NCBI GenBank assembly: GCA_019359175.1
Contig: JAHHHU010000007.1
Span: forward strand, 124,001-188,000
Length of the DNA: 64,000 nucleotides
Source of the DNA: Phormidium tanganyikae FI6-MK23
GTDB taxonomy: Bacteria > Cyanobacteriota > Cyanobacteriia > Leptolyngbyales > Leptolyngbyaceae
Direction of reading: 5' to 3'
Shown piece by piece: positions 1 through 64,000 of the stretch. The position numbers and the translations under genes were made by a program. The notes beneath the pieces are model-generated. The model was given only the letters and a program-made list of their open reading frames with translations. It was not told where the DNA came from and made no database searches. Each line of letters starts with the position of its first letter. Positions within the stretch are counted from its first letter, which is position 1.

Positions 1-306
1 TCAATTTTCATATACGAATCTAGCAATTTAGTCTAAACCTTTAACTTGTAGATAGACGTAATTGCGATCTGACGATTTCACCGGTTATGAATTATAATTT
101 TTCTAAAAGTTAAGCCTAAGTAATATTTCCTGAGAAAATTCAATAAAATTTGAAAATTTTTTAAAGCGACTTAAATCTAGGCGCAGAGGGACATATAGAA
201 ACTTCTACGTAGTTTGTATGAAAGAATCGTATCGAACAGCACTTGCGCGGGTCGCTTAATCGGGTTAATGTCTTCATCGAGACTTCACACCCAGGAGAGA
301 TACGTA
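1..306. other. AT-rich leader without a gene
   Basis: No convincing coding region lies upstream of the CAP-domain gene. The stretch is AT-rich. A TATAAT hexamer at 93-98 could be a -10 box, but no good -35 hexamer sits at the right distance. An open frame begins at 214, but its first 31 codons look non-coding and lack homology to the exported protein that follows, so this is probably the 5' untranslated leader. Confidence 0.4.
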
Positions 307-852
307 ATGCTGAAATTCATCCGCAGCAAATCCGTGCAAACCTTGGCAATGTCGGTGGGCATTGCAGCTACTGCATTTGTCGGTAGTGCGGTTCAAGCCC
401 AAACCGCAGCTTCAGGAGTGACTACATCTCAAAATCCAGCTTTCCAGATTGCTCAGGCAAGTTCGATCGCGGAAATGGAACGCGCAATTTTCAACGAAAT
501 CAATAAATACCGCGCCAACAAAGGCTTACGTCCGCTAGTTTGGAACGACGAAATCGCAAAACAAGCCCGTGAACACAGCCGCAACATGGCGAAGAAAATC
601 GTTCCGTTTGGACATCAAGGATTTGAGCAACGGGCGAAAGCGCTCAACAACAGCATTCAGTCGCGTGGAACTGGAGAAAATGTCGGTTGGGTGATGAGCC
701 GTCGCGACCCGTCAGGGAAAGTCATCGATGCCTGGATCAAAAGCCAAAAGCATCGTGAAAACATTGAAGGCGAATTCAGCATGACCGGAATCGGAATTGG
801 GTTGAGCGCGATGGGAGAGTACTACTTCACGCAAGGCTTTGTGCGGAAATAA
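307..852 (+). CDS. Secreted CAP-domain (SCP/PR-1-like) protein
   Basis: A 181-residue exported protein. The chosen ATG follows a strong Shine-Dalgarno (AGGAGA at 293-298) with 8 nt spacing. It gives a classical signal peptide: basic start MLKFIRSK, hydrophobic core AMSVGIAATAFVGS, cleavage near AVQAQ. The in-frame ATG at 214 would bury that signal. Residues from about 55 to the end form a CAP domain, with FNEINKYRANKGLRPL, GENVGW and HRENIEGEF as signature blocks. Bacterial CAP proteins are extracytoplasmic and their substrates are mostly unknown, so I assign the fold and location but no reaction. Confidence 0.85.
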   Translation: MLKFIRSKSVQTLAMSVGIAATAFVGSAVQAQTAASGVTTSQNPAFQIAQASSIAEMERAIFNEINKYRANKGLRPLVWNDEIAKQAREHSRNMAKKIVPFGHQGFEQRAKALNNSIQSRGTGENVGWVMSRRDPSGKVIDAWIKSQKHRENIEGEFSMTGIGIGLSAMGEYYFTQGFVRK

Positions 853-910
853 GGCACAGGCTGGCATCAGGTGTAAGATACGTGAGGTGTAAAATGACCT
901 ATCTTGCCTT

Positions 911-1540
911 ATGCAGCCGCGTGAATTTCAGATTTGCGATCGCGATCTCACTCCCGAACTCCTCGAACAGTTTCTAACCGCAACCGTGATCGCAGCCGAT
1001 ACGGAAACGATGGGGCTTCTACCGCAGCGCGATCGATTATGTTTAGTTCAGCTTTGTGATGAAAGTGATCGGGTGACTGTCGTCAGAATCGAGCGGGGAC
1101 AAACAGAAGCGCCGAATTTAAAGCGATTACTGGAAGCGCCCGAACTCACAAAGATCTTTCACTTCGCGCGATTTGACATCGCAACGCTGCGCTATCACTT
1201 GGGAATTCAAGTTACGCCTATTTTCTGCACCAAGCTTGCAAGTAAGCTAATTCGCACATATTCGCCCCGTCACGGATTAAAAGACGTAGTTCAGGAACTT
1301 GCAGGCGTAGAACTCGATAAAAGCGCTCAAAGCTCCGATTGGGGCAATGCAATGAATCTTTCGGAAGCACAACTGCAATATGCAGCGAATGATGTGCGGT
1401 ACTTGATCCAAGCTCGATCGAAGTTGATCGAAATGCTGGAACGCGAAGAACGTTTAGAACTTGCAGAGCAGTGTTTTCAATCTTTGCCTGTGTTTGCTCA
1501 ATTGGATATCTTGCAATATTCAAATGTGTTTGAGCATTAA
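911..1540 (+). CDS. RNase D-like 3'-5' exonuclease (DEDDy)
   Basis: A 209-residue DEDD-superfamily exonuclease. Visible motifs are Exo I ADTETMGL (D and E), Exo II around HFARFDIATLRYHLG, and Exo III YAANDVRYL with the Tyr and Asp of the DEDDy subtype. It is far shorter than E. coli RNase D because no HRDC domains follow the nuclease fold. Such short proteins are common in cyanobacteria and probably trim structured RNA 3' ends. It starts 59 nt after the CAP gene and converges on ftsI with only a few bases between the stops. The fold is certain; the substrate is not known. Confidence 0.88.
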   Translation: MQPREFQICDRDLTPELLEQFLTATVIAADTETMGLLPQRDRLCLVQLCDESDRVTVVRIERGQTEAPNLKRLLEAPELTKIFHFARFDIATLRYHLGIQVTPIFCTKLASKLIRTYSPRHGLKDVVQELAGVELDKSAQSSDWGNAMNLSEAQLQYAANDVRYLIQARSKLIEMLEREERLELAEQCFQSLPVFAQLDILQYSNVFEH

Positions 1541-1545
1541 TCAAG

Positions 1546-3447
1546 CTACGGTGTCGGGCTAGGACTCGGAGACGCAGCCGGATCAGGCATACTCGGCGGA
1601 ATTTTATCGGCAACAATCAGCGCTTCCATCACTGCTTTAACAATCGGAGCTGCCACCGTCGAACCAAACGCATCTTCACCCTTCGGCTCATCGATCACTG
1701 CTGCAACAACATATCGAGGAGCCTCGATCGGGAAAATACTCACAAAACTCGTAATCTTCGCGCCTTCGATATAGCCACCGTTTGCGCTCGCTTTCTGGGC
1801 AGTTCCGGTTTTGCCTCCGATGCGATAGTTCGGAATTTGCGCTGCTTTCCCGGTTCCGTTCTGTACCACAGATTCCATCATGCGGAGAACAGTTTGAGCC
1901 GTTTGCGGGGAAAAGATTTGCTTCGATTCGGTGTGGGGAGACTGCCAGTAAGGTTGTCCATTCTCATCGAATAAGCCTTGAACCACATGAGGCGTGAGCA
2001 ATTTACCGCCGCTTGCCAAAATGCCGTGGAGTTGAACGAGTTGCAGCGCTGTGAGCGAGAAACCTTGCCCAAACGCACTGGTCGCCGCATCGACTGGAGA
2101 TTCTGAGAAGGTCTTTTGATCTTTAAGCTGTCCAGCGGTTTCAAACGGAAGATCAGTTCCCGTGAGCTGTCCTAACCCGATCTTTTGCAGCCAAGCATAG
2201 TAAGTCGGTCGGGGCATCTGTTGCACAATCCGCACCATTCCCACATTGCTCGAATGCTCCAGAATCTGTGTAATCGTGCTGGCTCCGCGTGCGCCTGCGC
2301 TGGAATAATCGAAGTTCTGAATAGGCCAGCCGTCGATTTGAATCGCGCCTTCATCATTGATAATCTGATTCGGTTTGATCGCTCCTGCTTCAAGCGCGAT
2401 CGCAACATTCAAGGGCTTAAAAGTTGATCCCGGTTCATACAAATCCGTTAACGCCCAGTTTTTAAACTGCTCGACTTTCGCTTTATAAAATTCATTCGGA
2501 TCGTAAGACGGATCAGCCGCTAGTGCGCGAATTTCACCGTTTTTAGCATCCATTACGATCACGACACCGCGCTTTGCGTTGAATTTCTTTAACTGCGGTT
2601 GGAGTGCGGTAATGGCAGCGCGTTGGACTCGACTATCGATCGACAATTGCAAATGCAAGTTATCCATCTGCAAAAATCCGCCGGGAATGCGATCGGGCAT
2701 CATCACGCCTGATCCCGTCCGACTCAACCGCACCGATTTCACCGATCGTTCGAGCAAATTCTTGTGGCTATATTCGACTCCCGCTTGCCCGATACGATCG
2801 ATATCCAAATATCCGACTACATCCGCCGCGATACTCTGCTGTGGATAAAGGCGTTGTTGCTGTTGCGCGAGTTCTAATCCATCAATTTGCAGGGCTTGAA
2901 TGCGATCGGCAGCCGATTCGGACACGGCATATTCGACTCGGATTCCACTTTCTGCTGAGTTCAGTCGTTGCAGCAAATCGCCCGCAGGTGTGCCCAAAAT
3001 CGTAGAGAGTTTGGTTGCGACCTCGGTTTTAGGAGATTTAAACGAAATCGGGTGAGCATACAGGGTGTAGACCGGACGATCGATCGCTAAAACATTTCCA
3101 TTGCGATCGATAATTGGGCGGCGAGGCACGAACGGACGTAAAAAAGTCGTTTGTTGAGCGCGTGCCTGTTTCAGTAAACCTGAGGATTGGAAAACTTGCA
3201 GTCGGACTAGATTTAAAGTCAAGAGTCCCGTCACACCGATCAAGATTGCCCAAACGAGAAAAAGGCGACGAACGCTTGGTTTTGCTTGTGCCGTGCGGAA
3301 TCGATCGACAATCTGAGCTGTCGTCGAGGAGTGCAAAACTCGATCGCGAAACTGTTCCACGATCGGCGGTAAGCTCGATCGGACAGAACGGAAGGAACTT
3401 GGCGACGGGCGACGGGGTGAGGAGGGGGCCTTTCCTCGTTTTGACAT
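1546..3447 (-). CDS. ftsI: Penicillin-binding protein, septal transpeptidase FtsI/PBP2 family
   Basis: A 633-residue class B penicillin-binding protein that cross-links septal peptidoglycan. A basic, proline/serine-rich cytoplasmic tail (about 1-60) is followed by one membrane anchor (LFLVWAILIGVTGLLTLNLV), a dimerisation/pedestal domain, and the transpeptidase. The active-site motifs are S341-T-F-K344, SSN (in EHSSNVGM) and KTG (in GGKTGTAQ). The C-terminus ends in a Pro-Ser-rich tail. It starts 2 nt after the FtsL-like gene, as in division clusters where ftsL precedes ftsI, so the two are almost certainly cotranscribed. Confidence 0.93.
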   Translation of the reverse strand: MSKRGKAPSSPRRPSPSSFRSVRSSLPPIVEQFRDRVLHSSTTAQIVDRFRTAQAKPSVRRLFLVWAILIGVTGLLTLNLVRLQVFQSSGLLKQARAQQTTFLRPFVPRRPIIDRNGNVLAIDRPVYTLYAHPISFKSPKTEVATKLSTILGTPAGDLLQRLNSAESGIRVEYAVSESAADRIQALQIDGLELAQQQQRLYPQQSIAADVVGYLDIDRIGQAGVEYSHKNLLERSVKSVRLSRTGSGVMMPDRIPGGFLQMDNLHLQLSIDSRVQRAAITALQPQLKKFNAKRGVVIVMDAKNGEIRALAADPSYDPNEFYKAKVEQFKNWALTDLYEPGSTFKPLNVAIALEAGAIKPNQIINDEGAIQIDGWPIQNFDYSSAGARGASTITQILEHSSNVGMVRIVQQMPRPTYYAWLQKIGLGQLTGTDLPFETAGQLKDQKTFSESPVDAATSAFGQGFSLTALQLVQLHGILASGGKLLTPHVVQGLFDENGQPYWQSPHTESKQIFSPQTAQTVLRMMESVVQNGTGKAAQIPNYRIGGKTGTAQKASANGGYIEGAKITSFVSIFPIEAPRYVVAAVIDEPKGEDAFGSTVAAPIVKAVMEALIVADKIPPSMPDPAASPSPSPTP

Positions 3448-3449
3448 GA

Positions 3450-3872
3450 CTAATATCCTAGAGGTGCAACGGGCGAGGATTGCGAAGATGCACTGACGGG
3501 CTTTTCAGGACGAGCCGGAGCGGGTCTAAGAAAAATCAGGCTGTCGGGATTTTGTGGAACCAGACTTGCGCCGGGGCGATTTGACTGATTCGCGATCTGA
3601 TTTTTTAGCACTTCTCCGTTTGCCGTAAACTGGCGTTCATTCCGGCGAAGCTGTTCCAGTTTGCTGTACTCTTTGCCCCAAAGCTGTTGAGCATACACCG
3701 TCCATCCGTAAACCGCAAGTACCGCTCCCGCCAACACAAAGGTTGCAAATACGGAAACTTGCTGAGTCAGCAGCAGCGATCGTAACCACTGAGGAGGCTT
3801 CTCCGGGTTGGGTAACTGCCGCACCGATGCCGTTGGTTTTCTCGATCGTTTGGAATTGAGTGCCGCAGCCAT
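3450..3872 (-). CDS. FtsL-like cell-division membrane protein
   Basis: About 140 residues in the bitopic layout of FtsL/DivIC proteins: a basic proline-rich N-terminus, one transmembrane helix (VSVFATFVLAGAVLAVYGWTV), then a short heptad-like stretch (YSKLEQLRRNERQFTANGEVL) and a low-complexity tail. I chose the ATG at 3872 (MAAALNSKR). An open frame extends 18 codons further upstream without a recognisable feature. Sequence identity to FtsL is usually very low, so the call rests on topology and its place directly before ftsI. It would help scaffold the divisome. Confidence 0.7.
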   Translation of the reverse strand: MAAALNSKRSRKPTASVRQLPNPEKPPQWLRSLLLTQQVSVFATFVLAGAVLAVYGWTVYAQQLWGKEYSKLEQLRRNERQFTANGEVLKNQIANQSNRPGASLVPQNPDSLIFLRPAPARPEKPVSASSQSSPVAPLGY

Positions 3873-3986
3873 ATCGCCCTCACACACCTTGGTACTCTGA
3901 ACGCAGAAAGATTGATCGTCCTTCAAGCGAACATTGTATCGGTAGTTTTAGTGTGTGAAGACGAAAGTAACGTAAATTCCGTATTC

Positions 3987-6716
3987 TCACCCGATCGGCA
4001 GTACCAATCGGCTCATGATGCGTCCATCGTCGAGTTTGTAAAGGTTGAATTCCGATCCCATTTGCTGCATCAAGGCTTGACAGATTGCCAAATGTAACCC
4101 AGGAGTTTTATCAAGTGTAGACGGAGCCAGTAAATCTACGGCGCGTCCAGCTTCGAGATCTTCGACTAGCCGAGGCTCGATCGTGCCATCGTCGGTGATA
4201 GCGATTTCCATCCACTGCGAATCAATTTGACGACACCAAATATCAATCCGTCCGCCGGGATTCGCTCGCTGACAGGCGATCAGCAGCAATTCATACAGCA
4301 CGAGTTCGATTTTGGTGATGTCTCCGAAAATCATCGGATTGATTTCGTGATGCACTTGTGACCAGAGTTGGCGCTGTTTGATCAAATGATCTACGCGATC
4401 GAGGGCGCGTCTGACGAGTCCAACCATTTGCACTGTTTCACTTCTCACCGTAAGTTGCCATTGTTCGTCGCGAACGACTTGGCGCACAGGTTCGATCGCG
4501 TCGTCGATTTGCCGGACTAACTGGGCTTGGCGAGGCGCTTCAGCAGAAAGCTCACTCAATCGAGAAACGCTAAATTTCACCGATCGATACATATCTTCCA
4601 ACCGACGATGCTTATACCAACTGAGTCGCTCTAATCGATCGCGATCGCGTTTTAATGCTTCGGACACCATTAGATGTCGTCGTGACCAAGCGAGTTGAGC
4701 GACCAACGTATTTAAAACAGTGAGATGTCGATCGAGCCAGTGTCGCCCCAAACTATCCGCCACCAGTAAAACAGCGGTCGGTTCGTGTTCGGGTGCAGTT
4801 CTCAGCGTGATCGCTAGCAATTGACCGATGCCAGGAGCATTTAACCATTGCCGGGTTTCGATCGGGATTTCGTCGATCGAAACTGGCAAAATTCCGTCAT
4901 GAGCAAGAACGCGACGGAGAAAAATATCGGTTTCGATCGAGACTTTCAGGACAGGAGCGATGTTGAATTTGCGATCAGCGTTCGATTGCACAATTCGCCC
5001 AACTCGTCGACCCGCCGACCACGCGACCAGTACCGCCATCGGAGCTTCTAGAATCTGCGCGATGTACTGCAACGCTGATTTTTCTAATAGATCTAAATGC
5101 TGAGTCTGCTGAATCGTGTTCAAACCCCATTGAATTGTTTGATAGATTTTCTGCTGTTGGTCGTTCTGCTGCTGAAGTCGCCACTGTCTCAGAACAATTC
5201 CAATTTGTTGAGCCGCAATTTTCGCAAACTCACCCTCTGACTGATTCCACGATCGAGGAGTTTCGTGCGCCAAGACCAGCAATCCCTCTACGGTCTGTCC
5301 GGGTGCAGTATTGCAGACTAACAGCGATCTCACTCCCAGTTCTAACAATGGAGTCCGCCACGCCGCAAAGCGTAGATCGTCTTCTAAGTTTTCAATCGCG
5401 ATCGCGTTGGGTTGTTTTTCTAGCATTTGCCAATCGATCGGGCTGAGTGATGCCAACCACGAAGGCAACGGTCGCTTATATTTCGGCTGAGTTTGATAGC
5501 GCACTTCAAACGCATCGTGATCCGAGTCGTACAGTAACGCGAGAACACGATCGACATTCAACCGCTGATTTAATAACGTTGCTGCATTCTGAAGTGCAGA
5601 AACACCGTCGCCTGTGCTGTAAATTGCTTGAGCAATTTTGGCGGTTAGAGCTTGATCGAGTTTGATTTGTTCGATCGTGTCTTCCATGCCTTCGAGCGGT
5701 GATACGAGTGAAATCAACTGCGCGGCTGCCCGCATGAACTGTTTATCCTCGTCCTGCCAAACTTTCGGCACGTCGCTTTCTGCTGCAATAAATCCGAGTA
5801 GTTCATTTTGGTAAAGAATCGGAGCCGCGATCAGCGATCGAGCGCGAATGTATTCCATCACTCGCACGGTGATTTCGGCTTTGAGCATTCCCATCGATTC
5901 CCCGATCGCAATCACCTGATCCGCTTGCAATGCTTGATAAAATCCGCTCATTTCCTGAACGGTTAAGCCCGATGATTCATCGATCAATCGAGTTGCTTTC
6001 TGATTCGTTGCCCTGCGCCAAAAATAGCGGCGCGTCCGTTCAAACCAATACACGCTAGTCCGACCAGGCTGAACAAAGTTCTGAGTTTGTTCAATAATGC
6101 GATTGAGTCGGCGATCAAAATTCGGCAGCGATCGCAGTTCCGAAAGTATCGCTAACATTGGGCGATCAAGTGGTTTAATCTGTTGTCGCTTCCAGTTCTG
6201 TTCTGCAATTTCTAGCGTTGCCGCAAATTCTCCTAACACCATTGAGATTAGCGCTTGTTCTTCGGGTTTCGGAAAATTTCCCCACAGACGCGATCCGACG
6301 ATCGCCACTCCATAACACTGAGCTTTGAACGAAATCGGAAAAAGCATCGTGCCTTGAATGTTCGCTTTTTCAGCAAATTTTCGCCATTCATTGGCTCGCT
6401 GTTCCGCCCGCAGATCAGGCAGAGTGAACGGTTTTTGCTGAATCACCACTTGTTCGAGAATATCTCCAGGAGTCAGCGCAAATCGTTGTTTTAGCAAAGG
6501 TGCATCCTTGAGCGGACTCTTACCGCCTTTGCCAAACAAGCGATGTTCAGCGCGATCGTACAACCCAATCCAGACGAGATCGAAGGAAAAACAGGTGTTG
6601 AAATAAGCGTAAACCGTTTCGATCGCAACCGTGTCACCCTCGCGCAACTGTTGTAGGACGCGACCGAGGGCAGTGAGTTGTTGTTCAGATTGCGTTGTCT
6701 CTTTCGAGTGACCCAT
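3987..6716 (-). CDS. Multi-GAF sensor protein with degenerate histidine-kinase-like C-terminus
   Basis: A 909-residue soluble protein. Roughly four GAF-type sensory modules fill residues 20-690; the first is seen around FDLVWIGLYD to GVAIVGSRLW. The last 200 residues look like a sensor kinase dimerisation/ATPase region, but the catalytic boxes are eroded. The H-box region reads WYKHRRLEDMY rather than HE(I/L)RTP. The N-box region reads KIELVLYELLLIACQRAN, without the usual Asn-Ala. The G1 position reads DDGTIEP rather than DxGxG. I infer a regulatory pseudokinase or scaffold rather than an active kinase. It is divergent from pyrD. Ligands are unknown, and no chromophore cysteine motif is evident. 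Confidence 0.75.
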   Translation of the reverse strand: MGHSKETTQSEQQLTALGRVLQQLREGDTVAIETVYAYFNTCFSFDLVWIGLYDRAEHRLFGKGGKSPLKDAPLLKQRFALTPGDILEQVVIQQKPFTLPDLRAEQRANEWRKFAEKANIQGTMLFPISFKAQCYGVAIVGSRLWGNFPKPEEQALISMVLGEFAATLEIAEQNWKRQQIKPLDRPMLAILSELRSLPNFDRRLNRIIEQTQNFVQPGRTSVYWFERTRRYFWRRATNQKATRLIDESSGLTVQEMSGFYQALQADQVIAIGESMGMLKAEITVRVMEYIRARSLIAAPILYQNELLGFIAAESDVPKVWQDEDKQFMRAAAQLISLVSPLEGMEDTIEQIKLDQALTAKIAQAIYSTGDGVSALQNAATLLNQRLNVDRVLALLYDSDHDAFEVRYQTQPKYKRPLPSWLASLSPIDWQMLEKQPNAIAIENLEDDLRFAAWRTPLLELGVRSLLVCNTAPGQTVEGLLVLAHETPRSWNQSEGEFAKIAAQQIGIVLRQWRLQQQNDQQQKIYQTIQWGLNTIQQTQHLDLLEKSALQYIAQILEAPMAVLVAWSAGRRVGRIVQSNADRKFNIAPVLKVSIETDIFLRRVLAHDGILPVSIDEIPIETRQWLNAPGIGQLLAITLRTAPEHEPTAVLLVADSLGRHWLDRHLTVLNTLVAQLAWSRRHLMVSEALKRDRDRLERLSWYKHRRLEDMYRSVKFSVSRLSELSAEAPRQAQLVRQIDDAIEPVRQVVRDEQWQLTVRSETVQMVGLVRRALDRVDHLIKQRQLWSQVHHEINPMIFGDITKIELVLYELLLIACQRANPGGRIDIWCRQIDSQWMEIAITDDGTIEPRLVEDLEAGRAVDLLAPSTLDKTPGLHLAICQALMQQMGSEFNLYKLDDGRIMSRLVLPIG

Positions 6717-6874
6717 GTGATCAGCCAGGGGGATAGCGCACGGGGCAGGCGGACTTGCCTACTCGTTTTTTAGAGTGCCCGGAGGGAATGGGTTTTGCAC
6801 GAGTTCAATCCGTCGATCGCGGCTCAAAATGCGCTACTGTAGCGTTGCTCTCTTGTTTTTTCTCGATTTTTCCT

Positions 6875-7978
6875 GTGTCAGATTTATATCGATCGATTCT
6901 TCGTCCGGTTCTGTTTTCTGGATTGAATGCTGATCCGGAGTGGCTCCATGTTCAGACTTTGCGATCGCTGTCGTGGCTCAACTCTTCGGATTGGCTGCGA
7001 TCGCAAGTTGATCGGCTCTATGGCTGTGAGTCTCCGCAGTTGTCGCAGTCGCTTTGGGGGTTGAGGTTTCCAAATCTGATCGGGTTGGCGGCAGGCTTTG
7101 ATAAAGATGGAGTGGCGGCGAATATTTGGTCAAGTTTTGGGTTTGGGTTTGCGGAATTGGGAACGGTGACGTTTCACGCTCAACCCGGAAATCCTCAGCC
7201 ACGCTTGTTTCGCTTGACTGAAGATCTCGCAGCCCTCAATCGAATGGGATTTAACAATCAAGGCGCGGCTGCCCTTCGGTCGCGGCTTGAACAACGACAA
7301 CAGGGAATCCCGATCGGAATCAATTTAGGCAAGTCGAAAATCACGCCGCTTGATGCTGCCGCAGAAGATTATTTGGGCAGTTTTCGATTGTTGAAGTCGC
7401 TCGGCGACTACTTTGTCGTGAATGTGAGTTCTCCGAATACACCGGGACTACGATCGCTGCAAGCAACGGATCAGCTAGAACCCATTCTGTCTGCACTGCA
7501 AGCCGAGAATCAATCGGAAAAGCCGCTTCTCGTAAAGATTGCACCCGATTTGGAATGGGAAGATATTTCTGCGATCGTGGATCTGGCTCAACGTTATCAA
7601 CTTTCTGGAATCATTGCGACGAATACAACAATCCGCAGAGATGGACTGAAAACACAAACCGTTGGCGGAAATTCGATCGCCCAAGAAGCAGGTGGAATTA
7701 GTGGCGCTCCGGTGAGAGATCGATCGACGGAAGTGATTCGATCAATCTGGAAACACACGCAGGGAAGCTTGCCGATCGTGGGTGTGGGCGGTGTGTTTTC
7801 AGCCGAGGATGCTTGGGAAAAGATTACGGCGGGCGCAAGTCTGGTTCAGGTCTATACGGGTTGGGTTTATGAAGGGCCGACAATGGTGAAACGGATTTTG
7901 CAGGGATTAGAGGAACGGTTAGCGCGATCGAGCTTTGAAAGTTTGAAAGATGCGATCGGATCAGCGAACAGAGTTTAA
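6875..7978 (+). CDS. pyrD: Dihydroorotate dehydrogenase (quinone), class 2
   Basis: A 367-residue class 2 (membrane-associated, quinone-linked) enzyme that oxidises dihydroorotate to orotate in pyrimidine synthesis. An N-terminal helix ([13 protein letters not shown]) precedes the FMN barrel. Visible blocks are [32 protein letters not shown] (catalytic Ser region), IIATNTTI and GVGGVFS near the FMN phosphate. I chose the GTG at 6875 because homology begins there. The frame is open back to 6755 but those 40 codons do not resemble the family. An ATG at 6788 is the alternative. Confidence 0.92.
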
Positions 7979-8022
7979 TGTACATTCGACCCGTTTTTTC
8001 GCTTCGTTTCGGCCAGCTTCTG

Positions 8023-8102
8023 CCCCCTAAGTCCCCCATTTTGGGGGACTTTGAACCTGAGCGTTTGGCTTGAAGTCCCCAAAATGGGGGATTTAGGGGG
8101 GC
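8023..8102. repeat. Palindromic CCCCCTAAGTCCCCC repeat, diverged MITE copy
   Basis: Imperfect inverted repeat. The left half reads CCCCCTAAGTCCCCCATTTT and continues GGGGGACT. The right half reads AGTCCCCAAAATGGGGGATT and continues TAGGGGGG. Left of it, 7999-8020 (TCGCTTCGTTTCGGCCAGCTTC) resembles the matching flank of the second copy at 50187-50208, so homology extends past the palindrome. Clear terminal repeats are not preserved here. It lies between pyrD and the sulfotransferase gene and could also fold as a terminator for pyrD. Confidence 0.7.
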
Positions 8103-8222
8103 TTACCGGATTTGCAATCGAAGCGGGAAGTTTCACTGCACTCGTGCACCTTTAACCCTACAGAGTGATGCGGGGATCAAAGGGCTTTCCAATATTAAAA
8201 AAGAAAGCTCTGATAGTTCAGC

Positions 8223-9005
8223 ATGAAAACAGCGTTTCTAATCTTAGGCGCACAACGCAGTGGTACATCGGTTACAAGCCATATCCTCTCGAAATTCGGT
8301 ATCGATTTTGGCTCAGATCAACATTTTATTCAGGGTGGACACAATCCGATTTTCTTTGAGCTGCAATGGATCAATGATGCCAATAACCAGTTAATTCAAA
8401 CATTAGGGCATCGATACACAGATTTTTTCTTACCGATCGAGCAAGATTTTGAAAGCGATCGATTCACCCAGCACGAGGAAAATCTACACCGTAAAATTCT
8501 TCAGGAATGGGGCGAAACTTCGTCGATCGGACTGAAAGATCCGCGCTTTTCGCTCACTCTTCCAGTTTGGCAACGAGTTCTTTCAGCAGCGGATTATCGT
8601 TTGAATGTAATTCTTGCATTTCGCTCACCGTCTAGCTTTCTCAAGTCGAATCAATCGCTGTTTCACAACTGGGAAGGCTGGGATATCGATCGCCATCTGC
8701 GGTTCTGGCTACAACTCAACTTAGCTGCAACCTACTTTACTCGCGATCTGCCCGTCTATTTTCTTTGCTATGAGGATCTGATGATGAATCCGCACGAAGA
8801 AACTGAACAATTCGCAAATTATTTCAAGCTCGATCCTACCTTTGTCGATCGTGCAGCGGCAGTTATCGATCGCTCTCACTACCATCATCAAGCTTCGACT
8901 GAAACGGGTGTTGCTTTGATTGATGAGTATTATCAGCGGTTACGATCGCACATCGTTTCTACTACCGATTATGTGAACTATGGCAAAGCTAGCAGCTTAC
9001 GTTAA
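8223..9005 (+). CDS. Sulfotransferase family protein
   Basis: A 260-residue sulfotransferase. The PAPS 5'-phosphosulfate loop is LGAQRSGTSVTSHIL near the N-terminus. A 3'-phosphate-binding block (LAFRSPSSFLKSNQS) lies in the middle and YFLCYEDLMMNP further on. The enzyme moves sulfate from PAPS to a hydroxyl or amine of an unknown acceptor, perhaps a sugar or exopolysaccharide. Its stop codon directly abuts the start of the APS kinase gene, so donor-making and donor-using steps are probably cotranscribed. No glycosyltransferase lies nearby to suggest the acceptor. Confidence 0.85.
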   Translation: MKTAFLILGAQRSGTSVTSHILSKFGIDFGSDQHFIQGGHNPIFFELQWINDANNQLIQTLGHRYTDFFLPIEQDFESDRFTQHEENLHRKILQEWGETSSIGLKDPRFSLTLPVWQRVLSAADYRLNVILAFRSPSSFLKSNQSLFHNWEGWDIDRHLRFWLQLNLAATYFTRDLPVYFLCYEDLMMNPHEETEQFANYFKLDPTFVDRAAAVIDRSHYHHQASTETGVALIDEYYQRLRSHIVSTTDYVNYGKASSLR

Positions 9006-9605
9006 ATGAATATGCTTCACAACATTGAACAGCTAGAGCGCGTCGAATCTCAAATCACCCAGAAAGGCTTAACCGTTTGGTTTACAGGATTGAGCGGCGC
9101 AGGCAAAACAACCATCTGCCAAGCCGTTTACAATAAGCTGATCGAGCAAAGCTTAAAAGTCGAACATTTAGACGGGGACTTAGTGCGCCAAACCTTGACA
9201 AAAGGATTGGGATTTAGTCGCGTCGATCGAGAAGAAAACATTCGCCGCATCGGTTTCGTCGCTCACTTACTCACTCGCAATGATGTGATTGTTCTCGTCT
9301 CAGCGATTTCGCCTTATCGATCGGCACGGCAAGAAGTCCGACAGCAAATCGGCGCATTCGTTGAAGTGTTCGTGAATGCGCCGTTATCCGTCTGCGAACA
9401 GCGAGATGTCAAAGGACTCTATCAGCGGGCGCGAAATGGAGAAATTCAGCGCTTTACAGGAATCGATGATCCGTATGAGTCGCCTTTGAATCCAGAAGTC
9501 ACTTGCTCGACTGCAGAAGAAACGATCGAGCAAAGTGTTACCAAGGTCATCCAGGCAATCACGATCGCTAATTTCCCCGCACCGTCAGCCGATAATCTCG
9601 ATTGA
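9006..9605 (+). CDS. cysC: Adenylylsulfate kinase (APS kinase)
   Basis: A 199-residue kinase that phosphorylates adenosine 5'-phosphosulfate to PAPS. Walker A is GLSGAGKTT, followed by the APS-binding blocks DGDLVRQTLTKGLGFS and REENIRRIGFVA, and then FTGIDDPYESPLNPEV. It is full length for a stand-alone CysC with no fused sulfurylase. The start ATG lies immediately after the TAA of the sulfotransferase gene. Its 3' end overlaps the convergent gene on the other strand by 38 nt. It supplies PAPS for the adjacent sulfotransferase, for assimilation, or for both. Confidence 0.93.
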   Translation: MNMLHNIEQLERVESQITQKGLTVWFTGLSGAGKTTICQAVYNKLIEQSLKVEHLDGDLVRQTLTKGLGFSRVDREENIRRIGFVAHLLTRNDVIVLVSAISPYRSARQEVRQQIGAFVEVFVNAPLSVCEQRDVKGLYQRARNGEIQRFTGIDDPYESPLNPEVTCSTAEETIEQSVTKVIQAITIANFPAPSADNLD

Positions 9606-10038
9606 CATTCGGTGTTACCGTTCCTACCCAGATTTGATACGTTCCGGGTTGCCATTCACCTTGTTGCAATCGCACATCCTTACCCGTTTCTCCCGAATCC
9701 GCACAGCGAACTCCACCTGGTCCCGAAATCACTAGCGTCGTATCTCCACCGCCACTATCTACTCGAATCGACAACGAAGAAACAGGCTGCTTCAAGGTCA
9801 ACGTATGATCCGGAGTCGGATCACCAAAGCCAATACACTTTTGATTTTCCCGATCGCTGTTGCTCACGATCGCAGGCAGCGAAGTTGCTCCTCCAGCCGA
9901 TCCCATCATCATGCCGGAAGTCGTTTTACTATCTAGCGTCAAAGACTTAAATGTTTCGGCTTGCGCGATCGCAGGAACCGAAATCACCATTGACAAACTC
10001 ATTCCCCATATTGCTATCTGTTGTGTATATCGAATCAT
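9568..10038 (-). CDS. Secreted protein with pre-peptidase-like beta domain
   Basis: About 156 residues with a clear signal peptide (QQIAIWGMSLSMVISVPAIA, cleavage near AQA-ET). The mature part is a small beta-rich domain. It has C and GFGDPTPDHTL, a Gly-rich DSGGGDTTLVISGPGG turn, a second Cys in RCADSG, and the ending GTYQIWVG, which recalls extracellular bacterial PPC-like beta-sandwiches. The two cysteines could pair. An in-frame ATG five codons upstream (10053) is possible. It overlaps cysC by 38 nt in convergent orientation. Function unknown. Confidence 0.7.
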   Translation of the reverse strand: MIRYTQQIAIWGMSLSMVISVPAIAQAETFKSLTLDSKTTSGMMMGSAGGATSLPAIVSNSDRENQKCIGFGDPTPDHTLTLKQPVSSLSIRVDSGGGDTTLVISGPGGVRCADSGETGKDVRLQQGEWQPGTYQIWVGTVTPNVNRDYRLTVRGN

Positions 10039-10205
10039 TGGGAAAACCCTCATAAGTTGATTTTTTTACTGTTGAAATATGATTTATTGATCTAGATTTG
10101 CATTGTAGAATCGAAGGCGCATTCGCATCGAAATAAGTGTTCGCTTTGTAAAACTGACTCTTTTGGACTTTGGGAATAAAATTACACCCGTAAGCGAGGA
10201 TTGAG

Positions 10206-10361
10206 ATGCCGATCGGAATCTTGACTGTGCTACTATTTCTGGGATTACTCACTGTGCGACTTGTCCTACTTCCTTCAGAAGTGCTGACGTATCTTCAAGT
10301 TCCCACTTGGGCATTTTGGTTTTTGGTTCTAAGTGTTATTACTTGGTTGCTTCGAGACTGA
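10206..10361 (+). CDS. Small two-helix membrane protein (51 aa)
   Basis: A short open frame preceded by GAGG about 6 nt before the ATG (GCGAGGATTGAGATG). The product starts MPIGILTVLLFLGLLTVRLV, a hydrophobic helix, then a short loop (PSEVLTYLQVP), then a second helix (TWAFWFLVLSVITWLL) ending RD. This regular helix-loop-helix shape, with charges only at the ends, is unlikely by chance. I do not recognise a family. It is probably an inner- or thylakoid-membrane microprotein. Confidence 0.5.
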   Translation: MPIGILTVLLFLGLLTVRLVLLPSEVLTYLQVPTWAFWFLVLSVITWLLRD

Positions 10362-10472
10362 AGCAACTAAGTAATTCAATCTTTTTGAGAAACAAGGGTG
10401 CAACGGTTAATACAATTGAGCAGTGCCCAATCTGCTATGAAAGAATGCCTACGCTGCCCCCTGTAGAAAACT

Positions 10473-13400
10473 ATGATGGCATCACCGGAACAAGAAGCGG
10501 CAAGGCTGACCACCTTATATGGATACGGCATTCTTGACACACCCCCCGAAGCCGCGTTTGACAGTTTAGCTCAGTTAGCCGCGCAAATTTGCGGTGTCCC
10601 GATCGCGCTTCTGAGTTTTATCGATGTCGATCGACAAGTGTTCAAAGCGAGAGTCGGAATCGATGCGATCAAGATGCCGCGTCGCAAAGCGATGTGCAAT
10701 CATACGCTGACCCAATCCGATGTTGTGGTGGTCGTCGATGCGTCTGGAGAGGAACGCTTTATCGCACATCCATTGGGATCAGATGTGCAGCCGATTCGGT
10801 TTTACGCAGGGATGGCGCTGATTGATTCGGATGGCTATGCGCTCGGAACCTTATGCGTAATGGACTACGTGCCGCAAAGTTTGGATGCTTCACAAAAAGC
10901 GGCGATTCGATCGCTCTGTCAGCAAGCGATTACCTTACTCGAACAGCGTCGCCAGATTCGGGAGTTTGAATATTCTACCGCCCAAATGCGATCGACGGGA
11001 ATGCAGCTACAGCTACAGCTTCAGCACGTCGTCACGCGGGTATTAGCAGAATCTGCCACCCTTGACGAAGCCACTCCCCGACTTTTGCAAACGATTTGTG
11101 AACACGCAAACTGGGATTTTGGCGAATTGTGGATTGCCGATCGCAGTGCGAATGTAATCCGCTGCACCGCACGATGGAGCCGATTAGCAGGACAGTTTAC
11201 CGAGTTTGAAAGCTCCTCGCAATCGTGGGTCTTTGCGCCCGGATTTGGATTGCCGGGACGAGTGTGGAGCAGTGGCGAACCACTGTGGATGAGCGATGTC
11301 GTATACGACAAATTGTTTTTACGATCGCACATTGCCGCGAAGGTCGGACTTCATGCCGCGATGGGTTGCCCGATTCTCAGCCACGCTGGAGCGGTTGGCG
11401 TAATTGCATTATTCAGCCATCGAGTCCAGCCACCGGACGAAGAAATGATGACCACGATGATGGTGGCGATCGCGTCTCAAGTGGGACAGTTCATCGAGCG
11501 CAAACAAGCCGAAGAAGAATCAAATCGCCAAAATGCCCGATCTCATCTCCTCGCGGCGATTACATTGCGAATTCGTCGATCTCTGCACATCAATGAAATT
11601 CTCGAAACAACGGTCGCGGAAGTTCGGCAGTTTTTGCAAGCCGATCGCGTGGTGATTTACCGCTTTGATGAGCAGTGGGATGGAGTCGTTGAAGTCGAAT
11701 CGGTGAAAGAAGGCTGGACTTCAGCTTTGGGCAAACACATTGAAGATACTTGCTTTAAAGAAGGCGCTTGGCGACGCTATCAGCAGGGCAATACAACCGC
11801 GATCGAGGATGTTGAAATTACGCCGCTGACTCCTTGCCATCAAAGGCTTTTACGACGGTTTGAGGTGAAAGCTAACTTAGTTGTTCCGATTTTGCAGAAT
11901 CGAGACAAGGAAGCAGAACCGCAACTCTGGGGACTATTAATCGCGCATCAGTGTGAAAGTCCGCGTCATTGGCAAAGCTTTGAAGTTGCATTTCTAACTC
12001 AGCTTGCAGATCAAGTTGCGATCGCACTGATGCAAGCTCGACTGCTCGATCAAGAACGACAACAGCGATCGACTTTAGCCGAACAGAATTTAGCACTAGA
12101 GCAAGCACGAGCGGAAGCAGAGCGCGCTTCGCAGATGAAGAGTACCTTTTTAGCAACGATGAGCCATGAGATTCGGACTCCGATGAATGCGGTGTTAGGC
12201 ATGACCGGATTGTTGCTCGATACAGAACTGAATGCGACTCAGCGCGATTTTGTCGAAACTGTTCGGACAAGCGGTGATAATTTACTCACGTTGATCAATC
12301 AAATCCTGGATTTCTCTAAGCTCGAAGCGCGAGAAATGGAGCTAGAAACGTTAGATTTTAGCCTTGCGTCTTGTATCGAAGAAGTCGCGGATCTCTTTGC
12401 GCCGGCGGCATTTGCGAAAGGGTTAGAGATTGGAACACTGATTCATCACGATTTACCGATCGAGCTTCGGGGCGATGTGAGTCGATTGCGGCAAATTCTC
12501 ACGAACCTTGTGGGCAACGCGATTAAGTTCACCAAACAGGGCGAAGTGATCATCGAAGTGGTTTTAGAGTCGGAATCGGAAACCGCAGCGACGATCGCAT
12601 TTTCTGTCACCGATACCGGAATCGGCATTCCCGAAGCGGCTCAAGCGCGATTGTTTCATCCGTTTGCTCAAGTCGATGCTTCAATGACTCGGCGCTATGG
12701 AGGAACCGGATTAGGTTTAGCAATTTCGCGTCAGTTAGTCGAATTAATGGGCGGCACGATCGAGGTTGAAAGCAGACCGAAAGCTGGATCGAAATTCTGG
12801 TTCACGCTCACCTTTGAAAAGCAACCTGAAGGTTCCTCTGCTCAAGTCACACCGATTCCCACCCTCGATCTAACACAATTGAGATTGCTGGTCGTAGATG
12901 ATAATGAAACAAATCGAACCATTGTGCGCTATCAAGTTTCAGTTTGGGAAATCCAAGTCGATGAAGCCGAGAACGCCACGATCGCATGGCAGAAATTACG
13001 AGATCGAGCCGCAGCGGGAATGCCTTACGATTTAGCCATTCTCGATATGCAAATGCCCGAAGTCGATGGCGAAATGCTCGGCTTACAGATAAAGTCCGAT
13101 CTCACTTTAGCCACGACTAAACTGATTATGATGACCTCGGTGCATCGATGGGGCGGCGCGAAACGCATGGCAGAACTAGGATTTTCTGCTTATTTGATCA
13201 AGCCTGTAAAACAATCGCGATTGCTCGATTGCATCATGAGTACGATAGCTCCAAGCGAAACCATAAAGCCCACTACTCCGATTCACACACCTCCTACTCA
13301 AGCAAATCTCAAAATTCTGCTAGTCGAAGATAACATCGTGAATCAGAAAGTAACTTTAAACCAACTGAAACATTTAGGCTACACTGCTGATGTCGCGGCA

Positions 13401-14030
13401 AACGGCAAAGAAGCGATCGAGATGCTGGAGCAAATTCCATACAATCTCGTGCTGATGGATTGTCAGATGCCGATCTTAGATGGCTATGCAGCAACGCGAT
13501 CGATTCGAGAACAACAATCGCAGCGTCAAAGTGTGATCATCGCACTCACCGCAAATGCAATGTTAGAGGATCGAGAGCGATGTTTAGCGGCAGGAATGGA
13601 TGATTACTTAAGTAAGCCAATCTCTAAAGAGAAACTGAGCGAAAAGCTAACCTATTGGGGCGAGTTATTAGAGCAGCAAGCGGTAAAACAACAGATGAAT
13701 TTAGCGATCGATTGGGAGCATCTCCACCAAATTTCAGACGGAAACAAAGACTTTGAGCGCGAATTGCTGCAAATCTTTTGGGAAGATACGCAGCAGCATC
13801 TAAGTTCGGCAAAAACAGCTCTAGGAACAGGAAATGCAATCTCTGTTTCGCGTTCAGCCCATCATGTTAAGGGTTCAAGTGCGAATGTCGGATTGTACAA
13901 AATGCAAGAGATCGCATCAACTCTAGAAGAACAAGCTTTGAGCAATAACTTAACGCAAGCATCGACTCTAATCTCACAGCTTGTTGCAATGCTAGGAGCC
14001 TTGAGAAAGTTCTTAGATGCTCAAAGTTAG
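10473..14030 (+). CDS. Hybrid histidine kinase with DXCF-type cyanobacteriochrome GAF, two receivers and HPt
   Basis: An 1185-residue phosphorelay protein. Order: GAF 1 (about 25-160), GAF 2 (about 190-345), GAF 3 (about 365-535), HisKA with H565 in MSHEIRTP, HATPase_c (N-box region [25 protein letters not shown]), receiver 1 with D858 (LDMQMP), receiver 2 with D996 (MDCQMP), and HPt with H1131 (HHVKGSS). GAF 3 carries D425-T-C427-F and, exactly 28 residues later, C455-H456, followed by VKANLVVPI and [10 protein letters not shown]. These are the two bilin-linking cysteines of blue/green DXCF cyanobacteriochromes. I infer a light-regulated kinase with a complete internal phosphorelay. GAF 1 and GAF 2 lack chromophore cysteines. 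Confidence 0.92.
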
Positions 14031-14098
14031 GATTTTACTTAACCTCCCATTCACAATTTAATAGCCATTTCTTAACTTTGTTGTGAAATGCTACTAAC

Positions 14099-15328
14099 AT
14101 GGGCAAATCGTTTTACCAAAGCTGGATTGGGGGTTTGGCAGCCGCGATCGCGTGTGTCGTGTTAAGCCTGTTTTTTGCATTTGAACTTTCTGCAACGACA
14201 CCCAATCAAACGACACTCATCGGATTCGCCTCTCTGCCTGCGGATACCTTCGCTCCAGGCATTGATGCAGGTGAGAAAGTCTCGGCAAACGGTCGAACAG
14301 GACGCTTCAAAGGACAACCCGTTCAGGGGTTTAGTGCCGTTCAATTTGCCGATCGAACTTCTTTCTGGTTCATGACTGACAATGGCTTCGGAGCCAAAGA
14401 GAACAGCGCAGATTTTTTGCTCAGGCTCTATCGGGTTGCTCCTAGCTTTCGCGGTAAAGGTGGCAATGGATCAGTAAAAATTCTCAACTTTATCCAGCTT
14501 GCAGATCCCGATCGCAAAGTTCCTTCCAAATTGGTGAATCGCGATCGTACTTTGACAGGTGCAGATTTTGATATCGAATCGTTTGTGATTGCGCGGGATA
14601 AAACGCTGTGGATTAGCGACGAATTTGGTACATATCTATTGCACTTCGATGCCAAAGGGAAATTATTGCAAGCTCCGATCAAGACTCCAGATCTTCGGGG
14701 TGGATTTGTGCGATCGCCGCAAAGTCCCGACCTCAACGGGGATGCAAATCTTGCTAGCTCAAAAGGGTTTGAAGCAATGGCAATCAATCCTGATCGAACA
14801 ACACTCTATTCAATGCTAGAAGGAACGGTCAAAGGTGATCCAGAAGGATTACTCAGAATTTATCAAGCGAATGCACAAACTGGAAAGTTTCAAGGAGTCA
14901 TCGGATATTACAAACTAGAAGATCCAAATAATGCTACAGGTGACATGGCAGTGATTAATAAAGATGAGTATTTAGTGATTGAGCGGGACAACAAACAAGG
15001 AGACGAAGCTAAATTCAAAAAGATATACAAAATAAATTTATCTAAGCGAGATAAGAATCAGTGCGTTGAAAAAGAAGAAATTGCGGATCTTCTAAATATT
15101 CAAGATCCAAACGATCTCAATCAAGGTAAAAACGCTCAATTTCGATTTCCATTTCAAACGATCGAGAATCTCCTCGTCATCAATTCCAACACAATCTTGG
15201 TTGCAAACGACAATAACTATCCGTTCTCAAAAGGTCGCCCACCCAATATCGACAACACAGAAATTTTGCTGTTAAAGCTTTCCCAATTGCTCAATCTGGA
15301 TTCTCGAATCGGTTTACCCAAACATTAG
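14099..15328 (+). CDS. Esterase-like activity of phytase family protein (exported)
   Basis: 409 residues. An N-terminal hydrophobic segment (GGLAAAIACVVLSLFFAFEL) looks like a signal peptide or anchor. The rest matches the esterase-like-phytase beta-propeller family: FWFMTDNGFGAKENSADFLL, a LTGADFDIESFVIARDKTLW block, WISDEFGTYLLHFD, SKGFEAMAINPD and VANDNNYPFS. These proteins are periplasmic or outer-surface, and some cyanobacterial members act with phosphodiesterases. Hydrolysis of organic phosphate is plausible but unproven. The lipoprotein gene starts 3 nt downstream, suggesting one transcript. Confidence 0.8.
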   Translation: MGKSFYQSWIGGLAAAIACVVLSLFFAFELSATTPNQTTLIGFASLPADTFAPGIDAGEKVSANGRTGRFKGQPVQGFSAVQFADRTSFWFMTDNGFGAKENSADFLLRLYRVAPSFRGKGGNGSVKILNFIQLADPDRKVPSKLVNRDRTLTGADFDIESFVIARDKTLWISDEFGTYLLHFDAKGKLLQAPIKTPDLRGGFVRSPQSPDLNGDANLASSKGFEAMAINPDRTTLYSMLEGTVKGDPEGLLRIYQANAQTGKFQGVIGYYKLEDPNNATGDMAVINKDEYLVIERDNKQGDEAKFKKIYKINLSKRDKNQCVEKEEIADLLNIQDPNDLNQGKNAQFRFPFQTIENLLVINSNTILVANDNNYPFSKGRPPNIDNTEILLLKLSQLLNLDSRIGLPKH

Positions 15329-15331
15329 CTT

Positions 15332-16090
15332 ATGCGTTATCTCAACTGTTCTAAATTCATTCTCCCATGTATTCTGGTTGCTCTAGCCGGTTGTGACAAA
15401 ACTCTTGACACCGCCAAAATTGGAGACACGATCAAATCTGATATCACCAAACAAGGCGGAACCTCGATCAAATCGGTCATCTGCCCAGACAATATCAAAC
15501 CAGAAGCAGGCAAAGAATTTGAATGTACAGGCATCCTGGATTCGGGAGCGGGATTTGTCATCTCCGTTAGACAGCAAGACCTTCAAGGAAACATCTTCTG
15601 GGAAGCATCCAGCGTCAAAGGATTGCTCAATATGTCTCAGCTTCAGACCGAATTTGAGCAGGGCTTGAAAAAAGAAATCGGTCAAGCCTCGATCGACTGC
15701 GGCAAGGCAGAAGCTTATCGATCGGTTAAACCTGGAGAAACCTTCGAGTGTCAACTACTCAAGCGCAATGTCGCTAAACCTGCCGACAAACCCAAAGCAA
15801 AATCCCAAACTGCCGGAGATTCAACCAAACCCGCGCAACCCAATGACACGATTCAAGTCACGATTCAACCTTCCGGCGATATCAACTGGCAACGAATCAT
15901 CAAAGTAGCAGATGCAAAACTTCTAACGCCAACACCTACAGTAGCAGCAACGCAAAAACCAATGGAATTTACAACACCAGAGACACCAAAGCCAGAAGCT
16001 TCAGATTCAGGTCAGGCTTCGACTCCACCAGCGGCAAAATCACCCGAAGATTTTCTCAATCAGCCGGGAGCGGCAGATGATTTTAATTGA
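15332..16090 (+). CDS. Lipoprotein with DUF4333-like domains
   Basis: 252 residues. A lipoprotein signal (FILPCILVALAGC, lipobox LAGC) is followed by two related modules of the DUF4333 type. Each has a conserved cysteine pair context: SVICPDNIKPEAGKEFEC, then IDCGKAEAYRSVKPGETFEC. The C-terminal third is a Pro/Thr/Lys-rich low-complexity tail. It follows the phytase-like gene by 3 nt and probably shares its transcript. The two Cys-containing modules look like an internal duplication. The molecular role is unknown. Confidence 0.75.
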   Translation: MRYLNCSKFILPCILVALAGCDKTLDTAKIGDTIKSDITKQGGTSIKSVICPDNIKPEAGKEFECTGILDSGAGFVISVRQQDLQGNIFWEASSVKGLLNMSQLQTEFEQGLKKEIGQASIDCGKAEAYRSVKPGETFECQLLKRNVAKPADKPKAKSQTAGDSTKPAQPNDTIQVTIQPSGDINWQRIIKVADAKLLTPTPTVAATQKPMEFTTPETPKPEASDSGQASTPPAAKSPEDFLNQPGAADDFN

Positions 16091-16177
16091 AATTCGATAA
16101 GTTCTTGCGCTTCGTTGCCCATCCGCTCTGGAATAGAAACGCCGTGAGAGCGATAGCGAACTTGAGGTCTGAATAGG

Positions 16178-17065
16178 TTATGTCCAAGCTGGACTTCTGA
16201 GAAATTCGATCAGTTCTCGATTCACGGTTTGGGGAGCTTCCTGCTGAATCCAGTGTCCACAATGCGGGATCAACTTGAACTTAAACGGAGCCAAGATCCA
16301 CTGTTCGATCCCGTCCATCAGTTTCGGGCTGAGAATCGAATCTTCGTCGCCCCAAAGCACCAACGTTGGAACTGAGATCGGATCAGGCGATCGCATCCAA
16401 TCCCTCACCCAATTTCCTGATAAGAATAATTGACGGTAATACTTCATCGCCGCCGCGATCGCACCTGGTTTTTGCAATGCGGCTTGATATTCTTGAATTT
16501 GCTCTTGAGTAAACGCCCCTTTTCGTACCGCTTGCTCTTGAAACATATTCTGCACAAACGCTTTCAGGTTCGCCTGAATCAGCCATTCCGGGAGCAGCGG
16601 CGCTTGAAATGCTAATACGTACCAACTCCGACGCAGTTGATCCAAATTACTCAATAAATCTTTGGCAAATCGCTGTGGATGTGGGGCACTGAGGAGCGCT
16701 AAACGATCGAGCGAATTTGGAAATTGCTGCGCCAAACGCCACGCGATCGCGCCGCCCCAGTCGTGTCCCACCAAATGAGCACGGGAGTAACCTAATCGAT
16801 CGATTAAACTGCGAATATCTGCGCTCAGAGTATCCAGATCGTAGCCGCTCTCCGGCTTTTCTGAATCGTTGTAGCCTCTGAGATCTGGAACAACAACTTT
16901 GAAATGTCTCGCCAGTGCTGGAATTTGATAGCGCCACGAATACCAAAACTCAGGAAATCCATGCAGCAGGAGAACGAGATCGCCCTCTCCTTGTGTCACA
17001 TAGTGCAATCGGATTTGGTTGGCTTCAATAAATTGATGTTGCCAATTCGAGTCAGGAACGGTCAT
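16178..17065 (-). CDS. Alpha/beta hydrolase, epoxide hydrolase-like
   Basis: 295 residues from the ATG at 17065 (MTVPDSNWQHQFIEANQIRL); the frame is open 32 codons further upstream without family similarity. The oxyanion-hole block is LLLHGFPEFWYSWRYQIPAL. The nucleophile elbow is VGHDWGG with Asp as nucleophile, the acid region is LVLWGDEDSIL, and the catalytic His is in PHCGHWIQQE. The Asp nucleophile and HGFPEFWYSW favour an epoxide hydrolase or dehalogenase over an esterase. The substrate is unknown. It stands alone. Confidence 0.85.
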   Translation of the reverse strand: MTVPDSNWQHQFIEANQIRLHYVTQGEGDLVLLLHGFPEFWYSWRYQIPALARHFKVVVPDLRGYNDSEKPESGYDLDTLSADIRSLIDRLGYSRAHLVGHDWGGAIAWRLAQQFPNSLDRLALLSAPHPQRFAKDLLSNLDQLRRSWYVLAFQAPLLPEWLIQANLKAFVQNMFQEQAVRKGAFTQEQIQEYQAALQKPGAIAAAMKYYRQLFLSGNWVRDWMRSPDPISVPTLVLWGDEDSILSPKLMDGIEQWILAPFKFKLIPHCGHWIQQEAPQTVNRELIEFLRSPAWT

Positions 17066-17225
17066 AGTCGCTTCTATACCAGCCACGAGTTTTCTGCCTG
17101 TGGAGGGGCATCGGGCTGTATGAATGACGCACCTCGCTTTCTGCCGCATTATCTCATTCAAAGCGCACCAACAGAAACGAGGGGATCACGTACAGGCAAA
17201 ATACATTCGACTCTGTAGATCTAAC

Positions 17226-17576
17226 TTACCGCAAGCTCTCAACGGGTGCGATCGGGCAATAATCCGACGGTTTGATTTGATACTTCACCAAGTTGGCTAA
17301 CTCTTGAAGCTGGCTGATCGCTTCTGCGCCTTCTAGCTTCATCAATTCTCGATCGTCACGCATTTCAGTCCAGGTGATGCCATAGTCGGACACCAAGAAC
17401 CGAATCAGGTGATTGTTTCCCAAACTCACCATGAACGAAGCGCTATTCATTTGACCGCCACAGGTGTAGCAGGATGCCAGGTAACCCCGGTTCTCTAGTA
17501 CAGTTGCCAAAGCTTGGAGGTTCATCACCAAGTCTTGGACAAATTGACGGTGTTGCTCTGCTAGTCGTATAAACAC
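17226..17576 (-). CDS. DUF1815 family protein
   Basis: 116 residues of a family known almost only from cyanobacteria. The sequence starts MFIRLAEQHRQFVQDLVMNL, then has a Cys pair CYTCGG, a core SFMVSLGNNHLIRFLVSDYG, and a helical end. No transmembrane segment or signal is seen, so it is cytoplasmic. Function is unknown; the CxxCGG could bind metal or form a disulfide. The family call rests on recognition of these blocks. Confidence 0.8.
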   Translation of the reverse strand: MFIRLAEQHRQFVQDLVMNLQALATVLENRGYLASCYTCGGQMNSASFMVSLGNNHLIRFLVSDYGITWTEMRDDRELMKLEGAEAISQLQELANLVKYQIKPSDYCPIAPVESLR

Positions 17577-17679
17577 AGTTGCCCTCCAATCACCACAATC
17601 AATTGTAAACCTTCTCTTAACAATCTACCAATTATTTTACTGATACTATGGCGCGATCGAGAATAGTCGTAGTGCACGT

Positions 17680-17790
17680 ATGTTAAATAGGATACTTTTG
17701 ACTAATAGCCGACTATTAGCCATGTTAGCTGACTCGATCACAAGTCAAAGTAGCAAACGCAACAAGTCTAAGAAAGCACGAAATTCTTAA
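17680..17790 (+). CDS. Marginal 36-codon frame
   Basis: The frame starts MLNRILLTNSRLLAMLADSI and ends with a Lys/Arg/Ser-rich tail (KRNKSKKARNS). There is no convincing ribosome-binding site (GTGCACGT precedes the ATG) and no known family. The basic tail and short hydrophobic start are mildly protein-like, but the hairpin at 17702-17719 lies inside it and may explain any conservation instead. Listed only as a candidate. Confidence 0.18.
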   Translation: MLNRILLTNSRLLAMLADSITSQSSKRNKSKKARNS

Positions 17791-17963
17791 TCTTTTGTAC
17801 CAATTTCTTTGACGAAAGTTTGGGTTGTGATTGCGCTAAAAACCGTTGAAAAACCTGAGAACCAGCGATATTGAAACTATCACATTCTAGAGATGGAATC
17901 AGGAAAATGGGATTAATCGATCGATAGATTTCATATCATCAATACATAAGTTTTATCTCAACA

Positions 17964-17991
17964 ATAAAGGGGATCAATTGATCCCCTTTAT
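17964..17991 (-). terminator. 28-bp perfect palindrome, probable terminator
   Basis: ATAAAGGGGATCAA followed directly by its exact reverse complement. It lies 39 nt past the stop of the minus-strand DUF2839 gene, as expected for an intrinsic terminator, although no long U-tract follows. Confidence 0.6.
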
Positions 17992-18029
17992 CAACAGAAT
18001 GAATTCAGCTTTTCTAATCGAAAACGAAT

Positions 18030-18242
18030 TTAATTCGCTTGCCACCAACCTGCTGCGGGGCCCACAAATCGCACCACAATCCATCCACCCACTAAGAGCG
18101 CAATCCCGACCCATGCCCCGGTCGATGTCCACTGCATGAACTGTTGTGTTTGCGTTTTGGTAACTGGCAACCAAGGCGCGATCCTAGGTTCTTTACCGTA
18201 GTTTTCGCCTAAAGATTCTTTCCGACGTTTTGCTTCTCCCAT
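18030..18242 (-). CDS. DUF2839 family membrane protein
   Basis: A 70-residue cyanobacterial protein. The start MGEAKRRKESLGENYGKEPR is the family hallmark. It is followed by a polar linker and one transmembrane helix (TGAWVGIALLVGGWIVVRFVG) near the C-terminus. The basic N-terminus probably faces the cytoplasm. Function unknown. It lies 45 nt downstream of the DinG-like gene in the same direction and ends at the palindrome 17964-17991. Confidence 0.85.
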   Translation of the reverse strand: MGEAKRRKESLGENYGKEPRIAPWLPVTKTQTQQFMQWTSTGAWVGIALLVGGWIVVRFVGPAAGWWQAN

Positions 18243-18287
18243 AGGTTTTTTATGCGTTGAGGTATAGGTCGATCATATCGCGTTTGC

Positions 18288-19796
18288 TTATTCGCCCGCA
18301 TTGCTAAATAAGGTGGAATCAAGATAGTTGATGCGGGCAAAAGGACTCAGTGCAGTTAAAACTTGGCTGCCGTAGCTGCGGTGAAGAACACGACTGTCTA
18401 GCAAGGCGACGACTCCTTGACTTTCTCGGACTGGAGAAACGGCGCGCTGAAGTTCGCTGAGGGCTGCGGGGAGCAGATAAAGTCGAAACCAGTCTTGGCG
18501 GTGTTGTTTGTAGTGAGCCACGCGACCCGCGACAAGGGGATGTTCTAACGAAGGAATCGGCAAAGTTGCGATCGCCAAAACTTGCGGAGCAGGTAAAACG
18601 CTCTGATGTTCGCGCCAAAATTCCCAGCCTGTAACTAAAATTCCGTTTTCCTCTAAACAAGTACGCTCGACTTGAACTCTAGATCCAAATTCCGCCGCAA
18701 GAATTGATCCGACTTGCGATTTTAGCGGAGTGTCACCGACGAGAATTACAGAAAAGCCCTGAGCCGAAACGTTGAGCAGCGATCGCAGTTCCCGCAGCAA
18801 TGCGGGTTGAAATTGAGGCGTATTGGGTAAAGGAATTCCTTCGGGCTGATAAAGCTGCACGAGATCTTCTTGTCGATCGAGCGCGAATTTCAGACAAGTC
18901 AAATCGTCTTCGAGTCCGATTGTCGATCGATAAATCGTGGCATCTGAATCGAGATCTAACGCTCCACCGATTAATACAGTCGGTTGCTGTGACCAGATTG
19001 GCGTGAGGGCAGAGGCAACTTCGATCGGAGCGCAATGCAAAAGAAACTGTCCAGATTGTCGCGCGATCGTCACCCAAGTTAAGCGATCGCTTTGGCTGAA
19101 TTGCTCGAAGAATTTTGCCCAGTTTGGCGGCAACGATTCAGTCAGTTCCTGATAAAGCTCGGTCAGAAGATCGCGTTCAGGTTGCTCTAGCAAATAACAT
19201 TCGTAGGGATTAGCAGGATGCTGGAAAACGGCGCGAATCAATTGAATCCGAGTATCGCGAATCACTTCTACATGAGCGGGACAGGCTAACATCAGCGCTT
19301 CCCAATCAGCGGATTCGAGGTGTAGCGTCAATTGATCCCGCGTCCAAGCTTCGAGATCGTCCACGCCATCGATTACCGTGGGAATTCCTGCTGGAAATCT
19401 GCCTTCGTGATTGAGTCGATCGCTTAACCACGCTTCGGGAGTCGTAATCAAAATTCCTTTGTAATCTGGAGAAATCCAGCGATCGCCTGTTTGAATCGGT
19501 TTGGGATAGCTGATCCACTGCCGCAAGCGGGGTATTTCAACTCTTAAGATCCGCTGCTGGATCAGTTCCGGTACGACCAAGATCACAGGTTCATGCCACA
19601 TCAAAATCGGCACAAGATAGCTTAATCGATAGCGTCCCTGGAGATCAGAGGGGGTGCCTGTTTGAATCAGGGCGCTCCGTCCAATGCGAAGTGCCCGTGC
19701 GACTAAACGCGCCATCGTTAAATGGTGCGACCAGTACAATTCGCCTTGCTCTCTGAGAAAGGCACGTAGTTGTTGATGAACTTCTACCTCGATCAC
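18288..19796 (-). CDS. DinG/XPD-like helicase-related protein lacking Walker A
   Basis: 502 residues. The C-terminal part resembles the end of DinG-type superfamily 2 helicases (LPAALSELQRAVSPVRESQG, GVVALLDSRVLHRSYGSQVL). However, the N-terminal region where GxGKT is expected reads ALIQTGTPSDLQGRYRLSYL, with no lysine-containing P-loop. The DEAH position reads VIDGVDDLE. The iron-sulfur cysteines are not evident. It is therefore probably not an ATPase, and may be a nucleic-acid-binding relic with a structural role. Cyanobacteria carry such proteins annotated as helicases. It starts just before a strong terminator on its upstream side. Confidence 0.65.
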   Translation of the reverse strand: MIEVEVHQQLRAFLREQGELYWSHHLTMARLVARALRIGRSALIQTGTPSDLQGRYRLSYLVPILMWHEPVILVVPELIQQRILRVEIPRLRQWISYPKPIQTGDRWISPDYKGILITTPEAWLSDRLNHEGRFPAGIPTVIDGVDDLEAWTRDQLTLHLESADWEALMLACPAHVEVIRDTRIQLIRAVFQHPANPYECYLLEQPERDLLTELYQELTESLPPNWAKFFEQFSQSDRLTWVTIARQSGQFLLHCAPIEVASALTPIWSQQPTVLIGGALDLDSDATIYRSTIGLEDDLTCLKFALDRQEDLVQLYQPEGIPLPNTPQFQPALLRELRSLLNVSAQGFSVILVGDTPLKSQVGSILAAEFGSRVQVERTCLEENGILVTGWEFWREHQSVLPAPQVLAIATLPIPSLEHPLVAGRVAHYKQHRQDWFRLYLLPAALSELQRAVSPVRESQGVVALLDSRVLHRSYGSQVLTALSPFARINYLDSTLFSNAGE

Positions 19797-19839
19797 ACGC
19801 TTCGCTCACTGCGGAACTAAACCATCATTTTGACATACT

Positions 19840-19885
19840 CATAAAAAACCCTGCGGCAAGTTATCTCACCCCAGGGTTTTTTATG
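19840..19885 (-). terminator. Intrinsic terminator, 14-bp stem
   Basis: CATAAAAAACCCTG pairs perfectly with CAGGGTTTTTTATG across an 18-nt loop. The A/T ends give a U-tract in both directions. It follows the stop of the minus-strand glycine/arginine-rich protein gene by 12 nt. Confidence 0.85.
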
Positions 19886-19897
19886 CTGGATTAACAA

Positions 19898-20761
19898 TTA
19901 GCGTCGTCTGCCGCTGCCAAACGAAGAACGCGATCGCGTTCCGCTGCCAAACCCGCTCGGACGACCCACTCGGCTCGGTGTAGAACGATTCGATCGACGA
20001 AGCGTACTAGTTCCAAAGCCTGATCCGCTGGGTCGATCTCTGTTGATTGCAGGACGACGAACGCGCGGATTATTGTATCCAGGCGATCCGATGCGCCCCG
20101 TAGAGCGAAACACTTGGCGATTGCGTTCAACCGCTGGCGGTGCTTGATAACGCTGTTGATAGCGGGTGACTGCCTGACCATAAGAGGAACCGTATCCACC
20201 AAATCCAGTCAGCGGCACGCCGGGTTGGTAGAACGGCGGCACATAGTACTGGGGACGGAAGAGCAAGCTACCGATCGCTTGACCTGCCACTGCACCTGCA
20301 AACGGTGCCCAGAAGTTCGGCTCTTGTCGGACGACGACCGTTTCTGCTCGTCCGGTTTGTGGATTGGTCACGTTCTCAGTAACGTTATGAACGTACTCGA
20401 TTTTGAAGTCTTCAGGAATGTGGAGCGAGGCTTGCCCGTTCTCAGATTTGAGATAGCCTTTCTGACCTGCTTTCACTTCGTCCGGGGTCAGTTGAGCCAG
20501 AGGTAAATTCTCGGTTCTAAACGACGAATTGACTCCCGCAGGCGTGTCTCTCAACAACACTGTATATTCGCCAGATCCGTCGTCGAACGTGGCTTGCTGA
20601 ACCGCGTACTGTCCATCTGGCAATTTTTGATCGGCGCGGGCGGTCGTTGCGGGACGATTCGTTTCAGTTCGAGCCGGATCACCCAGCGAAGAACTACCAC
20701 AGCCTACCGTCGTCCAGCAGAGCGCAACAGACATTGAGAGAGCAAGAAATTTTCGCATCAT
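19898..20761 (-). CDS. Exported protein with Gly/Arg/Ser-rich tail
   Basis: About 287 residues. It begins MMRKFLALSMSVALCWTTVG followed by Cys, a signal peptide with an imperfect lipobox (TVGC), so possibly a lipoprotein. The middle (DGQYAVQQATFDDGSGEYTV and following) is beta-like. A hydrophobic Gly-rich segment lies at WAPFAGAVAGQAIGSLLF. The last third is extremely rich in Arg, Ser, Gly and Pro (GSGFGTSTLRRSN, FGSGTRSRSS) and is likely disordered and strongly basic, suited to binding envelope polyanions. I do not recognise a named family. A start at 20788 is also open. Confidence 0.7.
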   Translation of the reverse strand: MMRKFLALSMSVALCWTTVGCGSSSLGDPARTETNRPATTARADQKLPDGQYAVQQATFDDGSGEYTVLLRDTPAGVNSSFRTENLPLAQLTPDEVKAGQKGYLKSENGQASLHIPEDFKIEYVHNVTENVTNPQTGRAETVVVRQEPNFWAPFAGAVAGQAIGSLLFRPQYYVPPFYQPGVPLTGFGGYGSSYGQAVTRYQQRYQAPPAVERNRQVFRSTGRIGSPGYNNPRVRRPAINRDRPSGSGFGTSTLRRSNRSTPSRVGRPSGFGSGTRSRSSFGSGRRR

Positions 20762-20864
20762 TGATCGAGCGAGTTTGATAGAGAACATTGGCGCGTTTCC
20801 TTATTCCGTTCTAGAGTCTTTTTCTACAATATCCAGCATCCTAGCGAGAGAAAAGTGGATATTT

Positions 20865-21470
20865 CTAGAGGGGGATCAATTCTGGATAAAATTCCAGCAT
20901 CTGATCGGAATTCAGTTCGTCGCCGAGCCGAGAAGGAGAAAAGTGAATTTGAATGGCTCGGAGCCGTTCTTGGTAGTGCAGGTTGATGATAGCTTTCAGC
21001 CCCGCTTGAAGCGCCTGCAGATCGGCTAGATCCGTTTCGAGTTCAGGAACTTCCCCTTCTGCTGCGATCGTAATCATTACAATCAGATTCTGGGTAACGG
21101 GTAACGTCAAAGAATCGGTTGGGCTTTCCGTACCTGAATCCAACTCCGGCGCACTCAAATAACGTTGCGCCGAATCGGTAAACAGTTCATTCACATAATC
21201 GCCCGCTTCGCCTTCGTCCCGAACGGCATCACCTTCATTCGCTGCCGATCGCCAATACGTTTGATATTGCAGCAAACTCTGACAAACTTCGACCAGTCCT
21301 TCGCCCAACGTTTGCAGATCGCCTTCGGACTCGATCGCGGTTCTCCCTGCCTGATTCAGCACACCGAGCAGCGGCGCGACCTCATCTCCTGCCAAATGAA
21401 TAAAGATTCGGCAGACTATAAACCGACTTTTGCCCGTGAATTGATTTAATCGTTCGCGCCATGAACTCAT
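20865..21470 (-). CDS. DUF1517-like protein
   Basis: 201 residues. The C-terminal half matches the DUF1517 pattern: a hydrophobic strand LPVTQNLIVMITIAAEGE, then a helical linker, then ERLRAIQIHFSPSRLGDELN and SDQMLEFYPEL, comparable to the family's EVLWTP...L...YP ending. The N-terminal half is helical without a signal peptide. DUF1517 proteins in cyanobacteria and plastids are mostly thylakoid-associated with unknown function. This one lacks an obvious anchor. Confidence 0.65.
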   Translation of the reverse strand: MSSWRERLNQFTGKSRFIVCRIFIHLAGDEVAPLLGVLNQAGRTAIESEGDLQTLGEGLVEVCQSLLQYQTYWRSAANEGDAVRDEGEAGDYVNELFTDSAQRYLSAPELDSGTESPTDSLTLPVTQNLIVMITIAAEGEVPELETDLADLQALQAGLKAIINLHYQERLRAIQIHFSPSRLGDELNSDQMLEFYPELIPL

Positions 21471-21589
21471 AAAAACGCCCTAAACTCTATTTATGATTCA
21501 GTCGCTACTGTAATAAACTTTTGGCACGGATAACGTCTGCCATAAGTGGAAACTTCCAATTCATCTTTTTCTTAGTGCAAGATCTACTG

Positions 21590-21613
21590 TAGAGATGCGA
21601 TTTCACGTCTCTA
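21590..21613. repeat. TAGAGACG-type short hairpin
   Basis: TAGAGATG and CGTCTCTA form an 8-bp stem (one G-U pair) around an 8-nt loop at the 3' end of the following minus-strand gene. It resembles the GTAGAGACG hairpin repeats scattered through cyanobacterial genomes. It may act as a weak terminator. Confidence 0.4.
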
Positions 21614-22297
21614 TCCGATCGGGACGTTGCGAAATACTTTGACATTGGGAATGTCCAGATCGATACGATCGAGATCTGCCGGAACCCGCACAATCACAGA
21701 GGCATTCATCGTCGCACCCGGACGCATACTCGCCATGTTAATGAATCGCTCTTGGGGCGTTCGCGACTCAACCGCTGTGTATTTCTCATTCGTGCGGGTA
21801 TTCAGCGCGATCGTATTCGGTAAATCGATTTCCGTGAGTCCGGTAACGGGTCGATCGAGGCGACGAATTCGCAGATCGATTCTGGCTAGATTTAATCTTC
21901 CCGATCGCTCGACTCGGTTTGCTGACAAAAGCTCGACTTCACCCGACTGATCTCGCGTCGGCTGTAAAAATTTCCCTGGTTCGACTTGTTGAAACCGAGT
22001 TTGAGCAATAAATGGCGCAACTGGACGGCTTTCAGGCTGGTTCGATGAATTCGACTGGGACGCAGGCTGCACAGGTTCGACCTGCCGCCGTACACTACTT
22101 GCCTGAATTGCGGCATAGCAACTAAGGAAGAATGCAATCACTGAGAGCAAGAGCGCTAGACCTGAAGCGATGTCTGTGATTGGTGCGCCTGTACTGTTAT
22201 TTGCTGCGGGTGGGATCGGGCGAGGATCAGGACGGCGCACAGAATCGAGATCGGGTTCTTGAGCTTTTCGGGGCGGATAATTACGTTCTTGCACCAT
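21611..22297 (-). CDS. Membrane-anchored protein of unknown function
   Basis: 228 residues from the ATG at 22297 (MVQERNYPPRKAQEPDLDSV). A proline-rich cytoplasmic N-terminus is followed by one transmembrane helix (IASGLALLLSVIAFFLSCYA), a Ser/Gln/Pro linker, and a beta-rich outer domain (SGRLNLARIDLRIRRLD, RVPADLDRIDLDIPNVKVF). It is bitopic, with the C-terminal domain outside. No family recognised. An upstream in-frame start at 22387 would add 30 residues without a feature. Confidence 0.65.
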   Translation of the reverse strand: MVQERNYPPRKAQEPDLDSVRRPDPRPIPPAANNSTGAPITDIASGLALLLSVIAFFLSCYAAIQASSVRRQVEPVQPASQSNSSNQPESRPVAPFIAQTRFQQVEPGKFLQPTRDQSGEVELLSANRVERSGRLNLARIDLRIRRLDRPVTGLTEIDLPNTIALNTRTNEKYTAVESRTPQERFINMASMRPGATMNASVIVRVPADLDRIDLDIPNVKVFRNVPIG

Positions 22298-22413
22298 AAT
22301 GCTCACTCTCGAAAGATTGTGGTTCAATTCTATTGGTGAAAGAGAATAGTCTACCTTCCCCAAAAGAGGGATCTTCGCTAATTTCAACGGTGCATTGTTT
22401 CTGAGATACCTTC

Positions 22414-23871
22414 ATGACTGCGCTATTCTCCCGCTTCGCTGCAAGTCTGTTGAGTTGTGTTTCGATTACGTTTTTTATTGCTAGCTCCCGCGCGAATCCT
22501 GCACCTTCAGTCTGTTTGCGGGATCTGGCTCCGCAAATTGAAGCGATTGTCAATCGTCCAAATTTTGTGCGATCGCGCTTTGGGGTGTTCATTCAAACGC
22601 TAGGCACTCGTCAAACGCTGTACAGCCGCGATGCAGAACAATTTTTTATTCCTGCTTCCAACGTCAAGATTTTAACTACAGCGGCAGCTTTACGGGGATT
22701 GAGTCCGACGTATCGGATTCGGACTTCGGTATATGGAACTGAAACCCCGGACGGATGGCGCGTGAGATTAGTCGGACGGGGCGATCCAAGTTTTAGCGAT
22801 CGACAATTAAAAGATTTGGTTCAGCAGTTAAAGCAGCGAGGGATTCAGCGAATTTCAGAATTGATCGTTGAGGATAGCTATTTTGGTCGGGATGCGGTGA
22901 ATTCGGACTGGGCGGTTGGCGATATTCAAGCGACTTACGCCGTTCCCGTGAGTAGTTTGATTTTGAATGAGAACGGTTTGGGTTTGAAGGTATTGCCGCA
23001 AGCGTTGGGGCAACCGCTCAAAGTGGAGTGGGATGATCCAACAGAAGCAAATCGCTGGAAAATTGACAATCGATCCCGGACTGTAGGCGCGAAAGCCGAG
23101 GAGTTTATCGAAGTCGGGCGGGATCTGAGTCAGCCGATTTTGAAAGTGACGGGTCAATTGCACGTCGGTTCTGAGCCTTCGATGAACGGCGTGGCGATTC
23201 CGAATCCGGGCGAGTATTTTTTGCGAAAGTTTGTCCGATCGCTCAATGATGCTGGCATGACGATCGCTTGATCGAGTGTGAGCGATCGGGCGATTCAATC
23301 CAATGGAATTGAAATCGCTAAAATCGACTCTCCACCGTTAAGCGAATTAGTAAAAGAGGCAAATCAAAACAGCAATAATCTTTATGCGGAGGTACTTCTG
23401 AGAACGCTAGGTGTGCAAAATCCTAATGCAGCAGGACGCACTGTGTTAGAACACGGTCTGACATCTGTAACTAGTAAATTAAATCAGTTTGGAATTAATA
23501 AAACTGAAATTGAGTTAACAGACGGGTCAGGTTTAGCGCGGCAAAATTGGAGTACGCCTGCTGCATTCGTGAAAGTACTGCAAGCAATGTCGCAAGAACT
23601 GGAAGGAAAGTACTTTCGTGAATCTTTACCAATCGCGGGCGTAAGTGGCACGCTACAAAACCGATTTCAAAATAGTCCAGCCAAAGGAATCACACGAGCA
23701 AAAACCGGAACGTTAACGGGAGTTACCGCACTTTCGGGATACATCGAACCGCCCAATTATCCCTCGATCGCATTCAGTATCATGATCAATCAATCGCCTG
23801 ATTTTGCACCTGTACAGCGAAATGCGATCGATGAAATTGTCGGATTGTTGGCGCGTTTACGATCGTGCTAA
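22414..23871 (+). pseudogene. dacB: D-Ala-D-Ala carboxypeptidase (PBP4 family), split by an in-frame stop
   Basis: One continuous frame encodes a PBP4-type peptidase (S13 family, periplasmic peptidoglycan trimming), interrupted only by TGA at 23269-23271. The 5' piece (22414-23271, 285 residues) has a signal peptide and the catalytic SxxK (IPASNVKILTTAAALRGL). The 3' piece (from GTG 23278 to 23871) has SNN (NQNSNNLYAEVLLR) and KTG (RAKTGTLTG). Since SxxK and KTG lie on opposite sides of the stop, neither piece could be an enzyme. Reading CGA in place of TGA would restore the gene in a GCTCGATCG context. It may be a recent nonsense mutation, a readthrough case or a sequencing error. Confidence 0.88.
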
Positions 23872-23880
23872 CCAAAAACA

Positions 23881-23912
23881 ATCGCGCTCTGACCCGAAAG
23901 CCAAAGCGCGAT
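23881..23912. terminator. Possible bidirectional terminator between dacB and pnp
   Basis: ATCGCGCT and AGCGCGAT form an 8-bp perfect stem with a 16-nt loop between two convergent genes. There is no long U-tract on either side, and HIP1-like sequence inflates such matches, so confidence is modest. Confidence 0.35.
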
Positions 23913-23932
23913 CGCCGTTCTTCTACTCGATG

Positions 23933-26083
23933 TTATTTCGTCGCCGCTGCTTCTCGTGCTGCGGTCGCTTCATCGGGATGAATTCCCAATCGAGTTAAAT
24001 TCACTCGACCTCGGTTATCGATTTCGCGGATTTTCACCACCACTTCATCGCCAACTGCCACTTCATCCTCAACCTTGCCGACGCGATGATCGGCTAACTG
24101 CGAAATGTGAACCATTCCTTCCTTACCGGGAAGAAACTCCACAAACGCCCCGATCGGAATAATCCGAGTCACCTTACCCGCGTAGATATCGCCTGCATTC
24201 AGCTTGCGCGTCATGCCTTGAATAATCGCTTTCGCGCGTTTCGCTTTCTCGCCTTCGATCGCGGAAATCGTCACCGTTCCATCTTCGGCAATGTCGATCT
24301 TGGCTCCGGTTTCCTCGGTGATGCCTTTGATCGTTTTACCGCCCGGCCCGATGATCAGACCGATTTGATCGGAATCGATTTTGATCGTGAGCAAGCGAGG
24401 CGCAAACGGGGATAATTCTGAGCTCGGTTTGTCGATCGTTTCGAGCATTTTGCCCAAGATGTGCAATCGAGCAGGTTTCGCTTTGTGAATTGCATTGGCA
24501 ATCACATCCATCGGCAACCCGGAAATTTTCATATCGAGTTGCAGCGCGGTGATTCCCGTGTCGGTTCCTGCCACTTTGAAATCCATATCGCCCAAGAAAT
24601 CCTCGATTCCTTGGATATCCGTGAGGATGCGGATTTCTTCGCCTTCTTTGATGAGTCCCATTGCCGCACCGCTAACGGGTTTGATAATCGGCACTCCGGC
24701 GTGCATCAGTGCCAGGGTTGACCCGGAAACAGAACCCATTGAGGTCGAGCCGTTTGAAGATAGCACTTCAGAGACGACCCGAATCACGTAAGGAAACTGC
24801 TCTTTGGGCGGAAGGACGGGAACGAGCGCGCGTTCTGCCAATGCACCATGACCGACTTCTCGACGACCGGGCGATCGCATCGGGCGCGTTTCTCCCACCG
24901 AGTAGGGCGGGAAGTTGTAGTGATGCAAGTACCGTTTTTCGGTGTCGGGATGCAAATCATCCAAGTCTTGCTCGTCGCCTGGACTGCCGAGAGTCGCGAT
25001 CGACAACACTTGTGTCAGTCCCCGATTAAATACGCCGCTGCCGTGAACCCGCTGCGGTAACACGCCAACGCGACAGGAAATTGGACGAATCTCATCAAGT
25101 TGACGACCATCGATCCGCACATTATCTTCAACGATCTGCCGACGCATCAGCTTCTTCGTGACATCTTTAAAGGTGTTGTTGAGCGCTTTGGCATCGGATG
25201 CTGCGGCAACTTTTACCGGATCTTCTTCGGGAAGTTCCGCGATCGCACTTACGATCGCTGCTTTCACTTCATCGAGTGCGGCATCGCGGATCGTTCTGTC
25301 TTTTTCTAAGCGAGCGAGAATTTCTTTGACTGGAGCCGTCGCGCGTTCGCGGATAAAGTTCTCCAGGGTTTGATCCATGACTGGAGCTTCTTCTTTGACG
25401 ATCTCGATGCCAAGTTCTTGAAGCAAATCGCGCTGTGCTTGAATTAAGTCGCGCACTGCTTCGTAACCGAAATCGATCGCTTCGATCATGTCGGCTTCGG
25501 GCAGTTGATTCGCGCCCGCTTCGACCATGATTACGCCATCGGGAGATCCCGCTACGACCAGATCCAAATCGCCAGATTCAATCTCTTTATAAGTTGGATT
25601 GATGACGAAATCATCGCCAACTAAACCCACGCGCACGGCTGCCATCGGGCCATTGAAAGGAATCTTTGCAAGAAGAACCGCGATCGATGCCCCGGTTACG
25701 GCTAAGACATCCGGCGGCACTTTTTCATCCATCGACATTGTGGTGGCAACGACTTGGATGTCATCACGCAGCCAGGAAGGGAACAGCGGGCGGAGGGGTC
25801 GATCGATTAAGCGACTGGTGAGAGTTGCCTTTTCGGGGGGGCGACCTTCGCGTTTGAGGAATCCACCGGGAATTCGTCCGGCGGCGTACAAACGCTCTTC
25901 ATAATCGACCAGTAAGGGGAGAAAGTCGATGCCTTCTCTTCCCTTCGCGCGAGTCGCAGCGACGAGAACTGCTGTGTCTCCTGACTCGATTAAGACTGAA
26001 CCTCCAGCTTGGGGTGCTAACAAGCCTACTTTGAGTCGAATATCCCTACCATCGAAGGATATTGACTTCTCGAACTCTTGCAT
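23933..26083 (-). CDS. pnp: Polyribonucleotide nucleotidyltransferase (PNPase)
   Basis: A 716-residue phosphorolytic 3'-5' exoribonuclease and polyadenylating enzyme of RNA turnover. It has two RNase PH domains joined by a helical linker, then a KH domain ([20 protein letters not shown]) and an S1 domain ([20 protein letters not shown]). The family blocks [14 protein letters not shown] and [15 protein letters not shown] are present. Length is normal. Unlike enterobacteria, rpsO is not adjacent. In cyanobacteria PNPase also makes the heteropolymeric RNA tails. Confidence 0.97.
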
Positions 26084-26515
26084 GAAGTATATTTTCCTTT
26101 CTTCTTTTTTGCTACTACCGCAATCCTAGCACTGATATACTTTTGCTGCTTTTTTAATTTGTAAATACTGGAAAAGTCGCAACTGAATATGAGTGGTGAA
26201 GTCACACGATGGGGAGATGGAGAAAGGGCTACATTGTGTTTTGCAAAAGGGGGACTGCGCGATTTGGTCAGGTTTATTGGCGAAATCATCATCGAAGCGA
26301 TCGCGGTAGAATGAGTCGAGTCAATGGCATTTGAAAGGCGAGGTAACAACTTGTCAAATTGCTTAAAAAACGAAAAGAATTCTTGATTTTGCGTGATATA
26401 AATCGCGATCGTTCGGATTAACTTTCGCGGCAAATTTTCGCGCTTGACAGTGCGATTTATCAGAAGATCAGACCCAGTTCGAGCTATTTCGCTCTTCATT
26501 ATTTAATAGATTGGT
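26084..26515. other. Divergent intergenic region between pnp and the SNF2 helicase
   Basis: This must contain both divergent promoters. It is AT-rich next to pnp (TACTTTTGCTGCTTTTTTAA around 26138-26157). TATTTAATAG (about 26500-26509) may be the -10 region of the helicase gene. PNPase mRNA leaders are often autoregulated, but no strong stem was found. No gene-like frame on either strand looked real. Confidence 0.45.
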
Positions 26516-29500
26516 ATGGCAGTTTTACATGGTGGGTGGTTCTCTCAGACATCAACGCCGCGAAATGGCGGTTTATTCCTATGGGGGGAAACGTGGCGCA
26601 GATTGGAACAGATGCCAATAGACGCGGGCATTCCAGCGCATCCCTACGCGATGAACCAAGCGGAACTGCTAGCGTTTTTAGAACCGTTGGGGTTGAAGCT
26701 GCCAGGGTTGAAAATTGAAGTGCCGAAACGGGGACGCAAAAGCTCTCCAAATTTAGAGAATTGGATGACGCGAGTTTTGGCTTTACCGATCGATGGAGAA
26801 GCGCCACAACTTTCGGCAACTCCGATCGCGGAATGGGTGCTGTATCCGTGGAAAGTTGAAGGACTCTGGTTGAACCCATCTCAGGCGTTTGAATTTCTCA
26901 ATTCCTTGCCGCTGGGTGCTTTGGGAGATGATTCGTTTTTGGGCGGAGATTTGCGGTTTTGGTCGCATAGTGCGCGATGGGCGTTGGATTTGTTAGCTCG
27001 ATCGAAGTTTTTACCCGATCTGACTCACTGGGAAGCTTTGCTGGATAGTTCAACCGATCAAGCGAGATTGCGTTACTTTGTTCGCCAAATGCCCTCCGTT
27101 TGTCGGCTGTACCAGAACGGTGAAGAATTAGCGATCGATCTTCCGATTGAACCCCAAGATCTACTCCGAGATTTCTTGAATCAACTCATCGATTCACAAG
27201 TTCGCAAATCAGTGACGACACCAAGATCGACATCGATTTTACAAACCTGGATACAAGGACTCGGCACAAAAGCATCAACGCTCAGTGAAACAGACTCGAA
27301 AACGCTCTCGATCGCTTTAGCGAATTGGAAAGCGCCACTCCAAAAAGACCAAGAACAATTCCGAGCCTGTTTAAAACTGATTCCACCTGTGGAGAGCTAC
27401 CAAAGCTGGAAAATTGAATATTTGCTGCAAGCGATCGACGATCCAGAGTTCACCGTCAGCGCTCCGATTATTTGGCGCAATCCGGTTGAGCAACTGAATC
27501 ACGAGGGACGAATCATCGATCGACCTCAAGAGACTTTATTAATGGGATTGGGACTTGCATCCCGCTTGTATCCGCTAATCGAACCGAGTTTGCAAGAAGC
27601 CCGACCACAAGCCTGTTTGCTCGATCCAAAGCAAGCGTATGAGTTCATTATGAATTCAGTGTGGCGATTGCAAGATAGCGGGATTGGTGTCGTTTTGCCG
27701 CCAAGTTTGGCAAATCGTGGAGGACTTGCGAATCGATTGGGACTGAGAATCAAAGCATCAACGCCCACGAAACAAAAGAAAGGCAAGCTTGGATTACAGA
27801 GCTTGTTGAATTTTGAGTGGGAATTGTCGATCGGGGGTCAAAGTCTGAGCAAAAAGGAATTCGATCGATTAGTCGCGCAGAATTCTCCTTTAGTTGAGAT
27901 TAACGGCGAATGGGTGGAACTGCGATCGTCAGATATTCGATCGGCTCAGTCTTTCTTTGCGGCGCGAAAGGATCAGACAACGTTATCGCTGGAAGATGCG
28001 CTGCGAATTAGTACCGGAGATACTCAAACGATCGAGAAACTTCCAGTCGTCAGCTTTGAAGCATCAGGCGCATTGCAGGAGTTAGTCACAACACTAACGG
28101 GAACAGGAACGCTAGAGGAAATAGAAACACCCAAAGAATTTAAAGGCGAATTAAGACCGTATCAAGCGCGAGGAGTTGCATGGCTACAGTTCCTTGAAAA
28201 ATGGGGCTTGGGGGCTTGTCTAGCGGACGATATGGGCCTTGGGAAGACAATCCAGCTAATTGCCTTTATTCTCTTACTAAAACAGAACAAATTATTAGAG
28301 CAACCGATCCTATTGGTTTGTCCCACTTCAGTTCTTGGCAACTGGGAACGTGAGGTGAAGAAGTTTTCTCCAACCTTGAAAGCGATCGTGCATCACGGCG
28401 ATAAGCGATCTCAAAATCAAGCCTTTACCAAAGCAGTTCAATCCTGCAGCTTAGTCATCACAAGCTATGCTCTGATACAGCGCGATCTCAAAACACTCCA
28501 GCTTGTTTCATGGCAAGGCATTGTTTTAGACGAAGCTCAGAACATTAAAAACGCTGAAGCAAAACAATCTCAAGCAGTGCGAGAACTCGAAGCCGAATTC
28601 CGAATTGCACTCACAGGAACGCCTGTTGAGAACCGTTTAACTGAGCTTTGGTCAATCCTCGATTTTCTCAATCCAGGCTATTTGGGACAGCGGAACTTCT
28701 TTCAGCGACGATTTGCCATTCCGATCGAGCGTTACGGCGACACAACCTCATTGCAAACATTACGATCGCTCACTCAACCCTTCATTCTGCGACGACTGAA
28801 AACTGATCGCTCAATCATCCAAGACTTACCCGAAAAACAGGAGATGCCTGTTTACTGTGGATTGTCTGCTGAACAAGCCGCATTGTACCAAGCAACCGTT
28901 GATCGATCTCTTGCCGAAATCGAAGCCGCAGACGGCATTCAGCGCAAAGGCATCATTCTCGCACTGCTTACTAAACTGAAACAGATTTGCAATCATCCTG
29001 CATTGTTCAACAAAGAGGAAAGCCTTGCATCGGCTCGATCGGTGAAGTTACAGCGGCTCGAAGAAATGCTCGAAGAAGCCGTTTCCGAAGGCGATCGCGC
29101 TTTAATTTTCACCCAGTTTGCAGAATGGGGAAAGCTTCTTAAACCGCATCTAGAACAGCAATTAGGACGTGAAACGCTCTTTCTCTACGGCAGCACCCCG
29201 AAGAAACAGCGAGAAGAAATGATCGATCGCTTTCAAAACGATCCGCAAGCTCCGCGCATCTTCATTCTGTCGCTCAAAGCAGGCGGTGTCGGCTTGAATC
29301 TCACTCGCGCAAACCATGTATTTCACTACGATCGCTGGTGGAATCCGGCAGTTGAAAATCAAGCGACCGATCGCGTATTCCGCATCGGACAAACCCGCAA
29401 TGTTCAGGTGCATAAATTCGTTTGCACTGGAACGCTAGAAGAACGAATTCACGACATGATCGAAAGCAAAAAAGCTTTGGCAGAACAAGTTGTCGGCACA

Positions 29501-29584
29501 GGTGAAAACTGGCTAACCGAATTAAATACCGACCAATTAAGAGATTTACTCTTGCTCGATCGTAGTGCAGTAATAGAGGACTAA
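26516..29584 (+). CDS. SNF2-family DEAD/DEAH-box helicase (translocase)
   Basis: 1022 residues. About 1-540 is a poorly conserved N-terminal region with the bacterial SNF2-associated pattern. The SNF2 ATPase motor follows. Walker A is DDMGLGKT with K577, motif II is D672-E-A-Q, motif III LTGTPVENRL, and LDFLNPGYLGQRNFFQRRFA follows. In the second RecA lobe, SLKAGGVGLNLTRANHV and DRVFRIGQTRNVQVHKF are motifs V and VI. These proteins translocate on double-stranded DNA and displace bound proteins, including RNA polymerase. The stop is 4 nt before the SWIM gene, so they form an operon. Confidence 0.93.
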   Translation: MAVLHGGWFSQTSTPRNGGLFLWGETWRRLEQMPIDAGIPAHPYAMNQAELLAFLEPLGLKLPGLKIEVPKRGRKSSPNLENWMTRVLALPIDGEAPQLSATPIAEWVLYPWKVEGLWLNPSQAFEFLNSLPLGALGDDSFLGGDLRFWSHSARWALDLLARSKFLPDLTHWEALLDSSTDQARLRYFVRQMPSVCRLYQNGEELAIDLPIEPQDLLRDFLNQLIDSQVRKSVTTPRSTSILQTWIQGLGTKASTLSETDSKTLSIALANWKAPLQKDQEQFRACLKLIPPVESYQSWKIEYLLQAIDDPEFTVSAPIIWRNPVEQLNHEGRIIDRPQETLLMGLGLASRLYPLIEPSLQEARPQACLLDPKQAYEFIMNSVWRLQDSGIGVVLPPSLANRGGLANRLGLRIKASTPTKQKKGKLGLQSLLNFEWELSIGGQSLSKKEFDRLVAQNSPLVEINGEWVELRSSDIRSAQSFFAARKDQTTLSLEDALRISTGDTQTIEKLPVVSFEASGALQELVTTLTGTGTLEEIETPKEFKGELRPYQARGVAWLQFLEKWGLGACLADDMGLGKTIQLIAFILLLKQNKLLEQPILLVCPTSVLGNWEREVKKFSPTLKAIVHHGDKRSQNQAFTKAVQSCSLVITSYALIQRDLKTLQLVSWQGIVLDEAQNIKNAEAKQSQAVRELEAEFRIALTGTPVENRLTELWSILDFLNPGYLGQRNFFQRRFAIPIERYGDTTSLQTLRSLTQPFILRRLKTDRSIIQDLPEKQEMPVYCGLSAEQAALYQATVDRSLAEIEAADGIQRKGIILALLTKLKQICNHPALFNKEESLASARSVKLQRLEEMLEEAVSEGDRALIFTQFAEWGKLLKPHLEQQLGRETLFLYGSTPKKQREEMIDRFQNDPQAPRIFILSLKAGGVGLNLTRANHVFHYDRWWNPAVENQATDRVFRIGQTRNVQVHKFVCTGTLEERIHDMIESKKALAEQVVGTGENWLTELNTDQLRDLLLLDRSAVIED

Positions 29585-29588
29585 ACCC

Positions 29589-30392
29589 ATGAGTGATTCG
29601 TACGCACAACCCAATCGTGAATGGTGGGTACAACAGTGGATCGATGTATTAGAACGCATCGGATTTACACAGCGATTAGCACGCGCGAGAAACTATGCTC
29701 GACAAGGAAACGTTCTTAGCATCGAATTTGAAGGCGCGGAAGTTACCGCAATAGTGCAAGGTACAGCACCCGAACCGTATGAAGTTTCCTTCTCGCTCGA
29801 TCGCTTTACCGACGAACAATGGGACTACGTAATCGAATCAATGGCAGAACGCGCGATCTTCTCTGCCAAACTCCTTGCAGGCGAAATGCCGCAAAACATT
29901 CAAGATGTCTTCACGGCAAACGGACTCAGCATATTTCCATTCGATAAATCTAATATTCATAGTCGCTGTTCCTGCCCCGATCCCGCGAATCCTTGCAAAC
30001 ATATCGGCGCAGTTTACTATTTATTGGGCGATCGCTTTGGAGAAGATCCTTTCGTTTTATTCCAACTGCGCGGACGCACCAAAGACGAGATCATCAGCGC
30101 TCTGCGGCAAATTCGGAGTTCAGGACAAGAAACTACGACTTCAAATTCTGCGATCGTTCGTCAGGCAACCCCGCTCAATCCCGATCAATTCTGGCACTAT
30201 TGCGATCAGCTAGAGCCTTCTCTAATTGTCATCACGCCCTCACCCAGCAGCGAGACAGTTCTAGATGTTCTCGGACTACTTCCGGTCAAAGTGGAACCGC
30301 CTGCAAATCAAGCCGCAATGGAGGCATTGAAGCTAATTTATCAAAGCGTCGGAATGGAAGCGGTAAGAATGGCAATGGCGATCGAGACATAA
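29589..30392 (+). CDS. SWIM zinc-finger protein
   Basis: 267 residues. The SWIM motif is CSCPDPANPCKHIGAVYYLL (C-x-C, then C-x-H), predicted to bind zinc and contact DNA or protein. The N-terminal 110 residues (EWWVQQWIDVLERIGFTQRL, ARNYARQGNVLSIEFEGAEV) follow the usual pattern of SNF2-linked SWIM proteins. It lies 4 nt after the SNF2 gene, an association known in many bacteria. A DNA-remodelling or repair partnership is likely, but its biological purpose is not established. Confidence 0.9.
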   Translation: MSDSYAQPNREWWVQQWIDVLERIGFTQRLARARNYARQGNVLSIEFEGAEVTAIVQGTAPEPYEVSFSLDRFTDEQWDYVIESMAERAIFSAKLLAGEMPQNIQDVFTANGLSIFPFDKSNIHSRCSCPDPANPCKHIGAVYYLLGDRFGEDPFVLFQLRGRTKDEIISALRQIRSSGQETTTSNSAIVRQATPLNPDQFWHYCDQLEPSLIVITPSPSSETVLDVLGLLPVKVEPPANQAAMEALKLIYQSVGMEAVRMAMAIET

Positions 30393-30425
30393 AAGATTTC
30401 TATCCTTTTTAAGGATAGAAATCTT
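30393..30425 (+). terminator. Terminator after the SNF2-SWIM operon
   Basis: AAGATTTCTATCC pairs perfectly with GGATAGAAATCTT (13 bp) around a 7-nt loop, starting at the base after the SWIM stop codon. No long U-run follows. Confidence 0.7.
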
Positions 30426-30820
30426 CGATTTAATTTCCTCAATTTGCCCAATCATTTCTATTAGAAAAAACACAATTTTGTGTAGAGCTAAGGATAGGGA
30501 TAAGGGTAGATCCATCGGTTAGATAAACATTAGTGACAGCCTTCACTTGGGGTTTGCAAAAGTGAAGGCAATTTATACTTATACGCTCGAAGGCTTTCTA
30601 AGTAAGTTGTGCGATGCTTCGTGCATTCCCATCACAGCTTGTTTATTGCTAAGGACGCGGCATACTTTAAATTGCTTTCAAGTATATAAAATTACATTGA
30701 AGCAACCCCGTATTTGCATGATTTGTTTGAAAGTTCAACGCAGATTTCACGGAACCCGGTAGAGAAAAGGTGCCAAGAATGGTAATTAGAAAGGGTACGA
30801 AATTATGCTCTGGCTGAATC
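30426..30820. other. Intergenic region with one hairpin
   Basis: About 395 bp before the lectin-domain gene. A second stem, GCCTTCACTT with AAGTGAAGGC (10 bp, arms 30539-30548 and 30560-30569), is visible and could be a leader structure. No coding frame is convincing. Confidence 0.45.
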
Positions 30821-33079
30821 ATGGTACAGCAAAGTATTTTGACCGAATCCTTCAGAAATGCAGAGGTCAACCAACTCAATTGGATCTTTGGCGCAAGCCG
30901 TAATGGGGCACTTCCCCCAATTTTGACGGCTCGTAGCACTAGCTCGGCTTCTCCTGGCGGGCTACCCGGTGGCGGAACGGATACCGCTGGAAACGGTGTG
31001 CTTCGACTCACTAACAACACGACAAGTCAAGGCTCTTTCGTCATCTACGATCGACCCATCAACGCATCGGCAGGGCTTTCCGTTGACTTCGTTCTCTATT
31101 CCTACGGCAGTACGACTCCTGGCGCAGATGGACTCAGCTTCTTTCTGATTGATGGCAGTCAGAAACCCACCACAGCCGGAGCTGTCGGTCGCAGCTTAGG
31201 CTACTCCTTGGATTCAGACCCTGGCTTTGAAGCGGCTGGAATCGTCGGGGGCTACTTAGGCATCGGGTTTGATGAATACGGCAACTTCTCGACCAATCTC
31301 GCTGGTGCTGGTGGCGGCGCGACTCGCACTGCCCAATCAATCACCGTTCGCGGTCGAGAAGGTTTAACCTACCCGCTCCTCGCTACCACCGGAACGCTCC
31401 CAGGCGGTGCAAGAATTGACGCTGAGAGCGAAACTCGTGGCACAGGTCGGCGTGCCAGAATTGATCTGACTGCTAGCGGCGTTCTTTCCGTTTTCTTTGA
31501 CCTCAACGGGGATAGCACCCTGACCGAAAACGAGCGCGTTATCTCAAACGTGAACGTCGTCACTGATAATGGTGCGCTCCCCTCGACCTTTAAATTCGGA
31601 TTTTCGGCTTCCACAGGCGGACTTACCAACGTCCACGAAGTCAATAATCTTGAAATCAAAACCTTCGATGGAGCCTACACGCCGCTCGTTTCATTTCCTC
31701 CCATTAATAGCCTTGTTACCCCAAACAACCCTTTAGTTGTCACTGCAAGTCTCGATGTTGCCTCGACTCAGCCCGTGGTCATTCCGCTTAACATCGGCGG
31801 TACAGCAACACGCGGAACCGACTACTCGCTTTCGGCAGACTCAATTACGATCGAACCTGGACAAACAACGGGCAGTGTTGTTCTCACCAGCAATACGCTC
31901 GCTGCAAACGGCAAGACCGTTCAGATTAGCCTCCAGACACCCAGTAATGCTGCACTCAATCCAGACGCAACCTCGCGCAATGCCACCCTCACCGCCCCAT
32001 CCGACTACCTCAGTATCGTTCTGCAAAACCCAGGAACGAGCCAGACCGCGATTTGGGGATTAAACGGCAACGTATTAGCACCCTCAGCATTTGTTCAACT
32101 CAATGGCAACGTTGTTCAACCTGGCACGGATTGGAGACTGATTAGCAACAACGCAGACTTCAACGCAGATAGCATTCCCGATATGGTGTGGTACAACACC
32201 GCCAATACCCGAACCGCAATTTGGTATATGCAGCCGGGTACTACTGGACTGTACAACGTCATCGGCAACAATTCTTTCGTGAGTCTGCCTGGAGCAACTT
32301 CCCCTGTCCAGCCTGGCGCGGGATGGGAGCTAGTGACGGTCGCGACTCGATCGGGTAGCACTCCCGAATTCGTTTGGGAAAACCGCATTAGCGGAGCCTC
32401 TGCAATCTGGCAGCTCAATATCAGTCCCACCACGGGAGCGGCAACCGTGGCGACACCTGCCGGGACACTCATTAAAGACAGTAATGGAAATACCTTGCTA
32501 ACAGGCGGCGCTGCGGGCGGTTGGAAACTGATTGGGGCTGGGAACTTCGGCGGTTCAGGCACAAAAGACCTGCTGTGGTTCAACACAACGACCACTGAGA
32601 CAACGATTTGGCAACTGAACGGGACGACGCTTCTCAGTGCAGGATCAGTGAAGACAAGCGGCGGAGCGACCGCAGTGACAGGCGCAGGCTGGCAGCCTGT
32701 GGCAATTGCGAATGTCGATCAAACAGGAACAGATGAAATTGTCTGGCAGAACGGAGGACAAGTCGCGGTCTGGTCATTAGGCAGTAACTTCACTCTGAAC
32801 GCCAAATCCACGACGCTTGCTCAAACTCTAGCCGCCGGAGAGCAAATTCAAGCGGTGGCAGATGTGGATCTCGATGGCACACTGGACTTGCTCGCGCGAA
32901 TCACCACGAGCAATGTGGATACCACTCGGATCTATACGATTGATCCGACGACCTTCGCGGTTAGAACTCCGACCACAGCCCGCTTCGTTACCTTCCCTGG
33001 TCAAACGGCTCCAGTGGTGACAGGCGACGCTCGTTGGAACATCATCGATCCAGAGCTTGTGACTGCGGCAGTAACCTAA
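30821..33079 (+). CDS. Large extracellular-type protein: lectin-like, Calx-beta and FG-GAP-like modules
   Basis: 752 residues. Residues about 15-290 resemble an L-type (legume-like) lectin domain: ADGLSFFLIDG, YSLDSDPGFEAAGIVGGYLG, GFDEYGNFS. Next is a Calx-beta unit (ATRGTDYSLSADSITIEPGQ). The C-terminal half has repeated FG-GAP/VCBS-like units, each with a Trp-containing strand such as TAIWGLNG, TAIWYMQPG, SAIWQLNI, TTIWQLNG and VAVWSLGS, plus Asp-rich turns (DFNADSIPDMVWYN, DVDLDGTLDLLAR) suited to calcium. No signal peptide is present, which fits C-terminal-signal (type I) secretion. Probably a cell-surface carbohydrate-binding or adhesion protein. Confidence 0.8.
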   Translation: MVQQSILTESFRNAEVNQLNWIFGASRNGALPPILTARSTSSASPGGLPGGGTDTAGNGVLRLTNNTTSQGSFVIYDRPINASAGLSVDFVLYSYGSTTPGADGLSFFLIDGSQKPTTAGAVGRSLGYSLDSDPGFEAAGIVGGYLGIGFDEYGNFSTNLAGAGGGATRTAQSITVRGREGLTYPLLATTGTLPGGARIDAESETRGTGRRARIDLTASGVLSVFFDLNGDSTLTENERVISNVNVVTDNGALPSTFKFGFSASTGGLTNVHEVNNLEIKTFDGAYTPLVSFPPINSLVTPNNPLVVTASLDVASTQPVVIPLNIGGTATRGTDYSLSADSITIEPGQTTGSVVLTSNTLAANGKTVQISLQTPSNAALNPDATSRNATLTAPSDYLSIVLQNPGTSQTAIWGLNGNVLAPSAFVQLNGNVVQPGTDWRLISNNADFNADSIPDMVWYNTANTRTAIWYMQPGTTGLYNVIGNNSFVSLPGATSPVQPGAGWELVTVATRSGSTPEFVWENRISGASAIWQLNISPTTGAATVATPAGTLIKDSNGNTLLTGGAAGGWKLIGAGNFGGSGTKDLLWFNTTTTETTIWQLNGTTLLSAGSVKTSGGATAVTGAGWQPVAIANVDQTGTDEIVWQNGGQVAVWSLGSNFTLNAKSTTLAQTLAAGEQIQAVADVDLDGTLDLLARITTSNVDTTRIYTIDPTTFAVRTPTTARFVTFPGQTAPVVTGDARWNIIDPELVTAAVT

Positions 33080-33089
33080 GCTGTCCAAG

Positions 33090-33122
33090 TACAGGACGAT
33101 CGTGAATTTCGATCGTCCTGTA
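33090..33122 (+). terminator. Terminator after the lectin-domain gene
   Basis: TACAGGACGATCG and CGATCGTCCTGTA form a 13-bp perfect stem with a 7-nt loop, 11 nt past the stop codon. Confidence 0.7.
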
Positions 33123-33223
33123 TTCGCACCAAGAAGGGGCGGTTTCGCCTCTTCTGCTTCAAACTGTCCCCCCAAAGCCGTAGACTGGAGAATGCAATTT
33201 AATCCGCTTAAAGCTGAAAGACT

Positions 33224-33949
33224 GTGCGAAAAATCATCATTGCTGGCAATTGGAAGATGTTCAAAACTCAAGCGGAAACGATGGAGTTTTTGCAAGGGTT
33301 TATGTCTCAATTAGAGGACACACCAGACGATCGAGAAATTCTCCTGTGTGTGCCGTTTACCGATTTAGCAGTGTTATCGAAGAATTTGCACGGGAGTCGG
33401 ATTCAAGTGGGCGCGCAGAATGTTCACTGGGCGGATTCTGGGGCGTTTACGGGCGAGATTGCAGCCCCGATGCTGTTGGAATTGAGTGTTCGATATGTCG
33501 TGATTGGACATAGTGAACGCAGACAGTTTTTTGGAGAGACGGATGAGACGGTGAATCTGCGGTTGAAAGCGGCTCAGAAAGCAGGATTGAAGCCAATTCT
33601 CTGCGTGGGTGAAAGCAAGCAGCAGCGGGACGCAGGCGAAACCGAAGCGGTAATTTTTGAGCAGTTAGAAAAAGGATTGGCGGAAGTCGATCAAGCGAAT
33701 TTAGTCATTGCTTATGAGCCGATTTGGGCGATCGGGACTGGAGACACTTGTGAATCGATCGAAGCGAATCGGGTGATCGGATTGATTCGCAGCAAGCTGA
33801 CCAATCCGAACGTCACGATTCAATATGGCGGCTCAGTCAAGCCTGAGAATGTAGATGAAATCATGGCGCAACCCGAAATCGATGGTGCGCTCGTCGGTGG
33901 TGCGAGTCTCGATCCGAAAGGATTTGCTCGGATCGTTAACTTCCAATAG
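33224..33949 (+). CDS. tpiA: Triosephosphate isomerase
   Basis: A 241-residue glycolytic and Calvin-cycle enzyme interconverting glyceraldehyde-3-phosphate and dihydroxyacetone phosphate. It starts at a GTG (GTGCGAAAAATC), placing the invariant AGNWKMF at the usual position. The catalytic His is in [11 protein letters not shown], the catalytic Glu in [11 protein letters not shown], and the phosphate loop includes [10 protein letters not shown] and GALVGGASL. Length is normal. It converges on the S4-domain gene 3 nt away. Confidence 0.97.
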
Positions 33950-33952
33950 AAC

Positions 33953-34732
33953 CTAGACGAAGCGGGTAAGCTGCACGCGATAGCGGTCTTTCTTTGTCAC
34001 CATCACTTCACCGACTTCGACTCGTCCTTTCCCCCGAATCGCGATTAGATCGCCCGATTTTACGGAATAGCTTGTCGAAGTCGTTTCCTTCCAGTTGACC
34101 CGCACATCGCCCGCTGAAATCAACTCTGCCATTTTGCTGCGCGACATTCCGAAACCCGCAGACGCGATCGCATCTAACCGCATCGATGCCTCAACCGTTG
34201 TGAGTTCCTTCTTCTTTGGCTCTCGGATTTTCAGCTCTTCAAAGCCGATCGGCTCCACTTTTACCGGAACCGATCTCACTTGATTCAAGCCCGTTTGCAG
34301 AAATTCAACCAGTTCGGGAATAACGATCGCTTGTGCGCCTCGCTCTCCCAAAACAATGATGTCACCGACTTTTTCTCGCACAATTCCCGTTCCAAGAATT
34401 GCGCCTAAAAAATCGCGGTGTGTTGCCGCATCAAACAAGAAATTTCCGGCAATATCAAGGGCAGCAAGTTCGACTTGAGTTGGATCGAGCGGAATCTCCG
34501 ATCGAGCGATCGCGATTCGTTGCCGTTCTGCTTGCGGATAGCCGCCCCATGTCGCGATCTGAACTTCGGTGAGACGAGCAAACGATCGCGTTACCTCTGC
34601 AATTTCAGGAGGCGAGAGAAAATCGCTAACGACCACTTCCCAAGTCTTGATCGCTTGCTCGGCTTGGTCGATCACCCGCGCGATCGTGTCTCGATTTTCC
34701 ACACCCTTGAGGAGGTCTTCCCTTGGTAACAT
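33953..34732 (-). CDS. Photosystem II S4 domain protein
   Basis: 259 residues of the cyanobacterial/plastid S4-domain family (YlmH-like). A mixed N-terminal region (LPREDLLKGVENRDTIARVI, TWGGYPQAERQRIAI) is followed by a C-terminal S4 RNA-binding domain: EASMRLDAIASAGFGMSRSK, ELISAGDVRVNWK, SGDLIAIRGKGR. It is named for a proposed role in photosystem II. The S4 fold suggests rRNA or ribosome binding, as in YlmH ribosome-rescue homologues. The product name is family-based. Confidence 0.88.
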   Translation of the reverse strand: MLPREDLLKGVENRDTIARVIDQAEQAIKTWEVVVSDFLSPPEIAEVTRSFARLTEVQIATWGGYPQAERQRIAIARSEIPLDPTQVELAALDIAGNFLFDAATHRDFLGAILGTGIVREKVGDIIVLGERGAQAIVIPELVEFLQTGLNQVRSVPVKVEPIGFEELKIREPKKKELTTVEASMRLDAIASAGFGMSRSKMAELISAGDVRVNWKETTSTSYSVKSGDLIAIRGKGRVEVGEVMVTKKDRYRVQLTRFV

Positions 34733-34775
34733 AACGATTAGAGATTAAAAACTATATTTTATCGAATCGTACAGT

Positions 34776-35369
34776 ATGACCCAAACGAAACGCCGATTTA
34801 CCAGCATTGAGGAATATTTAGAGTACGACGACGGTAGCGATCGCCGTTACGAATTGGTGAATGGAGAATTAATCGAGTTGCCTACCGAAAGTCCACAGAA
34901 TCTTTTGATTGCTGCATTTTTACTGGTTCAATTCGCTCAAATTGGAATCCCGGTTTACCGTCTTGGCATCAAACATCAGATTGCTGTCAGTTCTATGGAA
35001 GTAACCGCCCGTGAACCTGATTTCATGGTGCATTCTGAAGTTTCTGCCCGTGTGATGCTTCAGCAAACTCAAGCCCTGCTTCGTCAAAATGCGCCTGCTC
35101 CGTTGTTGGTCGTAGAAGTGGTGTCTCCAGGAAAGTCGGGGACTGAGAATTATGACCGAGATTACGTTGAGAAGCGCAGAGAGTATGCAGAACGCGGCAT
35201 TTCTGAATATTGGCTGATTGATCCCGAAAGAGAAGTTATTCTCGTACTTCAGCTAGAGGCACAACAGTATATTGAAGTTGGAGAGTTTAAAGATAGGGAT
35301 GTTGTCGCTTCTCCTACGTTTTCCGAATTGCAATTGACCGCTGAAGAAGTTTTGAGGGCTGGGAGATGA
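34776..35369 (+). CDS. Uma2 family (PD-(D/E)XK) endonuclease
   Basis: 197 residues. The restriction-endonuclease-like core of the Uma2 family is visible: YELVNGELIELP, EPDFMVHS and LLVVEVVSPG (metal-binding acidic residues), then RDYVEKRREYAERGISEYWLIDP. Uma2 genes are greatly multiplied in filamentous cyanobacteria and their role is unclear; nuclease activity is inferred from fold. Its last four bases (ATGA) overlap the start of the next gene, so the two are translationally coupled. Confidence 0.9.
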   Translation: MTQTKRRFTSIEEYLEYDDGSDRRYELVNGELIELPTESPQNLLIAAFLLVQFAQIGIPVYRLGIKHQIAVSSMEVTAREPDFMVHSEVSARVMLQQTQALLRQNAPAPLLVVEVVSPGKSGTENYDRDYVEKRREYAERGISEYWLIDPEREVILVLQLEAQQYIEVGEFKDRDVVASPTFSELQLTAEEVLRAGR

Positions 35370-35884
35370 GTTATTTAGTTGCAGTATTGCGCGATCGTAT
35401 TCAAGCAGAAGAAGCATATTCGGCACTGGAAAGAGAAGGCTTGCCGATGGATAAGATCTCGATTTTGGGGCGGGGATACAAGAGCGCGGATGAATACGGT
35501 TTGATTGATCCGAACGAAACTGCGAGAAAACAAGTGCGATTGATGGCATCGTGGCTTGTACCGTTTGGTTTTGTGGGTGGAGCGGCGTTTAATGTGATTA
35601 CGGGCTTAGATACGTTTGCATGGGCGGGCGAGATTGGCAGTCCGCTGATTGCAGGAATTTTGGGCGGGTTGTCGGGCTTGATGGGCAGTGTGTTTGTTGG
35701 GGGTGGTGTGGGAATGGTGGTGGGTGGCGGGGATGCGTTGCCGTATCGAAATCGTCTCAATGCTGGAAAGTATTTGGTCGTGGTGAAAGGTTCAGAAACG
35801 CTGATTCGGCAAGCAACTCGGAGTTTGAGAGTGTTTGATCCTGAAAGTTTGCAGGGATACGCTGAATCGAACCAGGTGTATTAA
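35366..35884 (+). CDS. Gly-rich membrane protein, general-stress-protein-like
   Basis: 172 residues. An N-terminal ferredoxin-like module (MSYLVAVLRDRIQAEEAYSA, GLPMDKISILGRGY) recalls the GSP17M/DUF1269 type. Two Gly-rich hydrophobic segments follow (WLVPFGFVGGAAFNVITG, and LIAGILGGLSGLMGSVFVGG), then a second small module (GKYLVVVKGSETLIRQATRS). It overlaps the Uma2 stop by 4 nt and its own TAA interlocks with the stop of the convergent kinase gene. Conserved in cyanobacteria, function unknown. Confidence 0.75.
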   Translation: MSYLVAVLRDRIQAEEAYSALEREGLPMDKISILGRGYKSADEYGLIDPNETARKQVRLMASWLVPFGFVGGAAFNVITGLDTFAWAGEIGSPLIAGILGGLSGLMGSVFVGGGVGMVVGGGDALPYRNRLNAGKYLVVVKGSETLIRQATRSLRVFDPESLQGYAESNQVY

Positions 35885-38022
35885 GTGAGATGGAGCGGGA
35901 TCTCGATCGTAAATTCTGTTCCTTGTCCAACTTCAGAAGAACAGGACAAAGAGCCGTGATGCTGTCCGACTACGATTTGATACGCGATCGATAATCCCAA
36001 TCCAGTTCCTTGTCCGATCGGTTTTGTCGTGAAAAATGGATCAAAGATTTTCGCGATAACAGGTTTTGGAATTCCCTGCCCGTTATCGCGAATTTTTACG
36101 ATCACAGTCGAATCCGTTGCTTCCGTGAAAATCGAAATCAGTAGCGGGTGATCGCTCACATTTTCCAGCGCATCGATCGCATTACTCAGCAAATTGAGAA
36201 ACACCTGATTGAGTTGTCCAGCGTAGCATTCGATTTTGGGCAGCTCTTCAAAGTTCTTTACGATCTCGATTTCGCGGCCCTTCCTGGTGTGCTTGAGGCG
36301 ATGCTGCAATAAAAGTAATGTGTTTTCTAGTCCTTCATGCAGATCGACGCTTTTGAGTTGAGCTTCATCCAACCGGGAAAAGTTTCGCAAACTCAGCACG
36401 ATCGATTGAATTCGTTTTGCGCCTTCCTGCATCGATTTCAACAGCTTTGGGAGATCAAGCGTAACAAATTCGAGATCACAATCTTCAATGTAGTTCTGAA
36501 TCTCTCCGATCGCATCTGGATAGTGTTTTTGATATCGCTCCAACAGTTCCATCAAGTCACTCACATAGTTATTTGCGTGAGTTAAGTTACCAGAGATAAA
36601 AGTCACCGGATTGTTAATTTCATGAGCAATTCCAGCAACCATCTGGCCTAAGCTCGACATCTTCTCTGACTGAAGCATTTGAGCTTGTGCCATTTGCAAA
36701 CTTTGCAGCGCATTCGATAGCTTCTCGGTACGTTCATCGACTCGCAGTTCAAGGTCTGCATTCGTTTGCTCAAGGGCGACAAACGATTCTCGCAGTTGCT
36801 CCACCATGCTATTGAACGATCGAGCTAACGTTGCTAGCTCTTCGATCCTCGAAATCCGCACAGTTTGGTTTAGATCTCCCCGCGCGATCGCAGAAGATGC
36901 AGTGTTCAGCCGATTAATCGATCGAGCAATCCACCGCGCAGTCAGTAGCCCTAAACTCGTCGTGACGACGAGCGCGATCGCACAAAATAAAACAGTCGTT
37001 TGAGCATTACGATTGATTTGCTCTGTAAAGTCAGATTCCGGCATTGCAATCACGACAAGCCAATCGAGTCCATATCGATCGCGCCAGGGATTGACCTGCA
37101 CAAAAGTGTTGTATCCTTTGATCGATGCTTTAATCCATTTTGGTTCACGGACTTGATTCAAATCCCCGAATTCTTTGGTTAGATATTGTGTTGTTTCTTT
37201 GATTAACGAATTACTACTTTCTGCTCCTTTAATTCGTTGCGGCTTATTGTTTTGAACTGTGTAAGTTTTTTCGCCGCTAGAGTTTCCAACCAATAACCCA
37301 TCTCGTTCTAGGATAAACACCGCTGCCGAACGACTAGGACGCAACTGACCGAGAAAATCATTAATTCGATCGAGCAAATAATCAATACCCATCACTCCAA
37401 TCAGTTGTTGTCGATCGTCAAACACCGGATAACTGGCTGAAATCGACATCACTTTGTCATCATTCCAGAAGTAAATCCGCGTCCATAAAGGCTTTTTAGC
37501 AGCAACCGCATCGGTATACCAAACTTCCTGACGCGGCTCATAAGGCACTTTGGTTACCAGCTTCGTCGGGCTTCCTTGCTCAATGTCGTAGCGGTAGTAT
37601 GCTCCCAAGTGTGGTGGCTCGATGATGTCCATTTGAAGAACGTTCTGAGCATCGCGGTTAATTCCAACAAACTTGCCATCTTTGTCTGCAAAATTGATAT
37701 AGGCAAAATCCGGGTAGACGCGCATCTGTTCCCAAAAATAGCGTCCTAATGTTCGCAAATCGCGCGATAAGATTCCGCTTTCAATGCTGCGGGCGTTGAC
37801 CTGATTTACTTTATGCGGTTGAACTAGATAGTTATCTAAATGCTGATCGACTCGTTTACTCGATTCGTTTCCAAGCTGATTGACCAATTGCCCGATCGCG
37901 ATTTGTCCATGCCTCAGCGACCAGTATCCGGTTAGTCCTACGGCAATAAAAATTTGTGTGACAAATGGAATGACGAGAACATAGCTCAGGGATATTTTTG
38001 GTGATCTGCGGAGGAGTTTCAC
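35881..38022 (-). CDS. Cache-domain sensor histidine kinase
   Basis: A 713-residue membrane kinase. Transmembrane helix 1 (VLVIPFVTQIFIAVGLTGYW), a periplasmic double-Cache sensor (about 40-330; DFAYINFADKDGKFVGINRD, GVMGIDYLLDRI), helix 2 (TVLFCAIALVVTTSLGLLTA), a HAMP linker and a coiled coil. Then come HisKA with the His in AGIAHEINNPVTF, and HATPase_c (LLSNAIDALENVS, DNGQGIP, GTGLGLSIAYQIV). No receiver is attached and no response-regulator gene is adjacent, so its partner is elsewhere. The ligand is unknown. The stop codon overlaps the opposite-strand stop by 4 nt. Confidence 0.93.
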   Translation of the reverse strand: MKLLRRSPKISLSYVLVIPFVTQIFIAVGLTGYWSLRHGQIAIGQLVNQLGNESSKRVDQHLDNYLVQPHKVNQVNARSIESGILSRDLRTLGRYFWEQMRVYPDFAYINFADKDGKFVGINRDAQNVLQMDIIEPPHLGAYYRYDIEQGSPTKLVTKVPYEPRQEVWYTDAVAAKKPLWTRIYFWNDDKVMSISASYPVFDDRQQLIGVMGIDYLLDRINDFLGQLRPSRSAAVFILERDGLLVGNSSGEKTYTVQNNKPQRIKGAESSNSLIKETTQYLTKEFGDLNQVREPKWIKASIKGYNTFVQVNPWRDRYGLDWLVVIAMPESDFTEQINRNAQTTVLFCAIALVVTTSLGLLTARWIARSINRLNTASSAIARGDLNQTVRISRIEELATLARSFNSMVEQLRESFVALEQTNADLELRVDERTEKLSNALQSLQMAQAQMLQSEKMSSLGQMVAGIAHEINNPVTFISGNLTHANNYVSDLMELLERYQKHYPDAIGEIQNYIEDCDLEFVTLDLPKLLKSMQEGAKRIQSIVLSLRNFSRLDEAQLKSVDLHEGLENTLLLLQHRLKHTRKGREIEIVKNFEELPKIECYAGQLNQVFLNLLSNAIDALENVSDHPLLISIFTEATDSTVIVKIRDNGQGIPKPVIAKIFDPFFTTKPIGQGTGLGLSIAYQIVVGQHHGSLSCSSEVGQGTEFTIEIPLHLT

Positions 38023-38101
38023 AAGTTTAACGGGGGCAACGACTCGTGATTAGAATGCCCCTGATCCCAAGAAGTTTGCTTCTCTATGAAGAAAAAATGA
38101 G

Positions 38102-38149
38102 GTCAACACTGTTTTTGCGGCTCCAGTTTGCCGCAAAAACAGTGTTGAC
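38102..38149. repeat. Perfect 20-bp inverted repeat
   Basis: GTCAACACTGTTTTTGCGGC at 38102-38121 and its exact reverse complement at 38130-38149, separated by 8 nt. It lies 80 nt upstream of the sensor kinase start (minus strand) and abuts the dehydrogenase remnant on its right. It could be a terminator from a lost gene, a regulator site or the trace of a small insertion. Confidence 0.8.
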
Positions 38150-38341
38150 GATCGGGTACTTAAATCCGCTCCCGTACAGCCAAAGTCCACGCATGAAAAA
38201 GCGGCAGCGGACATTAAAACCTGTCTTCAAGCAGGCGTTTTGAAACATCAAATTGCAGAACGATTTTCGCTCGATCGTATTGCTGAAGCGCATGAATTGA
38301 TGGAGAGTGGAACCGCGATCGACAAGATCATTATTGAATTG
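38144..38341 (+). pseudogene. 3' remnant of a zinc-type alcohol dehydrogenase/quinone oxidoreductase
   Basis: Two frames together recall the end of a medium-chain dehydrogenase. From 38144 one frame reads VLTIGYLNPLPY, like the family's GYLNPxPxPFP block. After a frame change the other reads STHEKAAADIKTCLQAGVLK and HQIAERFSLDRIAEAHELME, then SGTAIDKIIIEL, like the C-terminal ...AKxFIxxGLxxGxLKP...FPLxxIxEAHxxMExxxxxGKIVxxx. The catalytic and NADP-binding parts are absent, so this is a decayed tail fused in frame to the following antitoxin-like segment. Confidence 0.6.
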
Positions 38342-38464
38342 TCAGAAGGTTTTGATCCAGAGACCGACTCAAAAGAGCAGATTTTAGCTGACTTAAAAGA
38401 ATCTTTTCGTCAAGCGGAATCAGGGCAAACCCTTCCACTCTCTGAGCTTTGGAAGTGGCAGTAA
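38240..38464 (+). CDS. Chimeric small ORF: dehydrogenase tail joined to antitoxin-like tail
   Basis: 74 residues from a TTG at 38240; an ATG at 38300 would give 54 residues. The first 34 residues are dehydrogenase remnant (HQIAERFSLDRIAEAHELME). The last 40 (GFDPETDSKEQILADLKESF, then RQAESGQTLPLSELWKWQ) look like the C-terminal half of small cyanobacterial type II antitoxins, with an ILADLKxSFxxxxxGQTLPLSELW pattern. No toxin frame follows: a minus-strand gene ends 58 nt downstream. Either an orphan antitoxin using a new N-terminus, or a dead chimera. Confidence 0.5.
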   Translation: MKHQIAERFSLDRIAEAHELMESGTAIDKIIIELSEGFDPETDSKEQILADLKESFRQAESGQTLPLSELWKWQ

Positions 38465-38521
38465 TCGCAATTTCTTGTCAGGGCAAGATCCATTCAACTA
38501 TGAGATCGTAGAGCATTAACT

Positions 38522-39460
38522 TTATCGACAAGGCTTAAGTTGTAGGTACCATTCTAGTAACCGTTGAGCAGCGAAAACTCCCTCTAGAATCTGCCTTTTT
38601 TGCTCGACGAAATTGTCAGAAGTATTCACTGTGGGGACGCGCAATCGAATACAACCTGATTTTCCTGCTTTCGCAAAACACATATCCGACTCGATATCTC
38701 CTTCAAACTGGTGCTTCAACTCGCTCACCTGCTCACCCATCTTCCTAAACTGCAAATCAACCTTGCCATGTGGTAACTTGTGAACAATATCGACTTCTTT
38801 GGGCAGACCAACTGGACGAAAATAGATGAAGTTCGATCCAGCAGGTTTTGCTCCTGGTTCCTTCATTTCTAATTCAGGTGCGTATTCTTTTACTAATTGC
38901 CAATACATTTGCCAAAAATCTGTAACAGGTGCATCTGCAACAACTTGATAACCAAGGGTGCCTTTCTCGATCGCAGCTTTGAGTAGAGCCTCCTTGTACC
39001 GCTTGCGTTCACCAAGTTCCTGATTGCTGAACCACTCTTGGATCGCTTCGTAAGTTACTCTCGAATGAAATCCCTTCAAAGCATCATCACTGCTGAAGTA
39101 TCGCTTTGGTGCAACAATCACCGTGCAAAACTTCGCGCAATTTCCTTGCTCTAGATAGCTCTGCCCTCGAAGTTGATAGCGCTCTGCCTGTTGAGGCTGC
39201 AAATTAGCATTCACTTTGTTCTCAATCAGTAGCTGCACTTGATTTCCATCACTATCGCGTAGCAAAATCTCTAAATCTGATTCACCGCTAGATTGAGTAA
39301 CTGAGCGTCGAGCATTTAGAAGACACTCAACATTACTCTCAGGCTTCATTACCTGATCGACAAACCACTGGCAAAAATCAAATGATGTAATAAATTCTTC
39401 TAATAGCAATAAATCGATATCACGCTCACAAACACCAGAGATAGGAATTGAGAAAGCCAT
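38522..39460 (-). CDS. PD-(D/E)XK nuclease superfamily protein
   Basis: 312 residues from the ATG at 39460 (MAFSIPISGVCERDIDLLLL); an ATG at 39484 adds 8 residues. The nuclease core is ESDLEILLRDSDGNQVQLLI followed by ENK, the D...E-x-K arrangement. Then NANLQPQQAERYQLRGQSYL follows, typical of the PD-(D/E)XK family found near defence genes. The C-terminal half (FIYFRPVGLPKEVDIVHKLP) is probably a specificity domain. It stands alone beside the antitoxin-like chimera. It may be a solitary defence or repair nuclease; substrate unknown. Confidence 0.8.
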   Translation of the reverse strand: MAFSIPISGVCERDIDLLLLEEFITSFDFCQWFVDQVMKPESNVECLLNARRSVTQSSGESDLEILLRDSDGNQVQLLIENKVNANLQPQQAERYQLRGQSYLEQGNCAKFCTVIVAPKRYFSSDDALKGFHSRVTYEAIQEWFSNQELGERKRYKEALLKAAIEKGTLGYQVVADAPVTDFWQMYWQLVKEYAPELEMKEPGAKPAGSNFIYFRPVGLPKEVDIVHKLPHGKVDLQFRKMGEQVSELKHQFEGDIESDMCFAKAGKSGCIRLRVPTVNTSDNFVEQKRQILEGVFAAQRLLEWYLQLKPCR

Positions 39461-39515
39461 GCCAGTAACACAAACTGAAATCATCTACAGTGTATGTGCA
39501 AGTTGAGTTGCCGCA

Positions 39516-39547
39516 GAAAAAATCGGGGCAGCTTTCACCACCCCGAT
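39516..39547 (-). terminator. Intrinsic terminator of ftsH
   Basis: On the minus strand ATCGGGG pairs with CCCCGAT, followed by TTTTTT, 19 nt past the ftsH stop: a classic GC stem with U-tract. Confidence 0.85.
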
Positions 39548-39566
39548 CTCAATTCAATTATCAAAT

Positions 39567-41453
39567 TTACAGTTGCGGTACGTAGCGTTCTTTCTCAGGA
39601 ACTGCCGTGTATTCTGCAACGATTTGACGGAACTCATCACCATCAATGGTTTCCTTCTCAACCAACAGATCGACTAAGCGATCGATGACTTCGCGATTTT
39701 CCCGAATGATCCGGCGAGTATCATCTAAGCAATGTTCAACGATCGAGCGAACTTGAGCATCAATCCGAGAAGCAATCTCTTCGGAATACTCCGATCGCGT
39801 CATCCAACCGCCACCCAAAAACACTTCGCCTTGCTGACTTTCGAGCGACAACGGGCCTAAATCCGACATCCCGTATCGAGTCACCATCTGACGTGCCATT
39901 CCGGTCACTTGTTGAATGTCGCCGCCTGCACCCGTCGTGACTTCAGAATCTCCGAAGATCACTTCTTCTGCGGCGCGTCCACCCAAAGCACCTTTGATTC
40001 GTGCTAGGATTTGCGATCGCGAAATCAATCCTTGATCTTCACTTGGCATAAACCAAGTTAAACCACGAGCCTGACCGCGAGGAACTAAGGTGACTTTCTG
40101 CACTGGATCGTGTTCTTTCACCAAAGTACCGACGATCGCGTGCCCGATTTCGTGATAAGCAATCAAACGCTTGCTCTTACTATCGGTGAGCGGTGTGCCT
40201 TCCATTCCAGCTACCACACGATCGACAGCATCATCGATTTCTAGCATTGTGACCGCTTCTTTGCGACGACGTGCAGTCAGGATTGCAGCTTCGTTCAGCA
40301 AGTTCGCCAAATCTGCACCAGAGAAACCGGGAGTCCGACGCGCGATCGCTTCGAGTGAGACTTCTTCTGAAATCTTCTTGCTGCGAGCGTGAACGTTGAG
40401 GACTTCGAGGCGACCTTTGATGTCGGGGACATCGACGCTGACTTGTCGATCGAAACGTCCGGGACGCAATAAAGCTGAGTCGAGAACATCTGGTCGGTTC
40501 GTTGCTGCGATGATGATGATTCCGGTGTTGCCTTCAAACCCATCCATTTCGGTTAAGAGTTGGTTTAGGGTTTGTTCGCGTTCATCGTTACCGCCACCGA
40601 TTCCTGCACCACGCTGACGACCGACAGCATCAATTTCATCGATAAAGATGATACAAGGTGCGTTTTCTTTCGCTTTTTTGAACAGGTCGCGGACGCGGGA
40701 TGCACCCACACCAACGAACATTTCAACGAATTCAGAACCAGAGATCGAGAAGAACGGAACACCCGCTTCTCCAGCGATCGCTTTTGCTAACAAAGTTTTA
40801 CCCGTTCCAGGAGGTCCTACAAGTAGAACACCCTTGGGGATTTTTGCGCCAACTGCGGTAAAGCGTTCAGGCTTTTTCAAGAACGTCACAACTTCTTGCA
40901 GTTCTTCTTTCGCTTCTTCGATGCCTGCGACATCATCAAATAGAACGCCCGTTTTCGCTTCCATTTGGAAACGAGCTTTAGACTTACCAAAGTTCATTGC
41001 TTGTCCAGGGCCGCCCGGAACATTGCCCGATCGACGGAACAAGAAAAACAATCCACCCAGTAAGAGAACCGGGAAGACCAAGTTTCCTAACAATCCCCAG
41101 ACTGCACCATCGTTGCGAATCGGGTGCGAATCTAGATTGACGTTGGAAGAACGGAGGCGGGTGACGAGTTCGGGAGTATTGCCGGGGAGATCGACTCGTA
41201 AGCGTTGTAGCCGATTGTCCAGATCTGGATCGACCGCTTCTACAATGGCAGTCCGACCCCCATCATATAAGTCAACGCTAGTGATGCGATTCGCGTCTAA
41301 ATACTCCAAGAACCGCCCATAGGTCATACGGGTGCTGGCAGTGTTTCTACCCGTATCGGGCGCGGTTGGAGCGATTGATCCTTGCCACAGGAAAAACCCG
41401 ACGACGAGCGCGGGAATTGCCCACAGCAGGATTGTTCTCCAAGAAGATTTCAT
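39567..41453 (-). CDS. ftsH: ATP-dependent zinc metalloprotease FtsH
   Basis: A 628-residue membrane protease. Two N-terminal helices ([18 protein letters not shown] and [17 protein letters not shown]) flank a lumenal loop. The AAA+ domain has Walker A GPPGTGKT (K219), Walker B IIFIDEID, and the arginine-finger region [20 protein letters not shown]. The M41 protease has HEIGH at 434-438. The length and sequence resemble cyanobacterial FtsH2/FtsH3-type thylakoid proteases involved in D1 turnover during photosystem II repair, but which paralogue this is cannot be fixed from the window. Confidence 0.96.
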
Positions 41454-41667
41454 AAACTGGCAACCTCGTGATACGGCTACAACGGTAAAGATCGATCGTT
41501 ATTTAGTATGGGATTTTCCATACGGGCTGTACGATGCAATTTCGCTCAAGCTTGAGGCTTGGGTGAAAGGCAGGTACTTTTACGGATTCTCTACCAAATG
41601 ATTAATGAGAGGAATCTTAACTAAATTTAACTTAATTTTGAGACTTCCGACAATCAAATGGGAAATT

Positions 41668-41700
41668 GGGAGCCGGAAATAAGGAACTTCTCCGACTCCC
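41668..41700 (-). terminator. Probable terminator of gltX
   Basis: GGGAGTCGGA pairs with TCCGGCTCCC (10 bp with one G-U) just after the gltX stop on the minus strand. The U-tract is weak (AATTTCCC). Confidence 0.6.
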
Positions 41701-41706
41701 GCGCAA

Positions 41707-43146
41707 TCAGGATGCGATCGACAAGGCTTGCTCAAACCGTTCTCGATCGAGTCCTTTCTGATTTAGCAGTAACCAGGATTGAACTAAATCAGGTCCTTGA
41801 AGTGCCCCAGTAAGTGCGGCTCTGAGCGATTTCATCACGATGCCTTTTTTCAAGTTCTGCTCTTTCACGACTTGTTTGATCACGTCTTGAGTCGCAGTCT
41901 CGGTCAGCGGTGACGGCATCGCTTCTAAAATGGCTTTAAGCGCTGTCGCTGCGCCTTCTTGCTGCATCTGTGCCTTCGCATCGTCGTTGAACTCTAACGG
42001 CTGGAATAGATAGCGTGTCATGTCTACGGCTTCATCCAGTCGAGCAAGACTCGCAGCGACAAGAGCGCTAACTTGTTCGAGCCAAGCTCGATCGCTTTTC
42101 TCATCAAACACGTATCCCGCTGACTTCCACACTGGAATTAATAAATCGGTGACTTCGGGAACGGGCATTGCGTGAATGTACTGTCCGTTCAGCCAGTTCA
42201 ACTTATCCCAGTCGAATTTGGCTCCGGCTTTATTGACGCGATCGAATCCGAATTTTTCCGCCGCTTCGGAGAGCGAGAAGATTTCGGTCATCGGTTCAGG
42301 GGGCGACCAGCCGAGGAGCGTCATATAATTCGCGATCGCTTCTGAGGTGTAGCCCATGTGCTGAAAGTCAGAAATCGAAGTCACACCATCGCGCTTTGAA
42401 AGTTTCGCGCCCGCTTGATTCAAGATCAGCGGCGTATGACCGAATTCGGGTAAAGTCGCGCCCAGTGCTTCGTACAGTAAGATTTGCTTTGGAGTATTGG
42501 CAATATGATCTTCGCCGCGAATCACATGGCTGATATTCATGTCGATATCGTCTACAACCACGACAAAGTTGTAGAGCGGTTGACCAATATCTATGCCTTC
42601 TGCCGCGCGTGCGATCACCATATCGCCACCGAGATCGCGACCTTTCCAACTGACAGTTCCGCGAACGAGATCTGTCCAGGAAATTTCTCGGCTGTCTTCG
42701 ATCTTGAACCGAATCACAGGTTTACGACCTTCAGCCAGATATGCGGCTTCTTGTTCGGGTGTGAGATTGCGGTGACGATTGTTGTAACGAGGCGCTTCGT
42801 TTCTGGCTTTTTGCGTTTCCCGCATCGCATCGAGTTCTTCTGGCGTATCGTAAGCGCGGTAGGCAAGTCCTTTCTCGAGTAGCTGCTGGATCTTCTCGCG
42901 GTACAAACTCATCCGCGCGGTTTGATAGACGGGTTCTTCGTCCCAATTCAAACCGAGCCAAGTCAGACCCTCGAAGATGTTTTGGGTAAATTCGGGCTTC
43001 GATCGCTCTAAATCAGTGTCTTCGATCCGAAGGATAAATTTTCCGCCGTGGTGACGGGCAAACAGCCAGTTGAAAACCGCAGTTCTAGCCGTTCCGATGT
43101 GAAGATTGCCAGTGGGACTGGGTGCAATACGAACGCGAACTGTCAT
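41707..43146 (-). CDS. gltX: Glutamyl-tRNA synthetase
   Basis: A 479-residue class I synthetase from the ATG at 43146 ([20 protein letters not shown]); the frame opens 10 codons earlier without family similarity. The HIGH motif is [10 protein letters not shown] and the KMSKS equivalent is AKLSKRDG. Anticodon-binding C-terminal helices complete it. Cyanobacteria lack GlnRS, so this enzyme is expected to be non-discriminating and charge both tRNA-Glu and tRNA-Gln. Glu-tRNA also feeds tetrapyrrole synthesis. Confidence 0.96.
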
Positions 43147-43194
43147 GAGTAGAGTAGGAAATTGTGCATTCCCCATTCTAACGGAGCGCTGCGA

Positions 43195-44436
43195 TTAGGA
43201 TTTCGTCTCGATCGGTAATTCAACCCGCACGATCGTCCCTTGTCCTAACTCACTCTGAATCGCGATCGTCCCGCCCTGCAATTCGACGCATTGTTTTACG
43301 ATCGCTAATCCCAATCCGCCACCGGGAATCGTATCGACGTTTTTCGCGCGGTGAAATGGCTCAAAAACCAATGGCATTTCTTCGGTTGGAATCCCTAAAC
43401 CGCTATCGCTGACTGTTAAGAGAATGCGATCGACACCACGGCGGATTTCTAGATTGATCGCTTGCTTTGAGAATTTTAGCGCGTTGCTTAGAAGGTGATT
43501 CAAAATCAGGTTGAGCAGTTCAGGATCAAGCCTGACTCGCGAACTGTCTTCAAGGAATCGGAACTGAATTCTGTCATTGCTTTGCAAATCTGAAACCACG
43601 CTGAGGCAGAACCGATGTAAATCAAAGGAATCGGGCTGTACCGCGATCTCATCTGTGCCCATTCTTCGGAGTGTTAAAGCGTTCGTCAAAATGGTCGTCA
43701 TTGATTGAACTGCTTCGCGAATTTTTTGGAAATAGCGCGATCGACGATCTTCGGGACAGTCTGCACCAAGTCGCTCTAGAAGTTCGGCAGAAGTCAGCAC
43801 GATCGATAAAGGCGTGCGAAATTCGTGAGATGCCGTGGTGATAAAGCGCGATTTTAGTTCGCGCAAATCGTCTAGCGCTTGAGTTACCTCGGCTTCCGAT
43901 CGCTGCCGTTCTGTAATTTCTTGTTGTAAACGGGCATTCACAACCGCGAGTTCTTGAGTGCGTTGCTGAACGAGTTGTTCAAGATGCTGTTGGTGATAAT
44001 ATTTCTGAAGGGCAATTTTGATCGCGCTGTAGAGTTCAAGCGGCTCGATCGGTTTGATTAGATATCCGAACAGCTCAGTTTGGTGAGCAGAATGAAGCGT
44101 GTCCGGGTCAGAATAGCCTGTGAGAAAAATGACGGGAATTTTCCAACGATCATGAATCGTTTGGGCGACTTCAATTCCGGTTTGGTCGCCTTTGAGTCTG
44201 ACATCCATTAGAACGAGATCTGGTGCCGTATTTGCAACAAGAGATAAAGCGGAATGTGCGGAATCGGCGATTCCGGTAACGGCATAATTTGCGGCTTCTA
44301 AACGCGATCGTAGACTTAGCGCCACGATGCTTTCGTCCTCAATAATGGCAATCTTTTCACCCACCATTTTTGGTTCACCTACCTGTGTAGACGATCGATC
44401 TGACGGGACTGACAAAGCCGGAAATTGAATGACCAC
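43195..44436 (-). CDS. Response regulator-histidine kinase fusion
   Basis: 413 residues. An N-terminal receiver (IAIIEDESIVALSLRSRLEA, phospho-acceptor Asp in LVLMDVRLKG, Lys in YLIKPIEP) is followed by a coiled coil, HisKA with the His in TASHEFRTPLSIVL, and HATPase_c (LSNALKFSKQAINL, DSGLGIP, GGGLGLAIVKQCV). A receiver in front of a soluble kinase is typical of cyanobacterial phosphorelay intermediates that take signal from another kinase. The start may instead be ATG 44367 (MVGEKIAIIEDES), since the first 23 residues are low in similarity. Confidence 0.92.
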   Translation of the reverse strand: MVIQFPALSVPSDRSSTQVGEPKMVGEKIAIIEDESIVALSLRSRLEAANYAVTGIADSAHSALSLVANTAPDLVLMDVRLKGDQTGIEVAQTIHDRWKIPVIFLTGYSDPDTLHSAHQTELFGYLIKPIEPLELYSAIKIALQKYYHQQHLEQLVQQRTQELAVVNARLQQEITERQRSEAEVTQALDDLRELKSRFITTASHEFRTPLSIVLTSAELLERLGADCPEDRRSRYFQKIREAVQSMTTILTNALTLRRMGTDEIAVQPDSFDLHRFCLSVVSDLQSNDRIQFRFLEDSSRVRLDPELLNLILNHLLSNALKFSKQAINLEIRRGVDRILLTVSDSGLGIPTEEMPLVFEPFHRAKNVDTIPGGGLGLAIVKQCVELQGGTIAIQSELGQGTIVRVELPIETKS

Positions 44437-44805
44437 GGTTCAGTTTTTTTTGAATCAGGAACAAGGTTCATTATGATAATGAATCAAGATTTGGATGAGG
44501 TGCTAGAAAACACAAATGTATGAAATATAACTTCGGTGAGCAAAGTTTGATTTGCTCAAGGTATTAGCAGAAAATATACCCCAATGCAGTTAAATACGCA
44601 GATGATCGAGTTCAGCAGTGTACATCATTCTAGTGCAGTTTTAATCGAATCAACGAGTCTGAATAGGCTCACTGTCACAAGTCTTTTTGCTTCAAGCCAG
44701 CATCAATACACCCCGATCTTTTGCTGTCTTGATCACCTATTTAGCGCACTACTCATGATAGAAATGTTTATCAAGTTTGCGTTTTAAGTAACATTTGTTA
44801 TTGTC
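44437..44805. other. Intergenic region with an 8-bp hairpin
   Basis: About 370 bp upstream of the response-regulator kinase. TGAGCAAA and TTTGCTCA (44537-44544 and 44551-44558) form a short perfect stem, perhaps an operator or leader element. A 67-codon plus-strand frame at 44584-44787 has no protein-like pattern and no ribosome-binding site, so I do not call it. Confidence 0.45.
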
Positions 44806-44832
44806 TTAAATGCGCGGGTTCGCATTTAAGAC
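44803..44832 (-). terminator. Hairpin overlapping the DUF1643 stop codon
   Basis: GTCTTAAATGCG and CGCATTTAAGAC form a 12-bp perfect stem with a 6-nt loop. The right arm carries the last codons and the left arm the stop of the minus-strand DUF1643 gene, so termination signals for translation and transcription coincide. Confidence 0.65.
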
Positions 44833-45339
44833 ACATGGCATCGCAGCAATCCACGGAACTCGATCGATATCGCGCCGTAGATAAAGCGGGTGTTTCGGGT
44901 GTCCTAGTTTCGTAACACCCAATGAATAGCTATTTTCTGTTTGAAAATACGGCAGAACTTCGCGATCGCGCTGCCACAATCCGCCCCAATTTCCCCAAGC
45001 CAAAATGATTAAATCGACTCGTTTTGCCAGAGTGAGCAAATAGCGATCGTTCTCTATTCCAATTGGCTCTGCTGCCTGTTTCAATAACTGCAGCGTTTTC
45101 GCTCGGTATGCAAACAGATTCACTACTTCGAGTCCGCCAAATCCCCAACTTTTTGCAAATCCGATACAGCGTCGAATCGTTGGATCATTCAACTCTGCAT
45201 CGGCTTGATTGGGATTGAGCATGACAAAACCGATGCGCGGATCAGAATTCCATGACCGCCAAAGCGCATATCGGTAAGCTCCACTCGAATCAAAGATCGC
45301 GCCGTTACCCGATCGGTTCTCGTCCGGGTCGTACTGCAT
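44806..45339 (-). CDS. DUF1643 domain-containing protein
   Basis: 177 residues from the ATG at 45339 (MQYDPDENRSGNGAIFDSSG); another ATG lies four codons upstream. Family blocks: AYRYALWRSWN, IGFVMLNPNQADAELNDPTI, RRCIGFAKSWGFGGLEVVNL, DLIILAWGNWG and GVTKLGHPKHPLYLRRD. DUF1643 is widespread, cytoplasmic and of unknown function; the conserved NP, N and GHP blocks suggest an enzyme active site. It overlaps the end of the preceding gene by 35 nt and is likely translated with it. Confidence 0.85.
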   Translation of the reverse strand: MQYDPDENRSGNGAIFDSSGAYRYALWRSWNSDPRIGFVMLNPNQADAELNDPTIRRCIGFAKSWGFGGLEVVNLFAYRAKTLQLLKQAAEPIGIENDRYLLTLAKRVDLIILAWGNWGGLWQRDREVLPYFQTENSYSLGVTKLGHPKHPLYLRRDIDRVPWIAAMPCVLNANPRI

Positions 45340-45916
45340 GGATATATTCACTGCCTGACTCTGGAAATCCTCGACGGTAAACGGCTTCTTCAGGTTTGCC
45401 CCAACCTGATTGCAGAATCAATTCCAGCATTTCGCCTTTTCCCTGCTGGCTCAACGCTGCCCATTCGGAGCGTTGTAAAATTCGCTCAATATCATCCGGT
45501 GTAACCAATCGATGCAGCTTACCGCTGTTCATACTGAGGTAGAAATCGAATCCGACAGTAACCGATCGCCAAAATTCGACGATCGCACCTTTTTCAGCTT
45601 TGAGGATCATCAGATCGGAAGGCAGACTAATCAACTGTTCGTGAATTCTGGGACAGCAGCAAGTTCTTCCCTGAATGTTGAGCGGAGTCCAAACGACTCC
45701 AGAGACTTGATGTTCGATTTGGTATTGATGGATTGCGGTGCGGAAATCTCGGTAAGCGGTGAATCGCTGAATGCCATCGGAATTGACGAAGCGATCGAGC
45801 AGTGGATTAATCCCAGACGGCATCGCGGCAAGATTCAAGCGTTGCCCATTCATGCAGGCTTGCCGTTCTTGCGACAGAATTTGGAGCAGTTCCTCAGTGC
45901 TGTAGGCTTGGGGCAT
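45305..45916 (-). CDS. Conserved hypothetical protein with a CCC motif
   Basis: 203 residues, no signal peptide or membrane segment. An N-terminal helix (YSTEELLQILSQERQACMNG) is followed by LNIQGRTCCCPRIHEQLISL, in which three consecutive cysteines could form a metal site. Next is an aromatic region (EFWRSVTVGFDFYLSMNSG) and a helical LVTPDDIERILQRSEWAALS. I do not recognise a named family. It overlaps the DUF1643 gene, which suggests coupled expression. Confidence 0.65.
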   Translation of the reverse strand: MPQAYSTEELLQILSQERQACMNGQRLNLAAMPSGINPLLDRFVNSDGIQRFTAYRDFRTAIHQYQIEHQVSGVVWTPLNIQGRTCCCPRIHEQLISLPSDLMILKAEKGAIVEFWRSVTVGFDFYLSMNSGKLHRLVTPDDIERILQRSEWAALSQQGKGEMLELILQSGWGKPEEAVYRRGFPESGSEYIHAVRPGREPIG

Positions 45917-46007
45917 CTCAGGAAGTGGGGCTAGGTGTCCTACTCGAAATCTTACCGAGGAAATCTCGCACTGTGAAATTTCTTGACGTGATTCTTAAGA
46001 ATCAGAA

Positions 46008-46559
46008 CTATTTTGCCTGCGGAACCAGTTCTGAATTGATCTCATTTACGGGACGACGCTTGAGAATCACGGATTTCGATCGCGGTAGTAGATCAAAAAC
46101 TTTGCGAAATTCATCGTCGATCTTCTCGTAAGGAATTACTCCAATTTCGTTCAATCGCACCTTTCCAGCTTGATCAAATACGACGGTCTGAGGCACAAAG
46201 CCTTTGTAGTAGTAGCCTGGTTCTTTCGGGTCAAACTTCTCTTTTATCGGAAGCGAATCCACCCGAATCGCCAGAATGTCGATCACGCGTCCGTAGAATG
46301 CTTGTGTTTGTGAAACCACGTTTGCGAATTGCTTAGAATCGCTGCTGTCATCGGTATAGAACACAAGCAGAACAGGTTTTTTCTGATTAAGGGCATCGGC
46401 TAAGGTAACTTTCGGCGGGACGAGCGATCCATTTCCGGCATAGAGCGCAAAAATATCGCCATCAAAGCGATCGTCGTCGAGACTTGCCCAAGCAGGTTGC
46501 GCGATCGTCAAACAGAGCATCACTAGCGCAACAAACGCCAATACCAAGCGGTTAAACAT
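46008..46559 (-). CDS. Thioredoxin-fold thylakoid protein, photosystem I accumulation factor family
   Basis: 183 residues from ATG 46559 (MFNRLVLAFVALVMLCLTIA, signal peptide with cleavage near AWA-SL). The mature part has a thioredoxin fold: KKPVLLVFYTDDSSDSKQFA, then FYGRVIDILAIRVDSLP, GYYYKGFVPQTVVFDQAGKV (cis-Pro region). The position of the redox CxxC reads DDSSDSK, so it is not a disulfide oxidoreductase. It matches the cyanobacterial family named thylakoid membrane photosystem I accumulation factor; that name is from memory of the family. A GTG at 46583 is an alternative start. Confidence 0.75.
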   Translation of the reverse strand: MFNRLVLAFVALVMLCLTIAQPAWASLDDDRFDGDIFALYAGNGSLVPPKVTLADALNQKKPVLLVFYTDDSSDSKQFANVVSQTQAFYGRVIDILAIRVDSLPIKEKFDPKEPGYYYKGFVPQTVVFDQAGKVRLNEIGVIPYEKIDDEFRKVFDLLPRSKSVILKRRPVNEINSELVPQAK

Positions 46560-46615
46560 AAGGGTCAGAGAAATGAACGTCACTCTTTCCCATTGTGACG
46601 GAAGACGGGAGCAGA

Positions 46616-46912
46616 TTACTGATCGAGTTTTTCGGGTTTGCGGATGGTGAAGGAGACTTCGCGCGGGAATTTTGGAGTTTGAGATTGTGTAATCGTGGGT
46701 GGTTCGACAGGCGGCGCTTCAGAAGTTGGAGAATGGATCAAGCTGAAGGGAAAACCTGCGCGTCGATCGAAGTTTGATGCGATCGCTAAAATTGCGCCAC
46801 CCAAGATGAAAAATGGGAGCGGCAACGTTAATTCCTGTGCCCACTGAAAGACTTGGGATAAGGCAAAAAACACCAAAAAGCAAATTAATCCGAACTGTGC
46901 TGTTGAACTCAT
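46616..46912 (-). CDS. Small membrane protein
   Basis: 98 residues from ATG 46912 (MSSTAQFGLICFLVFFALSQ). Two hydrophobic helices (FGLICFLVFFALSQVFQW and LPLPFFILGGAILAIASNF) are followed by a Pro/Thr-rich cytoplasmic or lumenal tail. It is 56 nt upstream of the photosystem I factor gene in the same direction, so a shared transcript and a thylakoid location are plausible. No family recognised. Confidence 0.65.
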   Translation of the reverse strand: MSSTAQFGLICFLVFFALSQVFQWAQELTLPLPFFILGGAILAIASNFDRRAGFPFSLIHSPTSEAPPVEPPTITQSQTPKFPREVSFTIRKPEKLDQ

Positions 46913-47034
46913 CCTTGCACTTGCCCGCGTTACGATCTTTTTATAGTACACATGGTTTCCTCATTTTGCTGTTTAATTGCGAACGGCAAACGATCGGGGA
47001 TTCTGAAACGTAAATCTTTATAGCGAGCGATTGC

Positions 47035-47050
47035 TGTGAGGATCATCACA
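47035..47050. promoter_or_regulatory. CRP-type binding site upstream of putA
   Basis: TGTGAGGATCATCACA is a perfect TGTGA-N6-TCACA palindrome, the consensus of the cAMP receptor protein and its cyanobacterial homologue SyCRP1. It lies 73 nt before the putA start codon, a usual position for activation. Confidence 0.65.
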
Positions 47051-47123
47051 GATTTCACAATGGAACTGTAGGACACTAAACAGCTACCGATTTCCAGATT
47101 TATCGATTGGAGACGTTCAAGTT

Positions 47124-50093
47124 ATGGTGAGTCAAGCTTTTAACGATCGTTATGAATCTCAAACGCAAGCGATCGCGCGTCAGTTGCTCAGTGCGACCCG
47201 TGAATCGCGATCGTGGTTTGCTCAAGTGCGCGATCAGATGCAGTGGGATGATAAGTTGCTCGGATGGGCAATGGGAAATCCAGGGTTACGGGTGCAGTTG
47301 TTTCGGTTGATTGATTGTTTGCCATCGCTGCGAAGCAAGCCCGAAATTGCGCGACATTTGCAGGAATATATGAGCGATCGGACGGTCGAACTTCCTGCGG
47401 CGTTGAAGAATTTACTCAACTTCGCCAATGCGGAATCGATGCCGGGACAATTGGCGGCATCGACGCTTTCTACTGCGGTCGAAACATTGGCACATAAGTA
47501 CATTGCGGGTGAAAATCTCAAGCAGGTCTTGAAGACGATCGAGCGCTTGAGAAAAGAGAAAATGATGTTTACGGTGGATTTGCTGGGTGAAGCGGTGATC
47601 ACCGAAACCGAGGCGCAATCTTATCTCGATCGCTATTTAGATCTAATGGCGCAATTGACCGAAGCCTCGAAATCCTGGTCAAAAGTTGAGCAAATCGATT
47701 TCGCTGATGGCAAGCCACTTCCGAAAGTTCAGGTTTCCGTCAAGCTTACAGCGTTCTATTCTCAGTTCGATCCGTTGGATGAGGAAGGCAGCAAGGCGCG
47801 GGTTGCCGATCGTGCTAGAACTTTGCTGCGTCGCGCTCAGGAACTTGGTGCAGCCGTTCACTTTGATATGGAGCAGTATGCTTACAAAGATCTGACGCTG
47901 GCAACTTTGAAAGCATTGTTGCTGGAAGACGAGTTTCGATCGCGTTCTGACATTGGAATGACGATTCAAGGTTATCTACGCGATAGCAAAGATGATTTGC
48001 AAGGCTTGGTTGATTGGGCAACGGAGCGTGGAACTCCGGTGACGGTTCGATTGGTCAAAGGGGCTTATTGGGATCAAGAAACGATCAAAGCGGTTCAGAA
48101 AGATTGGGATCAGCCTGTGTTTAACGACAAGGCTGAAACGGATGCGAACTATGAACAGTTAACGGAACTATTGCTCGAAAATCACGAGGTTTTGAATGCA
48201 GCGCTCGGAAGTCACAATGTTCGATCGCAGGCTCATGCGTTAGCGATCGCGAAATCTCTCAACATTCCCAAACACAGAATCGAGTTTCAAACCCTTTACG
48301 GAATGGGTGATAAGTTAGCGAAAGCGATCGTGGATCAAGGCTATCGCGTTCGGGTGTATTGTCCTTATGGCGAACTGATTCCCGGAATGTCGTATCTGAT
48401 TCGTCGATTGTTAGAGAACACGGCAAATAGTTCATTCTTGCGGCAGAATTTAGAAGAAAGACCGATCGAGGAATTGATTACGGCTCCCAAAGTTAGCGAA
48501 CATTCTGAACTGAAGGCTTTGGATAAATTCGAGAATGCCGCAGACACCGATTACTCGAATGATGCAAAGCGCGATCATATTCAATTGACTCTAAAATCAG
48601 TCCGTCAACTGTTCGGCAAAACTTACTTACCGTTGATCGATGGTGAGTTTGTCGAAACAACTGAGAAGATTAGATCCGAGAATCCATCGCGATTTAGTGA
48701 GACGGTTGGCACGATCGGCATGATTAGCATCGAACAAGCCGATCAAGCGATCGAGGCAGCAAAATCCGCCTTTCCCGCCTGGCGACGCACTCCCGCAAAA
48801 GAACGCGCTCAAATCCTTCGCAAAGCTGCCAATCTATTTGAGCAACGGCGCGAAGAGTTAATCGCTTGGATGACTTACGAAGTAGGTAAGCCTGTCAAAG
48901 AAGGCGATGGAGAAGTTTCCGAAGCGATCGACTTCTGTAACTATTACGCCGATGAAATGGAAAGACTCGATCGAGGAGTTGACTACGATTTTCCCGGTGA
49001 AACGAACCATTATCGCTATCATCCACGAGGCATTGTATTAGTCATTTCTCCTTGGAACTTCCCCTTAGCAATTCCGGTTGGAATGACGGTTGCAGCCTTA
49101 GTAACTGGGAACTGTACCTTATTCAAACCTGCCGAAACTTCCTCAGTGATTGCGGCGAAGATTGCAGAGGTTCTCATCGAAGCAGGAATTCCGCGCGGCG
49201 TGTTTCAATTCATTCCCGGTGAAGGTCATACCGTCGGCGCACACTTGGTTAAACATCGTGATGTACACATGATTGTGTTTACCGGATCGCAAGCTGTAGG
49301 ATGTCAAATCTACAAGGATGCAGCCGTTCTACAACCAGGACAGAAACATCTCAAGCGAGTTGTGGCTGAAATGGGTGGTAAGAATGCGATCGTCATTGAT
49401 GAAAGTGCAGACTTAGATCAAGCCGTTCAAGGAGTTGTGCAATCGGCTTTTGGGTTTAGTGGGCAGAAATGTTCGGCTTGTTCTAAAGCGATCGTACTTG
49501 AACCCGTGTACGAAACCTTCTTATCGCGGTTGGTCGAGGCAACTCGATCGCTCAACATCGGAGAAGCGGAATTACCGAGTACAAAAGTTGGACCTGTAAT
49601 TGATGGTGAAGCTCAACAGCGGATTCAGGACTACATCGAGAAAGGACGAACTGAGGCGGAAGTTGCGATTGAGCTTCCCACTCCTGAAGGTGGTTACTAT
49701 GTCGCTCCAGTGATTTTCACAAATGTTCAAGTCGATGCCAAAATTGCCCAAGAAGAGATTTTTGGGCCAGTTTTAGCAGTGATGCGGGCGACCTCGTTTC
49801 AAGAAGCTTTAGAGTTAGCAAACGGAACGCCTTACGCTTTAACAGGTGGATTGTATTCGCGTACTCCATCACACATTGAGCAAGCACAGGCAGAATTTGA
49901 GGTCGGTAATCTGTACATCAATCGGGGAATTACGGGCGCGATCGTGGCGCGTCAACCGTTCGGAGGCTTTAAGCTTTCGGGGGTGGGTTCTAAGGCGGGT
50001 GGAGTCGATTATCTCCTTCAGTTCCTTGAACCGCGTGTGGTGACGGAGAATGTCCAGCGTCAGGGATTTGCACCGATCGAGGGTGCAGAGTAA
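47124..50093 (+). CDS. putA: Bifunctional proline dehydrogenase / P5C dehydrogenase (PutA)
   Basis: 989 residues converting proline to glutamate in two steps. Residues about 30-440 form the FAD-dependent proline dehydrogenase barrel (VSVKLTAFYSQFDPLDEEG, GMTIQGYLRDS, VTVRLVKGAYWDQE, YRVRVYCPYGELIPGMSYLI, RRLLENTANSSFL). About 490-989 is the aldehyde dehydrogenase: ISPWNFPLAIP, FTGSQAVG, VAEMGGKNAIVIDE (catalytic Glu region), SGQKCSACSK with Cys783, and EEIFGPVLAVM. It lacks the DNA-binding domain of enterobacterial PutA, so it is not its own repressor. A CRP-type site lies upstream. Confidence 0.96.
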   Translation: MVSQAFNDRYESQTQAIARQLLSATRESRSWFAQVRDQMQWDDKLLGWAMGNPGLRVQLFRLIDCLPSLRSKPEIARHLQEYMSDRTVELPAALKNLLNFANAESMPGQLAASTLSTAVETLAHKYIAGENLKQVLKTIERLRKEKMMFTVDLLGEAVITETEAQSYLDRYLDLMAQLTEASKSWSKVEQIDFADGKPLPKVQVSVKLTAFYSQFDPLDEEGSKARVADRARTLLRRAQELGAAVHFDMEQYAYKDLTLATLKALLLEDEFRSRSDIGMTIQGYLRDSKDDLQGLVDWATERGTPVTVRLVKGAYWDQETIKAVQKDWDQPVFNDKAETDANYEQLTELLLENHEVLNAALGSHNVRSQAHALAIAKSLNIPKHRIEFQTLYGMGDKLAKAIVDQGYRVRVYCPYGELIPGMSYLIRRLLENTANSSFLRQNLEERPIEELITAPKVSEHSELKALDKFENAADTDYSNDAKRDHIQLTLKSVRQLFGKTYLPLIDGEFVETTEKIRSENPSRFSETVGTIGMISIEQADQAIEAAKSAFPAWRRTPAKERAQILRKAANLFEQRREELIAWMTYEVGKPVKEGDGEVSEAIDFCNYYADEMERLDRGVDYDFPGETNHYRYHPRGIVLVISPWNFPLAIPVGMTVAALVTGNCTLFKPAETSSVIAAKIAEVLIEAGIPRGVFQFIPGEGHTVGAHLVKHRDVHMIVFTGSQAVGCQIYKDAAVLQPGQKHLKRVVAEMGGKNAIVIDESADLDQAVQGVVQSAFGFSGQKCSACSKAIVLEPVYETFLSRLVEATRSLNIGEAELPSTKVGPVIDGEAQQRIQDYIEKGRTEAEVAIELPTPEGGYYVAPVIFTNVQVDAKIAQEEIFGPVLAVMRATSFQEALELANGTPYALTGGLYSRTPSHIEQAQAEFEVGNLYINRGITGAIVARQPFGGFKLSGVGSKAGGVDYLLQFLEPRVVTENVQRQGFAPIEGAE

Positions 50094-50161
50094 CTTCCTA
50101 AGAGGTGTTTTAAAGGTACGAAAAGATATCCCGCTTACGTTTCAGCCCCGACTTCCAGTCC

Positions 50162-50362
50162 CTACCGTGTACACACAAGTCGATCGTCGCTTCGTTTCAG
50201 TCGGCTTCAACCCCCTAAGTCCCCCAAACTTGGGGGACTTAGAACGATAGAGATTTCTTGAAATTCTGGAACTTTCTTGTCTCAAAGTCCCTCAGAATGG
50301 GGGATTTAGGGGGCGAGAAATCTGGGCAATGACAGATCAAGAGACTGGTGTGTACATGGTAG
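50162..50362. mobile_element. 201-bp MITE with terminal inverted repeats and 11-bp target duplication
   Basis: The ends are CTACCGTGTACACACAAGTC (50162-50181) and, inverted, CTACCATGTACACACCAGTC (50343-50362): 18 of 20 positions match. Perfect direct repeats ACTTCCAGTCC abut both ends (50151-50161 and 50363-50373). Inside lies a long palindromic unit (50211-50314: CCCCCTAAGTCCCCC to GGGGGATTTAGGGGGC) shared with 8023-8102. There is no coding capacity, so it depends on a transposase elsewhere. It sits between the convergent putA and permease genes. Confidence 0.85.
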
Positions 50363-50416
50363 ACTTCCAGTCCGGGGGCGGGTCATGCAGTGAACGACTA
50401 CTTTTTTAAACATTCG

Positions 50417-50443
50417 ATAGGCAGAGCATATTGCCCTGCCTAT
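50417..50443 (-). terminator. Hairpin at the end of the permease gene
   Basis: ATAGGCAG and CTGCCTAT form an 8-bp perfect stem with an 11-nt loop immediately past the stop of the minus-strand permease gene. No U-tract follows. Confidence 0.5.
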
Positions 50444-52080
50444 TATTGTTTCTCCATCTGCCAACTGAGAAGAATCACAGGGATCAACCCCACAAGCACG
50501 ATCGCTAATGCTGATCCAGAAGCTTCTGCCAACCGCTCATCCGATGCAAGATTGTAAACATGAACTGCTAACGTATCAAAGTTAAACGGTCGAATAATCA
50601 AAGTTGCCGATAGCTCTTTCATCACATCGACAAACACTAAAATCGCAGCCGCTAAAACTCCTTTCCACAGCAGCGGAATGTGAATGCGAAACAATGTATT
50701 CGTTGCCCCAAATCCCAAACTCCGAGAAGCATCATCCAAACTCGGTTTAATGTTCATCAAGCTTGCTTCGATGCTATTGAATGACAAAGCTAAGAACCTG
50801 ACCAAATAAGCAAAAATCAGCGCAAAGATTGTTCCACTCAATAGCAATCCTGTTGAGATGTTGAACGTCGATCTCATCCAACTATCGATCGCATTATCAA
50901 ATAATCCAAACGGCACTAAAATCCCAACCGCAATCACCGATCCCGGCACTGCATAACCCATTGAAGCAACGTAAGTCGCGACTCGCATTGTGATCGATCG
51001 ATTCAATCGCAATCCATACGCCAAGATAATCCCAATGACGATCGCCGCCCCCGCCGCCAGCCCCGACACAATCAAGCTATTGCTAGCAAAGTTCCAAAAT
51101 CGTTGATCAAACACTTCATCCCAGTTGTCCAGTGTCATCTTCAACAAGAAACCTCCAGGCAAAAAGAAGCCGAGCAGCAATGGAACAATGCAGAGTAGTA
51201 AAGCCGCGATCGCTCTAATTCCCCGAAGCTGATATTTCTGAAAAGACTGTGAACCGCTCGATTGATAGTACTTCCCTCGTCCGCGCGAAAACTGCTCCAA
51301 CAAAATCAAAGCAAAAATAAATATCAATAAGCATGCAGCTAACTGAGTTGCAGCCAGTCTTTCCCCCATTCCAAACCAAGTGCGATAAATCCCAGTCGTA
51401 AACGTACTCACTTCAAAAAACTGAACCGTTGCATAGTCATTGAGTGTCTCCATCAATGCGAGAGACAATCCCGCCACGATCGCTGGACGCGCCAACGGTA
51501 ACGCGATTTTTCTAAAACTCTGCCAAGGACTACATCCCAAACTCCGACTCGCTTCGAGCGTACAAACCGACTGAGATAAAAACGCCGATCGAGCTAATAA
51601 ATACACATACGGATACAGCACCAACACCAACATTAACGCCGCACCCCAGAGCGATCGTACATTTGGAAACCAATAATCCTGCAATGTTTTCCAACCAAAC
51701 CACGATCGTAAACTCGTCTGCACAATGCCATAAAAATCGAGCAAGTCGGTGTAGGTATACGCCAGGATGTAAGCGGGAGCGGCTAACGGCAACAATAACG
51801 CCCAAGTTAAGATCCGACTTCCCGGAAAACGGCACATTGTCACGAGCCAAGCTGCTCCGGTTCCAATCAGTGTGACTCCAAGCCCAACCCAAAGCATTAA
51901 TAACAGTGAATTAATCACATAAGTTGATAGCACTGTTTCGGCTAAATGCTGCCAGATCGATCGCGCATCTGCAAACAATCCGCTCAACACTACGACGATC
52001 GGTAACGCAATTAATCCAGCGATCGCAATCACTACGATCGTCCAACCACTCAGCGCCGTTTTTTCCCGTGAAATCTGCAT
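50443..52080 (-). CDS. Iron-type ABC transporter permease (FbpB/FutB-like)
   Basis: A 545-residue integral membrane protein with about 12 helices and two tandem permease modules, each with an EAA-type loop: EASRSLGCSPWQSFRKIALP and DASRSLGFGATNTLFRIHIP. This fused two-module form is characteristic of ferric-iron (Fbp/Fut/Sfu) permeases. A ribosome-binding site TAGAGGA precedes the ATG. It is divergent from the ATPase gene across 85 bp. The periplasmic binding protein is not in the window. Specificity for iron is inferred from family. Confidence 0.88.
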   Translation of the reverse strand: MQISREKTALSGWTIVVIAIAGLIALPIVVVLSGLFADARSIWQHLAETVLSTYVINSLLLMLWVGLGVTLIGTGAAWLVTMCRFPGSRILTWALLLPLAAPAYILAYTYTDLLDFYGIVQTSLRSWFGWKTLQDYWFPNVRSLWGAALMLVLVLYPYVYLLARSAFLSQSVCTLEASRSLGCSPWQSFRKIALPLARPAIVAGLSLALMETLNDYATVQFFEVSTFTTGIYRTWFGMGERLAATQLAACLLIFIFALILLEQFSRGRGKYYQSSGSQSFQKYQLRGIRAIAALLLCIVPLLLGFFLPGGFLLKMTLDNWDEVFDQRFWNFASNSLIVSGLAAGAAIVIGIILAYGLRLNRSITMRVATYVASMGYAVPGSVIAVGILVPFGLFDNAIDSWMRSTFNISTGLLLSGTIFALIFAYLVRFLALSFNSIEASLMNIKPSLDDASRSLGFGATNTLFRIHIPLLWKGVLAAAILVFVDVMKELSATLIIRPFNFDTLAVHVYNLASDERLAEASGSALAIVLVGLIPVILLSWQMEKQ

Positions 52081-52165
52081 ATCCTCTAAACAAATCTTCT
52101 AAACTACTTTACTGTGGTTCCAAAATTGTTGATGATAAGTGTCAATAAGCTTGAAACGATAAAAA

Positions 52166-53233
52166 ATGTTTGAATCCATTCTCCTGCAACTCGATCGCGT
52201 TTCAAAACAATTTTCTGACACACCCGTTGTCGATGCGGTGTCGCTAAAACTGCGGCAAGGAGAACTTTTGAGTTTATTAGGGGCTTCTGGCTGTGGGAAA
52301 ACGACGTTACTGCGATTGATTGCCGGATTCGAGCGACCCCAATCGGGAACGATTGAGCTTGCAGGTCAAGAAGTTGCAGGTGCGAATCGGTGGCTGCCTC
52401 CAGAGCAGCGTGATATCGGCATGGTGTTTCAGGACTATGCGCTGTTTCCGCATTTGACCGTGGCGCAGAATGTCGGTTTTGGATTAAAAAAGTCTCAGCG
52501 TAAACGATCGAGTTATCCCCCTCAGCAGGCGAAAAAAACGATTGCAGACGCGATCGCGCAAGTAGGATTATCAGGCTTAGAAAAGCGCTATCCCCACGAA
52601 CTATCAGGCGGTCAACAGCAACGAGTCGCACTCGCGAGAGCTTTAGCCCCTCAACCTGCTCTGATTCTGCTCGACGAACCTTTAAGTAACTTAGATGTGC
52701 AAGTACGATCGCATCTTCGCCAAGAAATTCGATCGATTCTAAAAACAACGGGATCGACTGCGATTTTCGTCACTCACGACCAAGAAGAAGCTCTATCGAT
52801 TTCCGATCGTGTTGCCGTGATGAACCAAGGCAGACTTGAACAATTAGCTACTCCTGAAAGACTTTACAATGACCCTGCGACTCGATACGTGGCTGAGTTC
52901 GTGACGCAAGGAAATTTCCTACCCGCAACCTATGATGGTAAAGGCTGGAAAACTGCGATCGGAACATTCATTCTCGATCACATCCGCGATCCAATCTCAG
53001 ATGATGCAAACCTGATGATCCGACAGCAAGATATTCGATTAGAACCTGATGAAAAAGGCACGATCGTAGTCGTCGATCGACAGCTTCTAGGACGAGATCA
53101 TCGATATTGCATCCAGACCAGTTTAGGAACTCGATTGCAGGTGTTAAGCGCGATGAACCCCGTTCTAGACATCGGAACACGAGTGAGAATCAGAGTGAAT
53201 TTATCGACTGTGCGAATCTTCTTCAACGACTAA
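52166..53233 (+). CDS. ABC transporter ATP-binding protein (FbpC/FutC-like)
   Basis: A 355-residue importer ATPase. Walker A is LLGASGCGKTTLLRLIAGF, the Q-loop VFQDYALFPHLTV, the signature LSGGQQQRVALARAL, Walker B LILLDEPLSNLD and the H-loop FVTHDQEEAL. A C-terminal TOBE domain (MIRQQDIRLEPDEKGTIVVV) supports a regulatory or substrate-sensing role. It pairs with the divergent permease. The 85-bp gap contains GATGATAAGTGTCAATAA, only loosely like a Fur box. Its 3' end overlaps the convergent gene by 11 nt. Confidence 0.92.
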   Translation: MFESILLQLDRVSKQFSDTPVVDAVSLKLRQGELLSLLGASGCGKTTLLRLIAGFERPQSGTIELAGQEVAGANRWLPPEQRDIGMVFQDYALFPHLTVAQNVGFGLKKSQRKRSSYPPQQAKKTIADAIAQVGLSGLEKRYPHELSGGQQQRVALARALAPQPALILLDEPLSNLDVQVRSHLRQEIRSILKTTGSTAIFVTHDQEEALSISDRVAVMNQGRLEQLATPERLYNDPATRYVAEFVTQGNFLPATYDGKGWKTAIGTFILDHIRDPISDDANLMIRQQDIRLEPDEKGTIVVVDRQLLGRDHRYCIQTSLGTRLQVLSAMNPVLDIGTRVRIRVNLSTVRIFFND

Positions 53234-53897
53234 GAGACTTGAGCAGATCAAAGTTTTTTTGCCATTTCTGCTGTTGTTGTGGCGTTAGAATTTGCGCGAT
53301 CGTGTCGCTATACTGATTCAAAGGTTGCGACAGAGCTTGATTCAGTCGTCCTGCTTGTAAGTCCGACTGGAGTTGTTGCATCAACTGTGGATTGTTTTGC
53401 AACTGTTGAACTATTTCGGTCTGCATTTCGCGACGTGCTTTCTGAATTTGAGCCGTTTGCTCAGTCGTTAGCTTGATGCCTTTGAACTCATCTGGAAGCG
53501 CTTTCGATTGCTGTGTGGCTTCTCCAGTCATCGCTTCGCGTAGTGCATCAATCACAATTTGCTTCAGATGGTCACGCTGTTCGTTTGTTTTTTGCTGAAT
53601 GAAACCTTCGATCGCGCTTTTCGAGTCTTTCACCTTAGCATCCGCCTGACCGGAAAGCTGTTTAAGCAATTGAGCCGCGTTGGATTGCTCTAGTTGATCA
53701 GTCAGTTCTTGCGATCGACTTTGCTGAGTAACCGCTTTCTGAATTGGTTTTATCGTTGAAACGGGTTCCGTCTTTACGGGCGGAGACTGAAATAGAGCAA
53801 TCCCACGCGGCGATTGTGTCAATGCAACCGCCGCCCCAACGATGCCCGAAACCATCAACGCCAACGAAATCAGCACCCTACCTTTGTTCGGATTCAT
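53223..53897 (-). CDS. Exported Gln-rich helical protein, Spy/CpxP-like
   Basis: 224 residues from ATG 53897 (MNPNKGRVLISLALMVSGIV, signal anchor). The remainder is almost entirely helical and Gln-rich: LTDQLEQSNAAQLLKQLSGQ, then IKLTTEQTAQIQKARREMQT with the LTxEQ pattern of Spy/CpxP periplasmic chaperones, and a second copy-like ILTPQQQQKWQKNFDLL. A periplasmic chaperone or envelope-stress role is possible; similarity is at motif level only. Confidence 0.65.
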   Translation of the reverse strand: MNPNKGRVLISLALMVSGIVGAAVALTQSPRGIALFQSPPVKTEPVSTIKPIQKAVTQQSRSQELTDQLEQSNAAQLLKQLSGQADAKVKDSKSAIEGFIQQKTNEQRDHLKQIVIDALREAMTGEATQQSKALPDEFKGIKLTTEQTAQIQKARREMQTEIVQQLQNNPQLMQQLQSDLQAGRLNQALSQPLNQYSDTIAQILTPQQQQKWQKNFDLLKSLSR

Positions 53898-54003
53898 CGC
53901 CCTTTCCCAATTCACTACAGATAGGATTCACCTCGATCGCTCAATTTTCCAAATCTGCAACAAAAGAAATTACACTTGTTCAGATAGATTGAGAGCAAGC
54001 GGT

Positions 54004-54867
54004 ATGCGGCGCGATCCGATTTTTTATCAAATGTTTCAGCGCTCTCCTGCGTTACTGTTCGACTTAATTGGCGATCGACCTGCGAACGCGGATGACTATC
54101 GCTTTGATTCAGTGGCGGTAAAGGAACCAAGATTCGAGATCGATGGCGTGTTTTTGCCACCAGAGTCAGAACCGGGAGTCGTATATTTTTGCGAGGTGCA
54201 GTTTCAAAAAGACCCAGAACTGTACGAGCGTTTATTCGGTGAATCGTTGTTGTACTTTTACCGAAATAGTTCTCGATTTTCGGATTGGCAAGCGGTAGTC
54301 ATTTACCCTTCGCGGAGTACGGAACAGGATAAGGTTTATCCACATCGATCTCTGTTGAATGGCGAACAAGTGCATCGAATTTATCTGGATGAATTGGGCG
54401 ATGTACGATCGTTACCTGTGACGGTCGCTGCGGCAGTGTTGACTATTGTAGAAGAGGAGGAAGCTCCAGAGGTAGCACGGTCTTTGCTAGCAAGAACTGA
54501 GCAGGAACTGACCGAGCGAGAAAGGGCAGATCTCATCGACATTGTGACCTCTATAATGGTGTACAAGTTCGCCAACTTAAGTCGATCGGAGATTCGAGCA
54601 ATGTTAGGACTGAATTTGACCGAAGAACCGCGTGCCATTCGGGAAGCTAAGGAAGAAGGACGACAAGAGGGACGACAAGAGGGACGACAAGAGGGAGAGA
54701 AATCGCTGATCCTCCGTCTACTTGTAAAGAAGGTAGGGGAATTAGATCAATCGATGCGCGATCGCGTTTCTAATCTACCCTCTGAACAACTCGAAGATCT
54801 CAGCAATGTCTTGTTAGACTTCACCAAGCTGGCTGATCTAGAAGATTGGTTTACAGATCATGAATAG
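54004..54867 (+). CDS. Rpn family nuclease (DUF2887/DUF4351)
   Basis: 287 residues from ATG 54004 (MRRDPIFYQMFQRSPALLFD); the frame is open back to 53842 but nothing resembles the family. The N-terminal part is a PD-(D/E)XK-like DUF2887 domain (YRFDSVAVKEPRFEIDGVFL, VYFCEVQFQKD). A central low-complexity hinge of EGRQ units (12-bp repeats GGACGACAAGAG, 54658-54693) joins a C-terminal DUF4351 domain (LILRLLVKKVGELDQSMRDR). These Rpn relatives are numerous in cyanobacteria; recombination-promoting nuclease activity is known for E. coli Rpn proteins and inferred here. Confidence 0.88.
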   Translation: MRRDPIFYQMFQRSPALLFDLIGDRPANADDYRFDSVAVKEPRFEIDGVFLPPESEPGVVYFCEVQFQKDPELYERLFGESLLYFYRNSSRFSDWQAVVIYPSRSTEQDKVYPHRSLLNGEQVHRIYLDELGDVRSLPVTVAAAVLTIVEEEEAPEVARSLLARTEQELTERERADLIDIVTSIMVYKFANLSRSEIRAMLGLNLTEEPRAIREAKEEGRQEGRQEGRQEGEKSLILRLLVKKVGELDQSMRDRVSNLPSEQLEDLSNVLLDFTKLADLEDWFTDHE

Positions 54868-54971
54868 CGAGATCGCAGCATCATAGTTTTTCCGACAGTT
54901 TGGAAAGCCGTTGAGGGTTAAACTCTCTTAAGTGCATCTGCATAGCGTTAAACCCTCTAATCTGCGATTCT

Positions 54972-55814
54972 GTGCTGTATCAAATTTCCCACTCCACAAT
55001 TTATACTTACAGTGATGCTGTGTCTCTACAACCGCATCTGATTCGATTGCGACCGCGATCGGATGGTTGGCAAACACTCAAAATGTTCTCGCTGCAAGTC
55101 ACACCCCTCCCGATCGCACAATCCGATCTGACCGACCTTGATGGCAATACCTTGATCAAAGTTTGGTTTTCATCTGAGCTAACAAAGTCGCTCAATGTTC
55201 AAATTCTTTCGCAAACTTTGACGCATCAATCGAATCCCTATAACTATCTACTAGAACCTTGGTCGATCGCACTTCCGATCGACTATCCGACTTCGCTATT
55301 TAAACAACTCCAACCCTATCTTGGCTCAACCGATGGCGTCGCACTTCAACTCGCTTATGAAATTGCGGAACGATCACAGAACAATGTGACTCAGTTTTTA
55401 AACGAACTAACAGAGCAAATCTACACAAGCTGCCAATATGTGATTCGGGAAACTGGAAATCCTTATCCGCCTGGACTCACTTGGACACAGAAACAAGGAT
55501 CTTGTCGAGATCTAACGGTGCTATTTGTCGAAGTCTGTCGCGCGATCGGACTTGCTGCAAGATTTGTCAGCGGCTATCAAGAAGGAGATCCAGAACATCC
55601 CGATCGCTCTCTTCATGCGTGGGCTGAGGTCTATCTACCAGGTGCAGGTTGGCGAGGATATGACCCTACACACGGGTTAGCAGTCAGTGATCGACATATT
55701 GCGCTTGCTGCAAGTGCGATTCCAGAGTATGCGGCTCCAATTGTGGGAAAGGTCACGCGATCGGGAGGTGTACAATCTATAATGAACTATACCTTACAGA
55801 TTCAAAGACTTTGA
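54972..55814 (+). CDS. Transglutaminase-like cysteine protease family protein
   Basis: 280 residues from a GTG start. The N-terminal bacterial transglutaminase-like domain (LYQISHSTIYTYSDAVSLQP) is followed by the core with Cys in KQGSCRDLTVLFVEVCRAIG, His in LHAWAEVYLPGAGW and Asp in RGYDPTHGL, a full catalytic triad. Such proteins cluster with the Anbu protease, an alpha-E helical protein and an ATP-grasp enzyme. Here the Anbu gene lies 11 nt away in convergent orientation and the other two partners are absent from the window. Confidence 0.9.
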   Translation: MLYQISHSTIYTYSDAVSLQPHLIRLRPRSDGWQTLKMFSLQVTPLPIAQSDLTDLDGNTLIKVWFSSELTKSLNVQILSQTLTHQSNPYNYLLEPWSIALPIDYPTSLFKQLQPYLGSTDGVALQLAYEIAERSQNNVTQFLNELTEQIYTSCQYVIRETGNPYPPGLTWTQKQGSCRDLTVLFVEVCRAIGLAARFVSGYQEGDPEHPDRSLHAWAEVYLPGAGWRGYDPTHGLAVSDRHIALAASAIPEYAAPIVGKVTRSGGVQSIMNYTLQIQRL

Positions 55815-55825
55815 GATCTGCCGTT

Positions 55826-56563
55826 TCAGTAATGCTGCTCCCAATCAATGTTTGGCATCTGTTCAAAGGCTTCGTTGATGCACTTTTCCCATTGTTTGCG
55901 AATCCGAGTGAGGTAAGGCGCATCAATATCTAAACAAAGCTGATAGCGAACTTTGAAACTATCGGCTTCGTACATAATGAGATTGATCGGAGGCCCAACC
56001 GAGATGTTGGAAATCATCGTTGAATCGATCGATAAAAGCGCACATTTCGCCGCCGATTCAGTCGAGGTTTCAAACGATAAAACGCGATCGAGAATCGGTT
56101 TTCCATACTTCGCTTCGCCAATCTGCAAAAACGGCGTTTCTTTAGAAGCTTGAATAAAATTACCTTGACTGTAGATCATAAAGAGTTGGGGGGCTGATCC
56201 TCGAATCTGCCCACCTAGCAAAATTGTAGATTGGTAGTCAATTCCATCTTTTTCTAACCACGGGCGATTCTCGTCTTGAACTTGCCGCATCATGCTACCA
56301 ATGTACCGTGCGATTTCGTATAAGCTCGGAAGCGTGTGTAAGCTTACTTCTGATTTGGCATCGATCGCTTGCTGCATCAAAGTCAGAACAGATTGAGTGA
56401 CGGAAAGATTGCCAGAAGTGCAAAGGATTAAAGTGCGATCGTGTTCGATCGAGAAGTCAAACAGTTTCTGATAGGTCGAAATGTAATCGACTCCCGCATT
56501 TGTTCGAGAGTCCGCTGCCATGACTAAACCTGTTTTTGTCAGAATTCCAAGGCAATAGGTCAT
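55826..56563 (-). CDS. Proteasome-type protease, Anbu
   Basis: 245 residues of the Anbu (ancestral beta subunit) family. The mature enzyme would expose Thr2 after Met removal (MTYCLGILTKTGLVMAADSR), with the nearby Asp in ADSRTNAGVDYIS. Further blocks: LILCTSGNLSVTQSVL, STILLGGQIRG and LFMIYSQGNFIQA. Anbu assembles as an open helical ring and is linked to transglutaminase, alpha-E and ATP-grasp proteins, perhaps for a peptide-ligation/hydrolysis pathway. The length is typical. Confidence 0.92.
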   Translation of the reverse strand: MTYCLGILTKTGLVMAADSRTNAGVDYISTYQKLFDFSIEHDRTLILCTSGNLSVTQSVLTLMQQAIDAKSEVSLHTLPSLYEIARYIGSMMRQVQDENRPWLEKDGIDYQSTILLGGQIRGSAPQLFMIYSQGNFIQASKETPFLQIGEAKYGKPILDRVLSFETSTESAAKCALLSIDSTMISNISVGPPINLIMYEADSFKVRYQLCLDIDAPYLTRIRKQWEKCINEAFEQMPNIDWEQHY

Positions 56564-56636
56564 ACAAGTTGTCCTGTACTAGTCATACTACTGATGAGCG
56601 AAATCATCGAATTCGCGTTTTTCTATCGCCCTAATT

Positions 56637-57803
56637 TTATCGTCCCAATCCTTGCGGTGTGATTTGAAGTTCCACTCGTCCGCCTTCTTGCCCACCGTTG
56701 ACCGCGACCTGTTGAGTGTCGAGCTTTCCGGAGGCTTGCGGCCCGGCAATGCTAAAAGGTGGATTGTTCTGCTGATAGCTGACATTACCATTCGCTTCAA
56801 ATTGTTGAGTGGCAAGAAACCACTTCACGCGATCGGCGCTCAAACGCGATTGATTTTTCTCTCCCACCCCGCGCACATTGCCGCTGAGGTCTGCGACTTG
56901 CTGATCAATCTGCATCTCACCCTGATTTGCTGTCAAGGTGACTTGTTGGGCGGAATTGACGATCGTAATGGGTTCACTCGCTGACAAGGTTTTTTGATCG
57001 ATATTCCAAGCGAGGGCATTTCCGTTAATTTGTGTGTTCGACTGCTTCAGAGCAATTCGAGCATTCTGGCGAAGCGTGACAATCTTGGCCTTCAGATCGA
57101 CTTCACTCTGGTCAGCGCTGCCCCGATCGGTAATCTGCTTATTTTCATATCGATCGATTTGAATCGGTCGATCGCTGTTGAGCTTCTGATCCTGAATCAG
57201 CCAAGTTAAGCGTTCTCCTCGCATCTGAAGCGACGGTTCTTTTACTTGCGCGACAATCTGACCTGTGAGATCAACTCGGCGGGTGCGGGTCAAAAATCGC
57301 CCTTCTTTTGCCGCCAGTTGCACCTGTTTGTGATCGCCGTTGAAGCCGTTCCGAATAATTAGCACGTCTTCAGTCGGTCGCCATTCGAGTTCGTTTCCTT
57401 TCAACACGGAGCCATCGCGAATGTCAATGGCGGTAATTTGCCCTTTGAGAACGATCGATTTCCCGTCTTGCTGAATATCGCTGCGCTGCGCCTCGATCTT
57501 GAATACAGGCTTGCCGTCCTGGAAAAGCTCACCTTTCGGCTCCTCAACGGTCGCATTTTTCTGATCCTTTGCATAGACAGCCTGCTTCGCCTTGACCCGC
57601 CACCAAAGCTGCCCCTTATCGTTCGCTTGCTCTAAGGTGACGTTGTTAAAGGTCAGGTTGCTGTCAAACTTTTGTGCGCCTTGAGTATCTTTTGTAAGCT
57701 GTTCAGCAGCGCGGTTGCGATTTCCACAGCCGCTTGCACCGATTAGAAGCGTAATTAGAGCCAGATTTAATAAAATTGAGCGACGCAAAATACAATTCCT
57801 CAA
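56637..57803 (-). CDS. lptC: LPS export protein LptC, long cyanobacterial form
   Basis: 388 residues. The N-terminus (RSILLNLALITLLIGASGC) is a lipoprotein-like signal with lipobox ASGC, followed by a long run of beta-jellyroll repeats (FDSNLTFNNVTLEQANDKGQ, then LWWRVKAKQAVYAKDQK, ending RVELQITPQGLG). Enterobacterial LptC is about half this length; cyanobacterial LptC is known to be extended. It carries lipopolysaccharide from the inner membrane across the periplasm. It lies 91 nt after the LabA-like gene. Cotranscription with metG and the labA-like gene is possible. Confidence 0.88.
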   Translation of the reverse strand: MRNCILRRSILLNLALITLLIGASGCGNRNRAAEQLTKDTQGAQKFDSNLTFNNVTLEQANDKGQLWWRVKAKQAVYAKDQKNATVEEPKGELFQDGKPVFKIEAQRSDIQQDGKSIVLKGQITAIDIRDGSVLKGNELEWRPTEDVLIIRNGFNGDHKQVQLAAKEGRFLTRTRRVDLTGQIVAQVKEPSLQMRGERLTWLIQDQKLNSDRPIQIDRYENKQITDRGSADQSEVDLKAKIVTLRQNARIALKQSNTQINGNALAWNIDQKTLSASEPITIVNSAQQVTLTANQGEMQIDQQVADLSGNVRGVGEKNQSRLSADRVKWFLATQQFEANGNVSYQQNNPPFSIAGPQASGKLDTQQVAVNGGQEGGRVELQITPQGLGR

Positions 57804-57894
57804 GCCAGAGAACCAAGGAGCAAACCCTGTGGGAAACGGAGCTACCGAGATAAATGACGAAATCTATCTCGATATTGCTCCCGACCTCTCTACT

Positions 57895-58512
57895 TTAAGG
57901 CGAATGCTCGTCGTCGTGGTCATCCATCACACCAATACTGGTTAATGGGCGGTAAGTATAGCTCCGAGGCGTTTTCTGAATGTCTTCTTTAATGTTGTCA
58001 AGATCAATATAGCGATCGGCAACATTGATCAAGCTATCACTGGTCATCGATCGTAAGCTGACGACTTCGACCCGGACTCCCCGATAGCTCACTGCGTTTA
58101 CTGCATAAGCAAGATCGCCATCACCGCTGACTAAAACGGCTGTATCATACGATCCCACAAGCGACATCATATCGACCGCGATTTCGACATCTAGATTGGC
58201 TTTCTTTGAGCCATCCGGCAGTTGTACTAAATCCTTGGAGATCACGCGGTATCCATTGCGGCGCATCCATAGGAGAAAGCCTTGTTGTTTTTCGTTGGTA
58301 CGATCGACCCCTGTGTAAAAGAACGATCTCAGCAATCTTGACCCAGAGGTTAGTCGGACTAGAAGCTTGGTGTAATCGATTTCGATTCCGAGCTGTAGAG
58401 CGGCGTAGAATAAATTGGAGCCGTCGATAAAAATGGCAACTCGTCCGCGATTTTCTAGCACTTGCTCAGGCGAAAACACGGTCTCCGTTTCGTGATTAAT
58501 ATGATTCAACAC
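57895..58512 (-). CDS. LabA-like NYN domain protein
   Basis: 205 residues of the LabA/DUF88 family with a PIN-like NYN nuclease fold. Key acidic blocks are RVAIFIDGSNLFYAALQLG, NLDVEIAVDMM and AVLVSGDGDLAYAV. The N-terminal 22 residues and the acidic C-terminus are variable. LabA represses gene expression in circadian output of Synechococcus elongatus, and relatives bind or cut RNA. Whether this copy is circadian cannot be told. It sits between metG and lptC on one strand. Confidence 0.88.
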   Translation of the reverse strand: MLNHINHETETVFSPEQVLENRGRVAIFIDGSNLFYAALQLGIEIDYTKLLVRLTSGSRLLRSFFYTGVDRTNEKQQGFLLWMRRNGYRVISKDLVQLPDGSKKANLDVEIAVDMMSLVGSYDTAVLVSGDGDLAYAVNAVSYRGVRVEVVSLRSMTSDSLINVADRYIDLDNIKEDIQKTPRSYTYRPLTSIGVMDDHDDEHSP

Positions 58513-58571
58513 AGTTGATATCCTCAGATTTTATATGAAAGGTTTTGAACTTGAAAAAGTAGCGAACACGC

Positions 58572-60167
58572 TCAAGGGGAACTTTCGACCGGAAGTTCGA
58601 GTTTTTGAAAGACAGGTTGAGGCTTTTGAAGGGCTTGTTTAGCACGCAGTATTCCCCATCTTGCTTGATTGGAGAAAGTGATTGACATATCACTTAAGTT
58701 AGCGTCATTAAAGTCAATACTAAAACCTAATTGTTGATAAACTGCCGTGCTAGTACGAGGAATAATTGGTGATAAAAGATACGCAGCAAGCCGCACCGAT
58801 TCCAAAACCGCATACAAAACTTCTTCTGCTTCTTGATTTTTCCCTGCTTTGTAAAGTGACCAAGGGGCTTGTTCGTTGATGTATTTGTTACCGAGCCGAA
58901 TCAGCGTTAATACTTCCTCACAAGCGACATTGAAGGCTAATGATTCGTATGCTTTGGAAACTCGATCGCCTAATTCTTCTGCTACCAATCGTAATGGATG
59001 ATCGGCTGAAATCTCAACTTCAGGAACAACACCGCCACTATTCTTATGAATCAATCCCAGCGTCCGATTGAGCAAGTTTCCGAATCCGTCTGCCAGATCC
59101 GCATTGCACATATCGACAAAGCGCCCTTCTTCAAACACGCCATCGCGCCCGAATTCAATTCCTTTAAGAAAATAGTATCGAAAGGCATCGACTCCATATC
59201 GTTCGACTAGGGCAACAGGATCGATCGCATTCCCGCTACTCTTGCCCATCTTTACGCCATCCTGCACGAGAAATCCATGCCCAAATACCATTTTGGGAAG
59301 TGGCAATCCGGCTGATATCAACATTGCAGGAAAATAAACCGCGTGAAATCGCAGAATATCTTTTCCAATGATATGAACATCAAAGGGATACCACTTGGAA
59401 ATTGCATTCTCTAATGTGGGTGCTTGATCCGGTTCTAGCAATGCCGTAATGTATCCGAGCAGCGCATCAAACCACACATAAATCGTGTGTTTCGGATCAA
59501 CTGGAACTGGGAAGCCCCAGTCGAAATTTACTCGCGAAACTGAAAAGTCTCTCAGTCCCTGACTAACGAAACTTAGAACTTCATTTCGACGAATCTCAGG
59601 CTGAATAAACTCCGGGTGTTCAGCGTAGAGTTTTTCTAGTTTTTCTTGATAGTGGGAGAGCCGGAAAAAATAATTTTCTTCATCGCGCCATTCAACTTCT
59701 TTATTGACGTGAATGGCACAGCGATTTCCTTCTAGCAATTCACGCTCTTCCTTAAATTCTTCACAGGAAACGCAATACCAGCCTTTTTGCTGGCTGAGAT
59801 AAATATCGCCGTTTTCCCACACGCGCTGAAAAAACTCTTTGACGATCGCATGATGCCGCTCATCGGTCGTACGAACAAAGCGATCGTAGTGAATGTCTAA
59901 CTGTGTCCACAGCCGCTTAAACCCCTCAACAATCAGATCACAATGTTCTTGCGGCTCTCGTCCCAAACTTTCTGCGGTGCGCTGAATTTTCTGCCCGTGT
60001 TCGTCGCTTCCGGTGACAAACCGAACCTGCTTTCCACCCAAACGCTGAAATCGCGCGATCGCATCTGCCGCGATCGTCGGATAAGCGCTCCCAATGTGGG
60101 GCAAATCATTGACGTAGTAGAGCGGCGTAGTCAAAGCGAAAGTGGGCTTTTCTGAAGATAGAGTCAT
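58572..60167 (-). CDS. metG: Methionyl-tRNA synthetase
   Basis: A 531-residue class I synthetase of the short form without the C-terminal dimerisation domain. The HIGH-like motif is YVNDLPHIGSAYP. The knuckle has CVSCEEF and, further on, C-x-x-H (RCAIHVN), a zinc-like site. The KMSKS equivalent is VKMGKSSGN, with Gly in place of Ser. FVTGSDEHGQKIQRTA is the family signature. It is followed by the labA-like and lptC genes in the same direction. Confidence 0.96.
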   Translation of the reverse strand: MTLSSEKPTFALTTPLYYVNDLPHIGSAYPTIAADAIARFQRLGGKQVRFVTGSDEHGQKIQRTAESLGREPQEHCDLIVEGFKRLWTQLDIHYDRFVRTTDERHHAIVKEFFQRVWENGDIYLSQQKGWYCVSCEEFKEERELLEGNRCAIHVNKEVEWRDEENYFFRLSHYQEKLEKLYAEHPEFIQPEIRRNEVLSFVSQGLRDFSVSRVNFDWGFPVPVDPKHTIYVWFDALLGYITALLEPDQAPTLENAISKWYPFDVHIIGKDILRFHAVYFPAMLISAGLPLPKMVFGHGFLVQDGVKMGKSSGNAIDPVALVERYGVDAFRYYFLKGIEFGRDGVFEEGRFVDMCNADLADGFGNLLNRTLGLIHKNSGGVVPEVEISADHPLRLVAEELGDRVSKAYESLAFNVACEEVLTLIRLGNKYINEQAPWSLYKAGKNQEAEEVLYAVLESVRLAAYLLSPIIPRTSTAVYQQLGFSIDFNDANLSDMSITFSNQARWGILRAKQALQKPQPVFQKLELPVESSP

Positions 60168-60726
60168 AAATATCGTGAAAATAACCCCTGTAATTTAATT
60201 TGCCAATCTGGGCAGGGGTGTGAATTTTGAGAGCCGATTAAACCAGCGTGATCGACATCGGGTGGAAGCATGGTTTTCATTTTAACCAGCAAGTTGTGCG
60301 CGATACGTCGCGAAATCTTAAATCTTACTGTCAAATTTTCTGAGGGGGATGAGTCCTCGATCGCGCATTTGTTTCTTTGCCTCAGTGACTCCCGCGAAAT
60401 TATAAGCCCTGCGAAATTGCCTATATTTTTAGTCTGTGTTCGCTTACTCTGGCTTTTTATCCTAAGTAAGCTTACTAAAGTGACATCAAAACAATGATCA
60501 ACTGAAGTAATCTAAGCCTGAAAACTCCGTAAATGTATCGTAATTCCTCTAAATTTAACATTTCAATTCAGAAGAAATATACGGATTATCTAGGCGTTTC
60601 TTAACCTGCAATTCATAAAACAGAGTGGAGCGAACTTGCTCGAAAATTCAGTACATTCCCTCAAAGCTTTGCTGCTGTTGGAAACGAATAATAGCAGGCA
60701 TAGAGTTAGTCTGTTAAGGCAACATC
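60168..60726. other. Intergenic region, 560 bp, divergent promoters
   Basis: Upstream of metG, ACCCCTG (60184-60190) can pair with CAGGGGT (60213-60219) to form a hairpin in the metG leader. AGTAAGCTTACT near 60465-60476 is a palindrome. The PEP-CTERM gene has an AAGG at 60716-60719, 7 nt before its ATG. Weak frames on the plus strand do not look like proteins. No RNA gene recognised. Confidence 0.45.
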
Positions 60727-61458
60727 ATGAAATTCATCAAAGGTCTCTGTTCAGTTGTGGCGATTTCTGCGATCGCAGCACTCAGCCACGCAGGTTCTGC
60801 TCAAGCGATTTCGTTCAACATTACCCGTGGTGTCGCAGGCCCAAACGGTGTCACGAATCAAGGCGCATTCTCTGACTTCTCAAACAAAGCCGGAACGAGA
60901 ACGATCGACTTCAATTCTGGCTCTGCACCGACCACAGGATTTGCAAAGTATACTTTCGAGAATGCAAGTGTCAGCAGCGTTCGTGCGGATCGGTGGGCAC
61001 CCGCAGGCGCAAACGGTGAAGTCAACGAAGGCAACTACCTCGCGGTTTTCCAGGGTGGCAGCGTCACGATCGCGCTGCAGGAAAGCTTGAACTACTTCGG
61101 GATGAACTGGGGTGCAATTAGCCCTGGAAACGTTTTCTCGTTCTTCAAGGGCGATCGCTTGGTCAAGTCTTTCTCGACTGAAGATGTGAATCCGGTGGCT
61201 CCAGTGAGAGCGACTCAACATTCTGGCGAAGGAAACGGTTATCTCCACTTCTACGCGGATAAGGAAGCAGACATCTTCGATCGCATTGTGATCACCCAAA
61301 CAGGGGGCGGTGGTTTTGAATCAGATAACCACTCTTTCCACATGGCAAGCTACGGCGATCCGAGAAAGGTTCCTGAGCCGACAGCGGTTCTGGGCTTGAT
61401 GGCTGCGGGGGGTGCATTGTTGCTGAAGCGTCGCAATCAAGCACAAGTCGAGGAGTAA
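60727..61458 (+). CDS. PEP-CTERM sorting domain protein
   Basis: 243 residues. A signal peptide (MKFIKGLCSVVAISAIAALS, cleavage after AQA) is followed by a beta-rich secreted domain (TIDFNSGSAP, YLAVFQGGSVTIALQES) resembling other cyanobacterial PEP-CTERM exoproteins. The C-terminus has the VPEPTAVLGL motif, a hydrophobic helix and a basic end (LLLKRRNQ), the signal recognised by exosortase. No exosortase gene is in the window. It should be released at or attached to the cell surface. Confidence 0.92.
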   Translation: MKFIKGLCSVVAISAIAALSHAGSAQAISFNITRGVAGPNGVTNQGAFSDFSNKAGTRTIDFNSGSAPTTGFAKYTFENASVSSVRADRWAPAGANGEVNEGNYLAVFQGGSVTIALQESLNYFGMNWGAISPGNVFSFFKGDRLVKSFSTEDVNPVAPVRATQHSGEGNGYLHFYADKEADIFDRIVITQTGGGGFESDNHSFHMASYGDPRKVPEPTAVLGLMAAGGALLLKRRNQAQVEE

Positions 61459-61512
61459 TTTCTTCGGTCAGACAAATTAAATTCTAGTCGCACTAAAAAA
61501 CTCCCGTCGATT

Positions 61513-61540
61513 GCACTCCTAAATTCAGGGGTGCTTTTTT
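61513..61540 (+). terminator. Intrinsic terminator after the PEP-CTERM gene
   Basis: GCACTCCT pairs with AGGGGTGC (one G-U) and is followed by TTTTTT, 54 nt past the stop. Confidence 0.85.
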
Positions 61541-61689
61541 CTGTTCAGAACTTGAAACGCACACTCTACAATAAGAGTAATTCTTTGACTTCGGCATTTT
61601 TATTTGTGTCTTAAGATAATGGTTGGCGCGAGTCAATCCCGTTAATAAATAGAAAGAGATTTGTTCTGCACTTGAGTATTGTAGGTTTC

Positions 61690-62412
61690 ATGCCAGGTTT
61701 GAGCCCCCTTCAGGTTTCCCAGTTGATGCTGATGAGCGTGGGTACGAGGATGTATTCGTATCACTGCGATCGCGTCCCCAAAAACTGCGCTGTTCTCGTT
61801 GTGAGCAATCACCGCAGTGTGATGGATGCGATGTTGTTGATGAGTGCGATCGACCGCCCGATTCGGTTTGCCTGCCATCACTATATGGGGCAAGTTCCGG
61901 TGATGCGGGAGATTGTAACGCAGTTAGGATGTTTCCCCTTAGATAGCGATAAAAATCGGCAGAGCAGCTTTTTTCATCAAGCGATCGAGCTTTTAAAGTC
62001 GAGACAGGCGGTAGGCGTTTTTCCAGAAGGGACTTTATCGATGGTGCAGCCCCCGCAGCCGAATCACATGGGTGAATTTCATCGCGGGTTCGCACATCTC
62101 GTACTGAGAGCGCCGATCGACGAGTTAGCGATTTTACCCGTCGCAATCTCGCCGCAGCGCGAGACGATTAACCCTGCGATCCCGCTGAAAGTCTTGAGTT
62201 TCTTTGATCCCGCTGAACCTTTATTTGACCAAGAGGGGTGGCATCCGCTAGTTTTGTATCAGGATGTAAATATACTTATTGGACATCCAATCTGGATCAC
62301 TTCGGCTCAACGTGCTGACTATCAAGGCAAATATGCCAAGAAAGCAGTCGTTGAACTGGTCGATCGTGCCCAAACTGAAATTAAGACATTGCTACACCAA
62401 GGCTACTTTTAA
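61690..62412 (+). CDS. Lysophospholipid acyltransferase (PlsC-like)
   Basis: 240 residues from ATG 61690, which has AGG 6 nt upstream (a TTG at 61672 would add six residues). The acyltransferase motifs are NHRSVMD (H-x4-D), with RFACHHYMGQVPVMREI, then VGVFPEGTLS (motif III) and LAILPVAISP. The enzyme transfers acyl groups to a lipid acceptor such as lysophosphatidate. The next gene, a hydrolase, starts 18 nt downstream on the same strand, so the acyltransferase and hydrolase are probably expressed together. Confidence 0.85.
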   Translation: MPGLSPLQVSQLMLMSVGTRMYSYHCDRVPKNCAVLVVSNHRSVMDAMLLMSAIDRPIRFACHHYMGQVPVMREIVTQLGCFPLDSDKNRQSSFFHQAIELLKSRQAVGVFPEGTLSMVQPPQPNHMGEFHRGFAHLVLRAPIDELAILPVAISPQRETINPAIPLKVLSFFDPAEPLFDQEGWHPLVLYQDVNILIGHPIWITSAQRADYQGKYAKKAVVELVDRAQTEIKTLLHQGYF

Positions 62413-62430
62413 ATTTTCACCTTTTTTCTC

Positions 62431-63216
62431 ATGCTTCAAAGTTCTCCTTGCTTCCTTACTCCTAAATCGCTTCGCCCCCAGTTCCCGCTGTTTGTGTTTC
62501 TGCCTGGAATGGACGGCACAGGGCAGTTGCTAAGAGCGCAAACGGCTGGATTAGAGGCGGGCTTTGATGTCCGGTGTTTGGCGATTCCGCCGGATGATTT
62601 GACGAATTGGGAGGATTTGGCACAGCGAGTCGTGGATTTGGTCAAAACTGAGGTGAGAGCGGATCAAGATCGATCGATTTATCTCTGTGGTGAGTCGTTT
62701 GGCGGTTGTCTAGCGATGAAGGTGGCGGCGTTGGCTCCCGATTTGTTCGATCGATTAATTCTCGTAAATGCGGCTTCGTCGTTTAATCGCAGACCTTGGA
62801 TCGGTTGGGGCGCACAGATTAGCCGCCATTTGCCACAGCTTGTGTATCAGTGGTCGTCGGTTTCTTTTCTGCCGCTGCTGGCTGCATTTGATCAAATTGC
62901 GCCACTCGATCGACAAGCCTTGGTCGAAGCGGTAAGATCGGTTCCGCAAGACACTTCGATCTGGCGAATGGGCTTGTTGCATCAGTTTGAAGTGCCTGTC
63001 GAACAACTGCGATCGCTCACGATCCCGACTTTAATTTTGGCAAGCGGAAAGGATCGATTGTTGCCTTCGCTGGTGGAAGGCTATCGGCTCAAAGCTGCAC
63101 TTCAAAATGCTGAAGTCGTTGTTTTACCTGATAGCGGACATACCTGTTTGTTAGAGACAGACGTGAATTTGTATCAGATTTTAGAAGAGCATGAGTTTTT
63201 GGTTGAGCAATCATAG
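62431..63216 (+). CDS. Alpha/beta hydrolase
   Basis: 261 residues. FLPGMDGTGQLL forms the oxyanion loop, GESFGG the nucleophile elbow with Ser, LILASGKDRLLP the acid region and PDSGHTCLLE the catalytic His. The FLPGxDGTG opening resembles the hydrolase half of plant phytyl ester synthases and the cyanobacterial homologue Slr2103, where the hydrolase and an acyltransferase are fused. Here the acyltransferase is a separate gene just upstream. A lipid-ester or plastoquinone-acylation role is inference. Confidence 0.8.
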   Translation: MLQSSPCFLTPKSLRPQFPLFVFLPGMDGTGQLLRAQTAGLEAGFDVRCLAIPPDDLTNWEDLAQRVVDLVKTEVRADQDRSIYLCGESFGGCLAMKVAALAPDLFDRLILVNAASSFNRRPWIGWGAQISRHLPQLVYQWSSVSFLPLLAAFDQIAPLDRQALVEAVRSVPQDTSIWRMGLLHQFEVPVEQLRSLTIPTLILASGKDRLLPSLVEGYRLKAALQNAEVVVLPDSGHTCLLETDVNLYQILEEHEFLVEQS

Positions 63217-63230
63217 TTTCGCGATCACTT

Positions 63231-63815
63231 CTACCGCGTTGGTGACTTTTCAGTGATTCCAAGATCAGGCGGAATTGCAGCGTAAATCCAGTGATCAACC
63301 CACTGCTGATTTTCATAGATAAATCTACGACGAATACATTCTTGCTGCATTCCAGCGCTTTTTGCAAGCGCGATCGACGCATGATTATCTAGATTAATTT
63401 GGGCTTCGATTCGATGAAAGTTGAGGTCAGTAAACCCGCTCATTAATGCGGCTCGAACCGCTTCTTTTCCAAATCCTCGCCGCCAATATTGGTTATGAAT
63501 TTCGTACCCTAAAATTGCCCATTGATTCTCGTCTCTGCGAAGTGTGGATAAATCAATGTTGCCTAAATGCTGATTTGTAGCACGACAAAACACGCCAAAA
63601 GAATAGCTTTGATCCTTTAATGCTGTCTGCTGCTGACGCTGACAAAGCTTGGAGAACCAAGCTCGATCGCAGTGTGAAATGTCCTCTTGCCCAGGATCGT
63701 AGGGATGCTGCTGTGGAAGCCGACCTGAAAATCCTGCATACCAATCTTCGTAATCGCTTTCCTGATGTGGACGAAGAATCAGCCGCGCTGTCTTAATCTG
63801 TGATGTCCAGTTCAT
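63231..63815 (-). CDS. GNAT N-acetyltransferase (RimJ/RimL-like)
   Basis: 194 residues from ATG 63815 (MNWTSQIKTARLILRPHQES); an ATG four codons upstream is possible. The start TARLILRPHQESDYEDW, the acetyl-CoA region NQYWRRGFGKEAVRAALMSG (R/Q-x-x-G-x-G/A) and HRIEAQINLDNHASIALAKS are typical of the RimJ/RimL subfamily, which acetylates ribosomal proteins or small molecules. The substrate is unknown. It converges on the hydrolase gene with a gap of 14 nt. Confidence 0.88.
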   Translation of the reverse strand: MNWTSQIKTARLILRPHQESDYEDWYAGFSGRLPQQHPYDPGQEDISHCDRAWFSKLCQRQQQTALKDQSYSFGVFCRATNQHLGNIDLSTLRRDENQWAILGYEIHNQYWRRGFGKEAVRAALMSGFTDLNFHRIEAQINLDNHASIALAKSAGMQQECIRRRFIYENQQWVDHWIYAAIPPDLGITEKSPTR

Positions 63816-63871
63816 ATAATCTCGCAAGAAGCGCGATCGCTCCTGTTTGATGAAGCGATCGCATTTTTCCT

Positions 63872-64000
63872 CTATGATCCCTCAGTCCGCAGCTTTTCTA
63901 AAACACTACGATCTTCAAGCGTTGAGGTGTCGCCAGAGATTTCAACTCCTGCGGCTAAATCTCGGAGCAATCGACGCATGATTTTGCCCGATCGCGTTTT
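63872..64000 (-). CDS. acs: Acetyl-CoA synthetase, C-terminal end (partial)
   Basis: The last 42 codons of a gene that runs off the window. The reading starts [20 protein letters not shown] and stops at TAG (63872-63874). [10 protein letters not shown] is the conserved C-terminal motif of AMP-forming acetyl-CoA synthetases. Its lysine (SGK) is catalytic and the site of regulatory acetylation in Salmonella Acs. The protein would activate acetate to acetyl-CoA. Confidence 0.88.

Follow-up and report, generated by a model that had tools for sequence, protein, structure and literature searches.

The window, a stretch of 64,000 nucleotides from Phormidium tanganyikae FI6-MK23, contains a 201-bp transposable element (MITE) in the gap between two convergent open reading frames (ORFs). 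The ORF to the left (47124-50093, plus strand) encodes a putative PutA-type protein and the ORF to the right (50443-52080, minus strand) a putative transporter permease, both named by inspection. The element is bounded by terminal inverted repeats (TIRs) and, outside these, by a target duplication:

50146-50149, no strand: left C-run (CCCC) of the target palindrome (from the sequence and the folding of the collapsed site)
50151-50161, no strand: left copy of the 11-bp target duplication ACTTCCAGTCC (from sequence comparison and a flank re-pairing control)
50162-50362, no strand: complete 201-bp MITE (from its TIRs, the family alignment and a profile match)
50162-50181, plus strand: left TIR CTACCGTGTACACACAAGTC (from genome matches; identical to both ends of a complete insertion sequence, L156)
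50211-50313, no strand: palindromic interior (a module also found at host places without these TIRs)
50343-50362, minus strand: right TIR, reading CTACCATGTACACACCAGTC on the minus strand (pairs with the left TIR at 18/20)
50363-50373, no strand: right copy of the 11-bp target duplication ACTTCCAGTCC (from sequence comparison)
50374-50378, no strand: right G-run (GGGGG) of the target palindrome (from the sequence and the folding of the collapsed site)

The two TIRs pair at 18 of 20 positions and ACTTCCAGTCC is a perfect direct repeat that abuts both ends of the element (there is a twelfth matching base, a G, which on the right side is part of the right TIR). An earlier note on this DNA had described a 201-bp MITE with 20-bp ends and a perfect 11-bp duplication, and proved right to the base. 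The palindromic interior that it reported is also present: arms at 50215-50227 and 50230-50242 are 100% complementary (a nested perfect palindrome, 50215-50242) and arms at 50211-50235 and 50289-50313 are 80% complementary. On both strands the segment 50140-50385 folds far better than shuffled sequences (z -7.7 and -6.0). Among ORFs of at least 60 aa only one, of 66 aa, overlaps the element, and there is no transposase gene. The feature is a real MITE, ordinary in kind, and its target duplication is genuine.

Complete insertion sequences with the same ends

The TIR occurs with up to two mismatches in 59 of 144 genomes (host included); with the reversed control, 4 of the 144 had a single match apiece, and single TIR matches may be chance. 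Pairs of TIRs approximately 1.4-1.5 kb apart were found among these genomes, and complete insertion sequences (ISs) of 1396-1486 bp are present in other cyanobacteria. One of these (L156) is 1479 bp long, carries on both sides the exact 20-base end (20/20), identical to the left end of the window MITE, and has a 464-aa open frame. The predicted protein (P0001) scores 369 bits against NCBIfam transpos_IS4_3 (cut-off 160), matches Pfam DDE_Tnp_1 and has as its closest relative of solved structure the Tn5/IS50 transposase (best PDB relative, E 3e-32). Further complete ISs with the same TIR are L131/L155, L157 and copies in Kovacikia minuta and in a same-genus genome (G006), while an IS of Nostoc sp. 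C057 (1486 bp, ends 20/20) has a 10-bp duplication, GTTTATTAAG, and belongs to the same group as ISSysp3. Exact duplications of 9-12 bp flank 16 of the 22 complete ISs; the six that have no exact duplication are L156, L157, L181, L206 and the K. minuta copies L262 and L263. Among the same-genus copies the duplication is a perfect 12 bp in L179 and a perfect 10 bp in L212, with none in L206. A protein search with the transposase (144 genomes, E<=1e-20) gave matches in 29, many of them weaker (approximately 30-36% identity), three being in the same-genus genome. A scan of GTDB genomes for the exact ends returned at least 112 stretches, and the 80 among the matches listed all have cyanobacterial titles; the same scan of viral contigs found none. 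In one genome (L168, G057:C1:5015500-5017500) four right ends of the element family lie at a 181-bp spacing, one of them with four mismatches, in what resembles a tandem array.

A named member of the group is ISSysp3 (IS4 family, Picosynechococcus sp. PCC 7002 plasmid pAQ7), whose TIRs, CTACTGTGTACACACAAGTA/G, match at 19/20. Its transposase shares 62% identity with P0001, and its duplication of 10 bp (CCCTCTAAAT) is likewise a point of agreement. It differs from the window MITE in being a complete 1485-bp IS with its gene (the MITE shares the ends only). Tn5 duplicates 9 bp, whereas duplications in the ISSysp3-like group are mostly 10-11 bp. By eye, the window MITE is homologous to the ISs over approximately the 20-bp TIR only, and is thus not a plain deletion derivative of them.

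The window copy has, then, ends that are common to complete IS4-family ISs and a duplication of similar length to theirs. The guess of a link to IS4-group transposases is supported by the IS4-family, Tn5-like proteins that the complete ISs encode; as to a full IS sharing the 20-bp ends, complete elements exist in other cyanobacteria, but the host genome (96.3% complete, 77 contigs) gave no transposase match at E<=1e-20 (three candidates scored). Very probably, therefore, the feature is a non-autonomous element of an IS4-family, ISSysp3-like IS, moved in trans most likely by a transposase of this kind.

A second possibility concerns the IS630 family (Tc1/mariner-like): were the target CTAG, with a TA duplication, the terminal CTA...TAG would be target rather than element. 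On host contig C54 the C-terminus of an IS630-like transposase directly adjoins a perfect TIR, and in two host copies that have no direct duplication (L041 and L016) the flanks are inverted repeats, which would fold into a hairpin whose loop is CTAG. However, all 28 IS630 loci in relatives lack the TIR (up to six mismatches allowed), the eleven IS630 copies of relatives that were read end in GCTATA, and it is an IS4-family protein that ISs with this TIR encode, most with exact duplications longer than TA. We consider an IS630 origin very improbable and reject IS630 as parent; C54 is best taken as a nested insertion. At this place (L060 211-428, G000:C54) an IS630-like element would have entered a MITE copy at an internal TA, so that the right end of the MITE remained at the junction.

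A further feature of the complete ISs concerns their coding sequence. In all 21 that were scored (of 22; L181 was left out) an N-terminal NP(I/F)xIHA stretch lies in a different frame from the main frame; the difference is -1 in 20 and the other shift in one (L268). These amount to about eight independent sequences, since K. minuta contributes 13 near-identical copies to the 21 and L206 and L212 share ends. Outside the K. minuta rows the change lies in the N-terminal part of L156, L157, L131/L155, L177, L179, L206/L212, L293 and L294. The N-terminal part of the scored ISs contains an A(4-6)G5 run, and a -1 difference together with such a run is suggestive of programmed frameshifting or slippage of the transcript. 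In ISSysp3 the gene as annotated begins inside the main frame; the ISSysp3-like group differs from Tn5 in having its N-terminus in another reading frame. Neither this MITE nor a frame change in ISSysp3-like elements is named in the titles and abstracts found, which came from open-licence papers and left subscription work mostly outside.

Copies in the host genome

A search of the host genome (5.74 Mb) with the 20-bp ends, as the earlier note had proposed, confirmed that there are further copies: the TIR matches at 45 places with up to three mismatches, divided 21 to 24 between the strands, and the reversed control at none, which excludes chance. A 266-base query gave 78 match rows; owing to the palindromic nature of the element, many places count twice, once per strand. 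A profile of 202 positions was built from 15 long copies, one of which is the window copy, which matches it end to end. With this profile 60 distinct host places were recognized (a lower bound, the scan having covered fetched loci): 20 keep both ends, 23 keep one and 17 keep neither, an end being counted where the TIR was found at up to six mismatches within 45 bases. Copies with both ends (n=23) measure 90, 133 or 194-214 bp. One MITE copy (L041/L005, G000:C75:245218-245418) is flanked by a perfect 50-bp inverted repeat and has no direct duplication; the inverted repeat could have arisen by palindrome correction or as an inverted duplication, or could be an artefact of the assembly.

The same searches bear on the suggestion that scattered palindromic repeats are the interiors of this element. 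This holds for the 43 of 60 related host places at which CCCCCTAA(A/G)TCCCCC palindromes keep at least one end of the MITE, but not for the 17 that keep neither, some of which are bounded otherwise. Interiors of the CCCCCTAAATCCCCC type have other bounds at several host places; in L052 and in the single region of L027/L063, for example, the ends resemble ...CGTCAGTTCGA, and L046 has the left end of this MITE family and a different sequence on the right. Since interiors are bounded by different ends, the interior is a module common to more than one element. Among the places with a CCCCCTAAATCCCCC interior and other ends near ..CGTCAGTTCGA (L052, L027/L063, L066 and L046) some look like hybrids of two end types.

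The 15 long copies are 70-91% identical (mean 82%), and the closest of the 14 others to the window copy is 84% identical to it. Given these values, and a host without a transposase match, the claim that the intact duplication marks a recent insertion is weak: a perfect duplication says only that the window copy ranks among the better preserved ones. By a simple ORF rule (at least 100 aa), 11 of the 23 copies lie between convergent genes, nine between tandem and three between divergent genes, with none inside an ORF; by the same rule – a rough gene call with a small background – 3 of 27 gaps in the window are convergent.

The divergence of the copies, the three IS matches in the same-genus genome as against none in the host, and the excess of convergent settings are in keeping with the view that the MITE arrived with an ISSysp3-like IS since lost, and that the host copies are fossils, some perhaps kept as terminator- or REP-like palindromes. 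Against this, no terminator-like match lies at the target of the window copy, and the assembly may lack an IS copy. We give this view an even chance; it extends the explanation by an IS4-family transposase acting in trans rather than excluding it.

The relatives examined offer no orthologous locus for an empty-site comparison. The left-hand gene was found in 12 of 12 relatives and the right-hand gene in 8 of 10, and gene order is conserved on neither side: none of the 12 or 8 regions (approximately 420-450 bases downstream read) is syntenic with the window, and blastn of the permease gene gave no match. In a same-genus genome (L295, G002:C623) the orthologous left-hand gene is followed downstream by another MITE copy bounded by these ends; as the sequence further on is different, this copy is taken to have inserted independently.

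Target duplications and target sites

Left and right flanks were scored for duplication, allowing one mismatch and an offset of one base per side, and compared to a null model of 1000 random re-pairings within each set. A score of at least 7 was reached by 7 of 23 two-ended host copies (null maximum 0), by 22 of 42 elements in other genomes (null maximum 3) and by 58 of 59 K. minuta elements (13 on average and 22 at most in the null); the K. minuta null is high because many targets are copies of one repeat. Exact adjacent repeats of at least nine bases were found in 3/23, 17/42 and 57/59, respectively; exact repeats in K. minuta are 11 bp in 28 cases, 10 bp in 25, 12 bp in three and 9 bp in one. 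The set from other genomes consists partly of hand-picked places and is not a random sample. L018 was added by hand, and L020, L053 and L074 came from the profile search; removed were a K. minuta row of 1311 bp (neighboring ends cross-paired), two cross-pairings at L170, duplicates, and flanks shorter than 40 bases. There is no clear duplication in 16 of the 23 host copies or in 20 of the 42 from other genomes; in these 16 host copies it was lost or never present, and the window copy is among the best preserved.

The K. minuta genome (G012), which has undergone a recent burst of insertions, contains IS and MITE side by side. The protein search gave 11 transposase matches (33 first-look candidates, 11 scored). 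An exact duplication of 9-11 bp flanks the complete IS in 11 of 13 rows, and one of 10-12 bp flanks a 188-bp MITE in all 55 rows; of 49 MITE copies scored, 47 are identical to the consensus. The IS and the MITE have their ends, their duplication length and their type of target in common. In most cases the target is a dispersed palindrome, CCCCCCTTTTTAAGGGGGG being an example; 13 of 58 targets lie outside the recognized repeat forms. For one 41-bp target, reduced to a single duplication, nine unoccupied copies were found (one exact, seven with one mismatch and one with two); at the level of the family, this shows that insertion creates the repeat. The likeness of the K. minuta MITE to the window MITE is essentially at the ends (best piece 36 bases, 89%), so different MITEs use the same ends.

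These data bear equally on whether the window feature is a palindromic dispersed repeat of which the flanking direct repeat is simply a part. The collapsed target is itself palindromic, and by eye the flanks of several other host copies are alike, as this would predict. Yet the flanking repeat varies from copy to copy and matches only its own partner, none of the host re-pairings reproduces it, and unoccupied single-copy targets exist in K. minuta: we regard the idea as highly unlikely.

With one duplication removed the window site reads CCCCGACTTCCAGTCCGGGG, and the collapsed 53-base target folds to -16.6 kcal/mol. A similar arrangement is evident in the 29 targets of the 65 host and other elements with a duplication score of at least 7: to the left of the duplication the sequence is pyrimidine-rich (C in 76% at -2, C or T in 96% at -3) and to the right purine-rich (G in 76% at +2, A or G in 96% at +3). 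The flanking arms are complementary at 3.97 of 8 positions compared to 3.06 when re-paired, and 0 of 5000 re-pairings reach the real value. For folding of the same targets the difference looked weak with 60 re-pairings; with 1000, four reached the real mean. Merging look-alike targets (29 to 16) left 3.81 versus 2.94 for the arms (19 of 5000) and 56 of 1000 for folding energy. For the 13 K. minuta targets that belong to none of the recognized repeat forms, folding does not clearly differ (-9.82 vs -9.23 kcal/mol; re-paired minimum -11.28). Palindromy of the target beyond the C/G consensus is likely, but the case for it is not strong. A guessed consensus palindrome had no unoccupied copy in the host genome at up to three mismatches. 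A rho-independent terminator as target, suggested by several flanks, was tried and rejected: the sole terminator-like match in 49900-50700 is inside the neighboring ORF, not at the target.

A preference of this kind in the ISSysp3-like group has precedent within the IS4 family. According to PMC1525189, the nine copies of ISRm22, an IS4-family element of Sinorhizobium meliloti, occupy dispersed palindromes (REPs), where they sit at the axis of palindromy with G+C at the duplication ends; Tn5 target sites are, by the same account, likewise palindromic, with GC pairs where the duplication ends. ISRm22 is not cyanobacterial, the PMC1525189 passages on it make no mention of MITEs, and the trait in common – preference for palindromic sites – is likened by description, not by sequence.

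Proposed movement and its meaning

Taken together these observations suggest how the window copy may have moved. A Tn5-like DDE transposase, encoded by an IS and supplied in trans, would bind the 20-bp ends CTAC(C/T)GTGTACACACAAGTC, bring them together and excise the element, which would then be joined across a staggered cut of approximately 10-11 bp to leave the direct repeat. The preferred target would have a pyrimidine or C run to the left of the duplication and a purine or G run to the right, often forming a palindrome, so that insertions would fall into small GC-rich palindromes in intergenic DNA. For the window copy such action in trans would belong to a period in which the IS was still present in the host or in one of its ancestors. 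That a transposase of this type moved the window copy is most likely, judging from the ends, the duplications and the targets; the cut-and-paste chemistry and the mode of target recognition are inferred.

A more speculative extension, which we think possible but somewhat doubtful, is that this IS4-family lineage, spread through many cyanobacteria, homes to the symmetry axis of GC palindromes, and that its MITEs – some themselves made up of such palindromes – could seed new palindromic targets. Full-length transposase would be made only after the -1 frame change at the conserved A(4-6)G5 run, and the main frame alone would give an N-terminally shortened, possibly inhibitory protein.

Among known systems close in kind is a 187-bp MITE of Microcystis, likewise a cyanobacterial MITE tied to an IS by its ends and duplication length; as described in PMC11448079, it differs in having ISL3 ends starting GGCTCTTCG and an 8-nt duplication, as opposed to the IS4-type ends and 11 bp of the window MITE. 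Nezha (cited in PMC10969869) is likewise a cyanobacterial MITE and is likened by kind only, not by ends or duplication.

The analysis ties an unlabelled dispersed cyanobacterial repeat to its source IS family by ends, duplication and target: such repeats thus become annotatable by ancestry. The dozens of near-identical insertions in K. minuta make target choice measurable, and to ISRm22, as PMC1525189 describes it, is added another IS4-family group that favors palindromic sites.
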